Shown here in pieces: positions 1 to 64,000 of a DNA stretch of 64,000 nt. The notes under the pieces are model-generated. The model had not been told where the DNA came from, did not search any database, and saw only the letters and a program-made list of their open reading frames with translations. The stretch covers positions 985,501-1,049,500 of the forward strand of contig NZ_CP014596.1 of the NCBI RefSeq assembly GCF_001687105.1, written 5' to 3'. A program made the position numbers and the translations under genes. The stretch comes from Salipiger sp. CCB-MM3. GTDB taxonomy: Bacteria; Pseudomonadota; Alphaproteobacteria; Rhodobacterales; Rhodobacteraceae. How positions within the stretch are numbered: the first letter of the stretch is position 1; each line of letters begins with the position of its first letter.

Positions 1-273
1 GTGACGCCCGAGACGGTGCAGGAGGTGAGCCAGACCCAGACGATCGTGTCGCTGGTGAACGCGGGGCTTGGCGTGGGGCTGGTGCCGCAGTCGGCCATGG
101 CGATGCGGATGGAGAATGTGGTCTTCCGCTCGATTGATGCGCCGAAGGAGTTCAACTCGACGCTCTATCTCAATATCGCGCCGAACCGGGGCACGCCGCT
201 CAACGAGAAGGTGCGCGCCACGATCCTTTCGGCGCTGCAGTCCGAGGCCGCCGCGCGGCAGGGCGCGGCCTAG
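1..273 (+). CDS. LysR-family transcriptional regulator, C-terminal fragment
   Basis: The window opens inside this gene, so only the last 90 residues are visible and the true start lies upstream. The stretch with SQTQTIVSLVNAGLGVGLVP followed by a basic-acidic tail is typical of the second half of a LysR effector-binding domain (periplasmic-binding-protein fold), where the glycine-rich turn precedes the last strands. The DNA-binding part is outside the window. Its stop codon overlaps the stop of the convergent DMT permease gene. The inducer and targets cannot be told from this fragment; the first GTG at position 1 is not claimed as a real start. Confidence 0.8.
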   Translation: MTPETVQEVSQTQTIVSLVNAGLGVGLVPQSAMAMRMENVVFRSIDAPKEFNSTLYLNIAPNRGTPLNEKVRATILSALQSEAAARQGAA

Positions 274-1157
274 GGCGCGCCGCCGATGCGCCTTGCGCTA
301 TGGGCCATGACCAGCGTGGCGACGAAAATGGCGATGCCGCCCGCCCATGTGGTGCCGGTCACCACCTGCCCAAAGAAAAGATAGCCCAAGGCGGCCACGA
401 AAGGCAGGCGCAGGAAGTCGAAGGGCACGATGAGCGAGGCATCGGCCAGCGCAAAGGCCCGCGTCGCCAGCGTCATGGCCGCGGCGCCAAGCGCGCCCTG
501 CAGCGCCAGCAGCAGCCATTGCGACAGCGTCGGCGTTTGCCAGACCAGCAGCGCCGGGATCGCCGCCAGCGGCACCGTGGCGATAAGGTTCCAAGCCACC
601 AGCGTCTCGGTCCGGTCGCGCGCCACCATGCCCTTGAGGATCAGCTGGATCACCGCCACCAGCAGCGCGCCGATCAGCGCGTAGCCCAGCCCGAGGGGGA
701 TGTCCCCCGCGCCCGGACGCAGCACGATCAGCACGCCCGCAAAGCCCAGCGTCACGGCAAGGATGCGCACCGGGCGCGGGCGCTCGCCCAGAAAGACCCA
801 AGCCCCCAGCGTGACGAAGATCGGCGAGGCGAAGGCGATGGCCGTCACATCCGCCAGCGGCGCCGCGGCAAAGGCGAAGAAGAAGGCGATCACCGAGGCC
901 AGCTTCAGCGCCGCCCGCAAAACGTGGCGCAGCCGGTACTCGGTCTGCAGGATGCCCGGTCGTGACAGCAGCCACGGCAGCACCACCAGCAGGCCAAAGA
1001 GCGCGCGGGTGAAGCCCATGACGAAAGGGTGCACTTCGCCCGCCAATTGCCGCACCAGAACGGAATCGACCGCGCCGCACGCCGAAGCGAGCAACATGAG
1101 CAGAATGCCCACCAGCGGCTGGTTCTGCCGCGAAAACCTTGTCCAGCTTGCTGTCAT
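270..1157 (-). CDS. EamA/DMT-superfamily permease
   Basis: This 295-residue protein is built of two repeated EamA halves of about five hydrophobic segments each, the usual ten-helix drug/metabolite transporter layout (family length about 290-300). Visible hallmarks are the first helix region with ASACGAVDSVLVRQLAG, the end of the first repeat with LGERPRPVRILAVTLGFAGV, and the second repeat with ADASLIVPFDFLRLPFVAALG. It would act in the inner membrane as an exporter or exchanger of a small metabolite. The substrate is not predictable. It lies about 120 bases downstream of the thioredoxin-like gene on the same strand and could be the tail of the cbb transcript, but its link with carbon fixation is only positional. 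Confidence 0.85.
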   Translation of the reverse strand: MTASWTRFSRQNQPLVGILLMLLASACGAVDSVLVRQLAGEVHPFVMGFTRALFGLLVVLPWLLSRPGILQTEYRLRHVLRAALKLASVIAFFFAFAAAPLADVTAIAFASPIFVTLGAWVFLGERPRPVRILAVTLGFAGVLIVLRPGAGDIPLGLGYALIGALLVAVIQLILKGMVARDRTETLVAWNLIATVPLAAIPALLVWQTPTLSQWLLLALQGALGAAAMTLATRAFALADASLIVPFDFLRLPFVAALGYLFFGQVVTGTTWAGGIAIFVATLVMAHSARRIGGAP

Positions 1158-1277
1158 CCGTCCCTCCGCGCCGCTCTTTGGGCGCGTCCTCCATCCGGAG
1201 CGGGACCGTCGTCCAGAGCGGGCGGGGTTGTCAAGCCGTGCCGGGGGCGCCGGGTCGGCGCGCCGCTTGAGAGGACG

Positions 1278-1832
1278 TCAGGCGGCCTTCCATTTGATCG
1301 AGCAGCCCATCGAGGGGATCTGATCGAGCGGGCCGGTGCCAAATTCGGCGACCTGTTTCATCGCCTCGAAGAGATCACGGCGGGTGCCTTCGGGGGCGGC
1401 CTCCTTGCGCGACGCGTCGAGCCGGCCGCGGTATTGCAGGCCAAGGGCCGCATCGAAGCCGAAGAAATCCGGCGTGCAGGCGGCGTCATAGGCGCGGGCG
1501 ACCTGCTGGCTCTCGTCATAGAGGTAGGGGAAGGGAAAGGCCTTGTGCTGCGCCATCTTTTTCATGTTCTCGAAACTGTCCGCCGGGTAGCTCGCGGCGT
1601 CATTGGCGCTGATCGCAACGGTGTGGATGCCATGCTCGCGCAGCTCGGTCGCGTCGAGAATGATCCGGTCGATCACCGCCAAAACGTAGGGACAGTGGTT
1701 GCAGATGAACATGATCAGCGTGCCCTTGGGGCCGCGAAGCTCTTCGAGGCTGTAGGTCTTGCCGTCGGTGGCGGGCAGCGAAAAGCCCTGCGCGGGCCAG
1801 CCGAAATCGCAGACAGGGGGAGAGACGGGCAT
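1278..1832 (-). CDS. Thioredoxin-like peroxiredoxin-type protein
   Basis: A 184-residue protein of the AhpC/TSA-like thioredoxin fold. The strand TLIMFICNHCPYV carries a CxxC motif (CNHC) where thioredoxins have CGPC, and the later cis-proline region is CTPDFFGFD. Such short cytoplasmic proteins without signal peptide are common redox proteins of unknown partner. It starts 15 bases after the stop of the ribulose-phosphate epimerase gene, so it is almost surely cotranscribed with the cbb operon. A role in redox control of Calvin-cycle enzymes is tempting but inferred only from the position. It lacks the full resolving-cysteine pattern of a classical 2-Cys peroxiredoxin, so I leave the activity open. 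Confidence 0.8.
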   Translation of the reverse strand: MPVSPPVCDFGWPAQGFSLPATDGKTYSLEELRGPKGTLIMFICNHCPYVLAVIDRIILDATELREHGIHTVAISANDAASYPADSFENMKKMAQHKAFPFPYLYDESQQVARAYDAACTPDFFGFDAALGLQYRGRLDASRKEAAPEGTRRDLFEAMKQVAEFGTGPLDQIPSMGCSIKWKAA

Positions 1833-1847
1833 GGAAGACTCCTCTGG

Positions 1848-2555
1848 TCAGGCCGCCGAGCGCGCCCCGGTCGCGGCTGTCGCGGCGGCGCGGATCGCCC
1901 GGATATTCTCTCCATATGGGGCGGGGTCCGAGACCGATCCACCTCGGAACACCGCCGAGCCTGCCACAAGCACATCGGCTCCCGCCTTCGTGACCAGCGG
2001 GGCGGTCTCGGGATCGACACCGCCGTCGATCTGGATGTGGATCTCGCGATCACCGATCATCTCGCGCAGCTTGGCGATCTGCGCCAGCTGAGAGTGGATG
2101 AATTTCTGCCCGCCAAAACCGGGGTTGACGGTCATCAGGCAGATGAGATCGCACAGATCGAGCAGCGGCGCCGCGGCCTCGACCGGGGTGCCGGGGTTGA
2201 GCGCGAGCCCCGCCTTGGCGCCGGTGGCGCGGATCGCCTGAAGGGTGCGGTGGCTGTGCGGCCCGGCCTCCAGATGGGCGGTGATCACATCCGCGCCAGC
2301 CTCGGCGAAGGCCTCGATGTAGGGGTCGACCGGGGCGATCATCAGATGCACGTCCATCACCGTGGAAATGTGCGGGCGGATCGCCTTCACCAGCGGCGGG
2401 CCAAAGGTGAGGTTCGGCACGAAATGCCCGTCCATCACATCCACATGGATCCAGTCGGCGCCCTGCGCTTCGACGGCGCGGATCTCCTGCCCGAAATTGG
2501 CGAAATCGGCGGAGAGGATGGAGGGGGCGATTTTCACGCTGCGGTCGAAATTCAT
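1848..2555 (-). CDS. cbbE: Ribulose-phosphate 3-epimerase
   Basis: Interconverts xylulose 5-phosphate and ribulose 5-phosphate, feeding phosphoribulokinase in the Calvin cycle. The 235-residue TIM barrel shows the family signatures: [15 protein letters not shown] at the start, [12 protein letters not shown] (metal ligands and catalytic Asp), [12 protein letters not shown] and IQIDGGV with the second catalytic Asp. I chose the ATG at 2555 because AAGGAG lies 8 bases before it and the protein then starts at the conserved N terminus. It follows cbbX after a 91-base GC-rich gap with small hairpins, and precedes the thioredoxin-like gene, so it belongs to the cbb operon. Confidence 0.95.
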
Positions 2556-2646
2556 TGTCGGGCTCCTTGGGGTGAGCGGGGGAGGGGGCGCTGCCCCCAC
2601 CCGCCTGCGGCGGGCCCCCCGGGATATTTCGATCTAGACGAAGCGG
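2556..2646 (-). other. Intercistronic GC-rich hairpins and conserved intergenic motif between cbbX and cbbE
   Basis: Between cbbX and cbbE lie two short inverted repeats (GGGGGC/GCCCCC near 2584-2597 and CCCGCC/GGCGGG near 2599-2614) followed by GGGATATTTCGATCTAGACG at 2621-2640. The latter resembles an AT-richer motif (GAGTATTTxxGGAAAGACGAA) that recurs before two genes near 25.7 and 26.4 kb. The hairpins have no T-run, so they look like mRNA-stabilising or processing elements rather than a strong terminator. Confidence 0.4.
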
Positions 2647-3609
2647 CTATTCGGCGGCCTGCGGCACGCGGCGATCCACGTTGAGGCCGCCGCGGAAGAC
2701 CCGCGAGGCGCGCAGATCGGCCTCGGTGATGGTCGAAAGCGCTTCGGCGCCGAGCGGGCCCTTCGCTTCGTTGAACAGCCGGTTGGCCTGTCGCAGCCGG
2801 GCGCGGTCGAGCGCGTTGCGGATCGAGCGGGCATTGGCGAAATGCGGCTGGCCGCGGCGGGTGGTGATATAGTCGGCCATGGCGGCGCGCGCCGCATCGT
2901 CGAACGCGTAGTTCTGCGCGCCCAGCATGATCTGCGAGATCTGCAGAAGCTCGTCGTCGCTGTAGTCGGGAAACTCGATGTGATGGGCGATGCGCGAGCG
3001 AAAGCCGGGGTTGCTTTCGAAGAAGCGGTCCATGCGATCGGCGTAGCCGGCGAGGATCACCACCAGATCGTCGCGGTTGTTCTCCATCACCTGCAGCAGG
3101 ATCTCGATCGCCTCCTGTCCGTAGTCGCGCTCGTTCTCGGGGCGGTAGAGGTAGTAGGCCTCATCGATGAAGAGCACGCCGCCCATGGCCTTTTTCAGCA
3201 CCTCCTTGGTCTTGGGGGCGGTGTGGCCGATGTATTGGCCCACGAGATCGTCACGGGTGACGGTGACGAGATGGCCTTTGCGCACGTAGCCCAAGCGGTG
3301 CAGCAGGTCGGCCATCTTCAGCGCCACGGTGGTCTTGCCGGTGCCGGGATTGCCGGTGAAGGACATGTGCAGGGTCGGCGTTTCCGTGGCGAGCCCCATC
3401 TGGCGCCGCGCCTTGTCGACCAGCAGCAGCGCGGCGGTTTCGCGGATGCGCGCCTTGACCGGGGCGAGGCCGATCATCGTCTCGTCAAGCTCGGCCAGCA
3501 TCTCGCGCACGCCGCTGCCCTCGAAGGCGGCGGCGAGATCGACGGTGGTGGGGCGCTCGGGGTGTTCTGCGGGGGCTGGTTCGGTGTCAGTCTGCGGGGT
3601 CTCGGTCAT
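2647..3609 (-). CDS. cbbX: CbbX, red-type RuBisCO activase (AAA+)
   Basis: ATP-driven remodelling enzyme that releases inhibitory sugar phosphates from red-type (form IC/ID) RuBisCO by pulling on the large-subunit C terminus. The 320-residue protein has a Walker A motif [20 protein letters not shown] around residues 90-110, Walker [20 protein letters not shown], a sensor stretch [15 protein letters not shown] and the arginine-finger region [17 protein letters not shown], all matching CbbX. The first 35 residues are a Pro/Glu/Thr-rich unstructured lead. Start at 3609 is preceded by GGAG. Its place directly after cbbS is the standard red-type arrangement and agrees with the CbbL type seen here. 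Confidence 0.96.
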
Positions 3610-3727
3610 GTCGGGCTCCGAACTCGGGGGGCTGGGGTGGGGCGTCCTGCTTGGACTGGAAGAGGACGCCCCGCTGCCTGCGCCCAAGGAGGTTCGGGCG
3701 CGGGAAGGGCTCAGGCGTAGAGAAGGC

Positions 3728-4147
3728 CTAGGCGTAGCGGCGGCCCTCGGGCTCGCGCACGGCATAGCTCTCGATCGTGTAGCGGATGCTGCGGCCCTCG
3801 CCCTCTTGCCGCACGACGCGGAAGCCGGGCTCTTCAGCGGGGCGGCCCGCGATGAAGCTCATGCGGATCGACTCCCATCCGGCGGAGCTGTCGAAGGCGA
3901 TGACGCGGATGTATTTCCCGCCATGCTCCTTGCGGCACTCATTGACCTCGAAGACCACGGCGGCGGCGTCGGGATTGTCGAACATCGGGTGGCCCCACAT
4001 CTCCCAGTAGGTATTCCGTGGGTGCGGGTCGTCGGTGTATTCGACCGATACGGCCCAGCCGTTGTCGATGGCGTATTGGGCCTGCGCGTGGATGTCGTCA
4101 TCCGTCAGGTCGGGCAGGAAGCTGAACTGGCCTTGTCTCAGTTTCAT
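3728..4147 (-). CDS. cbbS: RuBisCO small subunit, red type
   Basis: Small subunit of form I ribulose bisphosphate carboxylase/oxygenase (L8S8). The 139-residue chain starts [19 protein letters not shown] and has the conserved [20 protein letters not shown] and [20 protein letters not shown] blocks. Its C-terminal extension (about 30 residues, [20 protein letters not shown]) forms the beta-hairpin typical of red-type small subunits and absent from green-type ones. The gene lies 118 bases after cbbL and 118 before cbbX. Confidence 0.96.
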
Positions 4148-4265
4148 CGGGGATCTCCTTTGGCGATCTGGCTCTGCCGGGGCGGCAGCGTGGCGGGATG
4201 AGGGGCCGAGGGCGCATGCGCCAGCGGCAGGGGCGGCGCGGCACCCGGGGCGAGGGGCAGGTGGC

Positions 4266-7888
<3,623 letters not shown>

Positions 7889-7907
7889 CCCTGATCCTTT
7901 TCCTGAT

Positions 7908-9890
7908 TTACTGCAGGTTCTTGGCGAGGCGGGCGACCGCCTCTGCGGTGATGCCGAAATGGCGGTAGAGATCCGGCGCGGGGGCTGAGGCGCCAAAGCC
8001 GGTCATGCCGACAAAGCCGTCCTCGGGGCGCAGCATGAGACACCAGCCCTGCCGAACCGCGGCCTCGATGCCGATGCGCGGCGCGTCGCCGAGGGTCTCG
8101 GCGCGGTACTCGGGCGGTTGCTGTTCGAAAAGCTCGAAGCAGGGGGCCGAGACCACCGCGGCGCTGAGGCCCTCCTCGGCCAGAAGATCGGCGGCGGCGA
8201 GCGCCAGTTCGACCTCGGAGCCGGTAGCGATGAGCGTCACGTCGCGCTGGGCGGGGCCCTTCAGCACATAGGCGCCGCGGGCGGTGAGGTTCGTCTCCAC
8301 ATGGCGGCTGCGCACGGTGGGCAGCCCCTGCCGCGACAGGCACAGCACCGAGGGCGTGCGGCTCTGCTCCATCGCCAGCGCCCAAGCCTCGGCGGTCTCC
8401 ACCGCGTCGGCGGGGCGAAACACCAGCATGTTCGGCATGGCGCGCAGGCTGGCGATGGTCTCGACCGGCTGGTGCGTCGGGCCATCCTCGCCGAGGCCGA
8501 TGCTGTCATGGGTCATCACATAGGCGACTGGCACACCCATCAGCGCCGAGAGCCGCATCGCCGGGCGGCAGTAGTCGGCGAAGGCGAGGAAGGTGCCGCC
8601 GTAGGGCTTCAGCCCGCCGTGCAGGGCGATGCCGTTCATCGCCGCGGCCATGCCATGCTCGCGGATGTCGTAGTGGATGTAATCGCCCGAGTAATCGGCG
8701 GCGCTGACCGGGCGCATGCCCTTGGTGCGCGTGTTGTTCGAGCCAGTCAGATCCGCCGAGCCGCCGACGGTGTTGGGCAGCGTGCCGTTGACCACCTCGA
8801 GCGCCATCTCGCTGGCCTTGCGGGTCGCCACCTTGGGGGCGTCCTGCGAGAGGCGGTGCTTATAGGCGTTGATGGCGGCGTCGAGCGCCTTGGCATCCAC
8901 CGGGGCAAAAGCGGCGCGGAAGGCTTCGGCCTGCGGGTCGTCCCCGAGCCTGCGGATCCAAGCCCGCCGCGCCTCGCCGCCGCGCGCGGCCACGGCGCGC
9001 CATGCGTCCGTGACCTCGGGCGGGATCTCGAAGGCCGGGAGGGACCAGTCGAGCGCCCCACGCGCGGCGGCGATTTCTTCGGCACCCAGCGGGGCACCAT
9101 GCACGTCATGCGATCCCTGCTTGTTGGGCGCGCCGTAACCGATCACCGTGCGGCAGGCGATCATCGAGGGCCGGTCGTCGGCGCGGGCGATCTCGATGGC
9201 GGCGGCGATGGCTTCCTTGTCGTGGCCGTCCACCGCCTGCACATGCCAGCCCGCGGCGCGGAACCGCGCCTGCTGGTCGGTCGAGGTCGAAAGCTCGGTG
9301 CCGCCGTCGATGGTGATGCGGTTGTCGTCCCAGAGCAGGATCAGCCGCGACAGGCTCATGTGGCCGGCGAGGTCGATGGCCTCGTGGCTGATGCCCTCCA
9401 TCAGGCAGCCGTCCCCGGCGATGACATAGGTGTAATGGTCCATCAGCGCATCGCCGAAACGGGCGTTCAGCATCCGCTCGGCCAGCGCCATGCCGACGGC
9501 GGTCGAGATACCCTGACCGAGCGGGCCGGTGGTGGTCTCGATGCCCTTGGCGTGGCCGTATTCCGGATGGCCCGCGGTGCGCGAGCCAAGCTGGCGGAAC
9601 CGCTTGATCTGCTCCATCGGCATGTCGTCATAGCCGAGCAGATGGTGGATCGCATAGACCAGCATCGAGCCATGCCCGGCGCTCATCACGAAACGGTCGC
9701 GGTCGGGCCAGAGGTGGTTCTTGGGATCGAGCGTGATGAAGCGGTTGAACAGCACCGTCGCCACGTCGGCCATGCCCATCGGCGCGCCGGGATGGCCCGA
9801 GTTCGCCTGCTGCACCGCGTCCATGGTCAGCGCGCGGATCGCATTGGCCATGAGGTCTTCGATGGCGGTGACCTTGGTCTGAACGTTCAT
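7908..9890 (-). CDS. cbbT: Transketolase
   Basis: Thiamine-diphosphate enzyme that moves two-carbon units between sugar phosphates to regenerate ribulose 5-phosphate. At 660 residues it matches the family length. Visible are [16 protein letters not shown] (substrate/TPP region), the [22 protein letters not shown]-magnesium motif, the pyrimidine-domain [16 protein letters not shown] block and a C-terminal domain with [21 protein letters not shown] at 9890 is used; the gene starts 14 bases after the phosphoribulokinase stop, in the middle of the cbb operon. Confidence 0.96.
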
Positions 9891-9904
9891 GTCGTCTCCT
9901 CCAA

Positions 9905-10777
9905 TCAGGCGCGCTTGCTCTCGGTCACGAGGCGCTGGACCATGGGCGTGAAGATGAGTTGCATCGCCAGATCCATCTTGCCGCCGGGGATCACGATGGA
10001 ATTGGCGCGGCTCATCCAGCTGTTCTGGATCATCGAGGTGAGATACGGGAAATCGATGCCCCGCGGGTTGCGGAAGCGGATCACCACGAGGCTCTCGTCG
10101 GCGGTGGGGATCCAGCGGGCGATGAACGGGTCGGAGGTGTCGACCACCGGCACGCGCTGGAAGTTCACGTCGGTCTGGATGAACTGCGGGCAGATGCAGT
10201 GCACATAGGCGTGCATCCGGCGCAGGATGGTGTCTGTCACCGCCTCGGTTGTGTAGCCGCGGCTGGCCTTGTCGCGGTGGATCTTCTGGATCCATTCAAG
10301 GTTGATCACCGGCACCACGCCGATCTTGAGATCCGCCAGCGCCGCGAGGTTCACCTCGTCGTTGGCCACCGCGCCATGCAGCCCCTCGTAGAACAGCAGG
10401 TCGCTGCCCTCGTCAAAGCTTTCCCAGTCGGTGAAATTGCCCGGCGGGGTGTTCCAGCGCGCGGCTTCGTCGTCGTCGTGCACATAGTGACGGGTGCGCC
10501 CGGTGCCGGTCTCGCCATAGGTGCGGAAAATCTCTTCCAGCTCCCCCAGCTCATTGGCGTCATAAGAGAAATGCGAGAAGGTCTCATCCCCGGAAGACTT
10601 CCGCGCCTCCAGTTCGGCCTTCATGTCAGCGCGGTTGTAGCGGTGGAAGGCGTCGCCCTCGATGCTGACGGCAGTGATCCCCTCGCGACGGAAGATCTGG
10701 TCGAAGGTCGCCTTGACCGTGGTCGTGCCCGCGCCCGAAGAGCCGGTGACTGAGATGATGGGATGCTTCTTGCTCAT
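9905..10777 (-). CDS. cbbP: Phosphoribulokinase (proteobacterial type)
   Basis: Phosphorylates ribulose 5-phosphate to the RuBisCO substrate and is, with RuBisCO, diagnostic for the Calvin cycle. The 290-residue chain begins [20 protein letters not shown] with the nucleotide-binding loop, followed by the catalytic-lid block [20 protein letters not shown], the HYDNANE-region counterpart and [12 protein letters not shown]. Length and motifs fit the octameric class I bacterial enzyme, which is usually controlled by NADH and AMP. It is placed directly after cbbF. Confidence 0.96.
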
Positions 10778-10842
10778 GGGTCTTTGGGTTCCGTGAATCT
10801 CGGGTCTGGGACGCAGGCTCAGGTTTGGGCTCAGGCTTCGGC

Positions 10843-11850
10843 TCAGGCGCGGAACAGGCCGCGGTTGCCGAAGAGGGCAGAGACCTCCTGATCGGGCAGG
10901 TCGTGGTAGGCGGCGACGTGATCCACCTTGCCCGCCGAGCCGAAGACGAAGGGCGTGCGGGCGTGCAGGCTGTCGGGGATCAGGTCGAGAATGCGTGTGG
11001 TGCCATCGGTGGCATGGCCCTGCGCGGCCTCGATCAGCAAGGCGATCGGGGCGCATTCATAGACCATGCGCAACCGGCCGGCCTCATAGCCGGGGCGGGC
11101 GTCGGCTGGGTAAAGAAACAGCCCGCCGCGCATCAGGATGCGGTGGGTCTCGGCCACCAGCGAGGCGATCCAACGCATGTTGAAATTGCAGGCGCGCGGC
11201 CCCTCGGCTCCCGCGAGGCAATCGTCGATATAAGCGCGGATCGGCTTCGACCAGTGGCGGTAGTTCGAGGCGTTGATGGCAAACTCGGTGCTGCCGCCAT
11301 CGACGGTGACGGCACCGCTGAGCAGGGTGAAACGCCCGGTCTCGGGGTCGAGGATATGGTGCTGCAGCGCATCGCCGAAGCTCAGCATCAGCATCACCTG
11401 CGGGCCGTAGATCACATAGCCCGCGGCCAGTTGTTCGTGTCCGGGGCGGAGGAAGGTCTCCGCCCCGGTCTCGCGGGCGGCACGGAGGGAGAAGATCGTG
11501 CCGATCGAGACGTTGGTTTCGATATTGGACGAGCCGTCGAGCGGGTCGATGGCCAGCGCCAGCGTGCCATCGCGGTCGATAAGCTGCACATCGGCGCGCT
11601 CTTCCGAGGCGTACCAGCGCACACCGGTGCCGCGCATCGCCTCGGCAAAGGCCTCGTCGGCGATAAGGTCGAGCGCCTTTTGCGCGTCGCCATCGGTGTT
11701 GTCGCCCACATGCGCGGCCATCTGTCCGTCGAGCGGGCCGCGGGCGATGCGGTGGGCAAGGTCGCGGGCGACCCGGCCAACGGCCTCGAGGGCCGGGCGC
11801 AGGGCATCCGGGATCGGCGCCTCCGCGGGGAATGCGTTCGTGTCGGTCAT
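10843..11850 (-). CDS. cbbF: Class I fructose-1,6-bisphosphatase
   Basis: First gene of the cbb operon. Hydrolyses fructose 1,6-bisphosphate (and possibly sedoheptulose 1,7-bisphosphate, which has no separate phosphatase here). The 335-residue protein carries the metal-binding block [20 protein letters not shown] and the substrate-binding Tyr/Arg region [21 protein letters not shown] chose the ATG at 11850 (GGAGG five bases upstream) over a TTG one codon earlier. Its leader is shared with the divergent cbbR gene and contains a LysR-type dyad. Confidence 0.95.
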
Positions 11851-11853
11851 CAA

Positions 11854-11950
11854 GGCCTCCTCCTCCTCGACGGGTGACGTGGCCTTGATTTTGGCGATGT
11901 GAGCTTGTTAGAAAATTTAAAATTTCTGACTTCAAATTAGAGGAAATTTA
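11854..11950. promoter_or_regulatory. cbbF-cbbR divergent promoter with CbbR-type operator
   Basis: This 97-base gap is strikingly AT-rich against its surroundings. At 11908-11929 it holds a near-perfect dyad, TTAGAAAATTTAAAATTTCTGA when read as two arms (TTAGAAA / TTTCTGA), containing the TNA-N7/8-TNA pattern described for CbbR sites. Overlap with the cbbR leader is what is expected for LysR-type autoregulation and activation of the divergent operon. The call rests on position and motif; -10/-35 boxes cannot be assigned with confidence. Confidence 0.7.
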
Positions 11951-12883
11951 ATGCGCCGACTTGCCTCGCTGACGCTGAAACAACTGCGCTCTTTGGAAGC
12001 TGTTGAAAGAACAGGGTCTATTTCGCGCGCTGCCGAAGAGCTCGGGCTGACCGCCCCGGCGGTGCACAGCCAGTTGAAGGCCTTGGATCAGACTTTCGGA
12101 TGCGTCCTGCTGACGCGGGCAGGGGCGGGAAAGTTCCATGCCACGCCCGAGGGCGCGGCGCTTTTGCAGGCGTGGGAGACGGCAGAGGCGGGGTTTCGCC
12201 GGGCGCTGCAACGAATCGACGCGCTGCAAAAGGGCATGGCGGGCAGCGTGGTTCTGGGGGTGGTCTCGACCGGCAAGTATTTCGCCCCCGGGATCGTCGC
12301 GCGGCTGCGCAAGGCCTGCCCCGAGATCGAGATCGTCCTCGAGGTGGGCAACCGCGACCGGATCATCGCGGCGCTTCAGGACGGGGCGCTGGATCTGGCG
12401 ATCATGGGGCGTCCGCCGCGCGAGCCGGCGGTTGAGGCGCTGTCGATCGGCGATCACCCGCATGTGCTGATCGCGCCGCCCGACCATCCGCTGGCGGGCC
12501 GCGCCGAGATCACCGCCGAGGAGGTGCTGAGCGACATGATCCTGATGCGCGAGCCGGGGTCGGGGACGCGCATCCTCGCCACCCGCTTCCTCGACCGGAT
12601 CGGCGAGGGCAAACCCTATGCGCGCGCCGAGATGAACTCCAACGAGACGATCAAACAGGCGGTGATCGCCGGGCTGGGCATCGCGCTCATCTCGTATCAC
12701 ACTGTCGCCGAGGAGTTGCGCAGCGGGCGGCTGGTCACGCTGGATTTGCCCGGCCTGCCGATCATGCGCCACTGGTTCCTGCTGCATCGCGCCGACATGC
12801 CCATCACCGGCGCCGCGCGCACCGTCTGGGATTTCATCGCCGCCGAGCGCGCCGGGTTCCTGCCCAGTTGGCCGGTGGCGTGA
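11951..12883 (+). CDS. cbbR: CbbR, LysR-type regulator of the cbb operon
   Basis: 310-residue LysR protein: N-terminal winged HTH (about residues 5-64, LTLKQLRSLEAVERTGSISR and AAEELGLTAPAVHSQLKALD) and a C-terminal effector domain with NRDRIIAALQDGALDLAIMG and NETIKQAVIAGLGIALIS. Sequence style, length and its divergent placement to cbbF identify it as CbbR, the activator that senses Calvin-cycle metabolites or NADPH. AGAGGAAATTTA precedes the ATG. It converges with the LnmK-like gene of the next operon, leaving only 11 bases between stops. Confidence 0.93.
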   Translation: MRRLASLTLKQLRSLEAVERTGSISRAAEELGLTAPAVHSQLKALDQTFGCVLLTRAGAGKFHATPEGAALLQAWETAEAGFRRALQRIDALQKGMAGSVVLGVVSTGKYFAPGIVARLRKACPEIEIVLEVGNRDRIIAALQDGALDLAIMGRPPREPAVEALSIGDHPHVLIAPPDHPLAGRAEITAEEVLSDMILMREPGSGTRILATRFLDRIGEGKPYARAEMNSNETIKQAVIAGLGIALISYHTVAEELRSGRLVTLDLPGLPIMRHWFLLHRADMPITGAARTVWDFIAAERAGFLPSWPVA

Positions 12884-12894
12884 TCGGGTGATGC

Positions 12895-13689
12895 TCAGCG
12901 GGGCCCGTGGTGCGCGGTTGCGACAAGGGCGATGGCGCGCGTGCCAGCCGACAGTCTGAGCCCGCTTGCATCCTCATGCGCGGTGATCGTCTCGCCGGGA
13001 TCGAGATTGCCTAGATACACGATCTCCCGCCGCGCCAGAGCGGTCTGAGAGGGCCGCGCCATCTCCGCCAGCTTCGAGAATGTTGGAAAGTACAGCAGGC
13101 CGACCGCGTTGAAATCCAGCGCAGGCAGCGGCGCGTAGTCCAAAATAGGCGCAGTCGGAGGGCATCTGTCGCGGGCATATCTGGCGCGCTCGCGGGCGCG
13201 GCGGTGGACCTCTTCGAGCGCCAGCGGCGGCGGCGGCAGATCGGCCAGTCCCGGAAGACTGCTGCGCAGCAGCTTGCGGTTGGAGCCACTGCCGTCGTGC
13301 CGCAGGAAGCAGCTGATCATGCGCAACGTGCCAAGCGGTCCATCCGCGCCGCGAAAGTGATGCTCCGAGCCGATCCGATTTGGGGCCAACTCGTGCAGGC
13401 TTGATGTGATCTGCACTTCGGTGCCAAGCAGCCCACCGGTGGGCGGCTCAAGCGCCAGTTCGGTGGCGCAGAAGGCGGCGTAGACGGGATGCCCTTCGGC
13501 ATCGTGGAAGGCGATGCCACTCTGGCCGAGCGCCTCTGCGATGAGGCCCCAGTGACGGTCTCCGCCATCGCGCAGCAGCCATTGTTCCGACAGGCCGAAG
13601 GGCGAGAGCATCATCATCCCGAGCGGCAGACTATCCTGCCGCTCGATCCGGCGCGGGGTGCCGATGGCGCGCAGCGCAGTGCCCGCCAT
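12895..13689 (-). CDS. LnmK-type (Pnap_2097-like) hotdog protein, end of the Nit1C operon
   Basis: 264-residue cytoplasmic protein that I recognise as similar to the Pnap_2097-type 'biosynthesis cluster' proteins related to the N-terminal half of LnmK, a bifunctional acyltransferase/decarboxylase with double-hotdog fold. Visible features are the SPFGLSEQWLLRDGGDRHWG start block, the LLGTEVQITSSLHELAPNRI strand pair and a central LLYFPTFSKLAEMARPSQTA segment typical of hotdog acyl-thioester binding folds. Its ATG shares one base with the stop of the flavoprotein gene (TGATG), so the two are translationally coupled. This suggests the Nit1C product is acylated or processed as a thioester here. 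The function is inferred; no catalytic residue can be named safely. Confidence 0.7.
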   Translation of the reverse strand: MAGTALRAIGTPRRIERQDSLPLGMMMLSPFGLSEQWLLRDGGDRHWGLIAEALGQSGIAFHDAEGHPVYAAFCATELALEPPTGGLLGTEVQITSSLHELAPNRIGSEHHFRGADGPLGTLRMISCFLRHDGSGSNRKLLRSSLPGLADLPPPPLALEEVHRRARERARYARDRCPPTAPILDYAPLPALDFNAVGLLYFPTFSKLAEMARPSQTALARREIVYLGNLDPGETITAHEDASGLRLSAGTRAIALVATAHHGPR

Positions 13690-14969
13690 CAGCCCGCCAC
13701 CCGCTGCGCCACGCCAGCCAATTGTGCGGCGATCTGCTCGGCGAGGTGGTGGCTGTCTTCTTCGATGCCAAGGAAGCGTCCCGAGCCCCAAGTGTTCAGC
13801 CAGCCGAGGCCGATGAAATGCAGACCCGGGTGATCGGTCACGCCGCGGTCAAAGACGGGCTTGCCGCGGGCGTCGAAGACATCCGCCTCGATCCACGCAT
13901 AATCGGGGCGAAAGCCGATGGCCCAGAGCACCGAGGTGATGCCCGCCTCGGCGAGGTCGATCTCGGTGCGCTCCGCCTCCGGCTCCCAAAGCTTCTCGAA
14001 GGGCGGCTCCTCCGGCGCGTCGATGCCTTCGCGGGCGATATAAGCGTCGATCTGGGTGCGGATGCCGACGTAGGAGCGGTCGGCGTCGTCGAGGTTCTTT
14101 GTTAGGTCGGGCAGGAATTTCACCGTGGTGCCGTCCATATCCGCCAGAGAGCCATAAAGCTCGACGCCTTGCTCGACATGGAAGCGGCGCAGGTCGATCT
14201 CCTTGCCGCCGTCGCGGCCCGACATGTAGTGGTTTGTCTGCGTGAGCGCCTTCACCGGGTCGGGGTGCTCGGCGATGGTGATCGCATAGTGCCCGGCGTC
14301 ATAAAGCCAGTCGGTGGCATCACGGCCGCGATACTTGCGCGGGCTGCGCGGGGCGGGGCCGACGGCGAGATGCACGTCGCGTCCAGCGCGGCAGAAATCC
14401 TCCATCAACTGCACGCCCGACTGGCCGGTGCCGACGATCAGCACGCCGCCCTCGGGGAACTGGTCGACGTTGCGATAGTCGACCGAGTGCATCTGGAATA
14501 TCTCGGGCGAGAGGGTCTTGGCGTAGGGCGGCTCGATCGGCGTGTCGTAGCCGCCGGTGGCGATCACCACCTGATCGCAGGTCCATGTGCCGATCGAGGT
14601 CTCGACGATAAAGCCGCCACTCTCGCACGGCACCACGCGGGTCACTTCGACGTTCTCGCGCAGGCCGGGCTGCGCCATCGCGGCAAAGGCGTCGACGTAG
14701 TCGGTGATTTCGTCCTTGAGCATAAAGCCGTCGGGATCGGTGCCGCCATACTCGCGGTCGTAGTGGAAATCGGGCAGGCGGCACTGCCAGTTCGGGGTGA
14801 CAAGGCAGAAGCTGTCCCAGCGGCTGTTGCGCCAGGAATGGAACTTCTCGTGCCGCTCGAAGACGATGCTCTCGATCCCCTTCTTCTTGAGGCAGTAGGC
14901 GGTCGACAGGCCTGCCTGCCCGCCGCCGACGATCACCACGGGGATATGCGGGGTCTGGGTGTCTTTCAT
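13689..14969 (-). CDS. nitH: NitH, MSMEG_0569-type flavin-dependent oxidoreductase
   Basis: 426-residue FAD protein resembling flavin monooxygenases: GGGQAGLSTAYCLKKKG is the FAD-binding GxGxxG region near residue 15, LIVGTGQSGVQLMEDFC near residue 170 the NAD(P)H-binding one, and LWAIGFRPDYAWIEADVF the ATG-type motif near the C terminus. The block LVTPNWQCRLP with DPDGFM after the first Rossmann fold is distinctive of this subfamily. It is a constant member of the Nit1C cluster, where it probably oxidises a pathway intermediate. Start: GAGG lies nine bases before the ATG at 14969; in-frame ATGs at 14978 and 14984 (overlapping the nitG stop) are alternatives. A paralogue sits at 29.9 kb. Confidence 0.88.
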   Translation of the reverse strand: MKDTQTPHIPVVIVGGGQAGLSTAYCLKKKGIESIVFERHEKFHSWRNSRWDSFCLVTPNWQCRLPDFHYDREYGGTDPDGFMLKDEITDYVDAFAAMAQPGLRENVEVTRVVPCESGGFIVETSIGTWTCDQVVIATGGYDTPIEPPYAKTLSPEIFQMHSVDYRNVDQFPEGGVLIVGTGQSGVQLMEDFCRAGRDVHLAVGPAPRSPRKYRGRDATDWLYDAGHYAITIAEHPDPVKALTQTNHYMSGRDGGKEIDLRRFHVEQGVELYGSLADMDGTTVKFLPDLTKNLDDADRSYVGIRTQIDAYIAREGIDAPEEPPFEKLWEPEAERTEIDLAEAGITSVLWAIGFRPDYAWIEADVFDARGKPVFDRGVTDHPGLHFIGLGWLNTWGSGRFLGIEEDSHHLAEQIAAQLAGVAQRVAG

Positions 14970-14980
14970 CGTCTCCATCC

Positions 14981-15268
14981 TCATTGAGAGATGTGCAGGC
15001 AGGCGATTTCTGCGCCCTCCTGATCCTTGAATGTCGCGAGCTTGGCCTCGATCCGGTCGAGCTGATCCATGGCCGAACTGCAGGCAAACCCATATTTGCG
15101 CTGCACCCGGTTCGAGGCGCGCTTCATGGCGATGCGGGCGCGCTGCAAGAAGTCGTCCGCCGGGTAGCTCTGGCCGGGCTCGAAGATCTCGGCGACGACG
15201 CTGGAGGGGGAGTAGAGCTTTTCCTCGGCGCCGTCGGGCCAACGGACGGTCCAGAATGTTTCAGGCAT
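14981..15268 (-). CDS. nitG: NitG, MSMEG_0570-type nitrogen starvation response protein
   Basis: Small acidic protein of 95 residues, MPETFWTVRWPDGAEEKLYS at the start and a central SYPADDFLQRARIAMKRASN helix. This size, start and place between the AIR-synthase-like and the flavin oxidoreductase genes match the MSMEG_0570 family, found only in Nit1C-type clusters. No enzymatic motif is visible; a chaperone-like or subunit role is possible. The nitF stop lies just ahead of its ATG, four bases apart, and the gene ends in an ATGA context at the nitH start region. Confidence 0.88.
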   Translation of the reverse strand: MPETFWTVRWPDGAEEKLYSPSSVVAEIFEPGQSYPADDFLQRARIAMKRASNRVQRKYGFACSSAMDQLDRIEAKLATFKDQEGAEIACLHISQ

Positions 15269-16229
15269 GGCAGGCTCCAAGATCGAGATAGGGGGTTTGG
15301 GCGTGGTCCCAGAAGAGCGCGCTTTCGGCTCCATCGCCGAGGGTCACGGCGGATCCGTTGGTGACGCGCCCGATGGCGCAGGCGTCGATGCCGCGCGCGC
15401 AGAAGCGGGCGCAGACGGCGTTGGCGTTTTCCGGCGCGACCGACAGCAGGAAGCCGAAGCTGGGGAAGCTGCGCAGCCAGCGTTCGGCGGCGATGCCGGG
15501 CGGCGGGGTCAGGGCGGTGACGTCGATGTCGATCCCGACGCTTGAGCATTCCGCCAGCATCAGCGCGGTGCCGATGATGCCGCCCTGGCTGATGTCCTTT
15601 CCGGCGCGGGTCAACTCGTCCTCGGCCAGCGTCGGCAGCAGCTCCAGATCGCGGCGCAGCCGGTCTGGCGGCGCGTCGAGCGCGGCGCAGAAATTGTCGA
15701 AGTTGCGGTAGCTGCCGCGATGGTCCACGGCGGCGATGAGCAGATCGCCGGGCGCGGCGTGAAAGCTGGTGATCAGCCGCTGCGCCTTGCCAAACACCGA
15801 AGCCGCGAGGCCGAGCGCCGGGGCGGAAAGGTTGGTGTGCCCGCCCACCAGCGGCACGCCATAGGCGGCGGAGGCGTCGCGCAGGCCCTGCAGCAGCGGC
15901 GCGGCGGCCTCGGCGCTTGGCGCCCAGACCTGATCGACGACGGCGGCGCTGCGTCCGCCCATGGCCGCGATGTCCGACAGATTCACCATGACCGCGCACC
16001 AGCCCGCGAACCACGGATCGTCTTCGATGAAGGCGGGGATGAAGCCCTCGCCCGCCAGCAGGTCAAAGCCGCCGTCGCGGGGCAGGGCGGCGGCATCGTC
16101 GCCGGGGCGTCCGGCGCTGGCGGCACTGAGGCCAAGCGCTCGCGTCGCCCGCGCGATGCCCAGCTTCGAGCGGATCGAGGGGTGGTCGCGCAGCCGCCCG
16201 GCCAGCGCGTCTAGCTCGCTCTCGCTCAT
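15261..16229 (-). CDS. nitF: NitF, AIR synthase-related protein (sll0787-like)
   Basis: 322-residue protein of the PurM/AIR-synthase-like superfamily (also SelD, HypE, ThiL), in which two domains bind ATP and a phosphorylated or formyl-type substrate. The block DGGFDLLAGEGFIPAFIEDD followed by WFAGWCAVMVNLSDIAAMGG is the glycine-rich N-terminal domain with the metal-binding Asp residues, and AGKDISQGGIIGTALMLAEC is the C-terminal domain motif. In mycobacteria and cyanobacteria an equivalent domain is fused to the acetyltransferase; here they are separate genes overlapping by ATGA at 16226-16229. It likely activates a Nit1C intermediate with ATP. A longer frame upstream has no RBS. Confidence 0.88.
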   Translation of the reverse strand: MSESELDALAGRLRDHPSIRSKLGIARATRALGLSAASAGRPGDDAAALPRDGGFDLLAGEGFIPAFIEDDPWFAGWCAVMVNLSDIAAMGGRSAAVVDQVWAPSAEAAAPLLQGLRDASAAYGVPLVGGHTNLSAPALGLAASVFGKAQRLITSFHAAPGDLLIAAVDHRGSYRNFDNFCAALDAPPDRLRRDLELLPTLAEDELTRAGKDISQGGIIGTALMLAECSSVGIDIDVTALTPPPGIAAERWLRSFPSFGFLLSVAPENANAVCARFCARGIDACAIGRVTNGSAVTLGDGAESALFWDHAQTPYLDLGACHA

Positions 16230-16777
16230 TTGCGCGGCTCGCGGGTGCGGGGACGGTGGTACCAGCCGGAGACCGGATTGGCGCAGGGCGGGTAGTGGCT
16301 CAGGTCTGCCTCCATCTTCATGTGCGGCGTGCCGTGGATCGTCACCTCTTCCAGCGGGCGCCAGCGCAGGCGGCGGAAGAGCGTGACGTTCTGCATCTGC
16401 ACATGCGCAAGAAAGCGGTCGCAGCCGCGCGCGTTGGCGGTGCAGACGGCAAGGCGGATCAGTTCGGCCCCGAGCCGCCCCACGGCGCGGAAATCGCTGT
16501 CCACCGCCAGCCGCGAGCCCCACCAGAGGCGCGGGGCCTCTTCGTGGATACGCACCGTGCCGACCACCTGATCGGCCTCATGGGCGTAGGTCGACAGCGC
16601 CACCAGATGCGTGGCGATAAGGTCGATGTCGTCGCGGTCGTGGGCGGGGAAAATGCCCTGCTCCTCGACAAACACCCGGTGGCGCAGGCCCGCCGCGCCC
16701 TCGGCCTCGAAGCGTTTCGAGGCGGCGCGGATGTAATAGCCCGGGCTGCTGAACAGGCGCGGTTCAAGCTCGATCAT
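16226..16777 (-). CDS. nitE: NitE, GNAT-family acetyltransferase (MSMEG_0567 N-terminal type)
   Basis: 183 residues with a GNAT fold: LRHRVFVEEQGIF in the first helices, VGTVRIHEEAPRLWWGSRLA strand region, then the acetyl-CoA-binding segment around FRAVGRLGAELIRLAVCTA and NARGCDRFLAHVQMQNVTLF. This matches the N-terminal acetyltransferase-like part of MSMEG_0567-family proteins. Start and stop both overlap neighbours by four bases (nitD stop at 16774-16777, nitF start at 16226-16229), indicating tight translational coupling. The acyl acceptor is unknown. Confidence 0.87.
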   Translation of the reverse strand: MIELEPRLFSSPGYYIRAASKRFEAEGAAGLRHRVFVEEQGIFPAHDRDDIDLIATHLVALSTYAHEADQVVGTVRIHEEAPRLWWGSRLAVDSDFRAVGRLGAELIRLAVCTANARGCDRFLAHVQMQNVTLFRRLRWRPLEEVTIHGTPHMKMEADLSHYPPCANPVSGWYHRPRTREPRK

Positions 16778-17919
16778 GCCGACGCTCCCAGGGCTGTCTC
16801 CTGCGCCGTTCCCTTTTCTGGCACCTTCAGTTTCTCATAGCTCGACAGGGCCGAGCAGGCGCCGCATTTGCCGCAGCCCGCCTTCATGTCCGCCGAGCGG
16901 ATCCCGGCGTGGGCGATCATCTGGCCGAGCGGCTGCAGGATCGAGGCCATGAACTCGGACGACGGCGCCGGGTGGCTTTCCAGCGGCGTGCCCGAGATCG
17001 GCACGAAGGGCACGACGAAAGGATAGACCCCCATGGCGCAGAGCTTTTCGCCCATTTCAAGGATCGCCTCACGCGTGTCGCCAAGGCCGGCAAGGATGTA
17101 GGTCGAGACCTGCCCGCGCCCGAAGACCCTCACCGCCGCCTCGAAGCTGGCGAAGTATTTCTCCAGCGGCACCGAGGCTTTGCCGGGCATGATGCGCGCG
17201 CGCACCTCGGGCGTGACCGCTTCGAGATGCATTCCCAGCGTGTCGATCCCGGCGTCATACATGCGCTGGTGCCACGCATCGTTCTCGGGCGGCTCGCATT
17301 GGCCTTGTAGCGGCAGATCGACGGCGGCCTTGATCGCCTCGGCGCTCTCGCAGAGCACCTTGGCGCCGCGGTCCTTGCCTGCCGGGGTGCCGGTGGTCAG
17401 CACCATATGGGTGACGCCGTCGAGGTCCACCGCCGCCTTGGCGACCTCGGCAAGCTGCGCGGGTGTCTTATGGGCGATGGTGCGGCCCGCCGCGAGGCTC
17501 TGACCGATCGAGCAGAACTGGCAGGTCTTCTTGCGACTCTCATAGCGAATGCAGGTCTGCAGCACCGTGGTCGCCAGCACGTCCTTTGAATGCAGCGCGG
17601 CGATGTGGCTGTAGGGAATGCCGTCCGCGGTCTTGAATTGGTAGAACTTTGCGCGGGTCGGGAAGCGCACGGTCGCCACCTCGGCGCCGTCGCGGGTGAT
17701 ATGGGCCTCGCCGGTGTCGTCGGGTGCCGACACGAGGTAGGGGCTGTCGAAGCTGGGCGCGGTGTGGACCGGGATCATCACTGTGCGCGCGCCGATGGTG
17801 ATCGCCTTGTGGTCCGAGGGGCCCGCGCCGCCGCGGCGGCTTTCCTGCCCGGCGCGGGGATCGACAAGGCGCATGCCGTGGGTCTGAAGCTCGTTGATGA
17901 GCTGGGCGTGATCAAGCAT
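16774..17919 (-). CDS. nitD: NitD, MSMEG_0568-family radical SAM protein
   Basis: 381-residue radical S-adenosylmethionine enzyme of the biotin-synthase-like branch. The cluster-binding cysteines are unusually spaced, [18 protein letters not shown], i.e. C-x9-C-x2-C instead of C-x3-C-x2-C, a feature of this family. A C-terminal CGKCGACS may bind a second cluster or metal. Between them lie [18 protein letters not shown] and [21 protein letters not shown]-barrel SAM-contact regions. It is one of the core Nit1C genes. Its ATG overlaps the end of the nitrilase gene by eight bases. The reaction is not established to my knowledge. Confidence 0.9.
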
Positions 17920-18910
17920 CGGGGCGGCCCTCCTCGGGCAGGGGTTCCGGCTCGGCCATGGGAGTGCTCATAGGCGCGGCCTCACAGGTGTGGCGGGTGA
18001 CGGCGGGGCGGGTGTCATGCACCAGCGACAAGAGCTCGGGCCTTGCGTAATGGCCGACGCTGTCCATCATGCGCTTGCGCTTGGCGACGAGCTTCATGTC
18101 GAGATCGGCGATCAGGATGCCTTCGCCTTCGGTCAGCGGCTCGGCGAGGTGACGACCCTCGGGCGAGATGATGCAGGTCATGCAGCCGCTGCGCATCGCC
18201 TTCTGCAGCTTCGGGTCGGGGTGGATTTGGGCGATCTGCTCTTCGGTCAGCCAGCCGGTGGAATTCACCACGAAGCAGCCCGACTCCAGCGCGTGGTGGC
18301 GCATGGTGACCTCGATCTGGTCGCGGAAGATATCGCCCACGAGGCTGCCGGGGTAGTGGCCCGCGTGAATCTCTTCGTGCTGGGTCATCAGCGCATAGCG
18401 GGCGAGCGGGTTGTAATGCTCCCAGCAGGCCAGCGCGCCGACGCGGCCCACCTTTGTGTCGACCACCTTGAGCCCGGCGCCATCGCCCTGACCCCAGACC
18501 ATGCGCTCATGGTAGGTGGGGGTGATCTTGCGCCGTTTCAGCGCCAGCGTGCCATCGGCGTCAAAGATGAGCTGGGTGTTGTAGAGCGAGCCATGGTCGC
18601 GCTCGTTCACCCCCAGCACCACCACGACGCCACGCTTGCGGGCGGCATCGGCCACGGCCTGCGTCTCGGGCGAGGGGACAACCACGGCCTCCTGCATCAG
18701 TTCCAGATGCGGCGCGCCCTGCTGAACGGGCGGCAGCACGAAGCTGAAATAGGGGTAATAGGGCACGAAGGTCTCGGGGAAGACGATGAACTGCGCGCCT
18801 TTGCCAGCAGCCTCGGCAATCGCGTTGAGCACGCGTTCGATCGTGCCCGCGCGCCCGGAAAGGTCCGGGGCGATCTGGACGGCGGCGGCGCGGATGGTGT
18901 CGGTTCGCAT
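17912..18910 (-). CDS. nitC: NitC, Nit1-type nitrilase
   Basis: Carbon-nitrogen hydrolase of 332 residues. The catalytic triad is visible: Glu in [15 protein letters not shown], Lys in [20 protein letters not shown] and Cys in [17 protein letters not shown]. The length, the [12 protein letters not shown] block and the C-terminal [13 protein letters not shown] tail place it with aliphatic/cyano-nitrilases of the Nit6803 kind, which act on cyano-organic compounds and are required for growth on cyanide in Nit1C-bearing bacteria. Start ATG at 18910 with AAGG eight or so bases upstream. A 10-bp GC hairpin lies between nitB and this gene. Confidence 0.92.
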
Positions 18911-18968
18911 GGGCTTGCCTTTGCAGACGTCGGGAAAAGGGGCCGGGCCGGGGAGCGGGCGGCCCGGC

Positions 18969-18996
18969 GTCCGGGGGCGGATGCATGCCCCCGGAC
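18969..18996 (-). promoter_or_regulatory. Intercistronic hairpin between nitB and nitC
   Basis: A perfect 10-bp stem, GTCCGGGGGC paired with GCCCCCGGAC around an 8-base loop, lies 9 bases after the nitB stop (read on the minus strand). There is no T-run after it, so it is more likely an mRNA-processing, stability or attenuation element that lets nitB be made in excess of the catalytic genes than a full terminator. Confidence 0.5.
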
Positions 18997-19004
18997 AGGA
19001 GGGA

Positions 19005-19487
19005 TCACACGGTCCAGGTGTCGAGGATCACCGCATTGGCCTTCTTGTGCAGCAGGATGCAGTCGAGCACGTCCTGCGGTGCGATGGGGGTGATGCCGGG
19101 CAGCAGCGAGGGCTCGCCGTGGCCGTAGAGCGCCTGGAGCGCGAAGCGGCAGGCGTAGACCTTGCCGCCTTCGCCCATGAACTTGTTGAGGTTCACCGCG
19201 AAGTTCTGGTGGCCGGGGAAGGCCTCGTCGCCGAGCGTCGGGAAGCCGCGCTGGATGCCAAGGGTCACGCCGGGGCCATAGAGCAGGATCGACGTCTCAT
19301 AGCCTTTGCGATTGAGGCGGATTGCATTGAGAATGTTGACGAGGCCGATCGAGCCTTCGAAGGCGACGGTATGGAAGGTCACAAGCGCCTTCTCGCCTTC
19401 GTCGGCCTTCACATCTTCGAAGACCTTTTCTTCATAGTTGACGAAAAAGTCTCCGTTCTTGTGTGCTTCTTTGGTAACCTGAGGCAT
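19005..19487 (-). CDS. nitB: NitB, MSMEG_0572/Sll0783-family nitrogen starvation response protein
   Basis: First gene of the Nit1C operon. The 160-residue protein ([20 protein letters not shown] start; [20 protein letters not shown] and [20 protein letters not shown] blocks) has the look of a small DsrE/DsrF-like fold: strand-rich, with a LLYGPGV nucleotide-loop-like turn and a conserved Cys. Homologues in cyanobacteria and mycobacteria are induced on nitrogen starvation, which gave the family its name. AAGGAGGG nine bases before the ATG is a strong RBS. Reading from the next upstream start (19541) is not supported. Confidence 0.92.
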
Positions 19488-19755
19488 CTTGCCCTCCTTG
19501 TCGCTGCGTGGAGACAGGATGCTGGGCAATAAATGATTCACTCAATGAGCAGTGCAATATGCATACAATAATAATAACAATAAACATGCATTCCGCGTAA
19601 TCTTTAGACGAAGTTTTGAGCTTTCGCCGGTTCGGCAGGCAATGTCTGTCTGGACCCGTGGCACGCAGGGCTCAGGTTTTGCGTCGATGCATACAATTGC
19701 CCTTCAATTCCGAGAATCGATCCGCTAAGGCTGGGTCGAACAGGAGTTGATGAAG
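19488..19755. promoter_or_regulatory. nitB / mocR-like divergent promoter with repeated ATGCATACAAT boxes
   Basis: AT-rich control region between the Nit1C operon and its divergent MocR-type regulator. An 11-base sequence, ATGCATACAAT, occurs twice on the plus strand (19559-19569 and 19687-19697), and an extra ATGCAT lies at 19585-19590. Direct repeats are the normal operator form for MocR/GabR proteins, so these are candidate binding sites, the first close to the nitB start and the second 59 bases before the regulator start. Confidence 0.6.
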
Positions 19756-21123
19756 ATGATTGACTGGTCTCCCCAGCTGACCGACAGCGGCAAGCCGCGC
19801 TACCTTGCCATCGCCGATGCGATCGCCCGCGATATCGAGCAGGGGCTCTTGGGCAGTGGCGACCGGCTGCCGCCGCAGCGGCGGCTCGCCGCCAGTCTCG
19901 GCATCGACTTCACCACCGTCTCGCGCGCCTATGCCGAGGCGCAGGCGCGCGGTCTGGTCGACAGCCATGTGGGCCGCGGCACCTTCGTGGCCGAGCGCGC
20001 CGCCGCGCCCGCCGCTGACCCCGAGCGCAAGCGCGCCGAGGATCTGTCGATGAACATGCCGCCTGAACCCACGGACCCGGACCTCGTGGGGCGTATGAAG
20101 GGCGGGCTCGACTATGTCTCGGCCAATCTCATCGACCTTCTGCGCTACCAATCGCCCATTGGATCCGAGCGTGACCGTACCGCCGCCTCGAGCTGGCTGA
20201 GCATGCGGGGCATGGTGCCCTCGTTGGAGCGCATCGCGGTGACGCCGGGCGCTCATGCCACCATGGCGGCGATCCTGTCGATCATCACCAAGCCCGGCGA
20301 CACGGTGCTTTGCGAGCGTGTCACCTATCCCGGCATCCGCAATATCGCGGCGCGCTTCGGCGTGACGCTGGTCGGGCTGGATATGGACGCGCAGGGCGTG
20401 ACGCCCGAGGCATTGAGCGCCGCCATCGCCGAGCATCGGCCCAAGGCGCTTTACCTCAATCCGACGCTGCAGAACCCCACTACGCTGACCATCCCGGTCG
20501 AGCGGCGGCTGGCGCTGGCCGAGGTGCTGCGGTCCGAGGGGCTGACGCTGATCGAGGATGACGCCTATGGCTTCATCCCGGCAAAATCGCCCGCGCCCAT
20601 CGCGCTCTCGGCGCCCGACCTGACGTGGCACATTGGCGGGCTGGCGAAATGCATCGGGGCGGGGCTGCGGCTGGCCTTCACCATTGCGCCCTCGCCGCGC
20701 TGCGCCTTCCGGCTGGCGCAGGCGATCCGGGCGCTGTCGGTGATGCCCTCGCCGCTGTCGATGGCGCTGACCACGCAGTGGATCGAGGATGGCACCGCCG
20801 ACGGCATCCGTCGCTTTATCCGCGCCGAAAGCGCCGCGCGGCAGGCCATCGCGCGCGAGGCGCTGGAGGGGGCGGAGTTCACCGCCGCCGAGAATGCCTT
20901 CAACATCTGGCTGACCCTGCCCAAGGGCGCGGGCCGCGCCGATATCGTCGCGCGCATGGCCGGGCGGCAGCTTGGGGTCATGCCTTCGGACGCTTTCACC
21001 GTCGCGGGCGCACCGGGCGAGAAGCTGCGGGTCTGTCTGGGCGGCTCTGTCACACGCGAGGCGCTGCGCGAGAACCTCTATTTCCTTGGCAACACGCTGG
21101 CGCCCAACGCCTTCATGGGGTGA
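19756..21123 (+). CDS. MocR/PdxR-type regulator (GntR HTH fused to PLP aminotransferase fold)
   Basis: 455-residue two-domain regulator: a GntR winged HTH (about residues 10-80; PRYLAIADAIARDIEQGLLG and LPPQRRLAASLGIDFTTVSR) followed by a fold-type I aminotransferase domain. The PLP lysine is in HIGGLAKCIGAGLRLAF; the cofactor-stacking DDAYG stretch is also present. Such proteins sense amines or PLP and act on the divergent gene. Here that would be the Nit1C operon, which lacks a sigma-54 regulator of the NitA kind known in pseudomonads. Start is uncertain: AGGAG is nine bases before the ATG at 19756, with in-frame ATG at 19750. It may also control the MFS gene that follows. Confidence 0.88.
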   Translation: MIDWSPQLTDSGKPRYLAIADAIARDIEQGLLGSGDRLPPQRRLAASLGIDFTTVSRAYAEAQARGLVDSHVGRGTFVAERAAAPAADPERKRAEDLSMNMPPEPTDPDLVGRMKGGLDYVSANLIDLLRYQSPIGSERDRTAASSWLSMRGMVPSLERIAVTPGAHATMAAILSIITKPGDTVLCERVTYPGIRNIAARFGVTLVGLDMDAQGVTPEALSAAIAEHRPKALYLNPTLQNPTTLTIPVERRLALAEVLRSEGLTLIEDDAYGFIPAKSPAPIALSAPDLTWHIGGLAKCIGAGLRLAFTIAPSPRCAFRLAQAIRALSVMPSPLSMALTTQWIEDGTADGIRRFIRAESAARQAIAREALEGAEFTAAENAFNIWLTLPKGAGRADIVARMAGRQLGVMPSDAFTVAGAPGEKLRVCLGGSVTREALRENLYFLGNTLAPNAFMG

Positions 21124-21243
21124 CGTCGGGTATCCGGGCGTGGCGCCAGACACGGGGCACATGCCAGCCAGAGGGGGCGTGCCGCCCCGCGCGGCTGCCT
21201 CACAGAACACAACTCCTGCACCACATTCCGTTTGGACCTGCGC

Positions 21244-22527
21244 ATGATCTTTCCCCGTTTGACCGCTCCGCTGCCGCGCTTCATCGCCGCGAGCGCCGTG
21301 ACCAACCTCGGCGACGGCATCGCGGTGGTGGCATGGGCGTGGGTGGCGACGCTGCTGACCCGCGATCCGCTGCTGGTGGCGCTGATCCCGGTGGCGCTGC
21401 GGCTGCCATGGGCGATCTTCGCCATCCCTGCGGGCATCGTGACCGACCGGGTGAACCGCAAGATGCTGATCCTTGCCGCCGACGTGGTGCGGGCCATCGC
21501 CTTCGTGATCGCGGCCTTTGCCATCCACCTCGCGACGCCGCTGCCTCCTGCGCCAGAGAGCGGCCTTGCCGACCCGATGCTCTTTGCGGTGCTGGGGATC
21601 ACCGCGCTGCTGATCGGGGCCGCCGAGGTGTTCCGTGACAATGCCGCGCAGACGGTGCTGCCCTCGCTTGTCGCCTCCGATAAGCTCGAAAGCGCCAACG
21701 GCCAGCTGTGGAGTGCCGAGCTGACCGCCAATGCGCTGGCGGGGCCCGCGCTTGGGGCCTTCCTGCTGGCCGAGGCGGTGGCGCTGCCCTTTGCCTTCAA
21801 CATCGCGGCCTATGCGCTGGCGGTGGCGTTGGTGGCGCGGCTGAAGGTGCGCCCGCGCAGCCGGACCCGAGGCAGGCGTGACTGGAAGGCCGAGTTCCGG
21901 CAGGGCTTTGAGTTTCTCATGAAAGCGCCGATGCTGCGCATGCTCGCCGTGCTGACCGGGCTTTGGAACATGTGCCATCAGATGGTGGTGATGGCGCTGG
22001 TGCTGCATGTCCAAGAGAACCTCGGCGCCGGGCCGCGCGCCTATGGGGTGATGCTGGCTGCGGGCGCCATTGGCGGGGTGATCGGCGGCGTCATCGGTGG
22101 GCATGTGGCGGCGCGGCTGGGGCGGGGGCGCACGGCGCAATGGGCGTTGCTGCTCAGCTCGGCGAGTTTCCTGCTGATCCCTTGGATGCCGGACCCGGTG
22201 AGCCTTGCGCTGGTGCTGGCCGGCTTCGGCCTGTTCGGCGTAACGTGGGACGCGGTCTCGGTGGCTTACCGCCAGCGGATGATCCCCGACGAGATCCTCG
22301 GGCGGGTCAGTTCGCTCTACCGGCTGACGACATGGGGCATGATGCCGGTGGGGCTGCTGCTCTCGGGCTGGCTGGTGCGGGTGGGCGAGCCGGTGCTGGG
22401 CCGGAGCGCGGCGCTTGAACTGCCCTTCTTCGTGGCCGGGGCCACGACCGTGGGGCTGACCGTCATGGCGTGGGCACGGGTCGGGCGCGGCTTTGCAGAG
22501 CCCGGCGCGGCGGTGCGGACAGGCTGA
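21244..22527 (+). CDS. MFS permease
   Basis: 427-residue integral membrane protein with about 12 hydrophobic segments, resembling the MFS_3/enterobactin-exporter-like group. Landmarks: FIAASAVTNLGDGIAVVAWA in helix 1, FAIPAGIVTDRVNRKMLILA for the loop 2-3 motif A (D-R-x-N-R-K), and QTVLPSLVASDKLESANGQL after helix 4. It stands 120 bases after the MocR gene on the same strand, so it could export or import a compound connected with that regulator. The ATG at 21244 is used; an in-frame TTG at 21232 is possible. Confidence 0.85.
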   Translation: MIFPRLTAPLPRFIAASAVTNLGDGIAVVAWAWVATLLTRDPLLVALIPVALRLPWAIFAIPAGIVTDRVNRKMLILAADVVRAIAFVIAAFAIHLATPLPPAPESGLADPMLFAVLGITALLIGAAEVFRDNAAQTVLPSLVASDKLESANGQLWSAELTANALAGPALGAFLLAEAVALPFAFNIAAYALAVALVARLKVRPRSRTRGRRDWKAEFRQGFEFLMKAPMLRMLAVLTGLWNMCHQMVVMALVLHVQENLGAGPRAYGVMLAAGAIGGVIGGVIGGHVAARLGRGRTAQWALLLSSASFLLIPWMPDPVSLALVLAGFGLFGVTWDAVSVAYRQRMIPDEILGRVSSLYRLTTWGMMPVGLLLSGWLVRVGEPVLGRSAALELPFFVAGATTVGLTVMAWARVGRGFAEPGAAVRTG

Positions 22528-22555
22528 CGGCGCGCCCCTGAGGCGCCAGCCGTCA
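22525..22555. terminator. Possible bidirectional hairpin between convergent MFS and LysR genes
   Basis: The two stop codons face each other and lie within an inverted repeat (TGACGGC at 22525-22531 with GCCGTCA at 22549-22555). A GC-rich inner repeat adds to the structure. No long T-run follows, so termination efficiency is uncertain. Confidence 0.4.
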
Positions 22556-23737
22556 TACGCCACGATGCGCCGTGGCGGCGGTGCGGATCTCGGACAGCAG
22601 CAGGTTCTGCGCCTGCGTGGGGATCCAATCGGCCCGCAGGGTGAGCCCGATGGGCCGGTTCCGCCAGTGCCCGGCCACATCCAACGGCAGCAGCGCGCCG
22701 TTCGCGATCTCTGCCTCGGCTTGAGCCGCCGAGATGCAGCCAAGGAAGTCTCCACGCATCAGCAACTCGCGCATGAACAGGATGGAGCCCGCCTCGATCA
22801 CGCTTTTGGGCTCGCCGCCGGGCAGTCCGGCGAAAAACCAGTCGAATTGCGCGCGCGAGGGGGTGCCCGCGCGCGGCACGACCCACATGTACCCGGCGAG
22901 GTCTGCGGCAGTCAGAGCGTGTGCGCAGAGCAGCGGATGGCCGGGGCGGGCCAGCATGGCGAGCGTGTCGTCAAACAGCGGCTCCTGCACGACATCGCGG
23001 ATCGGTGCCGGATCGCGCAGCGCGCCGAGTAACAGGTCGACGTCGCCCCGCCGAAGCCCCGCCAGAAGATCATCGTACAGCCCGTCGACCACGAGGATCG
23101 GTTGATGCGGGCGCTGCGCGCGAAATGCGGCGATGGCCTGCGGCAGCAGCACCGAGCGGGCCATGGGCAGCGCGCCGATCACCAGCCGGCCAACCTCGCG
23201 CCCGTCGATCTCGGCAAGTTCCGCCTCGGCCTGCTCCAGTTCCGCAAAGGCCAGACGCGCGGCCTGCGCCAGCTTTGCGGCGGCGCGGCTGACCACCAGC
23301 CCGTTGTGCCGCCGCTCGAAGAGTTGCTGGCCCGCCTCGCCCTCAAGCTGGGTGATGGCGCGGTGCACCGTGGGCTGGGCGTGACCAAGCTGTCGCGCGG
23401 CGAGGGTGAAATTCTCGGTGTCGACCACCGCGATCAGCGCCGTCAGCTGCGAGCTTGACGCGGTGAGGCAAAGGCGTGGCGAGAGCGCTTCGAGCACCGG
23501 GTCGATCCGCGCGAAGGCCCGCGTGACCCGCGTCCCCAGCAGCGCGCCGCGCTCGGTCGCAAAGACCCCCTGCCGCGACCGCTCGAAGAGCGGGCCGCCC
23601 GCCTGAGTTTCGAGCTTGCTCAAAGCCTGCGTGACCGCAGGCTGCGAGACATGGGTGCGGGCTGATGCCTGCGTCAAAGAGCGCAGTTCAAGCACCGCGC
23701 GGAAAACCCGCAGATGCCTCAGGTTGCGCGAGATCAT
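22553..23737 (-). CDS. LysR-type regulator with two consecutive HTH domains
   Basis: 394-residue regulator, about 90 residues longer than ordinary LysR proteins. Two HTH units are visible one after another: LRHLRVFRAVLELRSLTQAS with THVSQPAVTQALSKLETQAG (residues 5-60), and, after a short linker, LTALIAVVDTENFTLAARQL with GHAQPTVHRAITQLEGEAGQ (about 95-155). A normal effector domain follows (GRLVIGALPMARSVLLPQ...). It is divergent from the meta-cleavage genes and probably their activator. The effector could be an aromatic acid. In-frame ATG at 23803 is an alternative start that would add 22 residues. Confidence 0.88.
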   Translation of the reverse strand: MISRNLRHLRVFRAVLELRSLTQASARTHVSQPAVTQALSKLETQAGGPLFERSRQGVFATERGALLGTRVTRAFARIDPVLEALSPRLCLTASSSQLTALIAVVDTENFTLAARQLGHAQPTVHRAITQLEGEAGQQLFERRHNGLVVSRAAAKLAQAARLAFAELEQAEAELAEIDGREVGRLVIGALPMARSVLLPQAIAAFRAQRPHQPILVVDGLYDDLLAGLRRGDVDLLLGALRDPAPIRDVVQEPLFDDTLAMLARPGHPLLCAHALTAADLAGYMWVVPRAGTPSRAQFDWFFAGLPGGEPKSVIEAGSILFMRELLMRGDFLGCISAAQAEAEIANGALLPLDVAGHWRNRPIGLTLRADWIPTQAQNLLLSEIRTAATAHRGV

Positions 23738-23803
23738 CACGCGATCACCGCTCTGTTCCAGGCTGAACTGGAAGGCTCGCTCTGTCTGAGCATGACGTCT
23801 CAT

Positions 23804-23950
23804 CTCTGCTTTTGTCCCGCATTCCTTGGCATGAAGCCTGCTAACTTTCCATCAGCTATAGCCAATTCTTATCCTAACGCATGCGTTTCGAAATTGCCCG
23901 TTTTGGTCTGGCCATGACATCTGCGGGGCAAGACACCCGGAGGAGACATC
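23804..23950. promoter_or_regulatory. Divergent promoter between LysR and galB-like genes
   Basis: The gap holds an AT-rich dyad ATAGCCAATTCTTAT (23858-23872) containing a LysR-type T-N11-A core (T at 23859, A at 23871), the expected binding form for the divergent regulator. CGGAGGAGACATC just before the galB ATG is its RBS. Confidence 0.5.
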
Positions 23951-24682
23951 ATGTCCGACAAGAAGACCGCGCTGATCATTTCCGCCCATGCCGCCGATTT
24001 CGTCTGGCGCTGTGGCGGCGCGATCGCGCTGCATGCGGAGCTTGGCTATGAGGTCACCGTGGCCTGCCTCTCCTTCGGCGAACGCGGCGAGAGCGCGCGT
24101 CTTTGGAAGGAAGGCAAGTCGCTGCAGGAGGTGAAAGACATCCGTCGCGGCGAAGCCGAAGCCGCCGCCGAAGCGCTCGGCGTCCACGAGCTGGTGTGCT
24201 TCGACAAGGGCGACTACCCGCTGCATCTGGACGCCGCCGACAAGGGCGAGTTGGTCGACCTCATCCGCAAGGTTCAGCCCAGCTTCATGATGAGCCATTC
24301 GCAGTATGACCCCTACAACACCGACCACATGTATATGTCGCAGGTGACGCTGGAGTGCCGGATGATCGCGCAGGCTTGGGGCCACAATCCCGGTGAAAAG
24401 GTCCTCGGCGCGCCGCAGCTCTATCTCTTCGAGCCGCATCAGACCGAGCAGATGGGATGGAAGCCCGACACGTTCCTCGACATCACTCCAGTCTGGGAGA
24501 AGAAGCGCCGCGCGATGGAGTGCAACAAGGGGCAACTGCACCTGTGGGACTATTACACCCGCGTCGCGCAGCAGCGCGCCAACCACTTCAAGCGCAACTC
24601 CGGCGGCATGTCGGGCGGGCGTGACTGCCATTACGCCGAAGGCTTCCAGTCGATCTTCCCACGCACCGTGGACGAGCTCTGA
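23951..24682 (+). CDS. galB: GalB-like 4-oxalomesaconate hydratase (PIG-L fold)
   Basis: 243-residue zinc protein of the PIG-L deacetylase superfamily, close in type to Pseudomonas putida GalB, which hydrates 4-oxalomesaconate to 4-carboxy-4-hydroxy-2-oxoadipate in gallate breakdown. The metal site is seen in IISAHAADFVWRCGGAIALH (His-x-x-Asp variant) and MMSHSQYDPYNTDHMYMSQV (Tyr-x-Pro-Asp-His block). It is the first gene of the meta-cleavage operon, with the GalC and GalD equivalents following, which strongly supports this role. GGAGGAG precedes the ATG. Confidence 0.9.
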   Translation: MSDKKTALIISAHAADFVWRCGGAIALHAELGYEVTVACLSFGERGESARLWKEGKSLQEVKDIRRGEAEAAAEALGVHELVCFDKGDYPLHLDAADKGELVDLIRKVQPSFMMSHSQYDPYNTDHMYMSQVTLECRMIAQAWGHNPGEKVLGAPQLYLFEPHQTEQMGWKPDTFLDITPVWEKKRRAMECNKGQLHLWDYYTRVAQQRANHFKRNSGGMSGGRDCHYAEGFQSIFPRTVDEL

Positions 24683-24702
24683 GGCCAAGGGAGGAGACCA
24701 CC

Positions 24703-25668
24703 ATGACCCAGCCGACCAACCCCAGTTTCGACATCGCGCATCTTGGCCATGTGGAGATGCTGACGGATAAGTTCGAAGAGAGCCTCGACTTTTTCACCCG
24801 CATCTATGGCCTGAAGCTCTCAGGGCAGGATGAGACCAGCGCCTATCTGCGCGCTTGGGACGACTATGAGTATTGCACGCTGAAACTCACCCGCTCGGAC
24901 AGCACCGGGGTCGCGCATATCGGCTATCGCGCCGCCTCGCCCGAGGCGCTGGCGCGCCGCGTCGCGGTGATCGAGGCGTCGGGCTACAAGCTGCACGGCT
25001 GGACCGAGGGTGATCTGAGCCACGGCCGGGCCTTTCGTTTCGAGGACCCTTTCGGCCATGTCTTCGAGATTTACTACGAGACGCGCTGGTACGAACCGCA
25101 GGGCGATGCCGAGCGCGCCGCGCTGAAGAACACCGCCTCGGCCTTCTCCGGGGCCGCGCCGCGGCGGCTCGACCATCTCAACCTGCTCGCTTCGGATGTC
25201 AGCGAATTCCGGCGGTTCATGGAGGTCTGTCTCGGCAGCCGCGTGACCGAATATATCGAGCTCGACAACGGGCGGATCGGCGGCTGCTGGTTCACCGTCA
25301 ACAACAAGACCTACGATCTGGCCTGCACCGAGGAACACGGCGGCGGCAGCGCGCGGCTGCACCATGTGACCTATGCCACGGACCAGCGTGAGGACATCCT
25401 GCGCGCGGCGGACATCTTCCTGCAAAGCGGCGTGCATATCGAGACCGGCCCGCACAAACACGCCATTCAGGGCACTTTCTTTTTGTATGTCTGGGAGCCT
25501 GCGGGCAACCGCGTGGAGCTGGCCAACGCCGGGGCGCGGCTGATCCTCGCGCCGGACTGGCAGCCGGTGTGCTGGACCGAGACGGACCGCAAGAAGGGGC
25601 AGGCCTGGGGGCTGAAAACCATCGAGAGTTTCCACACCCACGGCACGCCGCCGGTGGCGAAGGGCTGA
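24703..25668 (+). CDS. Type I (VOC) extradiol ring-cleavage dioxygenase
   Basis: 321-residue catechol 2,3-dioxygenase-like protein made of two vicinal-oxygen-chelate modules, N-terminal (IAHLGHVEMLTDKFEESLDF) and C-terminal. The iron triad is present in the second: His in RRLDHLNLLASDVSEF, His in ARLHHVTYATDQREDI, and Glu in AGNRVELANAGARLI. It would open a vicinal diol with molecular oxygen. Its place between the hydratase and aldolase genes makes it the ring-opening step of this pathway, whereas the gallate and protocatechuate 4,5-pathways use LigB-type (class III) dioxygenases. The substrate is not known; gallate or a related dihydroxybenzoate-type compound is inferred. RBS GGGAGGAG. Confidence 0.9.
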   Translation: MTQPTNPSFDIAHLGHVEMLTDKFEESLDFFTRIYGLKLSGQDETSAYLRAWDDYEYCTLKLTRSDSTGVAHIGYRAASPEALARRVAVIEASGYKLHGWTEGDLSHGRAFRFEDPFGHVFEIYYETRWYEPQGDAERAALKNTASAFSGAAPRRLDHLNLLASDVSEFRRFMEVCLGSRVTEYIELDNGRIGGCWFTVNNKTYDLACTEEHGGGSARLHHVTYATDQREDILRAADIFLQSGVHIETGPHKHAIQGTFFLYVWEPAGNRVELANAGARLILAPDWQPVCWTETDRKKGQAWGLKTIESFHTHGTPPVAKG

Positions 25669-25745
25669 GCCCCCGACCGGCGCTGCGCTGCGTGGCGCTG
25701 CCGGGATGTGCGTAATTGGAAAGAGAAGAAGCGGGAGAGCTTGCC

Positions 25746-26417
25746 ATGGCAGTCGTGGTTCAGAACGTGGCGCGGGCCGATCGCGAGGTCATCGACGCGC
25801 TGGGGCGCGCGGGCGTCGCCACCGTGCATGAGGCGCAGGGGCGCAGCGGATGCCTGCAGAGCTATATGCGGCCGATCTATCCCGGCGCGCAGATCGCCGG
25901 CTCGGCGGTGACCATCTCGGCGCCTCCGGGCGACAACTGGATGGTGCATGTGGCCATCGAACAGCTGCAGGCCGGGGACGTTCTGGTGCTGGCGCCGACC
26001 TCGCCCTGCGACACCGGCTATTTTGGCGACCTGCTGGCCACTTCGGCGCAGACGCGCGGCTGCCGCGGGCTGATCATCGACGCGGGCTGCCGCGACGTGA
26101 GGGACTTGACGCAAATGGGCTTTCCGGTCTGGTCCAAGGCGGTCAGCGCGCAGGGCACGGTCAAGGAGACGCTGGGCTCGGTCAATGTGCCGGTCGTCTG
26201 CGCCGGGCAGAGCATCGCGGCGGGCGACGTGATCGTCGCCGATGACGACGGTGTCGCGGTGGTACGGCGCGACGAGGCGGCGGCGGTGCTGGCGAAGGCC
26301 GAGGTACGGCTGGCCGCCGAAGAGGCCAAGCGCAAGCGGCTGGCGGCGGGCGAGCTGGGGCTCGACATTTACGACATGCGCGGGCGGTTGGCCGAGAAAG
26401 GGCTGAAATACGTCTGA
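25746..26417 (+). CDS. galC: 4-carboxy-4-hydroxy-2-oxoadipate aldolase / oxaloacetate decarboxylase (RraA-like)
   Basis: 223 residues of the RraA-like fold. Cleaves 4-carboxy-4-hydroxy-2-oxoadipate to pyruvate and oxaloacetate. Family landmarks: [20 protein letters not shown] at the N terminus, [20 protein letters not shown] and the DxxxR-type metal/substrate motif [18 protein letters not shown], then [20 protein letters not shown]. This matches GalC/LigK class II aldolases. The ATG at 25746 has GGGAG upstream and gives the standard terminus; upstream in-frame codons have no RBS. Confidence 0.92.
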
Positions 26418-26468
26418 GGCGGTTTGCGCCGGGTCTTGAGTATTTTGGGAAAGACGAAAGGACGCGGG

Positions 26469-27530
26469 ATGGGCGGAGCGGAGGGCATTGCCTGCCTTTG
26501 GATGCGCGGCGGCACGTCGAAGGGGGCCTATTTTCTGGCCGGTGATTTGCCCGCTGACGCCGCAGAGCGTGACGATCTGCTGCTGCGCATCATGGGCTCG
26601 CCCGATCCGGCGCAGATCGACGGCATCGGCGGGGCGGACCCGCTGACCTCGAAGGTGGCGGTGCTGGCGCCGCCGTCGCGTCCGGATGCGGATGTGGATT
26701 ATCTGTTTCTGCAGGTGTTCATGGATCGGGCGCTGGTGTCGGACGCGCAGGGCTGCGGCAATATCCTCGCCGGGGTTGGCCCCGCCGCCATCGAGCGCGG
26801 ACTTGTGGCTGCCTCGGGGGATGAGACCTCGGTGCGCATCCACATGCGCAACACCGGCGAGATCGCGGTGGCCCGCGTGCAGACGCCCGGGGGGCGGGTG
26901 AGTTATGAGGGTGCGGCGCGTATCGACGGGGTGCCCGGCCATCACGCGCCGGTGCCGCTGATGTTCGAGGGGCTGGCGGGCGCGATGTGCGGCGCGCTTC
27001 TGCCATCGGGCAACGCGGTGGATGTGATCGACGGCGCGGCGTGCACGCTGATCGACAACGGCATGCCCTGCGTCATCCTGCGCGCCTCGGACATGGGGAT
27101 CAGTGGCCGCGAGAGCCGCGACGATCTTGATGCCAATGCCGCGCTGAAGACGCGGCTGGAGGCGATCCGTCTGCAGGCCGGGCCGCTGATGACCCTTGGC
27201 GATGTGACCGCAAAGTCGGTGCCGAAGATGATTTTGGTCTCGCCCCCACGCGCGGGCGGCGTGATTGCCACCCGCAGCTTCATCCCGCACCGCTGCCATG
27301 CCACCATCGGCGTCTTCGCCGCGGTCAGCGTGGCCACCGCCTGCACTTTGCCCGGTACCCCCGCCGCCGCGCTGGCAGATTTGCCCGCGGCAGAGAGCTT
27401 TGCCATAGAGCACCCCAGCGGCGCTGCCGACGTTCTGCTCGAGCGTGGCGCGGATGGCGGGATCAAGCGCGCGGGGGTCCTGCGCACGGCGCGCAAGCTC
27501 TTTGACGGGCGGGTGTTCCCGCGGCGCTGA
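26469..27530 (+). CDS. galD: GalD-like 4-oxalomesaconate tautomerase (PrpF family)
   Basis: 353-residue protein of the PrpF/DAP-epimerase-like fold that converts the keto to the enol form of 4-oxalomesaconate before GalB acts. The hallmark CLWMRGGTSKGAYFLAGDLP near residue 10 and SDAQGCGNILAGVGPAAIER (Cys-Gly-Asn catalytic loop) match the family, as does IDNGMPCVILRASDMGISG. AAAGGA lies six bases before the ATG at 26469. It closes the operon, giving the ordered set of ring-opening, tautomerisation, hydration and aldol cleavage genes. Confidence 0.92.
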   Translation: MGGAEGIACLWMRGGTSKGAYFLAGDLPADAAERDDLLLRIMGSPDPAQIDGIGGADPLTSKVAVLAPPSRPDADVDYLFLQVFMDRALVSDAQGCGNILAGVGPAAIERGLVAASGDETSVRIHMRNTGEIAVARVQTPGGRVSYEGAARIDGVPGHHAPVPLMFEGLAGAMCGALLPSGNAVDVIDGAACTLIDNGMPCVILRASDMGISGRESRDDLDANAALKTRLEAIRLQAGPLMTLGDVTAKSVPKMILVSPPRAGGVIATRSFIPHRCHATIGVFAAVSVATACTLPGTPAAALADLPAAESFAIEHPSGAADVLLERGADGGIKRAGVLRTARKLFDGRVFPRR

Positions 27531-28010
27531 CTGATTGGCGAGAGCATGCGGCAATGAGAGCGCACAGTCGCCGCGAGCGGCACATCAAAGAGCGGTTTGA
27601 GGATCGAGCGGTTGGGGGGAGGAGTGCGGCGACCCCAGGGAGGAGGAGAGGGGCCGCCGCTGAAATGCAGGGCTCAGGGAGGAGGAGAGAGCCCGGCAAA
27701 TTCCGTGGCACGTTGCCGTGCCGTGACCCTGAAATAGGTCATGCGGCGGCGCAGAACAAGATAGCCGAGCGCAAAGCTGATCTGCGTTGGGTGCATGGGT
27801 GGCCGCGGGGATCGGCACCCTTCATCGTGTCAGCGCAAGGCATTGCGTTCGTTTGGATATCGCGCGGCATTTCGGCGGTGCGCCGGGGCCATGGTCTCGA
27901 ACACCGCAAGGCGCTTGAGGGTGCTTGCCGGTGGCGACGTTCCGCGCCGAACACGCGCTTGGGCGGTTGCGTGGCAGCCGTGGGTGCTACGCCGCGCGGT
28001 CATCGCAGAA
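27531..28010. other. Gene-poor stretch with a 15-bp direct repeat
   Basis: About 480 bases without a credible gene: the open frames here have compositions rich in Arg, Pro and Ser, with no RBS or family motifs. Two exact copies of CAGGGAGGAGGAGAG lie at 27636-27650 and 27675-27689, 39 bases apart. On the minus strand a short hydrophobic stretch (QISFALGYLVLRRRM, about 27745-27785) could be a remnant of a membrane-protein gene, but it is too short to call. The patch separates the catabolic operon from the next genes and may be a decayed or inserted segment. Confidence 0.4.
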
Positions 28011-28043
28011 GAAAGGCCGCGACGCCTGGCGTCACGGCCTTTC
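28011..28043 (-). terminator. Rho-independent-type hairpin after the PRC-barrel gene
   Basis: A long stem, GAAAGGCCG and GACGCC pairing with GGCGTC and CGGCCTTTC, with one mismatch and a one-base loop. It is 48 bases past the stop of the minus-strand PRC-barrel gene and ends in TTTCTTCTG on that strand. It may also stop read-through from the plus-strand operon. Confidence 0.8.
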
Positions 28044-28090
28044 GGTCTTGATCACGCGGGTGGGGGCACGCCCCACCGAAGCATTCTGCC

Positions 28091-28603
28091 TCAGCCGTCA
28101 GTGCTGACGTTGACCTCGGTCGCCGCGTTCAGCGCGCTGGCGAATTCGGCCTTCGACATGTTCAGCACCAGATCCTGATCGGCGTTGGCCGACAGGCGGC
28201 TCATGCGCACGGCGGCGTTCTCGATCGGACGCTCGTCCGCGCCTTCCATCTCGCCGTCGAGGTCGATGACCACGAGCCCTTGGTTCGTGTCGGATTTCAG
28301 CACGGTGCCGATGATCTCACCGTCGCTCGAGCGCACAATGGCATCATCGGTCAGCGCGGCATCAAGCTGGGCCGAGATGTCCGACGCTTCGCTATAGGCC
28401 TCATCTGCGCCGACAGCCTCGACACCGGCCTGCGCCGTGTCAGTCGCGGTCTCGCCGATGGCGTAGGCGGTATCGCCGATTGCGTCGACGGCCTCGGCGG
28501 CCTGCTCTTTGACGCTGGCGTCATTGTTGGCCTGAGCGCCGATGGCGCCAGCCAGAACCATGGTGATCGCGGCGGTGGTGGTGGTCAGAAAGCGTTTGGT
28601 CAT
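28091..28603 (-). CDS. Exported PRC-barrel-like protein
   Basis: 170-residue secreted protein. A signal peptide (MTKRFLTTTTAAITMVLAGA, cut after GAQA) is followed by an Ala/Thr/Glu-rich segment of low complexity (EQAAEAVDAIGDTAYAIGET) and a C-terminal PRC-barrel-like domain (IVRSSDGEIIGTVLKSDTNQ ... LVVIDLDGEMEG). Such proteins are frequent in Rhodobacterales periplasm and are linked with envelope stress or surface maintenance, without a defined activity. GGAGGAG precedes the ATG. Monocistronic, with its own terminator. Confidence 0.85.
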   Translation of the reverse strand: MTKRFLTTTTAAITMVLAGAIGAQANNDASVKEQAAEAVDAIGDTAYAIGETATDTAQAGVEAVGADEAYSEASDISAQLDAALTDDAIVRSSDGEIIGTVLKSDTNQGLVVIDLDGEMEGADERPIENAAVRMSRLSANADQDLVLNMSKAEFASALNAATEVNVSTDG

Positions 28604-28888
28604 TGCGCTTCTCCTCCGTCTTGGTTGCGCGGTTCCCCTCAGGGTCTCGGCTGCACAATGAGGATACCCCCGGGTAAGGTTCCAAGTTTTTTTCGCGCGG
28701 CCCCGCTGACGGTGCGTCAGGCGTGCTCATGACATTGGGGCATTAGGCATTGGGGCAGTGAGCCGGTGAAACGAATGAAACGCCCGGCGCAATCGCGCTG
28801 AAACGCCGGGGCGTCAGAACTTCTGTCCATCGGAAGGGCACGGTGCCCGACCAGAGCCAACAGACCAAAGCAACATCAGGAGTTCACA
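28604..28888. promoter_or_regulatory. Divergent leader between PRC-barrel and OsmC genes
   Basis: This 285-base gap must hold promoters for both divergent genes. No clear operator was found; a short repetition of GGCATTGGGGCA-like units (CATTGGGGCATTAGGCATTG, 28733-28752) is the only structure. AGGAG lies before the OsmC ATG. Confidence 0.35.
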
Positions 28889-29467
28889 ATGACCACCCAG
28901 ACCCTCGAAAAGCCCGCCAAATCCGCCATGAACGGCGTTGATGTCCCCACCTTCCTCGCCACGCTCGGCGTTGTGGGCGAGACCCCGGACATCGCCAAAT
29001 TCACCTTCCGCGCCAATGGCGAATGGCTTTCGGGCACTCACAGCCGCACCGCCTTCACCGGGTTCCACGGCGCGATGCAGGAGATGGAGCACCGCCGCGA
29101 CTATGCCGTCGAATGCGATCACCCGCAGGTGCTTTGCGGGGCCGACAACGGGGTCACCCCGGTCGAGCTTCTGCTGGCGGGGCTCGCCGCCTGCATCACC
29201 GCCGGGATCGGCAACATCGCCTCGATCCGTCAGGTCAAGCTGAGCGCGGTCGAGACCGCCATCGAAGGCGACATCAACCTCAATGGCATCCTCGGCTTGG
29301 ACAAGAGCGCCCGCAACGGCTTCACCGGGATCCGCATGGCGGTGACCATCCGCGGCGACGCCCCGCAGGAGACGCTGCGCGAGATCGTCGCGCAATCGGT
29401 CGCCCGCTCGGCTGTCTTCGATGTGCTGAGCAACGGTGTGCCGGTGAAGGTCGAGATGGCCGCTTGA
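28889..29467 (+). CDS. OsmC-family protein
   Basis: 192-residue member of the OsmC/Ohr superfamily, thiol peroxidases that use two conserved cysteines. Here they are in DHPQVLCGADNGVTPVELLL and LLAGLAACITAGIGNIASIR, matching the pattern of the first and second redox Cys. It is likely to reduce organic hydroperoxides or to bind a reactive acyl compound. It is the first of four plus-strand genes (microprotein and two flavoenzymes follow), suggesting detoxification or redox balance tied to a flavin-dependent oxidation. The very first 30 residues (EKPAKSAMNGVDVPTF) are an extension beyond the core domain. Confidence 0.9.
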   Translation: MTTQTLEKPAKSAMNGVDVPTFLATLGVVGETPDIAKFTFRANGEWLSGTHSRTAFTGFHGAMQEMEHRRDYAVECDHPQVLCGADNGVTPVELLLAGLAACITAGIGNIASIRQVKLSAVETAIEGDINLNGILGLDKSARNGFTGIRMAVTIRGDAPQETLREIVAQSVARSAVFDVLSNGVPVKVEMAA

Positions 29468-29533
29468 AACACCGCCCGCGCCATTGGGGCGCGGGCCAAT
29501 CCCCCGAACATTTCAGACCCAAAGGACAGACCC

Positions 29534-29707
29534 ATGCCCCGTTTCTCCGCATCCGCCCACAGCTACGGCTCGGGCTTTGACACCATCGCCACGCGCGACA
29601 CATTCACCGACTTCCGGAACTGGTGGGACCGCAACTGCCTTGTCGCTTCCGAGGTGCCTTGGCAGCCCCGCAAACAAAAGGAGGACAGCCTGCCGATCGC
29701 CGCCTGA
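29534..29707 (+). CDS. 57-residue microprotein between OsmC and flavoenzyme genes
   Basis: Short frame, not previously obvious because of its size: MPRFSASAHSYGSGFDTIAT at the start, then DFRNWWDRNCLVASEVPWQP and a basic-acidic tail ending SLPIAA. AAAGGA lies seven bases before the ATG, and a strong terminator follows 35 bases after the stop, so it is probably expressed with osmC. It is hydrophilic with two tryptophans and one Cys and has no signal or membrane segment. I do not recognise a family; it may bind or regulate the OsmC protein or the flavoenzymes. Confidence 0.6.
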   Translation: MPRFSASAHSYGSGFDTIATRDTFTDFRNWWDRNCLVASEVPWQPRKQKEDSLPIAA

Positions 29708-29742
29708 TCCTGACGCGCATCCTCCCGTCCTCCCGTCCTCCC

Positions 29743-29771
29743 GGCCCGCAGCACCCCGCTGCGGGCCTTTT
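29743..29771 (+). terminator. Rho-independent terminator after the osmC-microprotein unit
   Basis: Perfect 10-bp stem GGCCCGCAGC / GCTGCGGGCC around a 5-base loop, followed by TTTT. It separates the osmC unit from the flavoenzyme genes, which therefore likely have their own promoter in 29772-29896. Confidence 0.9.
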
Positions 29772-29896
29772 CGTGCAGAAAGCCCGGCAGCGCGCCTCGC
29801 CGCACTGAAACAGTCGAAACCTCGAAGGGGCTTTCACGACGCCAGCCCGAAACCCGCAGCCCGCATGGTTCTGTCAGATCAAGATGGAGACGAGAC

Positions 29897-31144
29897 ATGA
29901 CGAAGGTCACAAGCGTGCTGATCATCGGAGCCGGGCAGGCCGGGCTCGCGCTGAGTTGGTCGCTGTCCCGGCGCGGCGTAGATCATCTGCTGCTGGAGCG
30001 GGGACGGGTCGCGGAGCGCTGGCAGTCCGAGCGCTGGCCGGGCCTGCACCTGCTGACGCCGAACTGGATGAACCGCCTGCCGGGCCCTTGGGCCGAGAGC
30101 GATCCGAACGGCTTTATGTCGGCAGCAAGCTTTGCGCAGCGGCTCATCGACTACCGCGCCGCAATCGCGGCGCCGGTGGTGGGCGGCTGCGAGGTGCGCT
30201 CGGTGAGGCGGCAGAACGGCCTGTTCCGTGTCGAGGCCGGAGAGCGCCATTGGCTGGCCCGTGCCGTGGTCATCGCGACCGGTGCCTGCGACCGGCCCGC
30301 CGTGCCGGAGTGGGCCGCCGCGCTGCCGCAGGAGATCGCGCAGATCAGCCCCACCTGCTATCGCGGCGCGGCGGGGCTTGCCAAGGACGGCGTGCTGGTC
30401 GTCGGAGCCTCGGCCACCGGCGTGCAGCTTGCCGCCGAGATACAGGCGTCGGGCCGCCCGGTGACGCTGGCCGTGGGCCGCCACGTGCGGATGCCGCGCA
30501 GCTACCGGGGGCGCGAGATCTTCTCGCTGCTGTCCGGCAGCGGCTTTCTCGCCGCGCCGCGCCCGGCGAATGCCGACCCGCAGTACCTGATGTCGCTGCC
30601 TTCGTTGCAGCTGACCGGCTCGGACGGCGGCGCGGCGCTGGGGCTCGACCGGCTGGCCGCCATGGGCGTGCGGCTTGTCGGGCGCGCGCTCGGGGTGCGG
30701 GGCAACGCGCTCATGCTCGATCCGGATCCGGGGCTTGAGATTGCCGCGGCCGAGCGCCGCCGCCAGCGGGTGCTGGAGCATCTCGACGCCGATCTGGCGC
30801 AGCGCGGCATGGCCCTGCCTGCGGACCCAGAGGCGTGGCATGCGCCGCACCTGCCCAAGCATGGCCCTGCGCTGCTCGATCTTAGGCGTGAGGGCATCGG
30901 AAGTGTGGTTTGGGCGACTGGCTTTCGTCGCAGCTACCCATGGCTGCATCTGCCCGTGCTGGACAGCGCCGGAGAACTTCAGACGCAGGGCGGGCTGACC
31001 GCTGTGCCGGGGCTCTATGCGCTTGGCCTGCCGTTCATGCGCCACCGCGCGTCCAGCTTCATCTACGGCGCGGGGCGCGATGCCGAAGCGCTTGCGCCGC
31101 TGATCGCCGCCGCGCTTGGGCGCACTGCGTCCCTTGCGGCCTGA
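29897..31144 (+). CDS. Flavin-dependent monooxygenase-like oxidoreductase (NitH paralogue)
   Basis: 415-residue protein with FAD-binding IIGAGQAGLALSWSLSRRGV near the N terminus, an NAD(P)H-binding VVGASATGVQLAAEIQASG near residue 175 and the C-terminal VVWATGFRRSYPWLHLPVLD. Length and the block LLTPNWMNRLPGPW with SDPNGFM make it a close relative of NitH of the Nit1C operon (LVTPNWQCRLP, DPDGFM). It lies 28 bases before another FAD protein. The substrate is not predictable; a small amine, sulfide or ketone is usual for this class. Position 29897 is used as start although the RBS (GATGGAGACGAG) is modest. Confidence 0.88.
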   Translation: MTKVTSVLIIGAGQAGLALSWSLSRRGVDHLLLERGRVAERWQSERWPGLHLLTPNWMNRLPGPWAESDPNGFMSAASFAQRLIDYRAAIAAPVVGGCEVRSVRRQNGLFRVEAGERHWLARAVVIATGACDRPAVPEWAAALPQEIAQISPTCYRGAAGLAKDGVLVVGASATGVQLAAEIQASGRPVTLAVGRHVRMPRSYRGREIFSLLSGSGFLAAPRPANADPQYLMSLPSLQLTGSDGGAALGLDRLAAMGVRLVGRALGVRGNALMLDPDPGLEIAAAERRRQRVLEHLDADLAQRGMALPADPEAWHAPHLPKHGPALLDLRREGIGSVVWATGFRRSYPWLHLPVLDSAGELQTQGGLTAVPGLYALGLPFMRHRASSFIYGAGRDAEALAPLIAAALGRTASLAA

Positions 31145-31172
31145 CCTTCTCATTATGGAAAGGATATGACCC

Positions 31173-32318
31173 ATGACCCCTTCGACCTATGACGTGATTG
31201 TCGTTGGTGCCCGCTGCGCCGGTGCCGCCACCGCCATGCTGATGGCCCGGCAGGGCGCCCGCGTGCTGCTGATCGACAGTGCTCGTCGCGGCTCGGACAC
31301 GATGTCCACCCACGCGCTGATGCGCGGCGCGGTGATGCTGCTGCAGCGCTGGGGGCTTGCGGAGGAACTGCGGGCTGCGGGCACGCCGCAGGTGCGCCGG
31401 ACGAGCTTTCTCTATGGCCGGGCGGCCTTCGATATCGACATCAAACCCGAACACGGCGTCGAGGCGCTGATGGCACCGCGCCGCTATCTGCTCGACGCGG
31501 CGCTGGCGGCGGCGGCGGAGCGGGCGGGGGCCGTGGTGCGGTTTGAAACCAGTTGCGCGGGGCTGCTGCGGGATGCCTCTGGCCGGGTGTGCGGGGCGCG
31601 GCTGGCCGGGAAGGATGGCGCCGCGCAGGACGTCTCAGCCGGGCTGGTCATCGGCGCGGACGGCAAGCGTTCGCGGGTCGCGCGGCTGGCGGGGGCCGAG
31701 GTGACGCGGCAGGCGCACAGCACCGTGGCCTGCGCCTACCAATATGTCACCGGCCTGCCGCAGGACGGCTATCGCTGGCACTTCGAGGAGGGGGCCGCGG
31801 GCGGGCTGATCCCCACCAACGGTGATGGAACTTGCGCCTTTCTCGCGCTGCCGCAGTCCCGCGCCGCCGAGCTGCGCCAAAGCGCGTTGCCCGAACTGGC
31901 CGCGACGAGCCTGCCGCAACTGGCGGAGGACACGGCTGGCGCGCGCGCCGCTGAAGCGCCGGTCGTCTTTGCCGGGCTGCCGGGATATTTCCGGCGCTGC
32001 GCCGGGCCGGGCTGGGCGCTGGTGGGTGATGCCAGCTGGTTTCGCGACCCGATCACCGCGCATGGGATCACCGATGCGTTTCGCGATGCCGAGCTGCTGG
32101 CCGGGGCCGTCATGGCGGGAGGCTTGGACCGATACGAGGCGCAGCGCGATGCGCTGTCGGGACCGATCTTCGAGATCTCGGATCGAATCGCCAGCTTTGA
32201 GTGGTCGCTTGCCGAGCTTGCCGATCTGCACAAGCAGCTGAACCGCGACATGAAGGCCAATCAGGCATGGATCGCCGAGGGGGCGGCGCGGCAGCCGCTG
32301 CAGTGCCGGGTGGCCTAG
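31173..32318 (+). CDS. FAD-dependent monooxygenase/reductase-like protein (GGR/halogenase type)
   Basis: 381 residues. FAD binding is seen in VVGARCAGAATAMLMARQGA at the start (a Gly-Ala-x-x-Ala-Gly variant), in the 'GD' motif GDASWFRDPITAHGITDAFR and in DTMSTHALMRGAVMLLQRWG, which is typical of the geranylgeranyl-reductase/halogenase-like monooxygenases. The ATG at 31173 is preceded by AAAGGA. Cotranscription with the preceding NitH-like gene is likely (28 bases apart). Its stop overlaps convergently with that of the P450 gene. Confidence 0.85.
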   Translation: MTPSTYDVIVVGARCAGAATAMLMARQGARVLLIDSARRGSDTMSTHALMRGAVMLLQRWGLAEELRAAGTPQVRRTSFLYGRAAFDIDIKPEHGVEALMAPRRYLLDAALAAAAERAGAVVRFETSCAGLLRDASGRVCGARLAGKDGAAQDVSAGLVIGADGKRSRVARLAGAEVTRQAHSTVACAYQYVTGLPQDGYRWHFEEGAAGGLIPTNGDGTCAFLALPQSRAAELRQSALPELAATSLPQLAEDTAGARAAEAPVVFAGLPGYFRRCAGPGWALVGDASWFRDPITAHGITDAFRDAELLAGAVMAGGLDRYEAQRDALSGPIFEISDRIASFEWSLAELADLHKQLNRDMKANQAWIAEGAARQPLQCRVA

Positions 32319-33661
32319 TCGAACCGCAGGTGGAAATGCTGAGGATGAGGGGTGCCGCCACGGTCGATCTGACCGGCGGCACCTTCGGCGCGGCGCAGCT
32401 TGGGCTGGGCGATCAGCGGTCTCAGGATCGCCGGGATCACCGCCTTGTTGATCGCCGCGCCAAAGCAGGTGTGCATGCCATAGCCCCAGATGATGTAGCT
32501 GTCCCACGACCGATCGGTGCGGAAGTCATGCGGCGCCGCGATCCGGTAACGGTCGAACATCGCCGAGGCAGTGGCCGCAAAGACGATCTGCCCCTTACGT
32601 ACGCGCGCCTGTCGCAGGGTCGAGCGCGCCACCACCGTATCATGCAGCGCGCGGCGATAGATCACCGGGTTGTGCGGGTTGAAGCGCAGCGCCTCCCAGA
32701 CGAACTGCTCGAACTGTGGGCTCTGTTCGGCGGCGGCACGCTGCGCACGGCGCAGGTCCTCGGGGCGATTCAGCAGCTCGTCGAGCGCGAGGCAGCAGGC
32801 CTTGGAAATGGTGGGAATGGCCCCGATCAGCAGCCCCAGCATATTGTTGCGGATGCCCAGATCATCCATCCCCGGCGTGTCAGCGGCCTGCAGGTCGAGG
32901 CAGCGATTGAGGATCTGCGGACGCGTGTCGGGGGCGGCCTTGCGCGCGGCGATCGCGGTGTCGAGATACTCGCGCAGTTCGGCGGCGTAGCGCATCGCCT
33001 TGGCGTCGAGGTCCGGGTCTGCGGCCAGATCCTCGAAAAGATACCAAAAGAGCACCGTCGCCCAGTCTTGCATCTGTTCTGTGCTGCCGCCGGTGCCGAA
33101 ATAGCTGTCAGTCATATCCCACGGTACATGCCGGAAAAGTTGCGGCACCGCGTCGATGCGGCCCTCGGAGCGCGTGACGATCTCTTCGGCAAGCGATGCG
33201 GCGCGGGGCAGCACGACGTCGGAGACATCGGGGGCACGCGCGGCGAGGCGCATCGCCGAGGTGTCGCGGGTGTAGGGCCAGCCCGGTTGCATCCCGAGAA
33301 AGAAGTTCTCGCCCGCGGTCAGCTTGCGCATACGCGGGCCATAGACCACCTCGAAGTCGGCGTCGCGGTTCAGCACGTCGATGCAGTCCTCGTGCCGGGT
33401 GACGACAACGGTGCCGCTGTTGTCATAGGCTTTCACCACGGCGGCCTTTAGCGACAGGTTGGGCCAGAAGGCGCGCAGCACGGCAAAGACCTTCTGTTGT
33501 GCCTCGGGCGCGGTGAGCAGGGGCAGCAGCGCCGCCTTACCGCCCGATGCGAAGGCCGAGCCGCCCTTGCCGATCAGCCAGCCAAGCGCGACGATCCCGT
33601 CGCCCAGCATCATCACGCAGCGCCCTGCTGCGGTTATGCTTCCTGTCAGCCGGTCCAGCAT
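32315..33661 (-). CDS. Cytochrome P450 lacking the helix I acid-alcohol pair
   Basis: 448-residue P450. Heme-thiolate loop WGYGMHTCFGAAINK (Cys ligand; Trp in place of the usual Phe) and the ExxR motif FVWEALRFNPHNPVIYRRA (Glu-Ala-Leu-Arg) are intact. In helix I, however, the segment NNMLGLLIGAIPTISKACCL has Ile-Pro-Thr where oxygen-activating P450s have (Ala/Gly)-Gly-x-(Asp/Glu)-Thr. Loss of the acid resembles peroxygenases and P450 isomerases, which use hydroperoxides. A hydrophobic N-terminal segment (GRCVMMLGDGIVALGWLIG) may attach it to membranes. It is the last gene of the DyP operon; no ferredoxin or reductase gene is near. Confidence 0.88.
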   Translation of the reverse strand: MLDRLTGSITAAGRCVMMLGDGIVALGWLIGKGGSAFASGGKAALLPLLTAPEAQQKVFAVLRAFWPNLSLKAAVVKAYDNSGTVVVTRHEDCIDVLNRDADFEVVYGPRMRKLTAGENFFLGMQPGWPYTRDTSAMRLAARAPDVSDVVLPRAASLAEEIVTRSEGRIDAVPQLFRHVPWDMTDSYFGTGGSTEQMQDWATVLFWYLFEDLAADPDLDAKAMRYAAELREYLDTAIAARKAAPDTRPQILNRCLDLQAADTPGMDDLGIRNNMLGLLIGAIPTISKACCLALDELLNRPEDLRRAQRAAAEQSPQFEQFVWEALRFNPHNPVIYRRALHDTVVARSTLRQARVRKGQIVFAATASAMFDRYRIAAPHDFRTDRSWDSYIIWGYGMHTCFGAAINKAVIPAILRPLIAQPKLRRAEGAAGQIDRGGTPHPQHFHLRFD

Positions 33662-33671
33662 GGCGCGGCCC

Positions 33672-35381
33672 TCACGTGGGGTCCACGATGCCCATGGCGA
33701 TCATCCGAAGGGCGATCATCGAGGGCACGAAGAAGTAATCGCCGCCGCGGCATTCCACGAAGGTCTTCAGCTTGGTCATCATGTAGGGCGGCTTGCCGCT
33801 CTTCGGGTCCGAGGGGATCATGTGCCGGGTGTGGTGATCGTGGCGGCCCAGCATCGGGCAAGTGTTGTTGCCCTGATGGAAATCGAGCCCGTATTGGATC
33901 CACTGCTGCTGGACGAACTCGAATTGCCGGAACAGATCGACGCCCATGGCCATCATGATCACCCCTTGCTCGGAGGCGTCGTCGCGCGGCTCGAAATTTG
34001 GCGGTCCGTAAGGCAGGCCGCGCCGCAGGATGCGGCGGCGCTTGTTCAGCGCGTGGGTGGCTCCGGCGTTCTCGAACTGCTTGCCGGTCTCGGGGTCGAT
34101 GCCGAAAGCGTTCAGCGGATCGAGGTAGTCGCGGGTGTTCATCCGCCGCATATGCGCGCCGCCGGGGCATTTGAAACCCGCCATGTCGTCGGCGTAGCGA
34201 AAGTCCGATGCCTCGGCGCTGCGGATATAGGCGATCTGCTTTCTCCACGCGTCTGGAGTCATGAGCATCGACCCATTTTCGTTCCGCCAGCCGCGCGCCT
34301 TGCCGAAGGCGATCCACTCGTCATAGTCGGGCACCACGGCCAGCGGCACGCCGTCCGACCAGCGCCCGCACATCTTGGCAAGCAGCGTCTCGCGCGCCTG
34401 AGGCTCGTCGATCGCCATGCTGGTGGCAAAGCCCTGCGCCTCCTCGTCCACCACCGATTGGAAACTGGCAACATTCTCGTGCAGCTTGCGATAGGCCATA
34501 AAGGTGCCGTTCTGCATGAACTCGGGCGGCATGGCGGTCGGCGGCAATTCCTGACTTTCGCCGGTGTGGCCAAGGATGAACTCGCCGGTTTCCAGCGCCT
34601 CCCAATCGCCGCCCATGCGCTTGCCGCGCCCGATCACGGCGGTCTTTTCCTGCGCCGGCGGATATTGGCCCTTGAAGACCGGGTCGCCGATGCCGTCGGT
34701 AAAGCCGAAATGCTCGCGCGCGGTGGGCAGCGTCACCCCTCCGAAATCGTCAAACACCGCCGAGGCCGACTGGAAGGGCGCGTCCCCGGCTTTACCGTTC
34801 CGCTCCAGCAGCACGATGCCATCGCTGGTGAGGCTCCGCAGCCAATCGGTTTTCGCCTCTAGGTCGGGGTGGGGATTTTTGAGGCGGGCGAGGAAGTCCT
34901 GCGAGCCGGGCTCTGCCCCGGCCAGATCGGGCTGGGCGTTCAGCGTGACGAGGATATGGACGTCCTCGCTGCCGCCGAGCCCCTCCTTGCGGTTGCCCTG
35001 CCAGATCGGATCCCAGTCGCGATCCCAGTCCGGGTCGTCATCGGCGGTTATCGTGGGATCGCGGTCGCCGAGCATGGAGGCGCGGCTGCGCATGCCCGAG
35101 ATAAACACATCCGGCATGCCCTGCAGCGTGCGGTTCGGCACCTCCAGCCAGTAGAGCCCCATGAAGGTGAAGGCGATATTGACGGTGCAGTTGGGTTTAT
35201 CGGCCTCGTCGGGCCAGCGCGCCGAAGTGGTGACCTCGCGCCGCACCGCATCGACGAAAGCGCGGCCCGCGGCAGGATGGCGGATCTGAAAAAAGAAATA
35301 GCGCGCGAAGGGGAAGGAGAAGCGCCCATAGGCGCGCGTCACATTGCCCTGAATGTCGTGCAGGTTCAGTGCGTAAGCCAT
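33672..35381 (-). CDS. DyP-type heme peroxidase
   Basis: 569-residue peroxidase, longer than the usual 300-450, of the DyP superfamily with two ferredoxin-like alpha-beta barrels. HFGFTDGIGDPVFKG carries the GxxDG motif with the distal Asp, and FKCPGGAHMRRMNTRD the proximal heme block (CP-GAH-R--N-R) with the ligand His. No Tat or Sec signal is visible, so it is cytoplasmic or delivered by a partner. The N-terminal LNLHDIQGNVTRAYGRFSF start is common in DyP class C/D proteins. It overlaps or abuts the neighbouring genes by 10-12 bases, so it is cotranscribed with the P450 and two upstream genes. Confidence 0.93.
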   Translation of the reverse strand: MAYALNLHDIQGNVTRAYGRFSFPFARYFFFQIRHPAAGRAFVDAVRREVTTSARWPDEADKPNCTVNIAFTFMGLYWLEVPNRTLQGMPDVFISGMRSRASMLGDRDPTITADDDPDWDRDWDPIWQGNRKEGLGGSEDVHILVTLNAQPDLAGAEPGSQDFLARLKNPHPDLEAKTDWLRSLTSDGIVLLERNGKAGDAPFQSASAVFDDFGGVTLPTAREHFGFTDGIGDPVFKGQYPPAQEKTAVIGRGKRMGGDWEALETGEFILGHTGESQELPPTAMPPEFMQNGTFMAYRKLHENVASFQSVVDEEAQGFATSMAIDEPQARETLLAKMCGRWSDGVPLAVVPDYDEWIAFGKARGWRNENGSMLMTPDAWRKQIAYIRSAEASDFRYADDMAGFKCPGGAHMRRMNTRDYLDPLNAFGIDPETGKQFENAGATHALNKRRRILRRGLPYGPPNFEPRDDASEQGVIMMAMGVDLFRQFEFVQQQWIQYGLDFHQGNNTCPMLGRHDHHTRHMIPSDPKSGKPPYMMTKLKTFVECRGGDYFFVPSMIALRMIAMGIVDPT

Positions 35382-35393
35382 TTGTGGCCCTCC

Positions 35394-36407
35394 TCACACG
35401 CCGGCGCGGGGCTGCGGTGCCCTGTCCGAGATCACCCCGGGGCGCTGCGTCGGGTGGGTGATGTCCGCCGGGGCATGCTGCGCGAGAAAATCGCCAAAGG
35501 CGGCGTGCAGCGTCGCCGGGGCCGCGCCCTGATGCTCGGCGATGAAATCGGTGAAACGCTGCTGGATGTAGAGCGCTTTCAGCACCGTGGGCAGATCGTC
35601 ATGCGCTGCAGGGGGCAGCGGCTTGGCGCCATTGGCGATCGCAAAGCGCACCGCAAGCACGAAGGCGAGACATGTGAGCGCGACACCGAGGAGGCCAAGC
35701 ACCAGCGTGTTCATCCCCAAAAGAAAGCTCATGCCAAACAGCCGCAGCAGCAGTGCGCCGACACCGATCACCGCCGGAACGCCCACCGCTACGATGAGGC
35801 CTTTCAGCGGCAGATCGTTGAAGGCAGGCAGATTGAGGTAATAGTCATGATAGGGCATCGTCGTCTCGACATGGCACCGCTCCAGATAGGCCCCGAAGGC
35901 CTGCCCGCTGTCGGTGCCGTCAAACCCGTGGCAATTGCCGAAGATCGCCTTGATCTCTTCGCCCATCGTCTCCCAGAGCGTCTGCGCATAGGCCATGCGC
36001 ACCCGGCGCTGCGCGTCCGCGCTCAGCTCCGAGGGCAGCGGATCGCCGTCCTTCACGATCGCGTCGATATCGGCGGTGAACACCAGATAGGCCGAGCGCA
36101 GACCATCGACCGGCTCTGGTGTGATGGTGTTCACCTTTTTGACGGTGGCCACGAGCGCATTCTGCCGATTGCGACCGTTGTAGACCACATTGTCCAGTAC
36201 GAACATCCGCGCGAAGTGGTTGCGCAGATTGCGGGCGAAGGGCGCGGCATATGCGGTCTTCTGCGTGGCAGGCGTTTGATGTGCCGGGGGCAGGCGGGCA
36301 AGCTCGATCCGCACCTTTTGCTTGAACGAGACGTCGTTTCTCGGGCCGCCGCGCTTGATCGGGATGAGATAGGTAAGAAACAGATGTCCGCTGTCGAGAT
36401 CGGGCAT
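35394..36407 (-). CDS. Uncharacterised protein with two transmembrane segments, DyP operon
   Basis: 337 residues. The N-terminal half is soluble (LFLTYLIPIKRGGPRNDV, then NHFARMFVLDNVVYNGRNRQ and RSAYLVFTADIDAIVKDG). Around residues 210-275 there are two or three hydrophobic helices (LIVAVGVPAVIGVGALLLRL and NTLVLGLLGVALTCLAFVLA). The C-terminal part is soluble again. It shares with the next-upstream protein a pattern HFAR-h-h-h-h followed by Y-h-h-F-x-x-D/N, which hints at a common fold. Only one base separates the two genes. Function unknown; it may anchor the DyP-P450 pair at the membrane. Confidence 0.75.
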   Translation of the reverse strand: MPDLDSGHLFLTYLIPIKRGGPRNDVSFKQKVRIELARLPPAHQTPATQKTAYAAPFARNLRNHFARMFVLDNVVYNGRNRQNALVATVKKVNTITPEPVDGLRSAYLVFTADIDAIVKDGDPLPSELSADAQRRVRMAYAQTLWETMGEEIKAIFGNCHGFDGTDSGQAFGAYLERCHVETTMPYHDYYLNLPAFNDLPLKGLIVAVGVPAVIGVGALLLRLFGMSFLLGMNTLVLGLLGVALTCLAFVLAVRFAIANGAKPLPPAAHDDLPTVLKALYIQQRFTDFIAEHQGAAPATLHAAFGDFLAQHAPADITHPTQRPGVISDRAPQPRAGV

Positions 36408-36408
36408 G

Positions 36409-37086
36409 TCAGCTGCTCCTCTCGGTGTTGAACCGCGCCTGCGCCGCCGCGATATAGGCCAGACGGTTCACATCGGCGCGCTCGGTGTCGAGGCTGGCGA
36501 CCGGGCCGAAGCCGGGATCGCCGAGATCGTTCTGAACCTTGAGGTATGTGTCGCGGAAACTCTGCGCGAAGCGCTCTGCGCTGGGGCCACTTGGCTCATA
36601 TTCTTTGGCCAGCGCGAGCACCGCGTCATAGACCCGCAGCGCGGATTTAACGTCGCGCTGCGCCGAGCCGGGGGTGGCGTTGTAGTAATAATCCGTGCCG
36701 ATCTGATTGTAGGTGATGTAATCCTTGAACGGCGTGATCGGGATCGACAGCGGGTATTTCGTGGCCGAATACCAGAACAGGTTAAGGCCGTTTGGGATCC
36801 CGTCCGAGAAAGCGTCGATATACTGGTCCCATGTGCCGTTGAAATTCGAGCAGAACAGCATGTAGTCGTTCTGCGGGTCCTCTTTTCCCTGACCCAGGTC
36901 GGGCCATTGATCGCGCTTGATGATGACCCATCTGGCAAAGTGGATGAGCGAGAGCCCCAGCAGTCCCATCAGGTTCGAGGGCAATCCGCGGGCGGCCATG
37001 AACAGCAGGCGGTTTATCCAAGTCACATAGGGGCGACTGGGGGTTACCACGTTCATCGCATAGGCTTTTCCGGCGACGTTAGACAT
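36409..37086 (-). CDS. Uncharacterised protein, first gene of the DyP-P450 operon
   Basis: 225-residue protein. After a hydrophobic segment (INRLLFMAARGLPSNLMGLL, residues about 20-45) comes HFARWVIIKRDQWPDL and DYMLFCSNFNGTWDQYIDAF, a block parallel to HFAR...YLVFTADID in the neighbouring gene, then a loop rich in Tyr (KDYITYNQIGTDYYYNATPG) and a helical tail. I do not recognise an enzyme family. Start ATG at 37086 has GGAG 8 bases upstream; a longer frame reading to 37146 lacks an RBS. Transcribed together with the peroxidase and P450 genes. Confidence 0.75.
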   Translation of the reverse strand: MSNVAGKAYAMNVVTPSRPYVTWINRLLFMAARGLPSNLMGLLGLSLIHFARWVIIKRDQWPDLGQGKEDPQNDYMLFCSNFNGTWDQYIDAFSDGIPNGLNLFWYSATKYPLSIPITPFKDYITYNQIGTDYYYNATPGSAQRDVKSALRVYDAVLALAKEYEPSGPSAERFAQSFRDTYLKVQNDLGDPGFGPVASLDTERADVNRLAYIAAAQARFNTERSS

Positions 37087-37258
37087 GCGCGTTCTCCGGT
37101 GGAATTTCCTAAAACCTACTCGGAACCGCACAGACGTAGCGTGCATGAAGCCGCAATAAATCGCCTCGAGTCAAAGAATAAATGAAGTGCTTTGCCCAGG
37201 TGAACAGAGTGTTTCGAATGCACCTCCATGGTATCCGAAGTCATGTTTTGATTCAGTT

Positions 37259-38602
37259 TCAGCCGGTTATGGCCGATTGTTGAGGCTTGGCATGAATTGC
37301 ACTCTGCCGCCTCGTGGGGCGACCGGGGCCCTCGGTTGCCATTTCCCGAAGGTGCACCCCAAGCAACAGCAGCGCGGGCCAGAACATATAGGCCTCGATC
37401 TCGAGGTTCTCGCCGAAGGACAGCAGCACCAGCGTCATCAGGATGCCCAGCGGAAGCCGCCCGCGCGGATGGCGCGCGGCGTCCACAAGCGCCACCGCCA
37501 GATGCGCCACCAGCGGCACCAGCAGCGCACCAAAGCCTACGATGCCCTTCACGAACAGCAGCCCGTACCATGTGTGGTGGCTGCCGATGGGCATGTATTC
37601 CACCAGATGCGGGCCCGGCTGAACGGTGCCATGCCCGAACCAGACCGCCTCTTCGCGCCAGCGCTCAAAAGCGATCCTCTGCAGGGTTTCGCGCACCCGT
37701 GTGCTGTCGGCCCGCGCCCCTTTGAAGGCGGCCACCCCGGCCTGCGCACTGGCCAAAAGCCAGCTGCCGAGCACTGCAAGCGAGGCGGTTACCCCGGCCA
37801 GCGCGAGCCAAGCGGAACTGCGCAGCACCAGCGGCAGCATCCGCGGCGCGACGGTGCAGGCGACCAGCCCGACCAGCCCCATGCGCGACTTCGAAGCGAG
37901 GATCATCAGCAGCCCGGCGGCGATCCCGGCGGCGCGCCAGCCACGGTGCTTTTCTTCGAGCGCAAAGATCACCATGACCACGCCAAGCAGCGCCGCGAAG
38001 GGCGACCACGGCAGGTAGAACTGCCAGCGCGGTGTCCATGAGGCCGGATCGTAGGTGAAGAAATAAACCGAGAAATACTCCGGTCCCGGCCCCCCGATGG
38101 CTTTCAGCGGCGAGGTGAAGATGCGCTCGGGCAGGCCGATATAGGGCGCGGCCAGCAGCAGCGGCGCAAGCGCGAGCGTCCAGAAGCCGATGGCGCATTG
38201 GCCGCGGATCAGCACTTCGCGCCGGATCGGCAGCACCGCGCCCGCGAAGATGAAGAGCGCGACCAGAGCCCAGCCCTTGGCCCATCCGATCGAGGATTTG
38301 ATCGTCTGCTTGAGGCCCAGCCCCCAGCCCAGATGTCCGCCCCAGAGCGCCACCAGCATCACCAGCATCCCGGCCATCCACAGCCAGACCACGCCGGGCA
38401 CGGGGCCGGTCGCCCGCAGGTCGCTGCGCATCGCCGGGCCGAGGTAGAGCGACAACGCCGCCATGCCGGCAAACACCCAGCCCAGCACCGGGCCGACGAC
38501 GTAAAGCGCGCCGAGGCCGTAGAACACCCACGTCATGACCATGGCGCGCCATGCCAGCGCCTCGGCCGGGCTCATACCCTCGGGTCGGGCGCGCCCGGTC
38601 AC
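37259..38602 (-). CDS. O-antigen polymerase/ligase-like membrane protein (Wzy/WaaL type)
   Basis: 447-residue polytopic membrane protein with ten or more hydrophobic helices and a large central loop (about residues 170-210 and 275-335), the usual arrangement of Wzy/WaaL-type proteins. The loop holds SKSRMGLVGLVACT and FGHGTVQPGPHLVEYMPIGSHHTWY, including the His-x-x-x-(W/Y)-type motif found in O-antigen ligases. It starts with GTG at 38602, overlapping by four bases (GTGA) the stop of the chain-length regulator gene. Probably polymerises the repeat unit of the exopolysaccharide made by the genes around it. Confidence 0.82.
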   Translation of the reverse strand: MTGRARPEGMSPAEALAWRAMVMTWVFYGLGALYVVGPVLGWVFAGMAALSLYLGPAMRSDLRATGPVPGVVWLWMAGMLVMLVALWGGHLGWGLGLKQTIKSSIGWAKGWALVALFIFAGAVLPIRREVLIRGQCAIGFWTLALAPLLLAAPYIGLPERIFTSPLKAIGGPGPEYFSVYFFTYDPASWTPRWQFYLPWSPFAALLGVVMVIFALEEKHRGWRAAGIAAGLLMILASKSRMGLVGLVACTVAPRMLPLVLRSSAWLALAGVTASLAVLGSWLLASAQAGVAAFKGARADSTRVRETLQRIAFERWREEAVWFGHGTVQPGPHLVEYMPIGSHHTWYGLLFVKGIVGFGALLVPLVAHLAVALVDAARHPRGRLPLGILMTLVLLSFGENLEIEAYMFWPALLLLGVHLREMATEGPGRPTRRQSAIHAKPQQSAITG

Positions 38603-40065
38603 GGGGCCCCCATCGGGCGGGCGAGGATGCGTCCGATCAGCGGGCGGCGGATCCATGCAAGCAGAAGGCCAAAGAGCATCATCAGGGTCGCGGCCCCTCC
38701 GGCGGCGAGCGCGAGCTTGCGGTTCGGAGAGCTTGGGCGGTCGGGCAGCGAGGGGTTTTCCAGCACCTGCACCAGCGGGTAGGAGGCGTAGATATCGGCT
38801 TTGCTCGACTGCGAGCGCGCGATGGCCGAGGCAAAGACCGCCTCGGCGACCGAGAAATCGCGCTGCATGTCCTCAAGGCGCGCGGCCACCGGGGCCAGCG
38901 CGGCAAGTTGCGCGCTCTCGCGGTCCAGCCGTGCGGCCATCGTCTCATGCTCGGAGGTCAAGCCGCGGCGCGCAGCATCCTCGCGCACCAGCTCGGCCAG
39001 AAGTTCGGCGCGCGCGCCGGGCTGCGCCAGATCGAGCGCCGCGACCGCTTCGGCGCTCAGCCCGGTCAGAGCCATGGCGCGCTGCCGCGCCATCTCGCGC
39101 GCGCTGGCAAGCGCGTCACGGGCCGCCGTGACCTCGGGGTGGCGGGTGCCGAAACGCGCGTTTGCCTCTGCCATCGCGGCGGTTTGCAGTGCCACCTCAT
39201 CGAGGAGCGCCACGTAATCGGCATCGGCATAAAGCTTGAGACTGACCGCCGCCTGATCCGGCGCAATGCCGAGGCTGCGCGACAGCGCGGCGACGCTCTC
39301 TTGCTTCTCGGCGAGGTCAGAGGCGAGCGCGGCCAGATCGGCGCGCAGACGGTCGGTGGCAGACACCAGCCGGTCATATTGCGCCGAGGACACCAGCCCG
39401 GTGTCGCGCTGCAGCGTCGCAATCGTCTCGCGCGTGTCGGCGACCGAGCCGCGGTAATCCTCGATGGCAGCAAGCGCGCCGGTCTCGCGTACCGAAAGCT
39501 CGTCATGGCGCAGGGCATCCACTTCGGTAAAGAACGCCTGTCGCACCGCTTCGGTCCGGGCGCGGGCGGCATCGGGCGTGGGGCCTTTCATCTGCACCCG
39601 GATGAGACCAGTCTGATCCACCAGTTCGACCTTTGGCCGTCCGATGTCGCGCATCTGCTCGCCCAGCGAACTGGCGGCGGCGTTGAGGATTCGGTCCGCA
39701 CTCAGCAGGCGCTTGTAAGTCTCGGTGGGGCTGATCGAATTGGAAGAGAAGGCGGAATTGGCGAAGGAGGATGCCTGACCGATCTCGGCGAGGTTCACCG
39801 AGGCCGCCGCGCCCGAGCCGGGCAGGATCAGCGACATCTCGGAACTGAAGCTGAGCGGCGCCTTCTTGAGGTAGGTGGTGATCGGCCCCCAGATCGCGAT
39901 AGCCCCCAGCGTCGCGAGGATCAGATAGCGCGGCAGGCGGACGATATCACCGGGGCGTCCGCCGCCAAAGAGCCGACCGAGCGACAGCTCGCGCGGCGGG
40001 GTGCGCAGGATCCCGGGGATCGGGGCAGAGCGGCGGGTGGTCCCGCTGGCGGTCATGTCGGACAT
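38599..40065 (-). CDS. Chain-length determinant protein (Wzz/GumC-like)
   Basis: 488-residue inner-membrane protein with an N-terminal helix (LILATLGAIAIWGPITTYLK, about residue 50) and a C-terminal one (LALAAGGAATLMMLFGLLLA, about residue 460), enclosing a periplasmic domain with long coiled coils (RLRADLAALASDLAEKQESV). It lacks the Walker kinase domain of fused BY-kinases, so any tyrosine kinase partner is elsewhere. Controls polymer length and export in polysaccharide assembly. AGAGGAGA precedes the ATG at 40065. Confidence 0.88.
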   Translation of the reverse strand: MSDMTASGTTRRSAPIPGILRTPPRELSLGRLFGGGRPGDIVRLPRYLILATLGAIAIWGPITTYLKKAPLSFSSEMSLILPGSGAAASVNLAEIGQASSFANSAFSSNSISPTETYKRLLSADRILNAAASSLGEQMRDIGRPKVELVDQTGLIRVQMKGPTPDAARARTEAVRQAFFTEVDALRHDELSVRETGALAAIEDYRGSVADTRETIATLQRDTGLVSSAQYDRLVSATDRLRADLAALASDLAEKQESVAALSRSLGIAPDQAAVSLKLYADADYVALLDEVALQTAAMAEANARFGTRHPEVTAARDALASAREMARQRAMALTGLSAEAVAALDLAQPGARAELLAELVREDAARRGLTSEHETMAARLDRESAQLAALAPVAARLEDMQRDFSVAEAVFASAIARSQSSKADIYASYPLVQVLENPSLPDRPSSPNRKLALAAGGAATLMMLFGLLLAWIRRPLIGRILARPMGAP

Positions 40066-40229
40066 GGAAAATCTCCTCTGTCCGGCAGTCTAGTCGGGGG
40101 TGGCGGCGCGGTCGCTTTCGCGGGGGGATAGAGAGCGGCTGAGAAGGAGGCCGCGCCTCGCTGATGGCATCAATCTTCTATCCGAAGGGATCGGAGGTTT
40201 TCAGGCCAGCTCCTTCGGGCCAGCCCCTT
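40066..40229. other. Intergenic gap between chain-length gene and response regulator
   Basis: A 164-base gap. It holds the leader of the chain-length gene and several short repeats of a GGCCAG(C)-CCTTTC type around 40200-40235 near the end of the response-regulator gene. No terminator or operator was clear. Confidence 0.3.
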
Positions 40230-40844
40230 TCAAGCTAGCCCGGCGTCCCGTGCGATCAGCGCGGCCTGCGTGCGATTGGCCGCGCCGATCTTGCGATAGA
40301 GCGTCTTCACATGCAGCTTGATGGTCGGCTCCTGCAGGTCGAGGTCGCGGGCGATCTCTTTGTTCGATTTGCCCTCGGTGAGCCCTTTGGCCACCTGACG
40401 CTCGCGCTTCGAGAGTTTCTCGGCCAGCGGATGCAGATCCTGGTCTTCGGTGCCGTTGAGAAAGTCGATGGGGGCATAGACCTCGCCCATCGCCATGAAG
40501 CGCACCGCGTTGACGAGGCTGCGCGCCGTCAGTGTCTTGGGGATGAAGCCCGAGGCTCCAAGCGCCAGCGCCTTTTCCGCCACATCGCGCCGGGCCTCGC
40601 CCGAGATCAGCGCGACCCGCGGCGCGTCGGGCCGTTTGAGCAGCGTCTCAAGCCCCATCAGCCCGCCCATCTGCGGCATGTTGAAATCCAGCAGCACAAG
40701 GTCGAACGGCCCCTTGCGGTTGATCATCTGCTCGGCCTCGCCAAAGCTCGCGGCGGTCACGACGGTGATGTCGCTCGCGGTCTCGAAAAACATGACAAGC
40801 GTATCGCGCAGCAAGTCGTGATCGTCGGCTATCAATATGCGCAT
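40230..40844 (-). CDS. NarL/FixJ-family response regulator
   Basis: 204-residue two-domain regulator: a receiver domain with the phospho-acceptor Asp in FDLVLLDFNMPQMGGLMGLE (about residue 53), acid pair ADDHDLLRD at the start and Lys in SGFIPKTLTARSL; then a LuxR-type HTH (LSKRERQVAKGLTEGKSNKE and IARDLDLQEPTIKLHVKTLY). No histidine kinase gene lies beside it. Position between two halves of an exopolysaccharide locus suggests control of biofilm or capsule production. GGGAGACCCTATG context at the start. Confidence 0.9.
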   Translation of the reverse strand: MRILIADDHDLLRDTLVMFFETASDITVVTAASFGEAEQMINRKGPFDLVLLDFNMPQMGGLMGLETLLKRPDAPRVALISGEARRDVAEKALALGASGFIPKTLTARSLVNAVRFMAMGEVYAPIDFLNGTEDQDLHPLAEKLSKRERQVAKGLTEGKSNKEIARDLDLQEPTIKLHVKTLYRKIGAANRTQAALIARDAGLA

Positions 40845-41096
40845 AGGGTCTCCCTAACCTCTCAACAGGCCCTCCACCGCGCGACAAGATAGCGCAAAAG
40901 CACGCGAAGGTTGTCATAAAGTTGACTTTCGATCCGCCAGAACAGGCGACCTATCCAGTGGGATTGTTTCTTGATCCGCGCTGATGGCTTTCCATCTGTC
41001 AGGCGCTATCAGGTCTCCCGACGCTCCGTTGATGCGCGCGGCCAACTCGGCAAGTTTCGGACGAGACTTGCTTTTTGGCCTGAGGGAGGAGCCCCC
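40845..41096. promoter_or_regulatory. Divergent region between response regulator and WecG-PGT gene
   Basis: A 252-base gap with promoters for both directions. AGGGAGGA lies at 41082-41089 before the ATG of the glycosyltransferase gene. No convincing inverted repeat of the NarL/FixJ type was seen. Confidence 0.35.
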
Positions 41097-42500
41097 ATGA
41101 AACATGCCGCACAGACAGAGGCTGGTGCTTTCGCCGAACGGGCCACCGATGCCCCTCAGAACAATGCACCGGCGATTGATCGCCGAGAAGTGATGGACCT
41201 TGCGCTGGTCGACGCCTCTGTGCAAAGCGCGATCGAGGCCGTTCTTGCGCCCGGCCGTCGCACCATTGCCTTCCTCAACGCCCATTGCGCGAACGTCATG
41301 GCGCGCTGCCCGGACTACGGTGATGCGCTGCGCCGCGCGGATATGGTGCTGCCCGATGGCATCGGCGTCGAGCTTGCGGCCCGGATGCGGGGGCAGGGGC
41401 TTGCCGCCAACCTCAATGGTACGGATTTCGTGCCCGCGCTGCTGCGCGCGGCGCGCGAGCGCGGCATGTCGGTCTTTTTGTTCGGCGGTACGCCGGGCAC
41501 GGCAGAGCGCGCGGCGCAGCGGCTCTGCAGCGACCTGCCGGGGCTGCGCATCGCCGGAACCCGCGACGGGTTCTCTGGCGCCGCGCATGAGCATGAGGCG
41601 ATCGCGGCGATCAATGCCTCGGGCGCGGATATCCTTTTGGTGGCGATGGGCGTGCCGCGGCAGGACCTCTGGCTCGCGCGCAATGCCGAGCGTCTGGCGC
41701 CGCGCATTCACCTCGGCGTCGGCGCGCTGCTCGATTTTCTGGCGGGCAACGTCCGGCGGGCGCCCGAGCCGCTGCGCCGGGCGCGCTGCGAATGGGTATG
41801 GCGGCTTGCCATGGAGCCGCGCCGCATGGCAGGGCGCTATCTGATCGGCAATGCCACCTTCCTTGCGCGCGCGGCGGTGAATGCGCTGCGCCGCACCGAT
41901 CCGGTGAGCCTGCGCAAACGGCTGCTGGATGTCACGCTCGCCGGGATTGCGGCGCTGGCGCTGGCGCCGGTGCTGCTGCTGGTCGCGCTGGCGATCCGCC
42001 TCGACAGCCGCGGTCCGGCGCTCTACCGGCAGACCCGCGTCGGCAAGGATGGCAAACCCTTCGAGGTGCTGAAGTTCCGCTCGATGTATATGGATGCAGA
42101 AGAACGCCGCGCGGCGCTTCTGGCGCAATCGGACCGGGCGGGCATCTGCTTCAAGGCGCGCAATGACCCGCGGGTGACACGGGTGGGCCGTCTGCTGCGG
42201 CGCAGCTCGGTGGACGAGCTGCCGCAGATCTTCAACGTGCTGCGCGGTGAGATGTCCCTCGTCGGCCCGCGTCCCGCGCTGCCGCAAGAGGTCGCCGCTT
42301 ATCCCGCGCATGCGCATGGGCGGCTGAGGGTGAAACCGGGCATCACCGGGCTGTGGCAGGTGTCGGGCCGCGCCGACATCTCGTTCGACAAGATGATCGA
42401 CATGGACCTTGCCTATGGTGCCAGCCGCTCGACGCTGCTCGACCTGATGCTGATTTTCCTGACCTTCCGGACGGTGCTCTCTGGTCGGGGCGCCTATTGA
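41097..42500 (+). CDS. Fusion of WecG/TagA glycosyltransferase and sugar phosphoglycosyltransferase
   Basis: 467 residues comprising two normally separate enzymes. The N-terminal half (about residues 30-225) is a WecG/TagA/CpsF-type transferase: FLNAHCANVMARCPDYGDAL, RRADMVLPDGIGVELAARMR, FLFGGTPGTAERAAQRLC and VAMGVPRQDLWLARNAERL. The C-terminal half (about 270-467) is a bacterial sugar transferase that starts lipid-linked repeat-unit synthesis: RLLDVTLAGIAALALAPVLL (membrane re-entrant helix), LYRQTRVGKDGKPFEVLKFR, the catalytic Asp-Glu in SSVDELPQIFNVL and GEMSLVGPRPALPQEVAAY. The product would place the first sugar on undecaprenyl phosphate and add the second. AGGGAGGA RBS decides the start. 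Confidence 0.9.
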   Translation: MKHAAQTEAGAFAERATDAPQNNAPAIDRREVMDLALVDASVQSAIEAVLAPGRRTIAFLNAHCANVMARCPDYGDALRRADMVLPDGIGVELAARMRGQGLAANLNGTDFVPALLRAARERGMSVFLFGGTPGTAERAAQRLCSDLPGLRIAGTRDGFSGAAHEHEAIAAINASGADILLVAMGVPRQDLWLARNAERLAPRIHLGVGALLDFLAGNVRRAPEPLRRARCEWVWRLAMEPRRMAGRYLIGNATFLARAAVNALRRTDPVSLRKRLLDVTLAGIAALALAPVLLLVALAIRLDSRGPALYRQTRVGKDGKPFEVLKFRSMYMDAEERRAALLAQSDRAGICFKARNDPRVTRVGRLLRRSSVDELPQIFNVLRGEMSLVGPRPALPQEVAAYPAHAHGRLRVKPGITGLWQVSGRADISFDKMIDMDLAYGASRSTLLDLMLIFLTFRTVLSGRGAY

Positions 42501-42547
42501 CCCCAGCAAAGGCGCCGCATTCCGAGCGGCGCGCACCGAACGGAAGC

Positions 42548-42580
42548 AAGGCCCGGCGTTTTCCCCCACGCCGGGCCTTT
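42548..42580. terminator. Bidirectional terminator between convergent genes
   Basis: A 12-bp stem (AAGGCCCGGCGT paired with ACGCCGGGCCTT) with an 8-base T/C-rich loop, T-run on the plus side and A-run on the other. It serves both the WecG-PGT gene and the convergent export lipoprotein gene. Confidence 0.9.
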
Positions 42581-42605
42581 GTGCGTCCGCAGGGCGGATA
42601 AGCGC

Positions 42606-43826
42606 TTAGCGCAGGAAAGAGACGACGCCGATGATCCCCAGAAGCCGCGCGACCTCGGTGATATTGGTGACCGTGCTGTCGTAGCAGGCGATGGCATCGC
42701 CGGGCAGAAGATAGGGGTCGTAATCGTCCCTGTCGGCGCGGCGCAGCAGATCCTCGATATTGCGCTCGATCACCGCCGACACACCGGTGACCGGGTTGCG
42801 GCTGAACAGCACCGCCGAGCGGTCGGCGCTGGTGGCGCGCGGGCCGCCGACGCAATTGGTGTCCACCACCGCCTGCAAATAGCGCGTGCCCCAAGGCACC
42901 TCGCGCACCTCGCGCCCGACGGCGGATTCGGCGTTGCCGCTGGCGGGCTGGGTCAGGTTCGACAGGAAAAGTGACACGCCCGGCGGGCTGATCGGCGAGG
43001 GCCGCATGAGGTCTTCCTGAAAGCACTGGCGGCTTGGCACGCGGATCTCGTCGCCGGTGATCAGCATCACATCGACCACATTGCTGCCCTCGAAGACGCC
43101 GCGCATGTCGAGCTTGTAAAGCTGCCCGCCGCGGCGCAATTCCACCGCCGAGATGTCGGCGTCCGGGCGCACGCCGCCCGCCGCGCGCAGCGCAGCCGAG
43201 AGGTTGCGCGCTTCGGTCGAGGCACCCATCGCGGTGATCCGCACGCTGTCGCGCTGGTCGGCGCTGACGCCGCCGATGCCCACCTGATGCGGCTCGAACA
43301 CCGCGCCCGAAACGCCAACGCTGACCGGCGCGAGGTCGAGGATGCGCACCGAGATGCGCGGGCTGTCGTCATAGAATTGCTCGGCGCGCAGGGCGCTGTC
43401 CAGCTCGGCTTCGATCTCGTCCACGGTGCGCCCCTGCGCACGGATCGCGTCGAGGAAGGGCAGGCGGATCGTGCCGTCGCGCGACACTTCATAGGAGCCA
43501 TTGAACGTCTCGTCCTCCTCTACCCGAATGTCGAGAAGATCGCCGCGCGTCAGCCGCTCGCCGCGTAGGGCCGCTGCGGCGAGCCCGCCGAATTTGTCGC
43601 TGCCATCTTGGCCGCCGCCAAGCGGGGCGCGGCAGGCCTGCGCATTGATCGCCGGAGAGCGCAGATATTGCGCGTTGCTGCGGCTCACTTCGGGGCTGCG
43701 CCATTGCGCCTGATAGTCCAGCCCCTCGGCCACCGGCGCCAGATTGTCGGGCCGGTCATAGCTCGCGCAGCCGGCGGCAGCCATGAGGGCGAAAATCGAG
43801 GCGGCCTTGAGACTTGGCTGGAACAC
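42606..43826 (-). CDS. Polysaccharide export lipoprotein (Wza-like)
   Basis: 406-residue outer-membrane export protein. Signal peptide with lipobox LMAAAGCASY gives lipid attachment at the Cys near residue 20; the poly-export domain starts RLTRGDLLDIRVEEDETFNG (about residue 90), followed by beta-grasp repeats (VSVGVSGAVFEPHQVGIGGV). The C-terminal part (RSAVLFSRNPVTGVSAVIER...) is an extra region found in Rhodobacterales homologues. The start is GTG at 43826, preceded at 7 bases by CGGAGAG; the upstream ATG frame to 43871 is disfavoured because its extra residues spoil the signal peptide. Confidence 0.88.
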   Translation of the reverse strand: MFQPSLKAASIFALMAAAGCASYDRPDNLAPVAEGLDYQAQWRSPEVSRSNAQYLRSPAINAQACRAPLGGGQDGSDKFGGLAAAALRGERLTRGDLLDIRVEEDETFNGSYEVSRDGTIRLPFLDAIRAQGRTVDEIEAELDSALRAEQFYDDSPRISVRILDLAPVSVGVSGAVFEPHQVGIGGVSADQRDSVRITAMGASTEARNLSAALRAAGGVRPDADISAVELRRGGQLYKLDMRGVFEGSNVVDVMLITGDEIRVPSRQCFQEDLMRPSPISPPGVSLFLSNLTQPASGNAESAVGREVREVPWGTRYLQAVVDTNCVGGPRATSADRSAVLFSRNPVTGVSAVIERNIEDLLRRADRDDYDPYLLPGDAIACYDSTVTNITEVARLLGIIGVVSFLR

Positions 43827-44039
43827 GCGAACTCTCCGTAAGGACTGGCAGGCGGGCAGGGCCCGCTCCAAGTGTTAGGCAATCTGAACGTAGGGATCCA
43901 CGTTCCCGCTCGCGTTAAAGGAATATCCCATCGGATTGGTTGCTGTCCGTGGGCAGCATGCAACTGTCCCGCCGCGCAGGCGACGTAGGGGCAGGGTTTG
44001 CGGCACAGTCGGCAGGCCACACAGCAAAGGTCCGATCCG
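43827..44039. promoter_or_regulatory. Divergent leader between export lipoprotein and flippase genes
   Basis: 213 bases holding the promoters of the lipoprotein gene and of the plus-strand glycosyltransferase operon. AAAGG lies 11 bases before the flippase ATG. Nothing more specific is seen. Confidence 0.35.
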
Positions 44040-45290
44040 ATGTCCCTGCCAAAACCCATCAGAGCGCCACGCAGCGCGCCTTTCGCGCGGAACCTGCTGT
44101 CCTATGGCGCGTCCGAGGTGGCGGCGAAGGCCTCGCGCCTGCTGGTGGTGATCGCCGTGGCACGCAGCATGGAGGCAGAGGCCATCGGCCTCGCCGCCGC
44201 CGCGCTGGCGGCTGCGGACATCCTCAAGGCGCTGACCGAGAACGGCGTGGGCCAGCGCATCATCGCGGCGCCCGAGGAACGGCTCGAGGCCACCTGCGCC
44301 ACCGCGCGGCGCATCTTCACCGCATGGTGCAGCGGGCTCTTCGTGTTGCAGCTCGCCCTTGCCGGGGGGCTGTACCTTTGTGGCGGCAGCGCCTTGGTCG
44401 CCGGGCTGATCGCGCTTCTGGCGCTGGAGTATCTCTTTATGCCTGCGGGGCTGGTGCAGGCCGCGCTGGCCATGCGCGAGGGCAAGATGCAGCAGACCGC
44501 CGCCATCGCAGGCGGGCAGGTGGTGGGCGCGAACCTCATGGCGGCGGCGCTGGCGCTGCTTTGGCCCGGCGCGCTGGCGCTGGTGCTGCCGCGCATCCTT
44601 GCAGCGCCGATCTGGCTGATCTGCATGCGCCGCCTGCGCCCATGGTCCCCTGCGCCGCGCGCAGACCGCGCGCCGCTGTCGGAGTTCACCGGCTTTGGCG
44701 TGACGGTGCTGGCGATCGAGATCGTCAAGGCTCTGCGCCTGCAGGCCGACAAACTGCTCATCGGCCTGCTGATGGGGCCAGAGGTGCTGGGGCTCTACTT
44801 CCTGGCCTTCAATGCAGGGCTCGGGCTCGCGTCGTCCTTCTCGGTCGCGGTGTCGGTGGTGATCTTCCCGCATCTGTGCCGCGCCGAGGACCGCCCCGGT
44901 GCGCTGCGCCAAGGCATCGTGTTGAGCCTCGCGGTCATTGCGCCCGTGGTGATGCTGCAGGCGGCGCTGGCCCCCTTCTATGTGCCGCTGCTCTTCGGCG
45001 CGGGCTGGGAGGGCATCGCCGAGGTGGTCAGCATCCTGTGCCTCGCCGCGATCCCTATGAGCCTCTGGTCGAACGCCGCGGGCTGGCTGCGCGCCGAGAT
45101 GCGCACCGGGCAGGAACTGAAGGCGACGGCGCTGCTCACCGCCGCGCTGCTGCTGAACACCGCGCTGATGGCCCCCTTCGGACTTACCGCGCTGGCCTGG
45201 GGCTATCTCGCCACCGCCTGCATCACCATGGGCGCGGCCTCGCTTCCCGCCCTCGCCGCGGGCTTCGGCCCGCGCCCGCAAAGGAGCTGA
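44040..45290 (+). CDS. Wzx-type polysaccharide flippase / lipopolysaccharide biosynthesis protein
   Basis: 416-residue integral membrane protein with about 12-14 helices of the MVF/MATE-like polysaccharide transporter superfamily. Start MSLPKPIRAPRSAPFARNLL, helix LLVVIAVARSMEAEAIGLA, SVVIFPHLCRAEDRPGALRQ in the middle. It would flip the undecaprenyl-linked repeat unit to the periplasmic side for the Wzy-like polymerase at 37.3 kb. First gene of a plus-strand operon of four; AAGGAG of the next gene overlaps its stop. Confidence 0.85.
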   Translation: MSLPKPIRAPRSAPFARNLLSYGASEVAAKASRLLVVIAVARSMEAEAIGLAAAALAAADILKALTENGVGQRIIAAPEERLEATCATARRIFTAWCSGLFVLQLALAGGLYLCGGSALVAGLIALLALEYLFMPAGLVQAALAMREGKMQQTAAIAGGQVVGANLMAAALALLWPGALALVLPRILAAPIWLICMRRLRPWSPAPRADRAPLSEFTGFGVTVLAIEIVKALRLQADKLLIGLLMGPEVLGLYFLAFNAGLGLASSFSVAVSVVIFPHLCRAEDRPGALRQGIVLSLAVIAPVVMLQAALAPFYVPLLFGAGWEGIAEVVSILCLAAIPMSLWSNAAGWLRAEMRTGQELKATALLTAALLLNTALMAPFGLTALAWGYLATACITMGAASLPALAAGFGPRPQRS

Positions 45291-45293
45291 CCC

Positions 45294-46214
45294 ATGCCCC
45301 GTTTCTCAATCATCCTGCCGTGCTATCAGGCCGAGGCGACCATCGCGCAGACGCTTGCCAGCCTGCAGGCGCAGAAATTCTCGGACTGGGAGGCGCTCTG
45401 CGTCGACGACGGCTCGCGCGATGCCACTCGCGATCTGCTGCGCTACGCCGCTGCCGGAGACCGGCGGATCAGGGTGCTGCGCAATCCCGGCAAGGGACCG
45501 TCGGATGCGCGCAACCATGGCGCCGCCGAAGCGGTGGGCGAGGTGCTTGCCTTTTGCGATGCCGACGATCTGTGGACGCCGGACAAACTGACGATCCTCG
45601 ACCGGGCCTTTGCCGCACCGGACTGCGACGGGGCCTTCGGGCGGATCGCCTTCTTCGAGCATCGCCCCGAGGATTCGATGACCCTCTCCAGCGTGCCGCA
45701 ATGCGCGCTGACCATCCCCATGCTGCTGGGGGAGAACCCGGTGTGCACCATGTCCAACATCGCCCTGCGCCGCGAGGTCTTTGCCCGCAGCGGTGGTCTG
45801 CGGCGCGACATGATCCACAACGAGGATCTCGACTGGCTGATCCGGCTGGTGGGGCAGGGTGCGCGGCTGCAGCCCATCGACCGCGTGCTGGTGCATTACC
45901 GCGTCTCGCCCTCTGGTCTGTCGGCTGATCTTGATGCCATGCGGGCCGGGCGCGCGGTGGCGCTTGAAAGCGCGGCGCGCTTTGGGTTTGCGCCCCAGCC
46001 CGGCGATGAGGCCGTGCATCTGCGCTATCTTGCGCGCCGGGCGCTGCGCGTCGGCATGGGCGGCACGGCCGCTCTGGGGCTGGCGCTGCACGGGCTGAGG
46101 CTGGCCCCTCGGCGCTTTCTCACGCCGCTGCACCGGGGCGGCGGCACGCTGGCGGGCGCTGTTCTCGCGCCGCTGCTTCCCGCACCGCTGCGCCGCACGC
46201 TGTTCTCGCGCTGA
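45294..46214 (+). CDS. Family 2 glycosyltransferase
   Basis: 306 residues, GT-A fold. FSIILPCYQAEATIAQTLAS at the start, the nucleotide-binding CVDDGSRDATRDLL and the metal/donor motif FCDADDLWTPDKL (DxD) near residue 90 define a GT2 enzyme. It is followed by catalytic-loop residues in NEDLDWLIRLVGQGARLQPI (ED-x-x-W). Likely adds a sugar to the lipid-linked repeat unit in the cytoplasm. RBS AAGGAG overlaps the flippase stop. C-terminal 70 residues are basic and may bind membrane. Confidence 0.9.
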   Translation: MPRFSIILPCYQAEATIAQTLASLQAQKFSDWEALCVDDGSRDATRDLLRYAAAGDRRIRVLRNPGKGPSDARNHGAAEAVGEVLAFCDADDLWTPDKLTILDRAFAAPDCDGAFGRIAFFEHRPEDSMTLSSVPQCALTIPMLLGENPVCTMSNIALRREVFARSGGLRRDMIHNEDLDWLIRLVGQGARLQPIDRVLVHYRVSPSGLSADLDAMRAGRAVALESAARFGFAPQPGDEAVHLRYLARRALRVGMGGTAALGLALHGLRLAPRRFLTPLHRGGGTLAGAVLAPLLPAPLRRTLFSR

Positions 46215-46235
46215 CCCTTTCAAGGAGCCTTTCCC

Positions 46236-47252
46236 ATGACCCACGCCAAGACCCAATCCAAGACCAACGCCGCGCCCACCGCCTCGATCATCGTGCCCGC
46301 TTTCAATGCCGAGGCCACGCTGGGCGAGACTCTGGCCAGCCTGCGCCTGCAGACCCTTTCGGACCTCGAGATCATCGTGGTCGACGACGGCTCGACGGAC
46401 CAGACGCCGCAGATCGCCGCCAAGATCGCTGCGGCGGACCCGCGCGTGCGCCTGATCCGGCAGGCCAATCGCGGGCTTGCCGGGGCGCGCAACAGCGGTA
46501 TCGCGGCGGCCCGCGCCAGCTACATCGGGTTTTGCGATGCCGACGACCATTGGGCTCCGGGAAAGCTCGCGGCCCATGTGGCGCATCTGGAGGCGAACCC
46601 GCATGTGGGTCTGTCGTTTGCCGGGTCGCTGCTGATGACCGAGACCGGCGCGCCCATGCGCCGTGCGCAGCGACCGCGGCTGAAGGCCATCGGTGCGACC
46701 CATGTTTTCAAGCGCAACCCGGTGGGCAATGGCTCGGTGCCGGTGATGCGGCGCGAGGCGCTGGCCGCGCTCGCATGGCGTCCGGCGCAAGAGCGCGAGC
46801 GGGACTGGGTCTTTGACGAGACCTTTCGCCAGTCCGAGGACATCGAATGCTGGCTGCGGCTCGCGCTGACCACCGATTGGGAGATCGAGGGCATTCCGGG
46901 GCTGCTGACCCGCTACCGGATCACCTCGGGCGGGCTCAGCGCGGCGACCGAGCGGCAATACGCGGCGTGGGAGCGCATGGTCGAGAAACTGACGCCGCTC
47001 GATCCGCATTTCTTCGCCCGCCATGCGCCCGCCGCGCGCGCCTATCAGCTGCGCTATCTGGCGCGCCGGGCGATCAGTGACGGGCGCGGGGCCGAGGCGC
47101 GCAGGCTGCTGCGCCGCGCGCTGCTTTGCTCGCCCCGCCCGCTGATCGAAGAGCCTCTGCGCTCTGCAGTGACGATCGCCGCCGCGCTGCTCGTCGATGG
47201 CCCGCTTGGCCGCATTCTATACCGCGCCGCCACCCGGCCCGCCACGGCCTGA
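46236..47252 (+). CDS. Family 2 glycosyltransferase
   Basis: 338-residue paralogue of the preceding enzyme. SIIVPAFNAEATLGETLASL, VVDDGSTDQTPQIAAKIAA and FCDADDHWAPGKLAAHVA give the GT-A core, and QSEDIECWLRLALTTDWEIE is the ED-x-x-x-W acceptor block. A 15-residue polar extension (MTHAKTQSKTNAAPTA) lies before it. Only 21 bases separate it from the upstream gene, RBS AAGGAG. The shared C-terminal arrangement (HAPAARAYQLRYLARRAI versus EAVHLRYLARRALRV) shows that the two arose by duplication. Confidence 0.9.
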   Translation: MTHAKTQSKTNAAPTASIIVPAFNAEATLGETLASLRLQTLSDLEIIVVDDGSTDQTPQIAAKIAAADPRVRLIRQANRGLAGARNSGIAAARASYIGFCDADDHWAPGKLAAHVAHLEANPHVGLSFAGSLLMTETGAPMRRAQRPRLKAIGATHVFKRNPVGNGSVPVMRREALAALAWRPAQERERDWVFDETFRQSEDIECWLRLALTTDWEIEGIPGLLTRYRITSGGLSAATERQYAAWERMVEKLTPLDPHFFARHAPAARAYQLRYLARRAISDGRGAEARRLLRRALLCSPRPLIEEPLRSAVTIAAALLVDGPLGRILYRAATRPATA

Positions 47253-47289
47253 CGCACGCATTTCGCAATCTCTTGGAGGAGCCCGCCCT

Positions 47290-48345
47290 ATGACCTTTTT
47301 CAGCGCCATCGCCGCGTCCCACCCCGACCGCCCGCGCGTGGTTCATCTTGTGGATGACACCACCGCCGGAGGGGTGATGCGATACCTCGAATTTCTGCGC
47401 TGCGATGCCACCTTGGCCGCAGAGGCCGAGCATGTGCTGCTGCCGGTGGCGCGCGGCGCCGTGGGGCGGCTGTCGCTTCCGGCGGGCATCATCGTCTCGC
47501 ATCTGTCGATCAATTGGCGCGCCCTGCCGGGGCTGATCGCGCTGCGCGCCCGGCATCCGTCCGCCCGTCTGATCCATGTGGAGCACAGCTATACCGCCAG
47601 TTTCGCCGCGCTGAACGTGCCCAGCCGGGCGCGCTTTTTCACCCTTCTGCGCAGCGCCTATGCGCTCTTTGACAAGGTGGTGGCGGTGAGCGCGGCGCAG
47701 GGTGACTGGCTGCGGACGCGGCGGCTGGTGCCATGGGAGCGGCTCGCGGTGATCCGGCCCGTGGTCGACCTGTCGGCTTTTGCGGCGCTGCCTGCGCCGC
47801 GCGGGCAGGGGCGGGTGATCGGGGCCTTCGGGCGGCTCGACCGGCAAAAGGGCTTCGATACGCTGATCTCTGCCTTTCGCGCGGTGCCGGACGCCGACAA
47901 GGCGCTGCACATCTACGGCGCCGGCGATGATCTGGCGGCGCTGCAGGCGCAGGCCGGAGGCGACCCGCGCATCCGCTTTCTCGGCCATGTGGCGGATCCA
48001 GCGCGGGCCATGGCAGAGGTCGATGTCGTCGCCATGCCGTCGCGCTGGGAAGCCTATGGCATCGCTGCTCTCGAGGCGCGCGTGGCGGGGCGTCCGCTGA
48101 TCACCAGCGGCGCGGACGGGCTGCGGGATCATGCGGGCGCGGGGGTGACGCAGGTCTCTCCGGCGGCGCTGACCGAACTGACCGAAGCGCTGCGGGGCGG
48201 GCACGCTCCGGGGCTTCCGCCAAGCGCGCGGCAGGTGCTGGCGGCGGGGTCGGAACATGCGGTGCGCCGGGGCTGGTCAGAGCTACTTGGACTGGCGGCA
48301 CCGGATGTGGGGACAGCGCCAGAAGAGGTCGCGGCGCTCGCCTAG
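47290..48345 (+). CDS. Family 4 (GT-B) glycosyltransferase
   Basis: 351 residues with two Rossmann-like domains. N-terminal VVHLVDDTTAGGVMRYLEFL, then donor-site motifs VIGAFGRLDRQKGFDTLISA and VDVVAMPSRWEAYGIAALEA (E-x7-E motif) in the C-terminal half define GT4. Typically transfers a hexose with retention. GGAGGAG seven bases before the ATG. Last gene of the plus-strand operon before a strong terminator. Confidence 0.92.
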   Translation: MTFFSAIAASHPDRPRVVHLVDDTTAGGVMRYLEFLRCDATLAAEAEHVLLPVARGAVGRLSLPAGIIVSHLSINWRALPGLIALRARHPSARLIHVEHSYTASFAALNVPSRARFFTLLRSAYALFDKVVAVSAAQGDWLRTRRLVPWERLAVIRPVVDLSAFAALPAPRGQGRVIGAFGRLDRQKGFDTLISAFRAVPDADKALHIYGAGDDLAALQAQAGGDPRIRFLGHVADPARAMAEVDVVAMPSRWEAYGIAALEARVAGRPLITSGADGLRDHAGAGVTQVSPAALTELTEALRGGHAPGLPPSARQVLAAGSEHAVRRGWSELLGLAAPDVGTAPEEVAALA

Positions 48346-48420
48346 ATATCGGGTTCTAGGGGGAGGAGAGCGCCCCTTTCTCCACCTGCGAAGCCGCCAC
48401 TGGCATGGCTTTGAAATGAG

Positions 48421-48450
48421 ATCGGCCCCGGAGGTTTCCGGGGCCGATTT
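48421..48450 (+). terminator. Rho-independent terminator of the glycosyltransferase operon
   Basis: Perfect 12-bp stem ATCGGCCCCGGA / TCCGGGGCCGAT with a 4-base loop, then TT. It lies 75 bases after the GT4 stop. Confidence 0.85.
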
Positions 48451-48680
48451 CGTTCGGTCCCTGCCGGGATGGGGCGCCTTCGGGTGTGATCTCGGCGTAA
48501 TTTCGGTGGAGATTTAAGGCGTAATGCATTGTTTTGTTGATGGAAAAATCTCACGACTACTTGATCGTACCATTGTATTTGATTCATCGTATTAAAAGGT
48601 TTAAGACTGATTCACGTTGGATCGCGGTGTGGAGGCGCTACGATCGGCCAACTCTCAAGGTTGGTGAGGAGGAGAGACCC
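48451..48680. promoter_or_regulatory. AT-rich leader of the GntR-TctCBA locus
   Basis: 230 bases between the terminator and the GntR start. From about 48515 to 48610 the base composition is much more AT-rich than the rest of the window (for example TTGTTTTGTTGATGGAAAAA). No clear GntR palindrome was found, though TTGATCGTACCA (48562-48573) resembles a half of a FadR-type site. A promoter for the regulator is expected here. Confidence 0.4.
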
Positions 48681-49445
48681 GTGAGCGATTTCGAACTGCC
48701 GGAAAATCTGGGACATGACGGCGCCGCCGCGCGCCCGGTGAAGGCGTCCGAGGCCCTCGACACGCTGGGCCGGCGCATCGTCGCTGGCGAGTATCCGGTG
48801 GAGGAGACCCTGCCGGTCGAGGCCAGCCTCATGGAGGATCTGGGGGTCAGTCGCACCACCCTGCGCGAAGCGATCCGCACGCTCGTGGCGCTTGGGCTGG
48901 TTGAAGTGCGCACCCGCATCGGCACCCGCGTGCTGCCGCGCAAGCATTGGAACCTTCTGAACCGCGACGTGCTGCGCTGGATGATGCCGCTCGATGGATT
49001 CAACGTGGAATTGATGGGCTCGATCGACGAGGCCCGCGAAGTCTTTGAGCCCGCCGCCGCCGGTTTTGCCGCCGAGCGGGCGAGCCGCGCCGCGATCACC
49101 GCGATCCGCGTCGCCTATGACAAGATGGAAGCCGCCGCCGAAAGCGGCGACGCCGTGGCCGCGATCCGCGCCGACCGCGAGTTTCACCTCGCCATTCTGG
49201 CGGCGACCGGCAATCCGATCATCGAAGCCTTTGACACCGCCATCGATGCCGTTCTGGGACAGCTGTTCCGGGTCGCCATCGAAATGCACATGGAAAATTT
49301 TCGCAACAATCTGATCAACCACCGCAACGTGCTTGACGCCATCGAGCGCAAGGACGCGGCGGCTGCCCGACAGGCGATGCTGGAAACCATCTGGTTCACG
49401 CGTCGGCACCTGGAAAGGCACAAACTGACCAAGACATTCAGCTAA
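48681..49445 (+). CDS. GntR/FadR-family transcriptional regulator
   Basis: 254 residues. Winged HTH at about 25-90 (ALDTLGRRIVAGEYPVEETL, LMEDLGVSRTTLREAIRTLV) and an all-helical FCD ligand domain with metal-type His/Asp residues (ADREFHLAILAATGN and NHRNVLDAIERKDAAAARQA). FCD regulators control uptake and breakdown of sugar acids and organic acids. It lies 15 bases ahead of the transporter operon on the same strand and presumably represses it until the substrate appears. The GTG start at 48681 follows GAGGAGGAGA; the upstream ATG frame at 48534 includes AT-rich leader and is rejected. Confidence 0.9.
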   Translation: MSDFELPENLGHDGAAARPVKASEALDTLGRRIVAGEYPVEETLPVEASLMEDLGVSRTTLREAIRTLVALGLVEVRTRIGTRVLPRKHWNLLNRDVLRWMMPLDGFNVELMGSIDEAREVFEPAAAGFAAERASRAAITAIRVAYDKMEAAAESGDAVAAIRADREFHLAILAATGNPIIEAFDTAIDAVLGQLFRVAIEMHMENFRNNLINHRNVLDAIERKDAAAARQAMLETIWFTRRHLERHKLTKTFS

Positions 49446-49460
49446 CCGGAGGAGACCCCC

Positions 49461-50432
49461 ATGCTGAAGAAAATGACGTTCGCGAGCATTGCACTGCTCG
49501 CGGCGGCCGGCACCGCTATGGCCGAATACCCCGAAAAGCCGATCACCATGATCGTGCCGTGGAACGCCGGTGGCGGCACCGATGCCGTGGCGCGGATGCT
49601 GGCCAAGGGCCTCGAGGCCGAGCTTGGCACCAATGTCGCCGTGGTGAACCGCTCGGGCGGCGCCGGTGTGGTCGGCCATAACGCCATGGTCACCGCGCCG
49701 ACGGATGGCTACACCATCGGCTTCGCCACCGCCGAGATGGTCACCTACTACTGGACCGGCAACGCCGAGTTCACCGACGAGGACTTCACCCCCATCGGGC
49801 TGGTGAACTTCGACAGCGGCGCCTTCCATGTGGCGGCGGGCAGCGATTGGGAAACCGTGGGCGACGCGGTCGAGGCGATCAAGGCCGAGCCCGCTGGCAC
49901 CTTCAAGATGTCCGGCACCGCCGTTGGCGCGGCCTATCACCTCGCCTTCGCGGGCTTTCTGCAGCAGCAGGGCGTCGACCCGCTGAAAGTGACCATGGTG
50001 CCCTCGCAGGGTGCGGCTCCGGGCTTCCAAGAATTGGCTGCTGGCGGCGTGCAGATCATCCCGTCGTCGCTGCCCGAGGGCAAAACGATGATGGACGCGG
50101 GCCGCTCCAAGGCGCTCGCGGTCTTTGCCGAAGAGCGCAACCCGGCGTTCCCCGACGTGCCCACCGCCGAAGAGCAGACCGGTGAGGCTTATTCCGGCGG
50201 CACATGGCGCGGCGTTGTCGGCCCCAAGGACATGGATGCGGAGGCCGCCGCCAAGCTCGAAGCCGCGGTGAAGACCGTCTTCGACAGCGAGGAGTTCCAG
50301 AACTTCATGTCGCAGCAGGGCTTTGGCGCCCGCTATCTGGATGCCTCCGGGTTCGGCGAGTTCCTCGATGAGACCCAGACCAGCGTGGGTGAGGTGATGA
50401 ACGCCATCGGCCTCGCGCAGCGCGGCAGCTGA
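49461..50432 (+). CDS. tctC: Tripartite tricarboxylate transporter substrate-binding protein (TctC/Bug type)
   Basis: 323-residue periplasmic solute-binding protein. Signal peptide MLKKMTFASIALLAAAGTAM (cut after AMA), then YPEKPITMIVPWNAGGGTDA, the family signature loop that binds the ligand carboxylate, and a second lobe (AAYHLAFAGFLQQQGVDPLK and FQELAAGGVQIIPSSLPEGK). Works with TctB and TctA. Ligand not determinable; a monovalent or divalent carboxylate is usual. GGAGGAG RBS. Confidence 0.93.
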   Translation: MLKKMTFASIALLAAAGTAMAEYPEKPITMIVPWNAGGGTDAVARMLAKGLEAELGTNVAVVNRSGGAGVVGHNAMVTAPTDGYTIGFATAEMVTYYWTGNAEFTDEDFTPIGLVNFDSGAFHVAAGSDWETVGDAVEAIKAEPAGTFKMSGTAVGAAYHLAFAGFLQQQGVDPLKVTMVPSQGAAPGFQELAAGGVQIIPSSLPEGKTMMDAGRSKALAVFAEERNPAFPDVPTAEEQTGEAYSGGTWRGVVGPKDMDAEAAAKLEAAVKTVFDSEEFQNFMSQQGFGARYLDASGFGEFLDETQTSVGEVMNAIGLAQRGS

Positions 50433-50443
50433 GGAGAGAGGCG

Positions 50444-50926
50444 ATGCGGCTTCCGGATATCTGGACCGGGCTGGGTTTTGCGGTGCTGGGGATCTTCGTG
50501 GTCCTGCAGGCGCAGGGCTTCCCCGAACCTGCGGGGGCCGCGTCGCCTCGGCTCTTCCCGCGTATCATCGGCGGTGCCTTCGTGCTGTTCGGCCTGATGA
50601 TCGCGGGGCGCAGCCTTGCGGCGCGTCTGCAGGGCGGCGACGTGCGGCTGGTGCCGCAGATGGAAGACTGGATGCGCAGCCCCAATCGGCTGGCGCGGAT
50701 CGTCTTCATCCCCTTGGCGATCGTGCTCTACGGGCTGCTGGCGCCGTTGCTGGGCTCGCTGCCGGTGTCGGTGGTGCTGGTCTTCGTCAGCGCGCTGCTT
50801 TGGGACGAGCGCCCGGTTGCGGCGGCGCTTGTGGCGGTCGGCGTCTGTCTCGCCGTGACGCTCTTCTTCATCGAAGTGATGCGCGTGCCGCTGCCGACCG
50901 GGCCGTTCCCCGGCGCGCTGTTCTGA
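50444..50926 (+). CDS. tctB: TctB-type small membrane subunit
   Basis: 160 residues with four hydrophobic segments (LGFAVLGIFVVLQAQGFPEP, FPRIIGGAFVLFGLMIAGRS, IVFIPLAIVLYGLLAPLLGS, ALVAVGVCLAVTLFFIEVM), the normal TctB layout. It lies between tctC (11 bases) and tctA (10 bases). Start ATG at 50444 has GAGGAGAG upstream. Confidence 0.88.
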   Translation: MRLPDIWTGLGFAVLGIFVVLQAQGFPEPAGAASPRLFPRIIGGAFVLFGLMIAGRSLAARLQGGDVRLVPQMEDWMRSPNRLARIVFIPLAIVLYGLLAPLLGSLPVSVVLVFVSALLWDERPVAAALVAVGVCLAVTLFFIEVMRVPLPTGPFPGALF

Positions 50927-50936
50927 GGAGACCCGC

Positions 50937-52466
50937 ATGGATGTTCTGATTTCAGCTTTTCACATGGTGTTCGCCTTCGACGTGCTGGGGGTGATCCTGC
51001 TGGGCTCGGCCTTCGGCCTTTTCGTCGGCGCGACCCCGGGCCTCAGCGCGACCATGGCGGTGGCGCTGCTGGTGCCGGTGACCTTCTTTCTGTCCCCGGT
51101 CGCGGCGATCGGCGCGATCGTCTCCTGCTCGGCCATGTCGATCTTTGCGGGCGACATTCCCGGCGCGCTGCTGCGCATTCCCGGCACGCCCGCCTCTGCC
51201 GCCTATATGCGCGAGCTTGATGCGCTGAACCAGAAGGGGCGGCTCGACCTGGCGCTTGGCACCTCGATGATGGTGGCGGTGATCGGCGGCCTCATCGGCA
51301 CCGCGATCCTTGTCGTCGCCGCGCCGCAACTGGCCGAGGTGGCGCTGCTCTTCTCGACTTATGAGTACTTCTGGCTGGCGCTGCTGGGCCTCTCCTGTGC
51401 CACGCTGGTGGCGGGGCGCGACCGGCTCAAGGGCACGGTGTCGCTGCTGCTGGGGCTGTTCCTGACGATGATCGGCCTCGACGTCACCACCGGCCTGCCG
51501 CGCTACACCTTCGGGTTGATCGATCTGCAGGCGGGGATCTCGCTGATTGCCGTGATGATCGGTGCTTTCGCCGTGGCCGAGATCCTGCGTTCGGCGCAGA
51601 ACCCGCTGGAGACGCCCGAAAAACCCGCCAAGGCCGGGCTCTCGATCCTCCGCGGGCAGGGCCGCAATCTTTGGACCCATAAGGGCGCGGTGGCGCGCGG
51701 CAGTATCCTTGGCACGCTCATCGGTGCGCTGCCGGGGGCCGGTGCGGATATCGCGGCGTGGATCGCCTATGCGGTCAGCCAGCGGTTCTCGAAGAAGGCT
51801 GACAACTACGGCAAGGGCGAGCCCGAGGCCATCGCGGGCGCGGCTTCGGCCAACAATGCGGCGCTGTCGGGCAGTTACGTTCCGGCGTTGGTCTTTGGCA
51901 TCCCCGGAGACTCGATCACCGCCATCGTCGTGGGCGTTCTGGTGCTCAAGGGCATCCAGCCGGGGCCTATGGTGTTCATCACCTCGCCCGATCTGGTCAA
52001 CGCGATCTACATCGTCTTCGTGCTGGCGAACCTGCTGATCATCCCGCTCGGCCTCTTGGCCATCATCGGCGGGCGGCAGCTGCTGGGCGTGCGCATGGGC
52101 AAGCTCTACCCGTCGATCCTGCTGCTCTGCGTGCTTGGCACTTTCGCCACCAACAATTCGCTCTTTGATCTGTGGACCCTGGCCGCCGTTGGCGTGCTGG
52201 TCTGGATCATGGAGGCAAACGACTACCCGGCTGCGCCGCTGGTACTGGGCCTCGTGCTTGGCCGCGTCGTGGAGGAGAATTTCATGTCCAGCATGATCAA
52301 GGCGGACGGCAATCTGCTCGCCTTCTTCGAACGGCCCATCGCCGGGGTGCTGGGCGTGATTACCCTGCTGGTCTGGCTCGCGCCGCCAGCACTGGCCCTG
52401 CTGCGCCGCCTCTCCGGGCGCAGCGGTGGTCGCCAAAGCTCTCTCGCAAACGAAGGGAAATCCTAA
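50937..52466 (+). CDS. tctA: TctA-type large permease subunit
   Basis: 509-residue membrane protein of about 12 helices, the sodium-coupled permease of the tripartite tricarboxylate transporter. Signature segments are FVGATPGLSATMAVALLVPV, FAGDIPGALLRIPGTPASAA (first conserved G-D-x-P-G loop) and GALPGAGADIAAWIAYAVSQ plus VFGIPGDSITAIVVGVLVLK in the second half. The stop overlaps the ATG of the cupin gene (TAATG), a sign of coupling. Confidence 0.95.
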   Translation: MDVLISAFHMVFAFDVLGVILLGSAFGLFVGATPGLSATMAVALLVPVTFFLSPVAAIGAIVSCSAMSIFAGDIPGALLRIPGTPASAAYMRELDALNQKGRLDLALGTSMMVAVIGGLIGTAILVVAAPQLAEVALLFSTYEYFWLALLGLSCATLVAGRDRLKGTVSLLLGLFLTMIGLDVTTGLPRYTFGLIDLQAGISLIAVMIGAFAVAEILRSAQNPLETPEKPAKAGLSILRGQGRNLWTHKGAVARGSILGTLIGALPGAGADIAAWIAYAVSQRFSKKADNYGKGEPEAIAGAASANNAALSGSYVPALVFGIPGDSITAIVVGVLVLKGIQPGPMVFITSPDLVNAIYIVFVLANLLIIPLGLLAIIGGRQLLGVRMGKLYPSILLLCVLGTFATNNSLFDLWTLAAVGVLVWIMEANDYPAAPLVLGLVLGRVVEENFMSSMIKADGNLLAFFERPIAGVLGVITLLVWLAPPALALLRRLSGRSGGRQSSLANEGKS

Positions 52467-52963
52467 TGTACGATTCAATGACTGGATCGACCCATTCGCT
52501 CGCCCCGCCCGAGATCGCCGAAATGGCGATCCCCGAGGACGAGCGGGTCTGGGTCCCGCAGGCTCCGGGCGTCTGGTTCCGCCCGCTGCTGCTCAACACG
52601 ATGGCCGGGCAGTGGTGCAACCTGCTGCGTGTGCGCAAGTCGGGCGTGCTGAGCAAGCACCTGCATCCCGCGCCGGTGGTCGGCTATGTGATCAAGGGCC
52701 GCTGGCACTACCTCGAGCATGATTGGGTTGCCGAGACCGGGTCCTTCGTGTTCGAGCCGCCGGGCGAGATCCACACGCTGACGGTTCCCGAGGATTGCGA
52801 AGAGATGATCACCTTCTTCAACATCCAAGGCTGCATGTACTACGTCGACGAGGACAACAAGCACACCGGTTTCGAGGATGTGTTCACCAAGATCGACATG
52901 TGCCGCAAGCACTATGAGGAAGTCGGGCTTGGCGCGAGCTACCTCGACCAGTTCATCAGATGA
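52466..52963 (+). CDS. Cupin protein of the 2,4'-dihydroxyacetophenone dioxygenase-like family
   Basis: 165 residues with a cupin barrel: metal ligands are expected in SKHLHPAPVVGYVIKGRWHY (two His and a Glu/Tyr) and in FEPPGEIHTLTVPEDCEEM (Glu-x-His). Size and order resemble iron-dependent 2,4'-dihydroxyacetophenone or acetylacetone dioxygenases, which cleave a C-C bond next to a ketone. It stands between transporter and dehydrogenase genes and would act on the imported compound or its oxidised form. Overlaps tctA by one base and the SDR gene by four. Confidence 0.82.
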   Translation: MYDSMTGSTHSLAPPEIAEMAIPEDERVWVPQAPGVWFRPLLLNTMAGQWCNLLRVRKSGVLSKHLHPAPVVGYVIKGRWHYLEHDWVAETGSFVFEPPGEIHTLTVPEDCEEMITFFNIQGCMYYVDEDNKHTGFEDVFTKIDMCRKHYEEVGLGASYLDQFIR

Positions 52964-53748
52964 CCGTCATGGAAAGAAGCGACATCTCCGCCATGATGGG
53001 CGGATGGGCCGCACCTTTCCTCGAAGGCCGCTCGGTCCTTGTGACCGGCGGCACCTCGGGGATCGGTTTCGGCATCGCGCTCGGCTTTGCCCGGGCCGGG
53101 GCCAAGGTCACCGCAACCGGCCTCACGGACGCCGAGGCAGAGGCGGCGACGGCCAAGGCCGCGGATCTGGGGCTGAGCGATCTGCTTGGCTTTGACGTGC
53201 TTGATGTGCGCGACGCCGAGGCGGTCAGCCGGGTGATCGGTGGCCAGAGCGAGCTTTACACGCTGGTCAACTGCGCCGGTCTGATCCGCCGCGGCGCGGA
53301 ACTGGAGCCCGAGGTCTTCGAACAGGTGGTGGACGTGAACCTCAACGGCTCGATGCGCTGCGCCCATGCTGCCAAGCCTGCGCTCGCGCGTACGGGCGGC
53401 AGCGTGATCAACACCGCCTCCATGCTGTCGTTCTTTGGCGGCGGGCTGGTGCCGGGTTATTCGGCCTCGAAGGGCGGGATCGCGCAACTGACGAAATCGC
53501 TCGCCATCGCTTGGGCGAAAGACGGCATTCGGGTCAATGCCATCGCTCCGGGCTGGATCCGCACGCCGCTGACCGCCGATCTGCAGGGCGACGAGGCGCG
53601 CGCAGCCACCATCCTCGGGCGCACGCCGATGGGCCGCTGGGGCGAGCCCGAAGACCTTGCCGGCCCTGCCATGTTCCTTGCGACGCCGCTGGCGAGCTTC
53701 ATGACCGGCACGGTGATCCCCATCGATGGCGGCTACGCCATCGCGTGA
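52960..53748 (+). CDS. Short-chain dehydrogenase/reductase
   Basis: 262-residue classical SDR. NAD(P)-binding VTGGTSGIGFGIALGFARAG, NNAG-type segment LVNCAGLIRRGAELEP (NCAG), catalytic Ser in INTASMLSFFGG, and Tyr-Lys in YSASKGGIAQLTKS. The basic or acidic residue after the first beta strand is Thr/Asp-type, not decisive for cofactor. It overlaps the cupin gene by four bases (ATGA). Probably oxidises a hydroxyl of the transported compound. Confidence 0.92.
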   Translation: MTVMERSDISAMMGGWAAPFLEGRSVLVTGGTSGIGFGIALGFARAGAKVTATGLTDAEAEAATAKAADLGLSDLLGFDVLDVRDAEAVSRVIGGQSELYTLVNCAGLIRRGAELEPEVFEQVVDVNLNGSMRCAHAAKPALARTGGSVINTASMLSFFGGGLVPGYSASKGGIAQLTKSLAIAWAKDGIRVNAIAPGWIRTPLTADLQGDEARAATILGRTPMGRWGEPEDLAGPAMFLATPLASFMTGTVIPIDGGYAIA

Positions 53749-53781
53749 CGCGCATTTACTGATCCAAGTCAGGAGGACGAC

Positions 53782-54789
53782 ATGAAGGCGTTGGTCTATG
53801 AAGGGCCGCGCACGGTTTCCGTGCACGACATGAAAGCGCCAGAGGGGCAGGGCGTTCGCCTGCGGCTGCGCTATTGCGGGGTCTGCGGCACCGACATCGG
53901 CATCTACTCGGGCAGCCACCCGCGCGCGCAGGCCCCGTTGGTGCTGGGCCATGAGTTTATCGGCGAGGTGATCGAGGATGCTGCCGGGTTCACCGCCGGG
54001 CAGCGGGTCACCGCCTTTCCGCTGCTGTCCTGCGGCAGTTGCCACCCTTGCCGCACCGGCAGCCCGCATGTCTGCGCCAGCCTGCGCCTTTTGGGCATCG
54101 ATCAGGACGGCGGCATGGCCGAAGAGATGATCGTTCAGCCCGAGCTTCTGGTGCCGGTACCGGACCACGTATCCGACCAACTGGCGGCGCTGATCGAGCC
54201 TGTGGCCGTTTGTCTGCGCGTGGCGGACCGGGCGGGCGTCACCATGGGCGACACCTGCGTGGTCACCGGTGCCGGGCCGATCGGGCTGATCACCGCGCTG
54301 ATGCTGCGCCACGCTGGGGCGGGGCGCATCCTCGTGTCGGACATCGCGCCGGGCCGTCTGAAACTGGCACGCGATCTGGGGTTCGAGACGGTGAACGTCA
54401 GCAGCGAGAGCCTCGCCGATGCGGTGGCCTCGGCCACCGGCGGCGATGGCGCGGATGTGCTGGTAGAATGTTCGGGCGCGGCGCCGGTGGCGCTCGAGAT
54501 GACCCGGCTCGTCCGCACCGGGGGCACGCTGTGCCTTGCGTCGCTCTACAAGGCGCCTGTGCCGGTGCCGCTGCTCGACATGAGCTTCAAGGAACTGCGG
54601 CTGATCGGTTCGCGCGTCTACACCCGCGAAGAGTTCCGCCGCGCGGTCGATCTGGTCGCCAGGCTCGAAGAGCCGCTGCTGCGGCTGGTGACGCAGGTGG
54701 TGCCGCTGAGCGGGGCCGGGGATGTGTTTGATCTAGTCACCGACCCGACCTCCGACGCGGTGAAAGTGCTGGTCGACTGTCAGGCCTGA
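53782..54789 (+). CDS. Zinc-dependent alcohol dehydrogenase (sorbitol/L-idonate type)
   Basis: 335-residue medium-chain dehydrogenase. Catalytic zinc ligands in YCGVCGTDIGIYSG (Cys), LVLGHEFIGEV (His-Glu), and four structural-zinc cysteines in SCGSCHPCRTGSPHVC; NAD-binding CVVTGAGPIGLITALMLRHA. The arrangement matches polyol, L-idonate or threonine dehydrogenases. AGGAGGAC lies 6 bases before the ATG. Last gene of the GntR-Tct operon; a sugar acid or polyol-derived carboxylate is a fair guess for the substrate. Confidence 0.92.
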   Translation: MKALVYEGPRTVSVHDMKAPEGQGVRLRLRYCGVCGTDIGIYSGSHPRAQAPLVLGHEFIGEVIEDAAGFTAGQRVTAFPLLSCGSCHPCRTGSPHVCASLRLLGIDQDGGMAEEMIVQPELLVPVPDHVSDQLAALIEPVAVCLRVADRAGVTMGDTCVVTGAGPIGLITALMLRHAGAGRILVSDIAPGRLKLARDLGFETVNVSSESLADAVASATGGDGADVLVECSGAAPVALEMTRLVRTGGTLCLASLYKAPVPVPLLDMSFKELRLIGSRVYTREEFRRAVDLVARLEEPLLRLVTQVVPLSGAGDVFDLVTDPTSDAVKVLVDCQA

Positions 54790-54977
54790 CAGCGCGCGGT
54801 TTTGTGGGCGCGCTCACCCGTTCCAGCCGAGACAGTCACAGGCCGCCAAGCGAGAAGACCAAAGGCGCGCCGCGACGCAGCGTAAGTTCCGCCGCGTTGC
54901 GGCATGATCAGAAAATTGAAATGCGGCATTGTGTCGCCACGGATCCGTGATAGCCTCCTAAGTAGGGAGGAACGAAT

Positions 54978-55154
54978 ATGCATCTTTTTCTGGTCGGCCT
55001 GTTGATTGGCTTTCTCATTATGTCGCCGGTGATCGCGCTGGTTCTGTTTGTGGGCATCATGTCGCGCCGCAAAGAGGCTGGCACACCGCCGCGCGGCGGC
55101 CTGCGTGCCCCGGTTCGCGGCGGCGGGTTCCCGGCGGGCTTGGCCAAGCCCTGA
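54978..55154 (+). CDS. 58-residue single-pass membrane microprotein
   Basis: Short frame with a strong RBS (AGGGAGGA, 7 bases before the ATG at 54978): MHLFLVGLLIGFLIMSPVIA then LVLFVGIMSRR, one or two hydrophobic helices, followed by a basic, Gly/Pro-rich tail (EAGTPPRGGLRAPVRGGGFP). A strong terminator follows 14 bases after the stop, so it is an independent transcription unit. I recognise no family; it may be a stress-response or regulatory membrane peptide. Confidence 0.65.
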   Translation: MHLFLVGLLIGFLIMSPVIALVLFVGIMSRRKEAGTPPRGGLRAPVRGGGFPAGLAKP

Positions 55155-55168
55155 CCGGTTGAAACGGG

Positions 55169-55202
55169 AAAGCCGGGCGCCTTGGAGGGGGCGCCCGGCT
55201 TT
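55169..55202 (+). terminator. Rho-independent terminator after the microprotein gene
   Basis: A 13-bp perfect stem (AAAGCCGGGCGCC / GGCGCCCGGCTTT) with an 8-base loop, T residues at the 3' end. It also faces the convergent siderophore-reductase gene 70 bases away and could stop it. Confidence 0.88.
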
Positions 55203-55272
55203 CTCGTGCCTTCTGAGCGGTGTGACCGGGTGAGGTTCGCGCCGGTCGGCTAGGCCAGTCAGGTCAGGCCGT

Positions 55273-56019
55273 TCAGTCCAGCGCCTTGTCGCTGCTGCCC
55301 GCGTCACCTTTGACCCAATAGCCTGCCGCCTTGAGGTGCGGTGCCGGATGCGCGCGATCCTGCAGGAAGTGCAGCTTCAGTGCCCGTGCCACCTGCGCCT
55401 CGGCGGCGATCCAGACAAATCCCTTGCCCTCGGGCAGATCGAGCGCCTTCGCCGCATCAAGCAGGGGCGCCGGATCATGCGCGTCTTCGACCGGACGGTG
55501 CAGCCACTGCGCGGTCTGCGCCGCTGCGCTCTGCCACTCCTGCTGATCCTCAGGGCCGGGCACGGCGGCAAGGGTGATCGCCGCGACGCCTTCGGGCAGT
55601 TCCTCGACGCGGCGCGCCATGGCTGGCAGGGCGGTCTCGTCGCCGATCATCAGGTACCAGTCGAACACCGGGGCGACCACAGCCGAGCCGCGCGGACCGC
55701 CGACCAGCAAGGTATCTCCGGGCTGCGCGGCCTCGGCCCATGCGGTGGCGGGGCCAGCGTCGTGCAGCGCAAAATCCAGCACCAGCGTGCGCGCCTCGGC
55801 GTCAAAGGCGCGGGGGGTGTAGTCGCGGGCAACGGGGGCCTCGCCGTCGGTGTCCAGAAACAGCTTCACGTGATCGTCCGCGCCGAGGCTGGTGAAATCG
55901 GCCAGATCCTCGCCTTCGAGCGTGATGCGCAGCATGTGCGGGGTCAGCCGCTGGCTGTCGCGCACGGTCAGGGTCCGGCGTTTCAGCTCGTGGCGGTGGC
56001 GGGTGATGATGCTTTCCAT
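55273..56019 (-). CDS. Siderophore-interacting protein / NADPH-dependent ferric reductase
   Basis: 248-residue FAD protein of the SIP family (E. coli YqjH-like): FAD-binding barrel with RDYTPRAFDAEARTLVLDF (R-x-Y-T/S motif), GDTLLVGGPRGSAVVAPVFD, then an NAD(P)-binding domain (WYLMIGDETALPAMARRVEE and GFVWIAAEAQVARALKLHF). Reduces ferric iron bound to siderophores in the cytoplasm. The adjacent PadR regulator is the equivalent of YqjI, so the pair is probably under metal-dependent control. Confidence 0.92.
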   Translation of the reverse strand: MESIITRHRHELKRRTLTVRDSQRLTPHMLRITLEGEDLADFTSLGADDHVKLFLDTDGEAPVARDYTPRAFDAEARTLVLDFALHDAGPATAWAEAAQPGDTLLVGGPRGSAVVAPVFDWYLMIGDETALPAMARRVEELPEGVAAITLAAVPGPEDQQEWQSAAAQTAQWLHRPVEDAHDPAPLLDAAKALDLPEGKGFVWIAAEAQVARALKLHFLQDRAHPAPHLKAAGYWVKGDAGSSDKALD

Positions 56020-56039
56020 GTCAGGTCCTTGCGTATGTG

Positions 56040-56564
56040 TCAGTCATCGGAGCCATCGCGGGGCAGGGCCTCGCGGATGTCCCGAGCGGTGTCTCGTAGC
56101 TGCGCGGAAAGCGTGGCGATGAGCGTGTCGTCTGCGCCGGGCACCGAGAGGCGCAGGCGCAGGGCAGATTTGATCTCGTCCATGGCGGCGACGATCTCTT
56201 TGGGAGCGTTGCCACGATGCCAGCGCGGCGGCTTGCGGGTGAGCAATTCGTCGGCGGCGGCGCGATGCGCGGCAAGATGCGCCGCCCCGGCTTCGGTGAT
56301 GCGCGAGCGTTTGCGCCCGGTCTCATCGGCCTCGATCACCGCGTGCCCCATGTCCTCGAGCCATGAGAGCGTCGGGTAGATCACGCCGGGGCTTGGGCAA
56401 TAGGCGCCCTCGGTGCGCTCTTCGATCTCTTTGATCAACTCGTAGCCGTGCCGGGGGTGCTCGGCGATCATCGCCAGAACCAGCAGCCGCAGTTCGCCGT
56501 GGCCGTAAAGCCGCTTGCCGCGTTTGCGGCCGGGAGGGGAATGGTCTGCGGAAGGGCGGGTCAT
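56040..56564 (-). CDS. PadR-family transcriptional regulator (YqjI-like)
   Basis: 174 residues. A winged HTH of PadR type starts GHGELRLLVLAMIAEHPRHG (about residue 20) with YELIKEIEERTEGAYCPSPG and VIYPTLSWLEDMGHAVIEAD, then a helical dimerisation tail. The N terminus is short, Arg/Lys-rich (SPPGRKRGKRLYG), without the His/Cys metal-binding extension of E. coli YqjI. Upstream of its ATG lies a palindromic repeat operator. Twenty bases before the SIP gene, so the two form an autoregulated operon. Confidence 0.9.
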   Translation of the reverse strand: MTRPSADHSPPGRKRGKRLYGHGELRLLVLAMIAEHPRHGYELIKEIEERTEGAYCPSPGVIYPTLSWLEDMGHAVIEADETGRKRSRITEAGAAHLAAHRAAADELLTRKPPRWHRGNAPKEIVAAMDEIKSALRLRLSVPGADDTLIATLSAQLRDTARDIREALPRDGSDD

Positions 56565-56584
56565 CGCGGTCTGTCTTGTCTAAT

Positions 56585-56620
56585 TTCGATATATCGGAAA
56601 ATAAGATATATCGGAAATGA
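56585..56620. promoter_or_regulatory. PadR operator: duplicated GATATATCGGAAA boxes
   Basis: An exact 13-bp direct repeat, GATATATCGGAAA (56588-56600 and 56605-56617), each box built around the palindrome GATATATC. The first is extended to CGATATATCG. It lies 24 bases upstream of the PadR ATG where a repressor would block transcription. It is one of the clearest AT-rich islands in the window. Confidence 0.8.
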
Positions 56621-56698
56621 TGCAAGAGCCGCGCGTTCACGCTCGCGTGCCTCGCGGCCAACCCAGGGGCTGTCATGAAAGCTTCACTTTCCGCGCGC

Positions 56699-56722
56699 AT
56701 ATATTTCGAATATTTGTGAAAT
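56699..56722 (+). promoter_or_regulatory. ArsR-type operator overlapping the arsRC start
   Basis: The run CATATATTTCGAATATTTGT (56699-56718) with the dyad core ATATTTCGAATAT (56701-56713) matches ArsR sites (ATTTGAATAT-like). It lies directly before the ATG at 56723, leaving almost no leader and no clear RBS, so binding would repress its own gene. Confidence 0.65.
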
Positions 56723-57583
56723 ATGGAAAAAGAGATTCCCGACCGCCTGATGACCCTCGGCCACCCGCAGAGGCTCGCCATTTTCCGGCTGCTGATGCGC
56801 CGCTTCCCTGACCGGCTTCCTGCCGGGGAGATCGCCGAGACCATCGGCGTAAAGCCCAGCACGCTCTCGGCCTATCTTGCGGCGCTGATGCGCTCCGATC
56901 TGGTCACCCAGACGCGGCTCGGCACCTCGCTTCTTTACTCGCTCGACATGACCCAGGTGCGACAGACCTTCGATTACCTGCTGCGCGACTGCTGCCGCGG
57001 GCGGCCCGAGTTCTGCGCGCCATCGCCCTTCCTCTCCGAGACAGGAGTGCCCCCGATGCCTGACCGCAAATACAACGTGCTGTTCATCTGCACCGGCAAT
57101 TCGGCCCGGTCGATCTTTGCCGAAACACTGCTGCGCGAGATCGCGGGCGACAGGTTCAACGCCTATTCGGCGGGCACCAAGCCCAGCTCCGAGCTGAACC
57201 CGATTGCCGTCGAGTTGCTGCACCAGAAGGGGCATGACATCGCCCCGCTGCGCGCCAAGAACGTCTCGGAGTTTTCCGGCGAGAGCGCGCCCGACCTGGA
57301 TTTCGTCTTCACCGTCTGCAATCAGGCCGCGAACGAGGAATGCCCGGCCTGGGAAGGCCAGCCGATCAGCGGCCATTGGGGCATGCCCGACCCGGTGAAG
57401 GCGACCGGCACCGAGGCCGAGAAGATGCTTGCCTTCCAGCAGGCCTATGGCGCGCTCAAGCACCGGATCGAGGCCTTTACCGCGCTGCCCTTCGCGCAGC
57501 TTGACCGCATCTCGCTGCAGGCGGCGGTGGATTACATCGCCCAGATCGACACGACCCAGACCTCCCCGGAAGAGACCAGATGA
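56723..57583 (+). CDS. arsRC: Fusion of ArsR repressor and thioredoxin-type arsenate reductase
   Basis: 286 residues of two modules. Residues 1-110: ArsR winged HTH ([40 protein letters not shown]). The metal-binding site is C-terminal as in Acidithiobacillus-type Ars[12 protein letters not shown], with a Cys pair plus one Cys. Residues 115-285: low-molecular-weight phosphatase-like Ars[21 protein letters not shown] with the C-x5-R nucleophile loop and [11 protein letters not shown] with resolving cysteines. It senses arsenite and reduces arsenate. First gene of the arsenic operon, overlapping the next by four bases. Confidence 0.92.
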
Positions 57584-58578
57584 CCACGTATGCCCTCAAC
57601 GGCCTTGGCCGTATCGGAAAGCTCGCCCTGAAACCGCTGCTGGACAGCGGCGCCAAGATCGCCTGGATCAACGATGCCGTGGGCGACCCGGCGATGCACG
57701 CGCATCTGCTGGAGTTCGACACGGTCCACGGCCGCTGGAACGCCGAGTTCCACCACGACCACGACAGCGTCACGGTGGATGGCGTCCGGCTGCCCTTCGT
57801 CGGCACGCGTGATCTGTCGGCGCTGCCGCTCGAGGGGGTGGACGTGGTGATCGACTGCACCGGCGTCTTCAAATCCCAAGCCGCGCTCGCCCCCTATTTC
57901 GCGGCGGGGGTAAAGAAGGTGGTGGTCTCGGCCCCGGTCAAGGATGGCCCCACGGCAAACATCGTCTACGGCGTCAACGACGGAACCTATGATCCGGCGC
58001 GGCACAGCATCGTCACCGCCGCCTCCTGCACCACCAACTGCCTCGCGCCGGTGGTCCAGGTGATCCATGAGAACCTTGGCATAAGGCACGGGTCGATCAC
58101 GACAATCCACGACGTGACCAACACGCAGACCATCGTCGATCGTCCCGCCAAGGACCTGCGCCGCGCGCGCTCGGCGCTGAACTCTCTGATCCCGACGACC
58201 ACGGGCTCTGCCACCGCGATCACGCTGATCTACCCGGAACTGAAGGGGCGGTTGAACGGCCACGCGGTGCGCGTGCCGCTGCTCAACGCCTCGCTCACCG
58301 ATTGCGTCTTCGAGGTGGAGCGCGCGACAAGCGCCGAGGAAGTCAATGCGCTGTTCGAGGCGGCCTCGAAGGGCGCGCTCAAGGGCATCCTCGGCTATGA
58401 AGAGCGCCCCTTGGTGTCGTGCGACTACACCAACGACACCCGCTCTTCGATCATCGACGCGCCCTCGACCATGGTGGTGAACGGCACGCAGGTAAAGATT
58501 TATGCGTGGTACGACAACGAGATGGGCTACGCGCACCGTCTGGTGAATGTGGCGCGCATGGTCGGAGGCAAGCTGTGA
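57580..58578 (+). CDS. ArsJ-associated glyceraldehyde-3-phosphate dehydrogenase
   Basis: 332-residue GAPDH distinct from the cbb one. [20 protein letters not shown] at the start and catalytic [20 protein letters not shown]. In ars operons with arsJ this enzyme links arsenate to glyceraldehyde 3-phosphate, giving unstable 1-arseno-3-phosphoglycerate that ArsJ exports. Start overlaps the previous gene (ATGA) and the stop overlaps arsJ (GTGA), so the three are translated as a unit. Confidence 0.92.
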
Positions 58579-59852
58579 GCCATCCTGTTTCGGGCAGGCC
58601 CGAGGGCCTGTCGGCCTATATCGCGGTGACGGCGGCCTATTGGGCCTTCATGCTCACCGATGGCGCGCTGCGGATGCTGGTGCTGCTGCATTTCCACAGC
58701 CTCGGGTTCAGCCCGGTGCAACTGGCCTATCTCTTCGTGCTCTACGAGATCGCCGGCATGGTCACCAACCTTTCTGCGGGCTGGATCGCCGCGCGCTTTG
58801 GCCTGACGTCGACGCTCTATGCGGGGCTGTCGCTGCAAGTGGTGGCGCTGCTGGCGCTGACGCAGCTTGATCCGTCCTGGGCGATCGGCACCTCGGTGGC
58901 CTTTGTGATGTGCGTGCAGGGCGCGTCGGGGGTGGCCAAGGATCTGGCGAAAATGTCCTCCAAATCGGCGGTGAAACTGCTGGCCCCTTCCGAGGGTGGC
59001 GGGCTCTTTCGCTGGGTGGCGGTGCTGACCGGATCGAAGAACGCGGTCAAAGGCGTCGGTTTCCTGCTCGGCGCGGCGCTTTTGGCGACGCTTGGTTTCA
59101 CTTGGGCGGTGCTGGCGATGGCGCTGGTGCTGGCGGTGATCCTGATCGCCGTGGCGCTGTTGATGCCCGGCGGTCTGCCCAAGGGCCGAAAGGGCGCGAA
59201 ATTCTCCGAGGTCTTCTCGAAATCGGCCAACGTCAACTGGTTGTCGGCGGCGCGGGTGTTCCTCTTCGGCGCGCGCGACGTGTGGTTCGTGGTCGGCATC
59301 CCGATCTACTTCTACGCAGTGCTCTCGGACGGCAGCGAGGCGGGCAACCGCGCGGCCTTCTTCATGATCGGCAGTTTCATGGCGGTCTGGGTGATCCTCT
59401 ATGGCGCGGTGCAGGCCAGCGCGCCGCGTATCCTGAAGGCCAAAAGCCGGCCCGAAAGCGAGCTGATCCCTGCCGCCCGCAGCTGGGCCGCGGCGCTTTT
59501 CGTGGTGCCCGCGGCGCTGACGGTGGCGGTGCTGCTGTCGCCCGCGCCGCAGATGTGGCTGACGGCGGTGCTGGTGATCGGCCTGCTGGTCTTTGGGGCG
59601 ATCTTCGCGGTGAATTCTGCGCTGCATTCCTACCTGATCCTCGCCTTCACGAAATCCGAGCGGGTGACGATGGACGTGGGCTTTTACTACATGGCCAATG
59701 CGGCGGGGCGGCTTATCGGCACGCTGCTGTCGGGGCTGACCTACCAGATCGGAGGGCTGCCGCTGGTGCTGGGCACGGCGGCGCTGATGGTGGCGCTGGC
59801 CGCGCTGACCTCGGGCAGGCTGAGCGCCGAGCCGCAGGAGGTGGCGGTCTAG
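58575..59852 (+). CDS. arsJ: ArsJ, organoarsenical efflux MFS permease
   Basis: 425-residue MFS protein with about 12 helices. Characteristic start [20 protein letters not shown] with [20 protein letters not shown], then [20 protein letters not shown], typical of ArsJ. Exports 1-arseno-3-phosphoglycerate, which breaks down outside to arsenate. GTG start at 58575 overlaps the GAPDH stop by four bases. Followed by an AT-poor gap without gene. Confidence 0.93.
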
Positions 59853-60109
59853 GCGCAACATAAGGCGGTCGCGCGCTGCCCCGTGGGGTGGCGCCGCACC
59901 CTTGGGCATAGGCACTTTATCCCGGCCAAGCCCGGATGCTGCCTGAACGGTGCACGCGGATGCCAAAGCGCCAGCCCGCCGGGACGGCGTCGTCCATCGG
60001 GCTTGAACCGATGGCGCCCTGATGAACGACCGCTCGACCGGCGTCTTCGCCTTGAGTCCGGTCGGGGCTGGTCGCCCCGCGCCATGGCTCCCTGCCACCT
60101 CAAACGCAA
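59853..60109. other. Gap between arsJ and the RND pump gene
   Basis: 257 bases without a credible gene. Short Arg/Pro-rich open frames on both strands lack RBS. A terminator follows immediately at 60110-60136. No promoter is needed here because the flanking genes converge. Confidence 0.4.
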
Positions 60110-60136
60110 AAGGCCCGGGCACATCGCCCGGGCCTT
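60110..60136 (-). terminator. Terminator of the RND operon
   Basis: An 11-bp stem (AAGGCCCGGGC / GCCCGGGCCTT) and 5-base loop, 21 bases after the permease stop. On the minus strand the stem is followed by TTTTGCGTTTG. It can also end transcription from arsJ. Confidence 0.88.
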
Positions 60137-60156
60137 CGCTTTGTCTCCGCCGCGCC

Positions 60157-63100
60157 TCAGGTCACCGGGGGCGTGCGGCCCTTGTGGATCTTCTCGCGCA
60201 GCCCTTGGATCAGCTTGAAGAACACCGGGCCAAAGATCGCCCCGAGCACCGCCGAGGCAATCGCCCCGCCGAACACCGCAAGCCCCAGCGACACCCGGCT
60301 CGCCGAGCCCGCGCCGCTGGCGATCACCAGCGGGTAGACCCCCACTGCGAAGGCCAGTACCGTCATCATCACCGGGCGGAAGCGCAGCTTGGCCGCCTGC
60401 ATGGCGGCCTCATGCAGGTCCAGTTCCGCCGCCTCGCGCTGCTGCTTGCCGAACTCGACGATCAGGATCGCCGTCTTCGCCGCCAGCGCGATCAGCATCA
60501 AAAGGCCGATCTGCCCGTAAAGACTGAGCGGCTCCCCGGCGATGCGCAGCGAGATCAGCGCCCCCAGCACCGCGAAAGGCACCGTCAGCAGCACCGCCAC
60601 GGGCGTCAGGAAACTCTCATAAAGCGCCGCGAGGAACAGGAAGGTGAACACCAGGCTCAGCCCCAGCGCGATCGGCACGGCGTTGCCCGAAGAGCGTTCC
60701 TCGCGCGAGGAGCCGGTCCAGTCGTAGCGAAAGCCCGCAGGCAGCGCCTCGGCGGACAGATCTTCAAAGGCATCCATCGCATTGCCCGTGCTGTACCCAC
60801 CGGCGGCATTGGGAATCCCGGTGATCGTCGCCGAGTTGTAGGTGTTGTAGCGATAGAGCACGTCCGGCCCGGTGGTAGGCACCGGCGTGATTACCGTCGA
60901 CAGCGGCACCATGCCGCCCTCGCGGTTGCGCACATAGAGCGTGTCGAACGCCCGCTCGTTCTGGCGGAACTGGGCATCCGCCTGCACCATCACCCGGTAG
61001 GATTGGCCAAAGACGTTGAAGTCGTTGATGTAAAGTGCCCCAAGCTGCGCCTGCAGGGTGAGGAAGATGTCCGAGATTTGCACGCCCAGCGTCTTGGCCC
61101 GCACCCGGTCGATCTCGAGGTTGAGCTGCGGCGCATCGGCCTTGAAGGTGGAATAGGCCAGCGCGATCTCGTCAAGCTGGTTGGCCGGGGCGAGGAAGCC
61201 CTGAAGCGCGGCGGTCATCTCTTCCGGCCCGCGCCCCTGCGTGTCTTCGAGCACGAAGGCCAGACCTTCGACCGCGCCGATGCCCGGCAGGGCGGGTGCG
61301 CCAAAGATGATCGTCTGCGCCTCGGGCAGATCGGCGAACTGCTGCGTGAACTTGCGCTGCAGATAGGCCTGACTGCTCTCGACCGTGGTCCTCTCGCTCC
61401 ATTCCTTGAGCTTGACGATGATCATGCCCGAGTTGGCCTGCAGCGCCGAGTTGAGGATCGAGTAGCCATTCACCGAAAGCACGTTCTCCACCGCCTCATC
61501 CTCGCCAAGCGCATCGGTGAGCCGGTCCATGACCACTTCGGTCCGGTTCAGCGAGGCGCCCGAAGGCAGCTGCACGTCGACCATGAAGAAGCCCTTGTCC
61601 TCGGTCGGGATGAAGCTGGTCGGCACGGTGGTAAAGAGCGTGTACATGCCAAAGAACAGCGCCGCGACGATGGCGATGGCGATAAGCGCGTGTTTGGCGA
61701 GGAAATCGACCGTGGCGGCATAGACCCTCGTCACCCAGTCGAACCCTTTGTTGAACCCCCGGATGACGAAATTGGGATGCATCCCCGGTTTCATCAGCAC
61801 CGAGGCCAGCGCCGGGCTGAGCGTCAGCGCGTTGACCATGGAGATCAGCACCGAGACGGTCAGCGTCGCGCCGAACTGGCTGAACATCCGCCCGGTGATG
61901 CCGGGCAGCAGCAGCGTTGGTCCAAAGACCGCCGCCAGCACCAGCGAGGTGGCGACGATGGGGCCGGTCACCTCTGCCATGGCGCGGCGGGTGGCCTCGG
62001 GCGCGTCCAGTTCGGGGTTCTCGTGCAGGATGCGCTCGACGTTCTCGACCACGATGATCGCGTCGTCCACCACCAGCGCGATGGCAAGGATCAGCGCAAA
62101 CAGCGTCACCGTGTTGATCGTCATGCCAAAGGCGTAGAGCACCGCCAATGTGCCGATGATCGAGACCGGCACGGCGATGGTTGGAATGAGCGTCGCCCGG
62201 ATCGAGCCAAGGAAGATATAGGTCACCGCCACCACCAGCAGAATGGTGAAGATCATGGTGATCACCGTCTCTTCGAGCGAAGCTTCGATGAACAGCGTCG
62301 TGTCGTGGCCGATGACGTAATCGACGCCCTCGGGGAAATACTCCTTCAGCTCCTCCATCTTCTCGCGGACCGCCTCGGCGACCACCAGCGAGTTGGCTTC
62401 GCTCAGCTTGTAGATCGCCATCAGCACGCCGGGCTGGTTGTTGAACTCGCCATAGCCCTTATAGGCAAAAGCGCCGAGCTCGATCCGCGCCACGTCGCGC
62501 AGCCGGATCACCGAGCCCGCGTCATTGGCCGACAGGATGATGTCGCCGAACTCTTCCTCGGTCTCCAGCCTGCCCTTGGTGGTCAGAACGTATTGGAACT
62601 GCGTGTTTTCGGCAGCCGGAGCGGCCCCCAATTGCCCCACGGCGGCCTGCGCGTTCTGCTCTTTCACTGCCAGAACGATCTCGTTCACGGTGATATTGTG
62701 GTTGGCCATCTGCACCGGATCGAGCCACGCGCGCATGCCGTAATCCAGCGCACCGATGTTCTCGGCGGCGCCGACGCCGGGCAGGCGGGCCAGTTCGCCC
62801 TCGACGTTGATCGAGGCGTAGTTCGACAAGAACAGCCCGTCGAAGCGCCCGTCGGGCGAGACGATGTTCACCACCATCAGGATGTCCGGGTTGCGCTTGC
62901 GCACCCTTATGCCGCGCTGGCGCACCTCGGCGGGCAGCCCCGGCTCGGCCAGCGCCACGCGGTTCTGCACGTCGACCTGCGCCAGATCAGCATCGACGCC
63001 GGTCTCGAAGGTCACCGTCAGCGTATAGCTTCCGTCCGCGGCGGCCTTGGATTCCATATAGGCCATGCCCTCGGCGCCGTTCACCTCATCCTCGATGGGG

Positions 63101-63291
63101 GTGGCGACGGCCTGAAGCACGGTCTGCGCATCGGCGCCGGGGTAATTGGCGCGGACCACCACCTTGGGGGCGGCGATGTCGGGGTACTGGTCGATCGGCA
63201 TCACCTGAAGCGTGAGCAGGCCGAACAGCGTGATGAGCAGGGAAATGACGAAGGCGAACTTGGGTCGCCTGATGAAAAATAGGGGTCCCAT
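60157..63291 (-). CDS. RND efflux permease (AcrB/MexB-type)
   Basis: 1044-residue HAE1-type RND pump: N-terminal MGPLFFIRRPKFAFVISLLI, then two large periplasmic loops and 12 membrane helices. The proton-relay Asp pair is in ILAIALVVDDAIIVVENVER of helix 4, and Lys in helix 10 region LIALAAKTAILIVEFGKQ. Motif LPGITGRMFSQFGATLTVSV and the C-terminal SRVSLGLAVFGGAIASAVLG are normal. It drives proton-coupled export of drugs or other amphiphiles together with the adaptor gene upstream (about 20 bases before it) and an outer-membrane channel not seen here. Start ATG at 63291. Confidence 0.95.
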   Translation of the reverse strand: MGPLFFIRRPKFAFVISLLITLFGLLTLQVMPIDQYPDIAAPKVVVRANYPGADAQTVLQAVATPIEDEVNGAEGMAYMESKAAADGSYTLTVTFETGVDADLAQVDVQNRVALAEPGLPAEVRQRGIRVRKRNPDILMVVNIVSPDGRFDGLFLSNYASINVEGELARLPGVGAAENIGALDYGMRAWLDPVQMANHNITVNEIVLAVKEQNAQAAVGQLGAAPAAENTQFQYVLTTKGRLETEEEFGDIILSANDAGSVIRLRDVARIELGAFAYKGYGEFNNQPGVLMAIYKLSEANSLVVAEAVREKMEELKEYFPEGVDYVIGHDTTLFIEASLEETVITMIFTILLVVAVTYIFLGSIRATLIPTIAVPVSIIGTLAVLYAFGMTINTVTLFALILAIALVVDDAIIVVENVERILHENPELDAPEATRRAMAEVTGPIVATSLVLAAVFGPTLLLPGITGRMFSQFGATLTVSVLISMVNALTLSPALASVLMKPGMHPNFVIRGFNKGFDWVTRVYAATVDFLAKHALIAIAIVAALFFGMYTLFTTVPTSFIPTEDKGFFMVDVQLPSGASLNRTEVVMDRLTDALGEDEAVENVLSVNGYSILNSALQANSGMIIVKLKEWSERTTVESSQAYLQRKFTQQFADLPEAQTIIFGAPALPGIGAVEGLAFVLEDTQGRGPEEMTAALQGFLAPANQLDEIALAYSTFKADAPQLNLEIDRVRAKTLGVQISDIFLTLQAQLGALYINDFNVFGQSYRVMVQADAQFRQNERAFDTLYVRNREGGMVPLSTVITPVPTTGPDVLYRYNTYNSATITGIPNAAGGYSTGNAMDAFEDLSAEALPAGFRYDWTGSSREERSSGNAVPIALGLSLVFTFLFLAALYESFLTPVAVLLTVPFAVLGALISLRIAGEPLSLYGQIGLLMLIALAAKTAILIVEFGKQQREAAELDLHEAAMQAAKLRFRPVMMTVLAFAVGVYPLVIASGAGSASRVSLGLAVFGGAIASAVLGAIFGPVFFKLIQGLREKIHKGRTPPVT

Positions 63292-63312
63292 GAAATTCTC
63301 CGCTGCCGGGGA

Positions 63313-64000
63313 TCAGCTGTCGTAGGGCTGCGGGGTGACGGCGAGGCCCGGGCGCATGCGCTGCAGCCCCTCCACGACCACCCGCTCGCCATCTGCAAGC
63401 CCTTCGGTGACGGTCCAGTCGGCGCCATTGCGCACGCCCACGGTGATATTGCGCCGCTCGACCACGTCGCCGTCGCCGACCACCCAGACGAAATGCCCTT
63501 GCTGGTCGAGACTGACCGCGCGCTGCGGCACCAAGGGCGCCTGAACCGGCTCGATCACCTGACCGCGGATCGTCACGTTCTGGCCCGGCAGCAGCAGGCC
63601 GTTGGGATTGGGGAAAAGAACCCGCGCCGCAATGGTGCCGGTGCTGGCAACGCCGGTGTTGTCCCAATTCTCGAAGGTGCCCTTCTCGGGATAGACCTCG
63701 CCGCCGGGCAGGATCGCCTCAAGCTCCAGCGGAGGGATCGAGCCGCCCGCCTCTTCGATCTCCAGCCGCTTGGCCAGAAAGCCGAAATAATTGGACTGAT
63801 CCACCAGCCCGACCGCGTAAATCGGATCGAGCGAGACGATGGTGGCGATATAGCCGATCTGCGTCGGATCGCCGACGGTGAAAAGATCGCCCACCGAATA
63901 TTGCGGGGCCGAAATGCGGCCGCTGAACGGGGCGTAAACTTTTGTATCGGCGAGGTCTTCTTCGGCCTGCGCGATCTGGGCGCTGGCCACGTCGACCTGC
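63313..64000 (-). CDS. RND periplasmic adaptor (membrane fusion protein), N-terminal part outside the window
   Basis: Partial gene: the coding frame runs off the window end and no start is visible. Seen are the end of the coiled-coil hairpin (ASAQIAQAEEDLADTKVYAP), the lipoyl/beta-barrel transition APFSGRISAPQYSVGDLFTV and YIATIVSLDPIYAVGLVDQS, and the C-terminal barrel with VLFPNPNGLLLPGQNVTIRG. These are the usual segments of AcrA/MexA-type adaptors. The 225 or so residues visible correspond to the C-terminal two thirds. Its ATG and any signal peptide lie beyond 64000. Confidence 0.92.
   Translation of the reverse strand, partial: QVDVASAQIAQAEEDLADTKVYAPFSGRISAPQYSVGDLFTVGDPTQIGYIATIVSLDPIYAVGLVDQSNYFGFLAKRLEIEEAGGSIPPLELEAILPGGEVYPEKGTFENWDNTGVASTGTIAARVLFPNPNGLLLPGQNVTIRGQVIEPVQAPLVPQRAVSLDQQGHFVWVVGDGDVVERRNITVGVRNGADWTVTEGLADGERVVVEGLQRMRPGLAVTPQPYDS

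Follow-up and report, generated by a model that had tools for sequence, protein, structure and literature searches.

A conserved gene cassette linking a divergent DyP-type peroxidase with two proteins lacking a Pfam family and, in most loci, a cytochrome P450

Four consecutive genes in the window (the whole 64-kb stretch of DNA analysed) encode two uncharacterised proteins, here called U1 and U2, a DyP-type peroxidase and a cytochrome P450. The best reading of the locus overall, to which we assign a probability of roughly 45%, is a membrane-attached DyP complex that usually operates with a peroxide-using P450. U1, U2 and DyP would form one haem-peroxidase complex, anchored by a hydrophobic hairpin of U2 to the cytoplasmic face of the membrane, with U1 and U2 as putative scaffold or substrate-presenting subunits. 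The P450 would be a second haem centre, added in most lineages, which draws no electrons from a ferredoxin and acts either as an H2O2 peroxygenase or by rearranging a hydroperoxide that it receives from the DyP half. The latter step is modelled on the P450 half of the fungal dioxygenase-P450 fusions. The substrate would probably be a lipid or fatty acyl compound. DyP peroxidases are widespread, but what they oxidise in nature has long been a question. The gene set gives the DyP a conserved partnership, with two Pfam-less families and a P450 that lacks the I-helix acid, naturally joined in one chain in relatives, and makes the passage of peroxide and substrate between two haems a testable question. 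If the reading is correct, the cassette would add to CYP152 and the fungal dioxygenase fusions another P450 system that works without a redox partner.

All four genes lie on the minus strand: U1 (36409..37086, 225 aa), U2 (35394..36407, 337 aa), DyP (33672..35381, 569 aa) and P450 (32315..33661, 448 aa). The ORF coordinates give spacings of exactly 1, 12 and 10 bases for U1/U2, U2/DyP and DyP/P450, as the initial annotation had listed them. The mechanical ORF of U1 begins upstream, at 37146 (245 aa). The start at 37086 (MSNVAGK) was preferred because its Met is invariant in 33 aligned rows, which were picked from the best 120 hits.

The proposed unit was examined in 77 loci found through U1. 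DyP accompanied U1 in all 73 loci of sufficient length (L047, L048, L059 and L095 end before DyP). The P450 was present in 50 of 69 evaluable loci and absent from 19 (L070, L071, L072 and L092 end at DyP). Among 292 genomes of the same order as the source, nine contain strong matches to U1, and exactly these nine also contain U2 and the full-length DyP. The conserved co-occurrence that the initial annotation had named as a check was found, for the P450 in part of the loci. Gene order and close spacing are repeated across phyla, and the arrangement is therefore far beyond chance (L026, L075, L093, L096 and L097 were excluded from gap counts). The divergence of the four proteins was correlated, with r of 0.76-0.89 over 45 rows, a value that includes shared ancestry (47 four-gene loci minus L026, L053 and L094, plus the window). 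The conserved core is U1-U2-DyP and the P450 is an optional addition. The original interpretation therefore holds in part: the genes are conserved together, they are fused in relatives and a membrane hairpin is predicted, but a strict four-gene unit had to be modified.

In relatives, P450, U-type and DyP parts are found within one chain of 1,423-1,633 residues, in the order P450, hydrophobic hairpin, U1-like part and DyP. Such chains occur in two Rhodobacteraceae genomes and on plasmids of Sulfitobacter, Novosphingobium and Pararhizobium. One natural fusion is WP_180829462.1 of Sulfitobacter pontiacus. The P450 occupies the N-terminal start in the fusions L113, L114 and L144-L146. At another locus (L075), U1 and U2 form one ORF. 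The conserved linkage, the shared set of genomes, these fusions and the correlated divergence all argue for the DyP-complex reading.

The optional P450 is also what would be expected if the U1-U2-DyP core detoxified peroxide or lipid hydroperoxide, and P450 and a glutathione S-transferase (GST) were later add-ons that clear oxidised products. A GST-like gene follows the P450 in 14 of 50 P450 loci, and a katG and a Fur-family gene lie near the Granulicella locus. DyP is also found with catalase-family proteins, in 13 of 16 regions read, in sister operons of Deinococcus, Sphingobium, Acinetobacter and others. These resemble the present locus in that DyP adjoins a U1-like protein; they differ in having mostly a single U1-like protein and a catalase-family partner in place of U2 and P450. 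We consider the detoxification explanation unlikely, though worth weighing, since the covalent P450-to-DyP chains suggest direct hand-over and not general clean-up, and a house-keeping defence would be expected to be less scattered than nine genomes out of 292. The L021 GST, used as query without a positive control in that genome, had no match in the genome of the window.

The patchy distribution and the plasmid location of the fusions would suit a small biosynthetic module for one oxidised natural product, in which DyP couples or cleaves and the P450 tailors; both enzyme types are known from natural-product pathways. In one gene clustering, however, the commonest shared gene outside the cassette was the GST (12 of 77 loci) and the next shared sets reached at most 7 loci, and such a module appears very improbable. 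Fatty-acid genes neighbour the sister operons in 8 of the 16 plasmid regions that were read, which supports the DyP-complex reading.

The DyP protein matched the DyP N-terminal domain model PF21105 (31.9 bits, cut-off 27.5). It scored 71.5 bits against TIGR01413, below the cut-off of 100.5, and the older model PF04261 had no match anywhere in this genome; the enzyme is therefore divergent. Asp229 (codon 34695..34697), Arg340 (34362..34364) and His410 (34152..34154, all minus strand) were kept in 74 of 74 rows. We take these to be the distal Asp, the distal Arg and the proximal haem ligand of the DyP motifs. The protein would be a haem-dependent peroxidase. The solved DyPs PDB 8re3, 7anv and 5c2i (Alr1585) match in the N-terminal domain and in the catalytic Asp, Arg and His, whereas the operon DyP has 569 residues, U1/U2 partners in the loci studied and a C-terminal DPT in most rows.

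The P450 matched PF00067 with 38.1 bits (cut-off 22.8). Cys399, the haem-thiolate ligand (codon 32465..32467, minus strand), and Glu323 and Arg326 of the ExxR motif were present in 51 of 51 rows, as in the P450 superfamily. An I-helix acid is usual in O2-activating P450s, and its site in most P450s presumably corresponds to position 283 (codon 32813..32815, minus strand). This column held Pro, Ala or Leu throughout the 51 cassette rows (Pro in 48, Asp or Glu in none), so that the acid-alcohol pair of O2-activating class I P450s was absent from every row. Thr284 is retained in most rows. The acid is also missing from the P450-first fusions L113, L114, L145 and L146. It is kept in L158-L162, the nearest P450s found whose examined flanks (about 2.5-7 kb per side) contain neither DyP nor U genes, the criterion by which a P450 is called unlinked here. 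On the P450 tree, 62 linked P450s lacked the acid and 3 had it; 13 unlinked ones had it and 1 lacked it. This association is suggestive only, because the tree provides 3 independent pairs with a median sign-test p of 0.5. The tree was built with I-helix columns removed, by a quick search; it has long branches and excludes L026, L054, L144, L170 and L175 (split, cut or near-identical rows). The peroxide-type P450 proposed initially thus gains from the uniform lack of the acid in the cassette, but three DyP-linked P450s keep it, among them L150, which sits with ferredoxin and reductase genes.

No Pfam match to Fer2, Fer4_15 or flavodoxin was obtained within the window, while control genomes gave matches, in line with the missing ferredoxin gene remarked on at the outset; the ferredoxin or flavodoxin gene expected alongside a class I P450 is absent there. 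Genome-wide, 12 Fer2 and 2 flavodoxin matches were found, all outside the window, and none to Fer4_15. Searches by phmmer with three ferredoxins and one reductase matched in none of 50 loci; the sole matches were in L150, the source of two of the queries, and ten further regions and L158-L162 gave none. The sensitivity of these queries is unproven, and the statement on the window therefore rests on the Pfam searches. A cysteine-motif scan was useless, with random matches in 37 of 50 loci.

The ferredoxins elsewhere in the genome could feed an ordinary O2-dependent monooxygenase, with the DyP complex protecting the P450 or removing uncoupling peroxide. The retained Thr284 fits this explanation, as do the more distant linked P450s L166 and L172, which keep Asp-Thr, and pMPPM03, where a P450 of the O2 type, accompanied by ferredoxin and reductase, adjoins catalase-family, U1-like and DyP genes. 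Against it stand the lack of the acid in all cassette rows and four fusions, and the fusions L113 and L114 themselves, in which Pfam recognises neither a reductase nor a ferredoxin domain. A monooxygenase of this kind is credible but improbable. The intact haem motifs, the missing acid, its presence in L150 and L158-L162 and the lack of ferredoxin and flavodoxin matches in the window argue instead for the DyP complex with a peroxide-using P450.

U1 and U2 matched no Pfam or NCBIfam family, and U1 had 3570 homologues at E<=1e-3. The two appear from their profiles to be distant paralogues: a deeper profile comparison gave 73.7% probability, where an earlier one based on shallow profiles had found no relation, and in Frankia and Streptomyces the second gene matches both queries. 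One set of U1/U2 profiles became mixed and was therefore limited to gene assignment by best score. Two transmembrane segments are predicted in U2 at residues about 203-253 (35649..35801, minus strand), from Kyte-Doolittle windows at 203 and 235 and from the model, which has helices at 201-223 and 234-260 and a beta-alpha-beta-beta-alpha domain. The membrane attachment suggested initially would be provided by this hairpin. Foldseek with the U2 model gave no match at E<=0.001, and only a VIA second look gave a weak ferredoxin-like signal. Dimeric alpha/beta barrel (ferredoxin-like) proteins, with which U1 and U2 were compared, have a beta-alpha-beta-beta-alpha-beta fold. U1 is possibly a ferredoxin-like (alpha/beta) partner of DyP. 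Structure prediction, the course proposed for both proteins, gave the U2 model just described but reached only pLDDT 51 for U1 with a shallow alignment (33 rows), and that model was not used thereafter. No solved relatives of U1 or U2 were found by sequence; USP7 (best E 0.23) was judged a chance match, and a profile comparison with the DyP N-terminal domain was negative.

Fungal dioxygenase-P450 fusions and the COX-PGIS/TXS cascade couple a haem peroxidase-type enzyme, often by fusion, to a P450 that works without a redox partner (PMC13049297); the initial annotation had drawn the parallel to fungal oxylipin enzymes. The fusions named are linoleate diol, allene oxide and epoxy alcohol synthases. 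The likeness would lie in a haem peroxidase coupled to a P450. By gene content, the operon has DyP instead of the peroxidase-cyclooxygenase half, and the additional U1, U2 and membrane hairpin; unlike the fungal fusions, the bacterial ones begin with the P450. CYP152 enzymes (OleT and kin) are fatty-acid peroxygenases that form Compound I from peroxide (PMC8479775), and the operon P450 may do likewise. It did not match the CYP152 model NF053744. The I-helix motif of CYP152 is Arg-Pro, whereas the operon P450 has Pro-Thr at this position. A literature search found no description of this DyP-U1-U2-P450 system, in agreement with the earlier impression of an unfamiliar composition. In a bolder version, the locus would be an independently evolved bacterial counterpart of the cyclooxygenase/linoleate-dioxygenase and P450 cascade. 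DyP with a U1-U2 membrane scaffold would form or bind a lipid hydroperoxide and pass it, within one complex or 1,600-residue chain, to the acid-less P450, giving an oxylipin-like product that a linked GST would in some cases process further. This scheme is speculative and, taken whole, doubtful.

PADLOC models for anti-phage defence matched none of the four proteins at E<=0.01, and a promoter scan found none. Terminator-like sites numbered 9 against 3.8 expected, nearly all intragenic. Flavoprotein genes adjoin the operon.

U1 (36409-37086), U2 (35394-36407), DyP (33672-35381) and P450 (32315-33661) lie in this order on the minus strand with intergenic gaps of 1, 12 and 10 bases, and the gene order and spacing of the initial annotation agree with these coordinates. 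U1 and U2 matched no Pfam, NCBIfam or PADLOC family. Homologues numbered 3570 for U1 at E<=1e-3 and at least 594 for U2; the named close relatives of U1 are Roseobacteraceae, e.g. Salipiger. Judged by sequence, U1 is strongly conserved. Its identity to the window copy was 70-85% in 32 rows chosen among the best 120 matches and 36-84% across the 77 loci listed.

Genome contigs were searched with U1, and a sample of at least 77 loci was obtained, mostly from Alphaproteobacteria but also from Beta- and Gammaproteobacteria, Frankia, Streptomyces, one cyanobacterial MAG and one verrucomicrobial MAG. Conserved co-occurrence in other genomes was found: DyP accompanied U1 in 73 of the 77 loci listed, and the other four contigs stop before the DyP position. 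The gene separating U1 and DyP scored best with U2 in 69/73 loci; at L093, L096 and L097 it is small and matches U1 and U2 alike, and at L075 the gene in the U2 position is fused to U1. The proposed four-gene unit holds for U1-U2-DyP, which are conserved together, but not fully for the P450: its presence could be judged in 69 loci, and 50 of them have it. In 48 of these 50 it comes after DyP with both genes on one strand; L082 has it in convergent orientation, and L093 places it upstream. Median gaps were 9 (U1-U2), 7 (U2-DyP) and 13 bases (DyP-P450), with 68/71, 66/68 and 42/45 values, respectively, between -30 and 60 bases. Across 45 rows, the pairwise distances of each of the four proteins correlate with those of the others at r 0.76-0.89, values that include common species history. 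It is near certain that the U1-U2-DyP(-P450) set is one functional unit. A GST-like gene follows the P450 in 14 of the 50 P450-bearing loci (Pfam was run on two of these), as at L021:12777-13562; the L021 protein had no match in the window's genome. Apart from the cassette and this gene, every other ORF cluster was limited to at most 7 of the 77 loci.

Among 292 Rhodobacterales genomes taken in a single draw, nine had a strong match to U1, and U2 and the full-length DyP occurred in exactly these nine. Weak U1 matches (E 1e-5 to 1e-7) were seen in six further genomes and partial DyP matches in 24; several of these are parts of other U-DyP pairs (L115, L116, L119-L121). As a P450 was close by in 5/9 genomes, divergent and immediately upstream of U1 in G042 (locus L118), and not found close by in G158, G169 and G228, U1-U2-DyP is the core and the P450 a common addition. 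Two U1-U2-DyP sets (L117, L118) are present in G042, the one other than L118 having no P450 in the stretch examined.

Natural fusions join the same parts. L113 and L114, from two genomes of the window's family, are each one ORF (1600 and 1633 aa) that starts with a P450, continues with a region bearing two hydrophobic segments and then a U1-like domain, and finishes with DyP. Profile matches identify the P450, the U1-like domain and DyP; the region after the P450 is read as putatively U2-like solely by its position, hairpin and motif. The P450-first design occurs also on Sulfitobacter pontiacus plasmids (annotated there as cytochrome P450), on Novosphingobium aromaticivorans pNL2 (1443 aa) and in Pararhizobium qamdonense (1423 aa). 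On two Rhizobium plasmids a U-type part and DyP are fused into a protein of about 974 aa that has no P450, and in Skermanella mucosa a 558-aa U-type gene, DyP and P450 adjoin one another. DyP-first fusions with P450, of reverse domain order, were also observed (L169:713-3733, L167:3688-7614); the haem Cys site in the L167 P450 part looks degenerate.

DyP residues Asp229, Arg340 and His410 were present in 74/74 aligned rows. The C-terminal DPT (codons at 33672-33680, minus strand) was found in 68/74 rows; it is DAT in L025 and differs in L093, L094, L096 and L097, and the L072 row is incomplete. The tail is kept in most cassette DyPs as if it had a structural or binding role.

Cys399 and ExxR of the P450 were present in 51/51 rows. 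Column 283, the position of the I-helix acid in most P450s, is Pro in 48/51 rows and Ala or Leu in 3/51; the P450-first fusions have Pro as well. P450s without a DyP or U gene in the flanks examined (L158-L162) have Glu-Thr. On a P450 tree built with the I-helix columns removed, linked P450s comprised 62 without and 3 with the acid (L150, L166, L172), and unlinked ones 13 with and 1 without; these represent 3 independent pairs, so the association carries no statistical weight. At L150 the linked P450, beside ferredoxin and reductase genes, retains the acid, and L172/L203, a compact U-DyP-P450 operon with Asp-Thr, is a true exception. The genome has 12 Fer2 and 2 flavodoxin matches, all of them outside the 64-kb window, and Fer4_15 had no match anywhere in the genome, in line with the earlier remark that no ferredoxin is near the operon. 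Redox partners at other loci were examined solely by a weak four-query search.

DyP, U1 and U2 would form a peroxidase complex held at the membrane, and the P450 would act on a peroxide with no ferredoxin involved; peroxide use by the P450 is slightly favoured. The closest working analogy is offered by fungal fusions of a dioxygenase with a P450; their P450 halves split hydroperoxides with no known redox partner and require no single fixed distal residue (PMC13049297). Here the partner of the P450 is DyP, which places the system outside that family. The literature searched, with subscription journals thinly covered, held no description of the operon or its fusions.

A sister operon, composed of a catalase-family protein, a U1-like protein and DyP, is found on many plasmids; for its U1-like protein there are 41 matching records, a figure that includes fusions and other layouts. 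Among 16 hand-picked regions, the catalase-family gene was in the row in 13 and fatty-acid genes were within the flank in 8, four of which have oleate hydratase (L156, L185, L186, L189). Several regions resemble one another as if a single mobile block had been copied. The fatty-acid genes make lipid chemistry plausible for the family, though not proven for this operon, where the chance of a lipid substrate is put at about even or lower. Plasmid operons of this type (L150, L151, L153, L155, L156, L184-L191) encode the U1-like protein as a hypothetical, and some adjoin oleate hydratase, 3-hydroxyacyl-CoA dehydrogenase, thioesterase and TetR regulator genes; such a region is possibly a fatty-acid stress island.

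Around the operon in the window, the upstream minus-strand neighbour ends at 37259, about 175 bases ahead of U1, in a region that, with no profile above cut-off, reads as polysaccharide synthesis by the look of its genes and neighbours. Downstream, an FAD-binding monooxygenase gene (FAD_binding_3; 31173-32318, plus strand) is tail to tail with P450. A flavoprotein oxidoreductase gene, MSMEG_0569-like though under that model's cut-off, lies at 29897-31144 (plus strand), so that two flavoprotein genes point at the minus-strand operon. About 3 kb off the operon is a gene (28889-29467, plus strand) for a protein of the OsmC family (PF02566), which has organic hydroperoxide reductases among its members.
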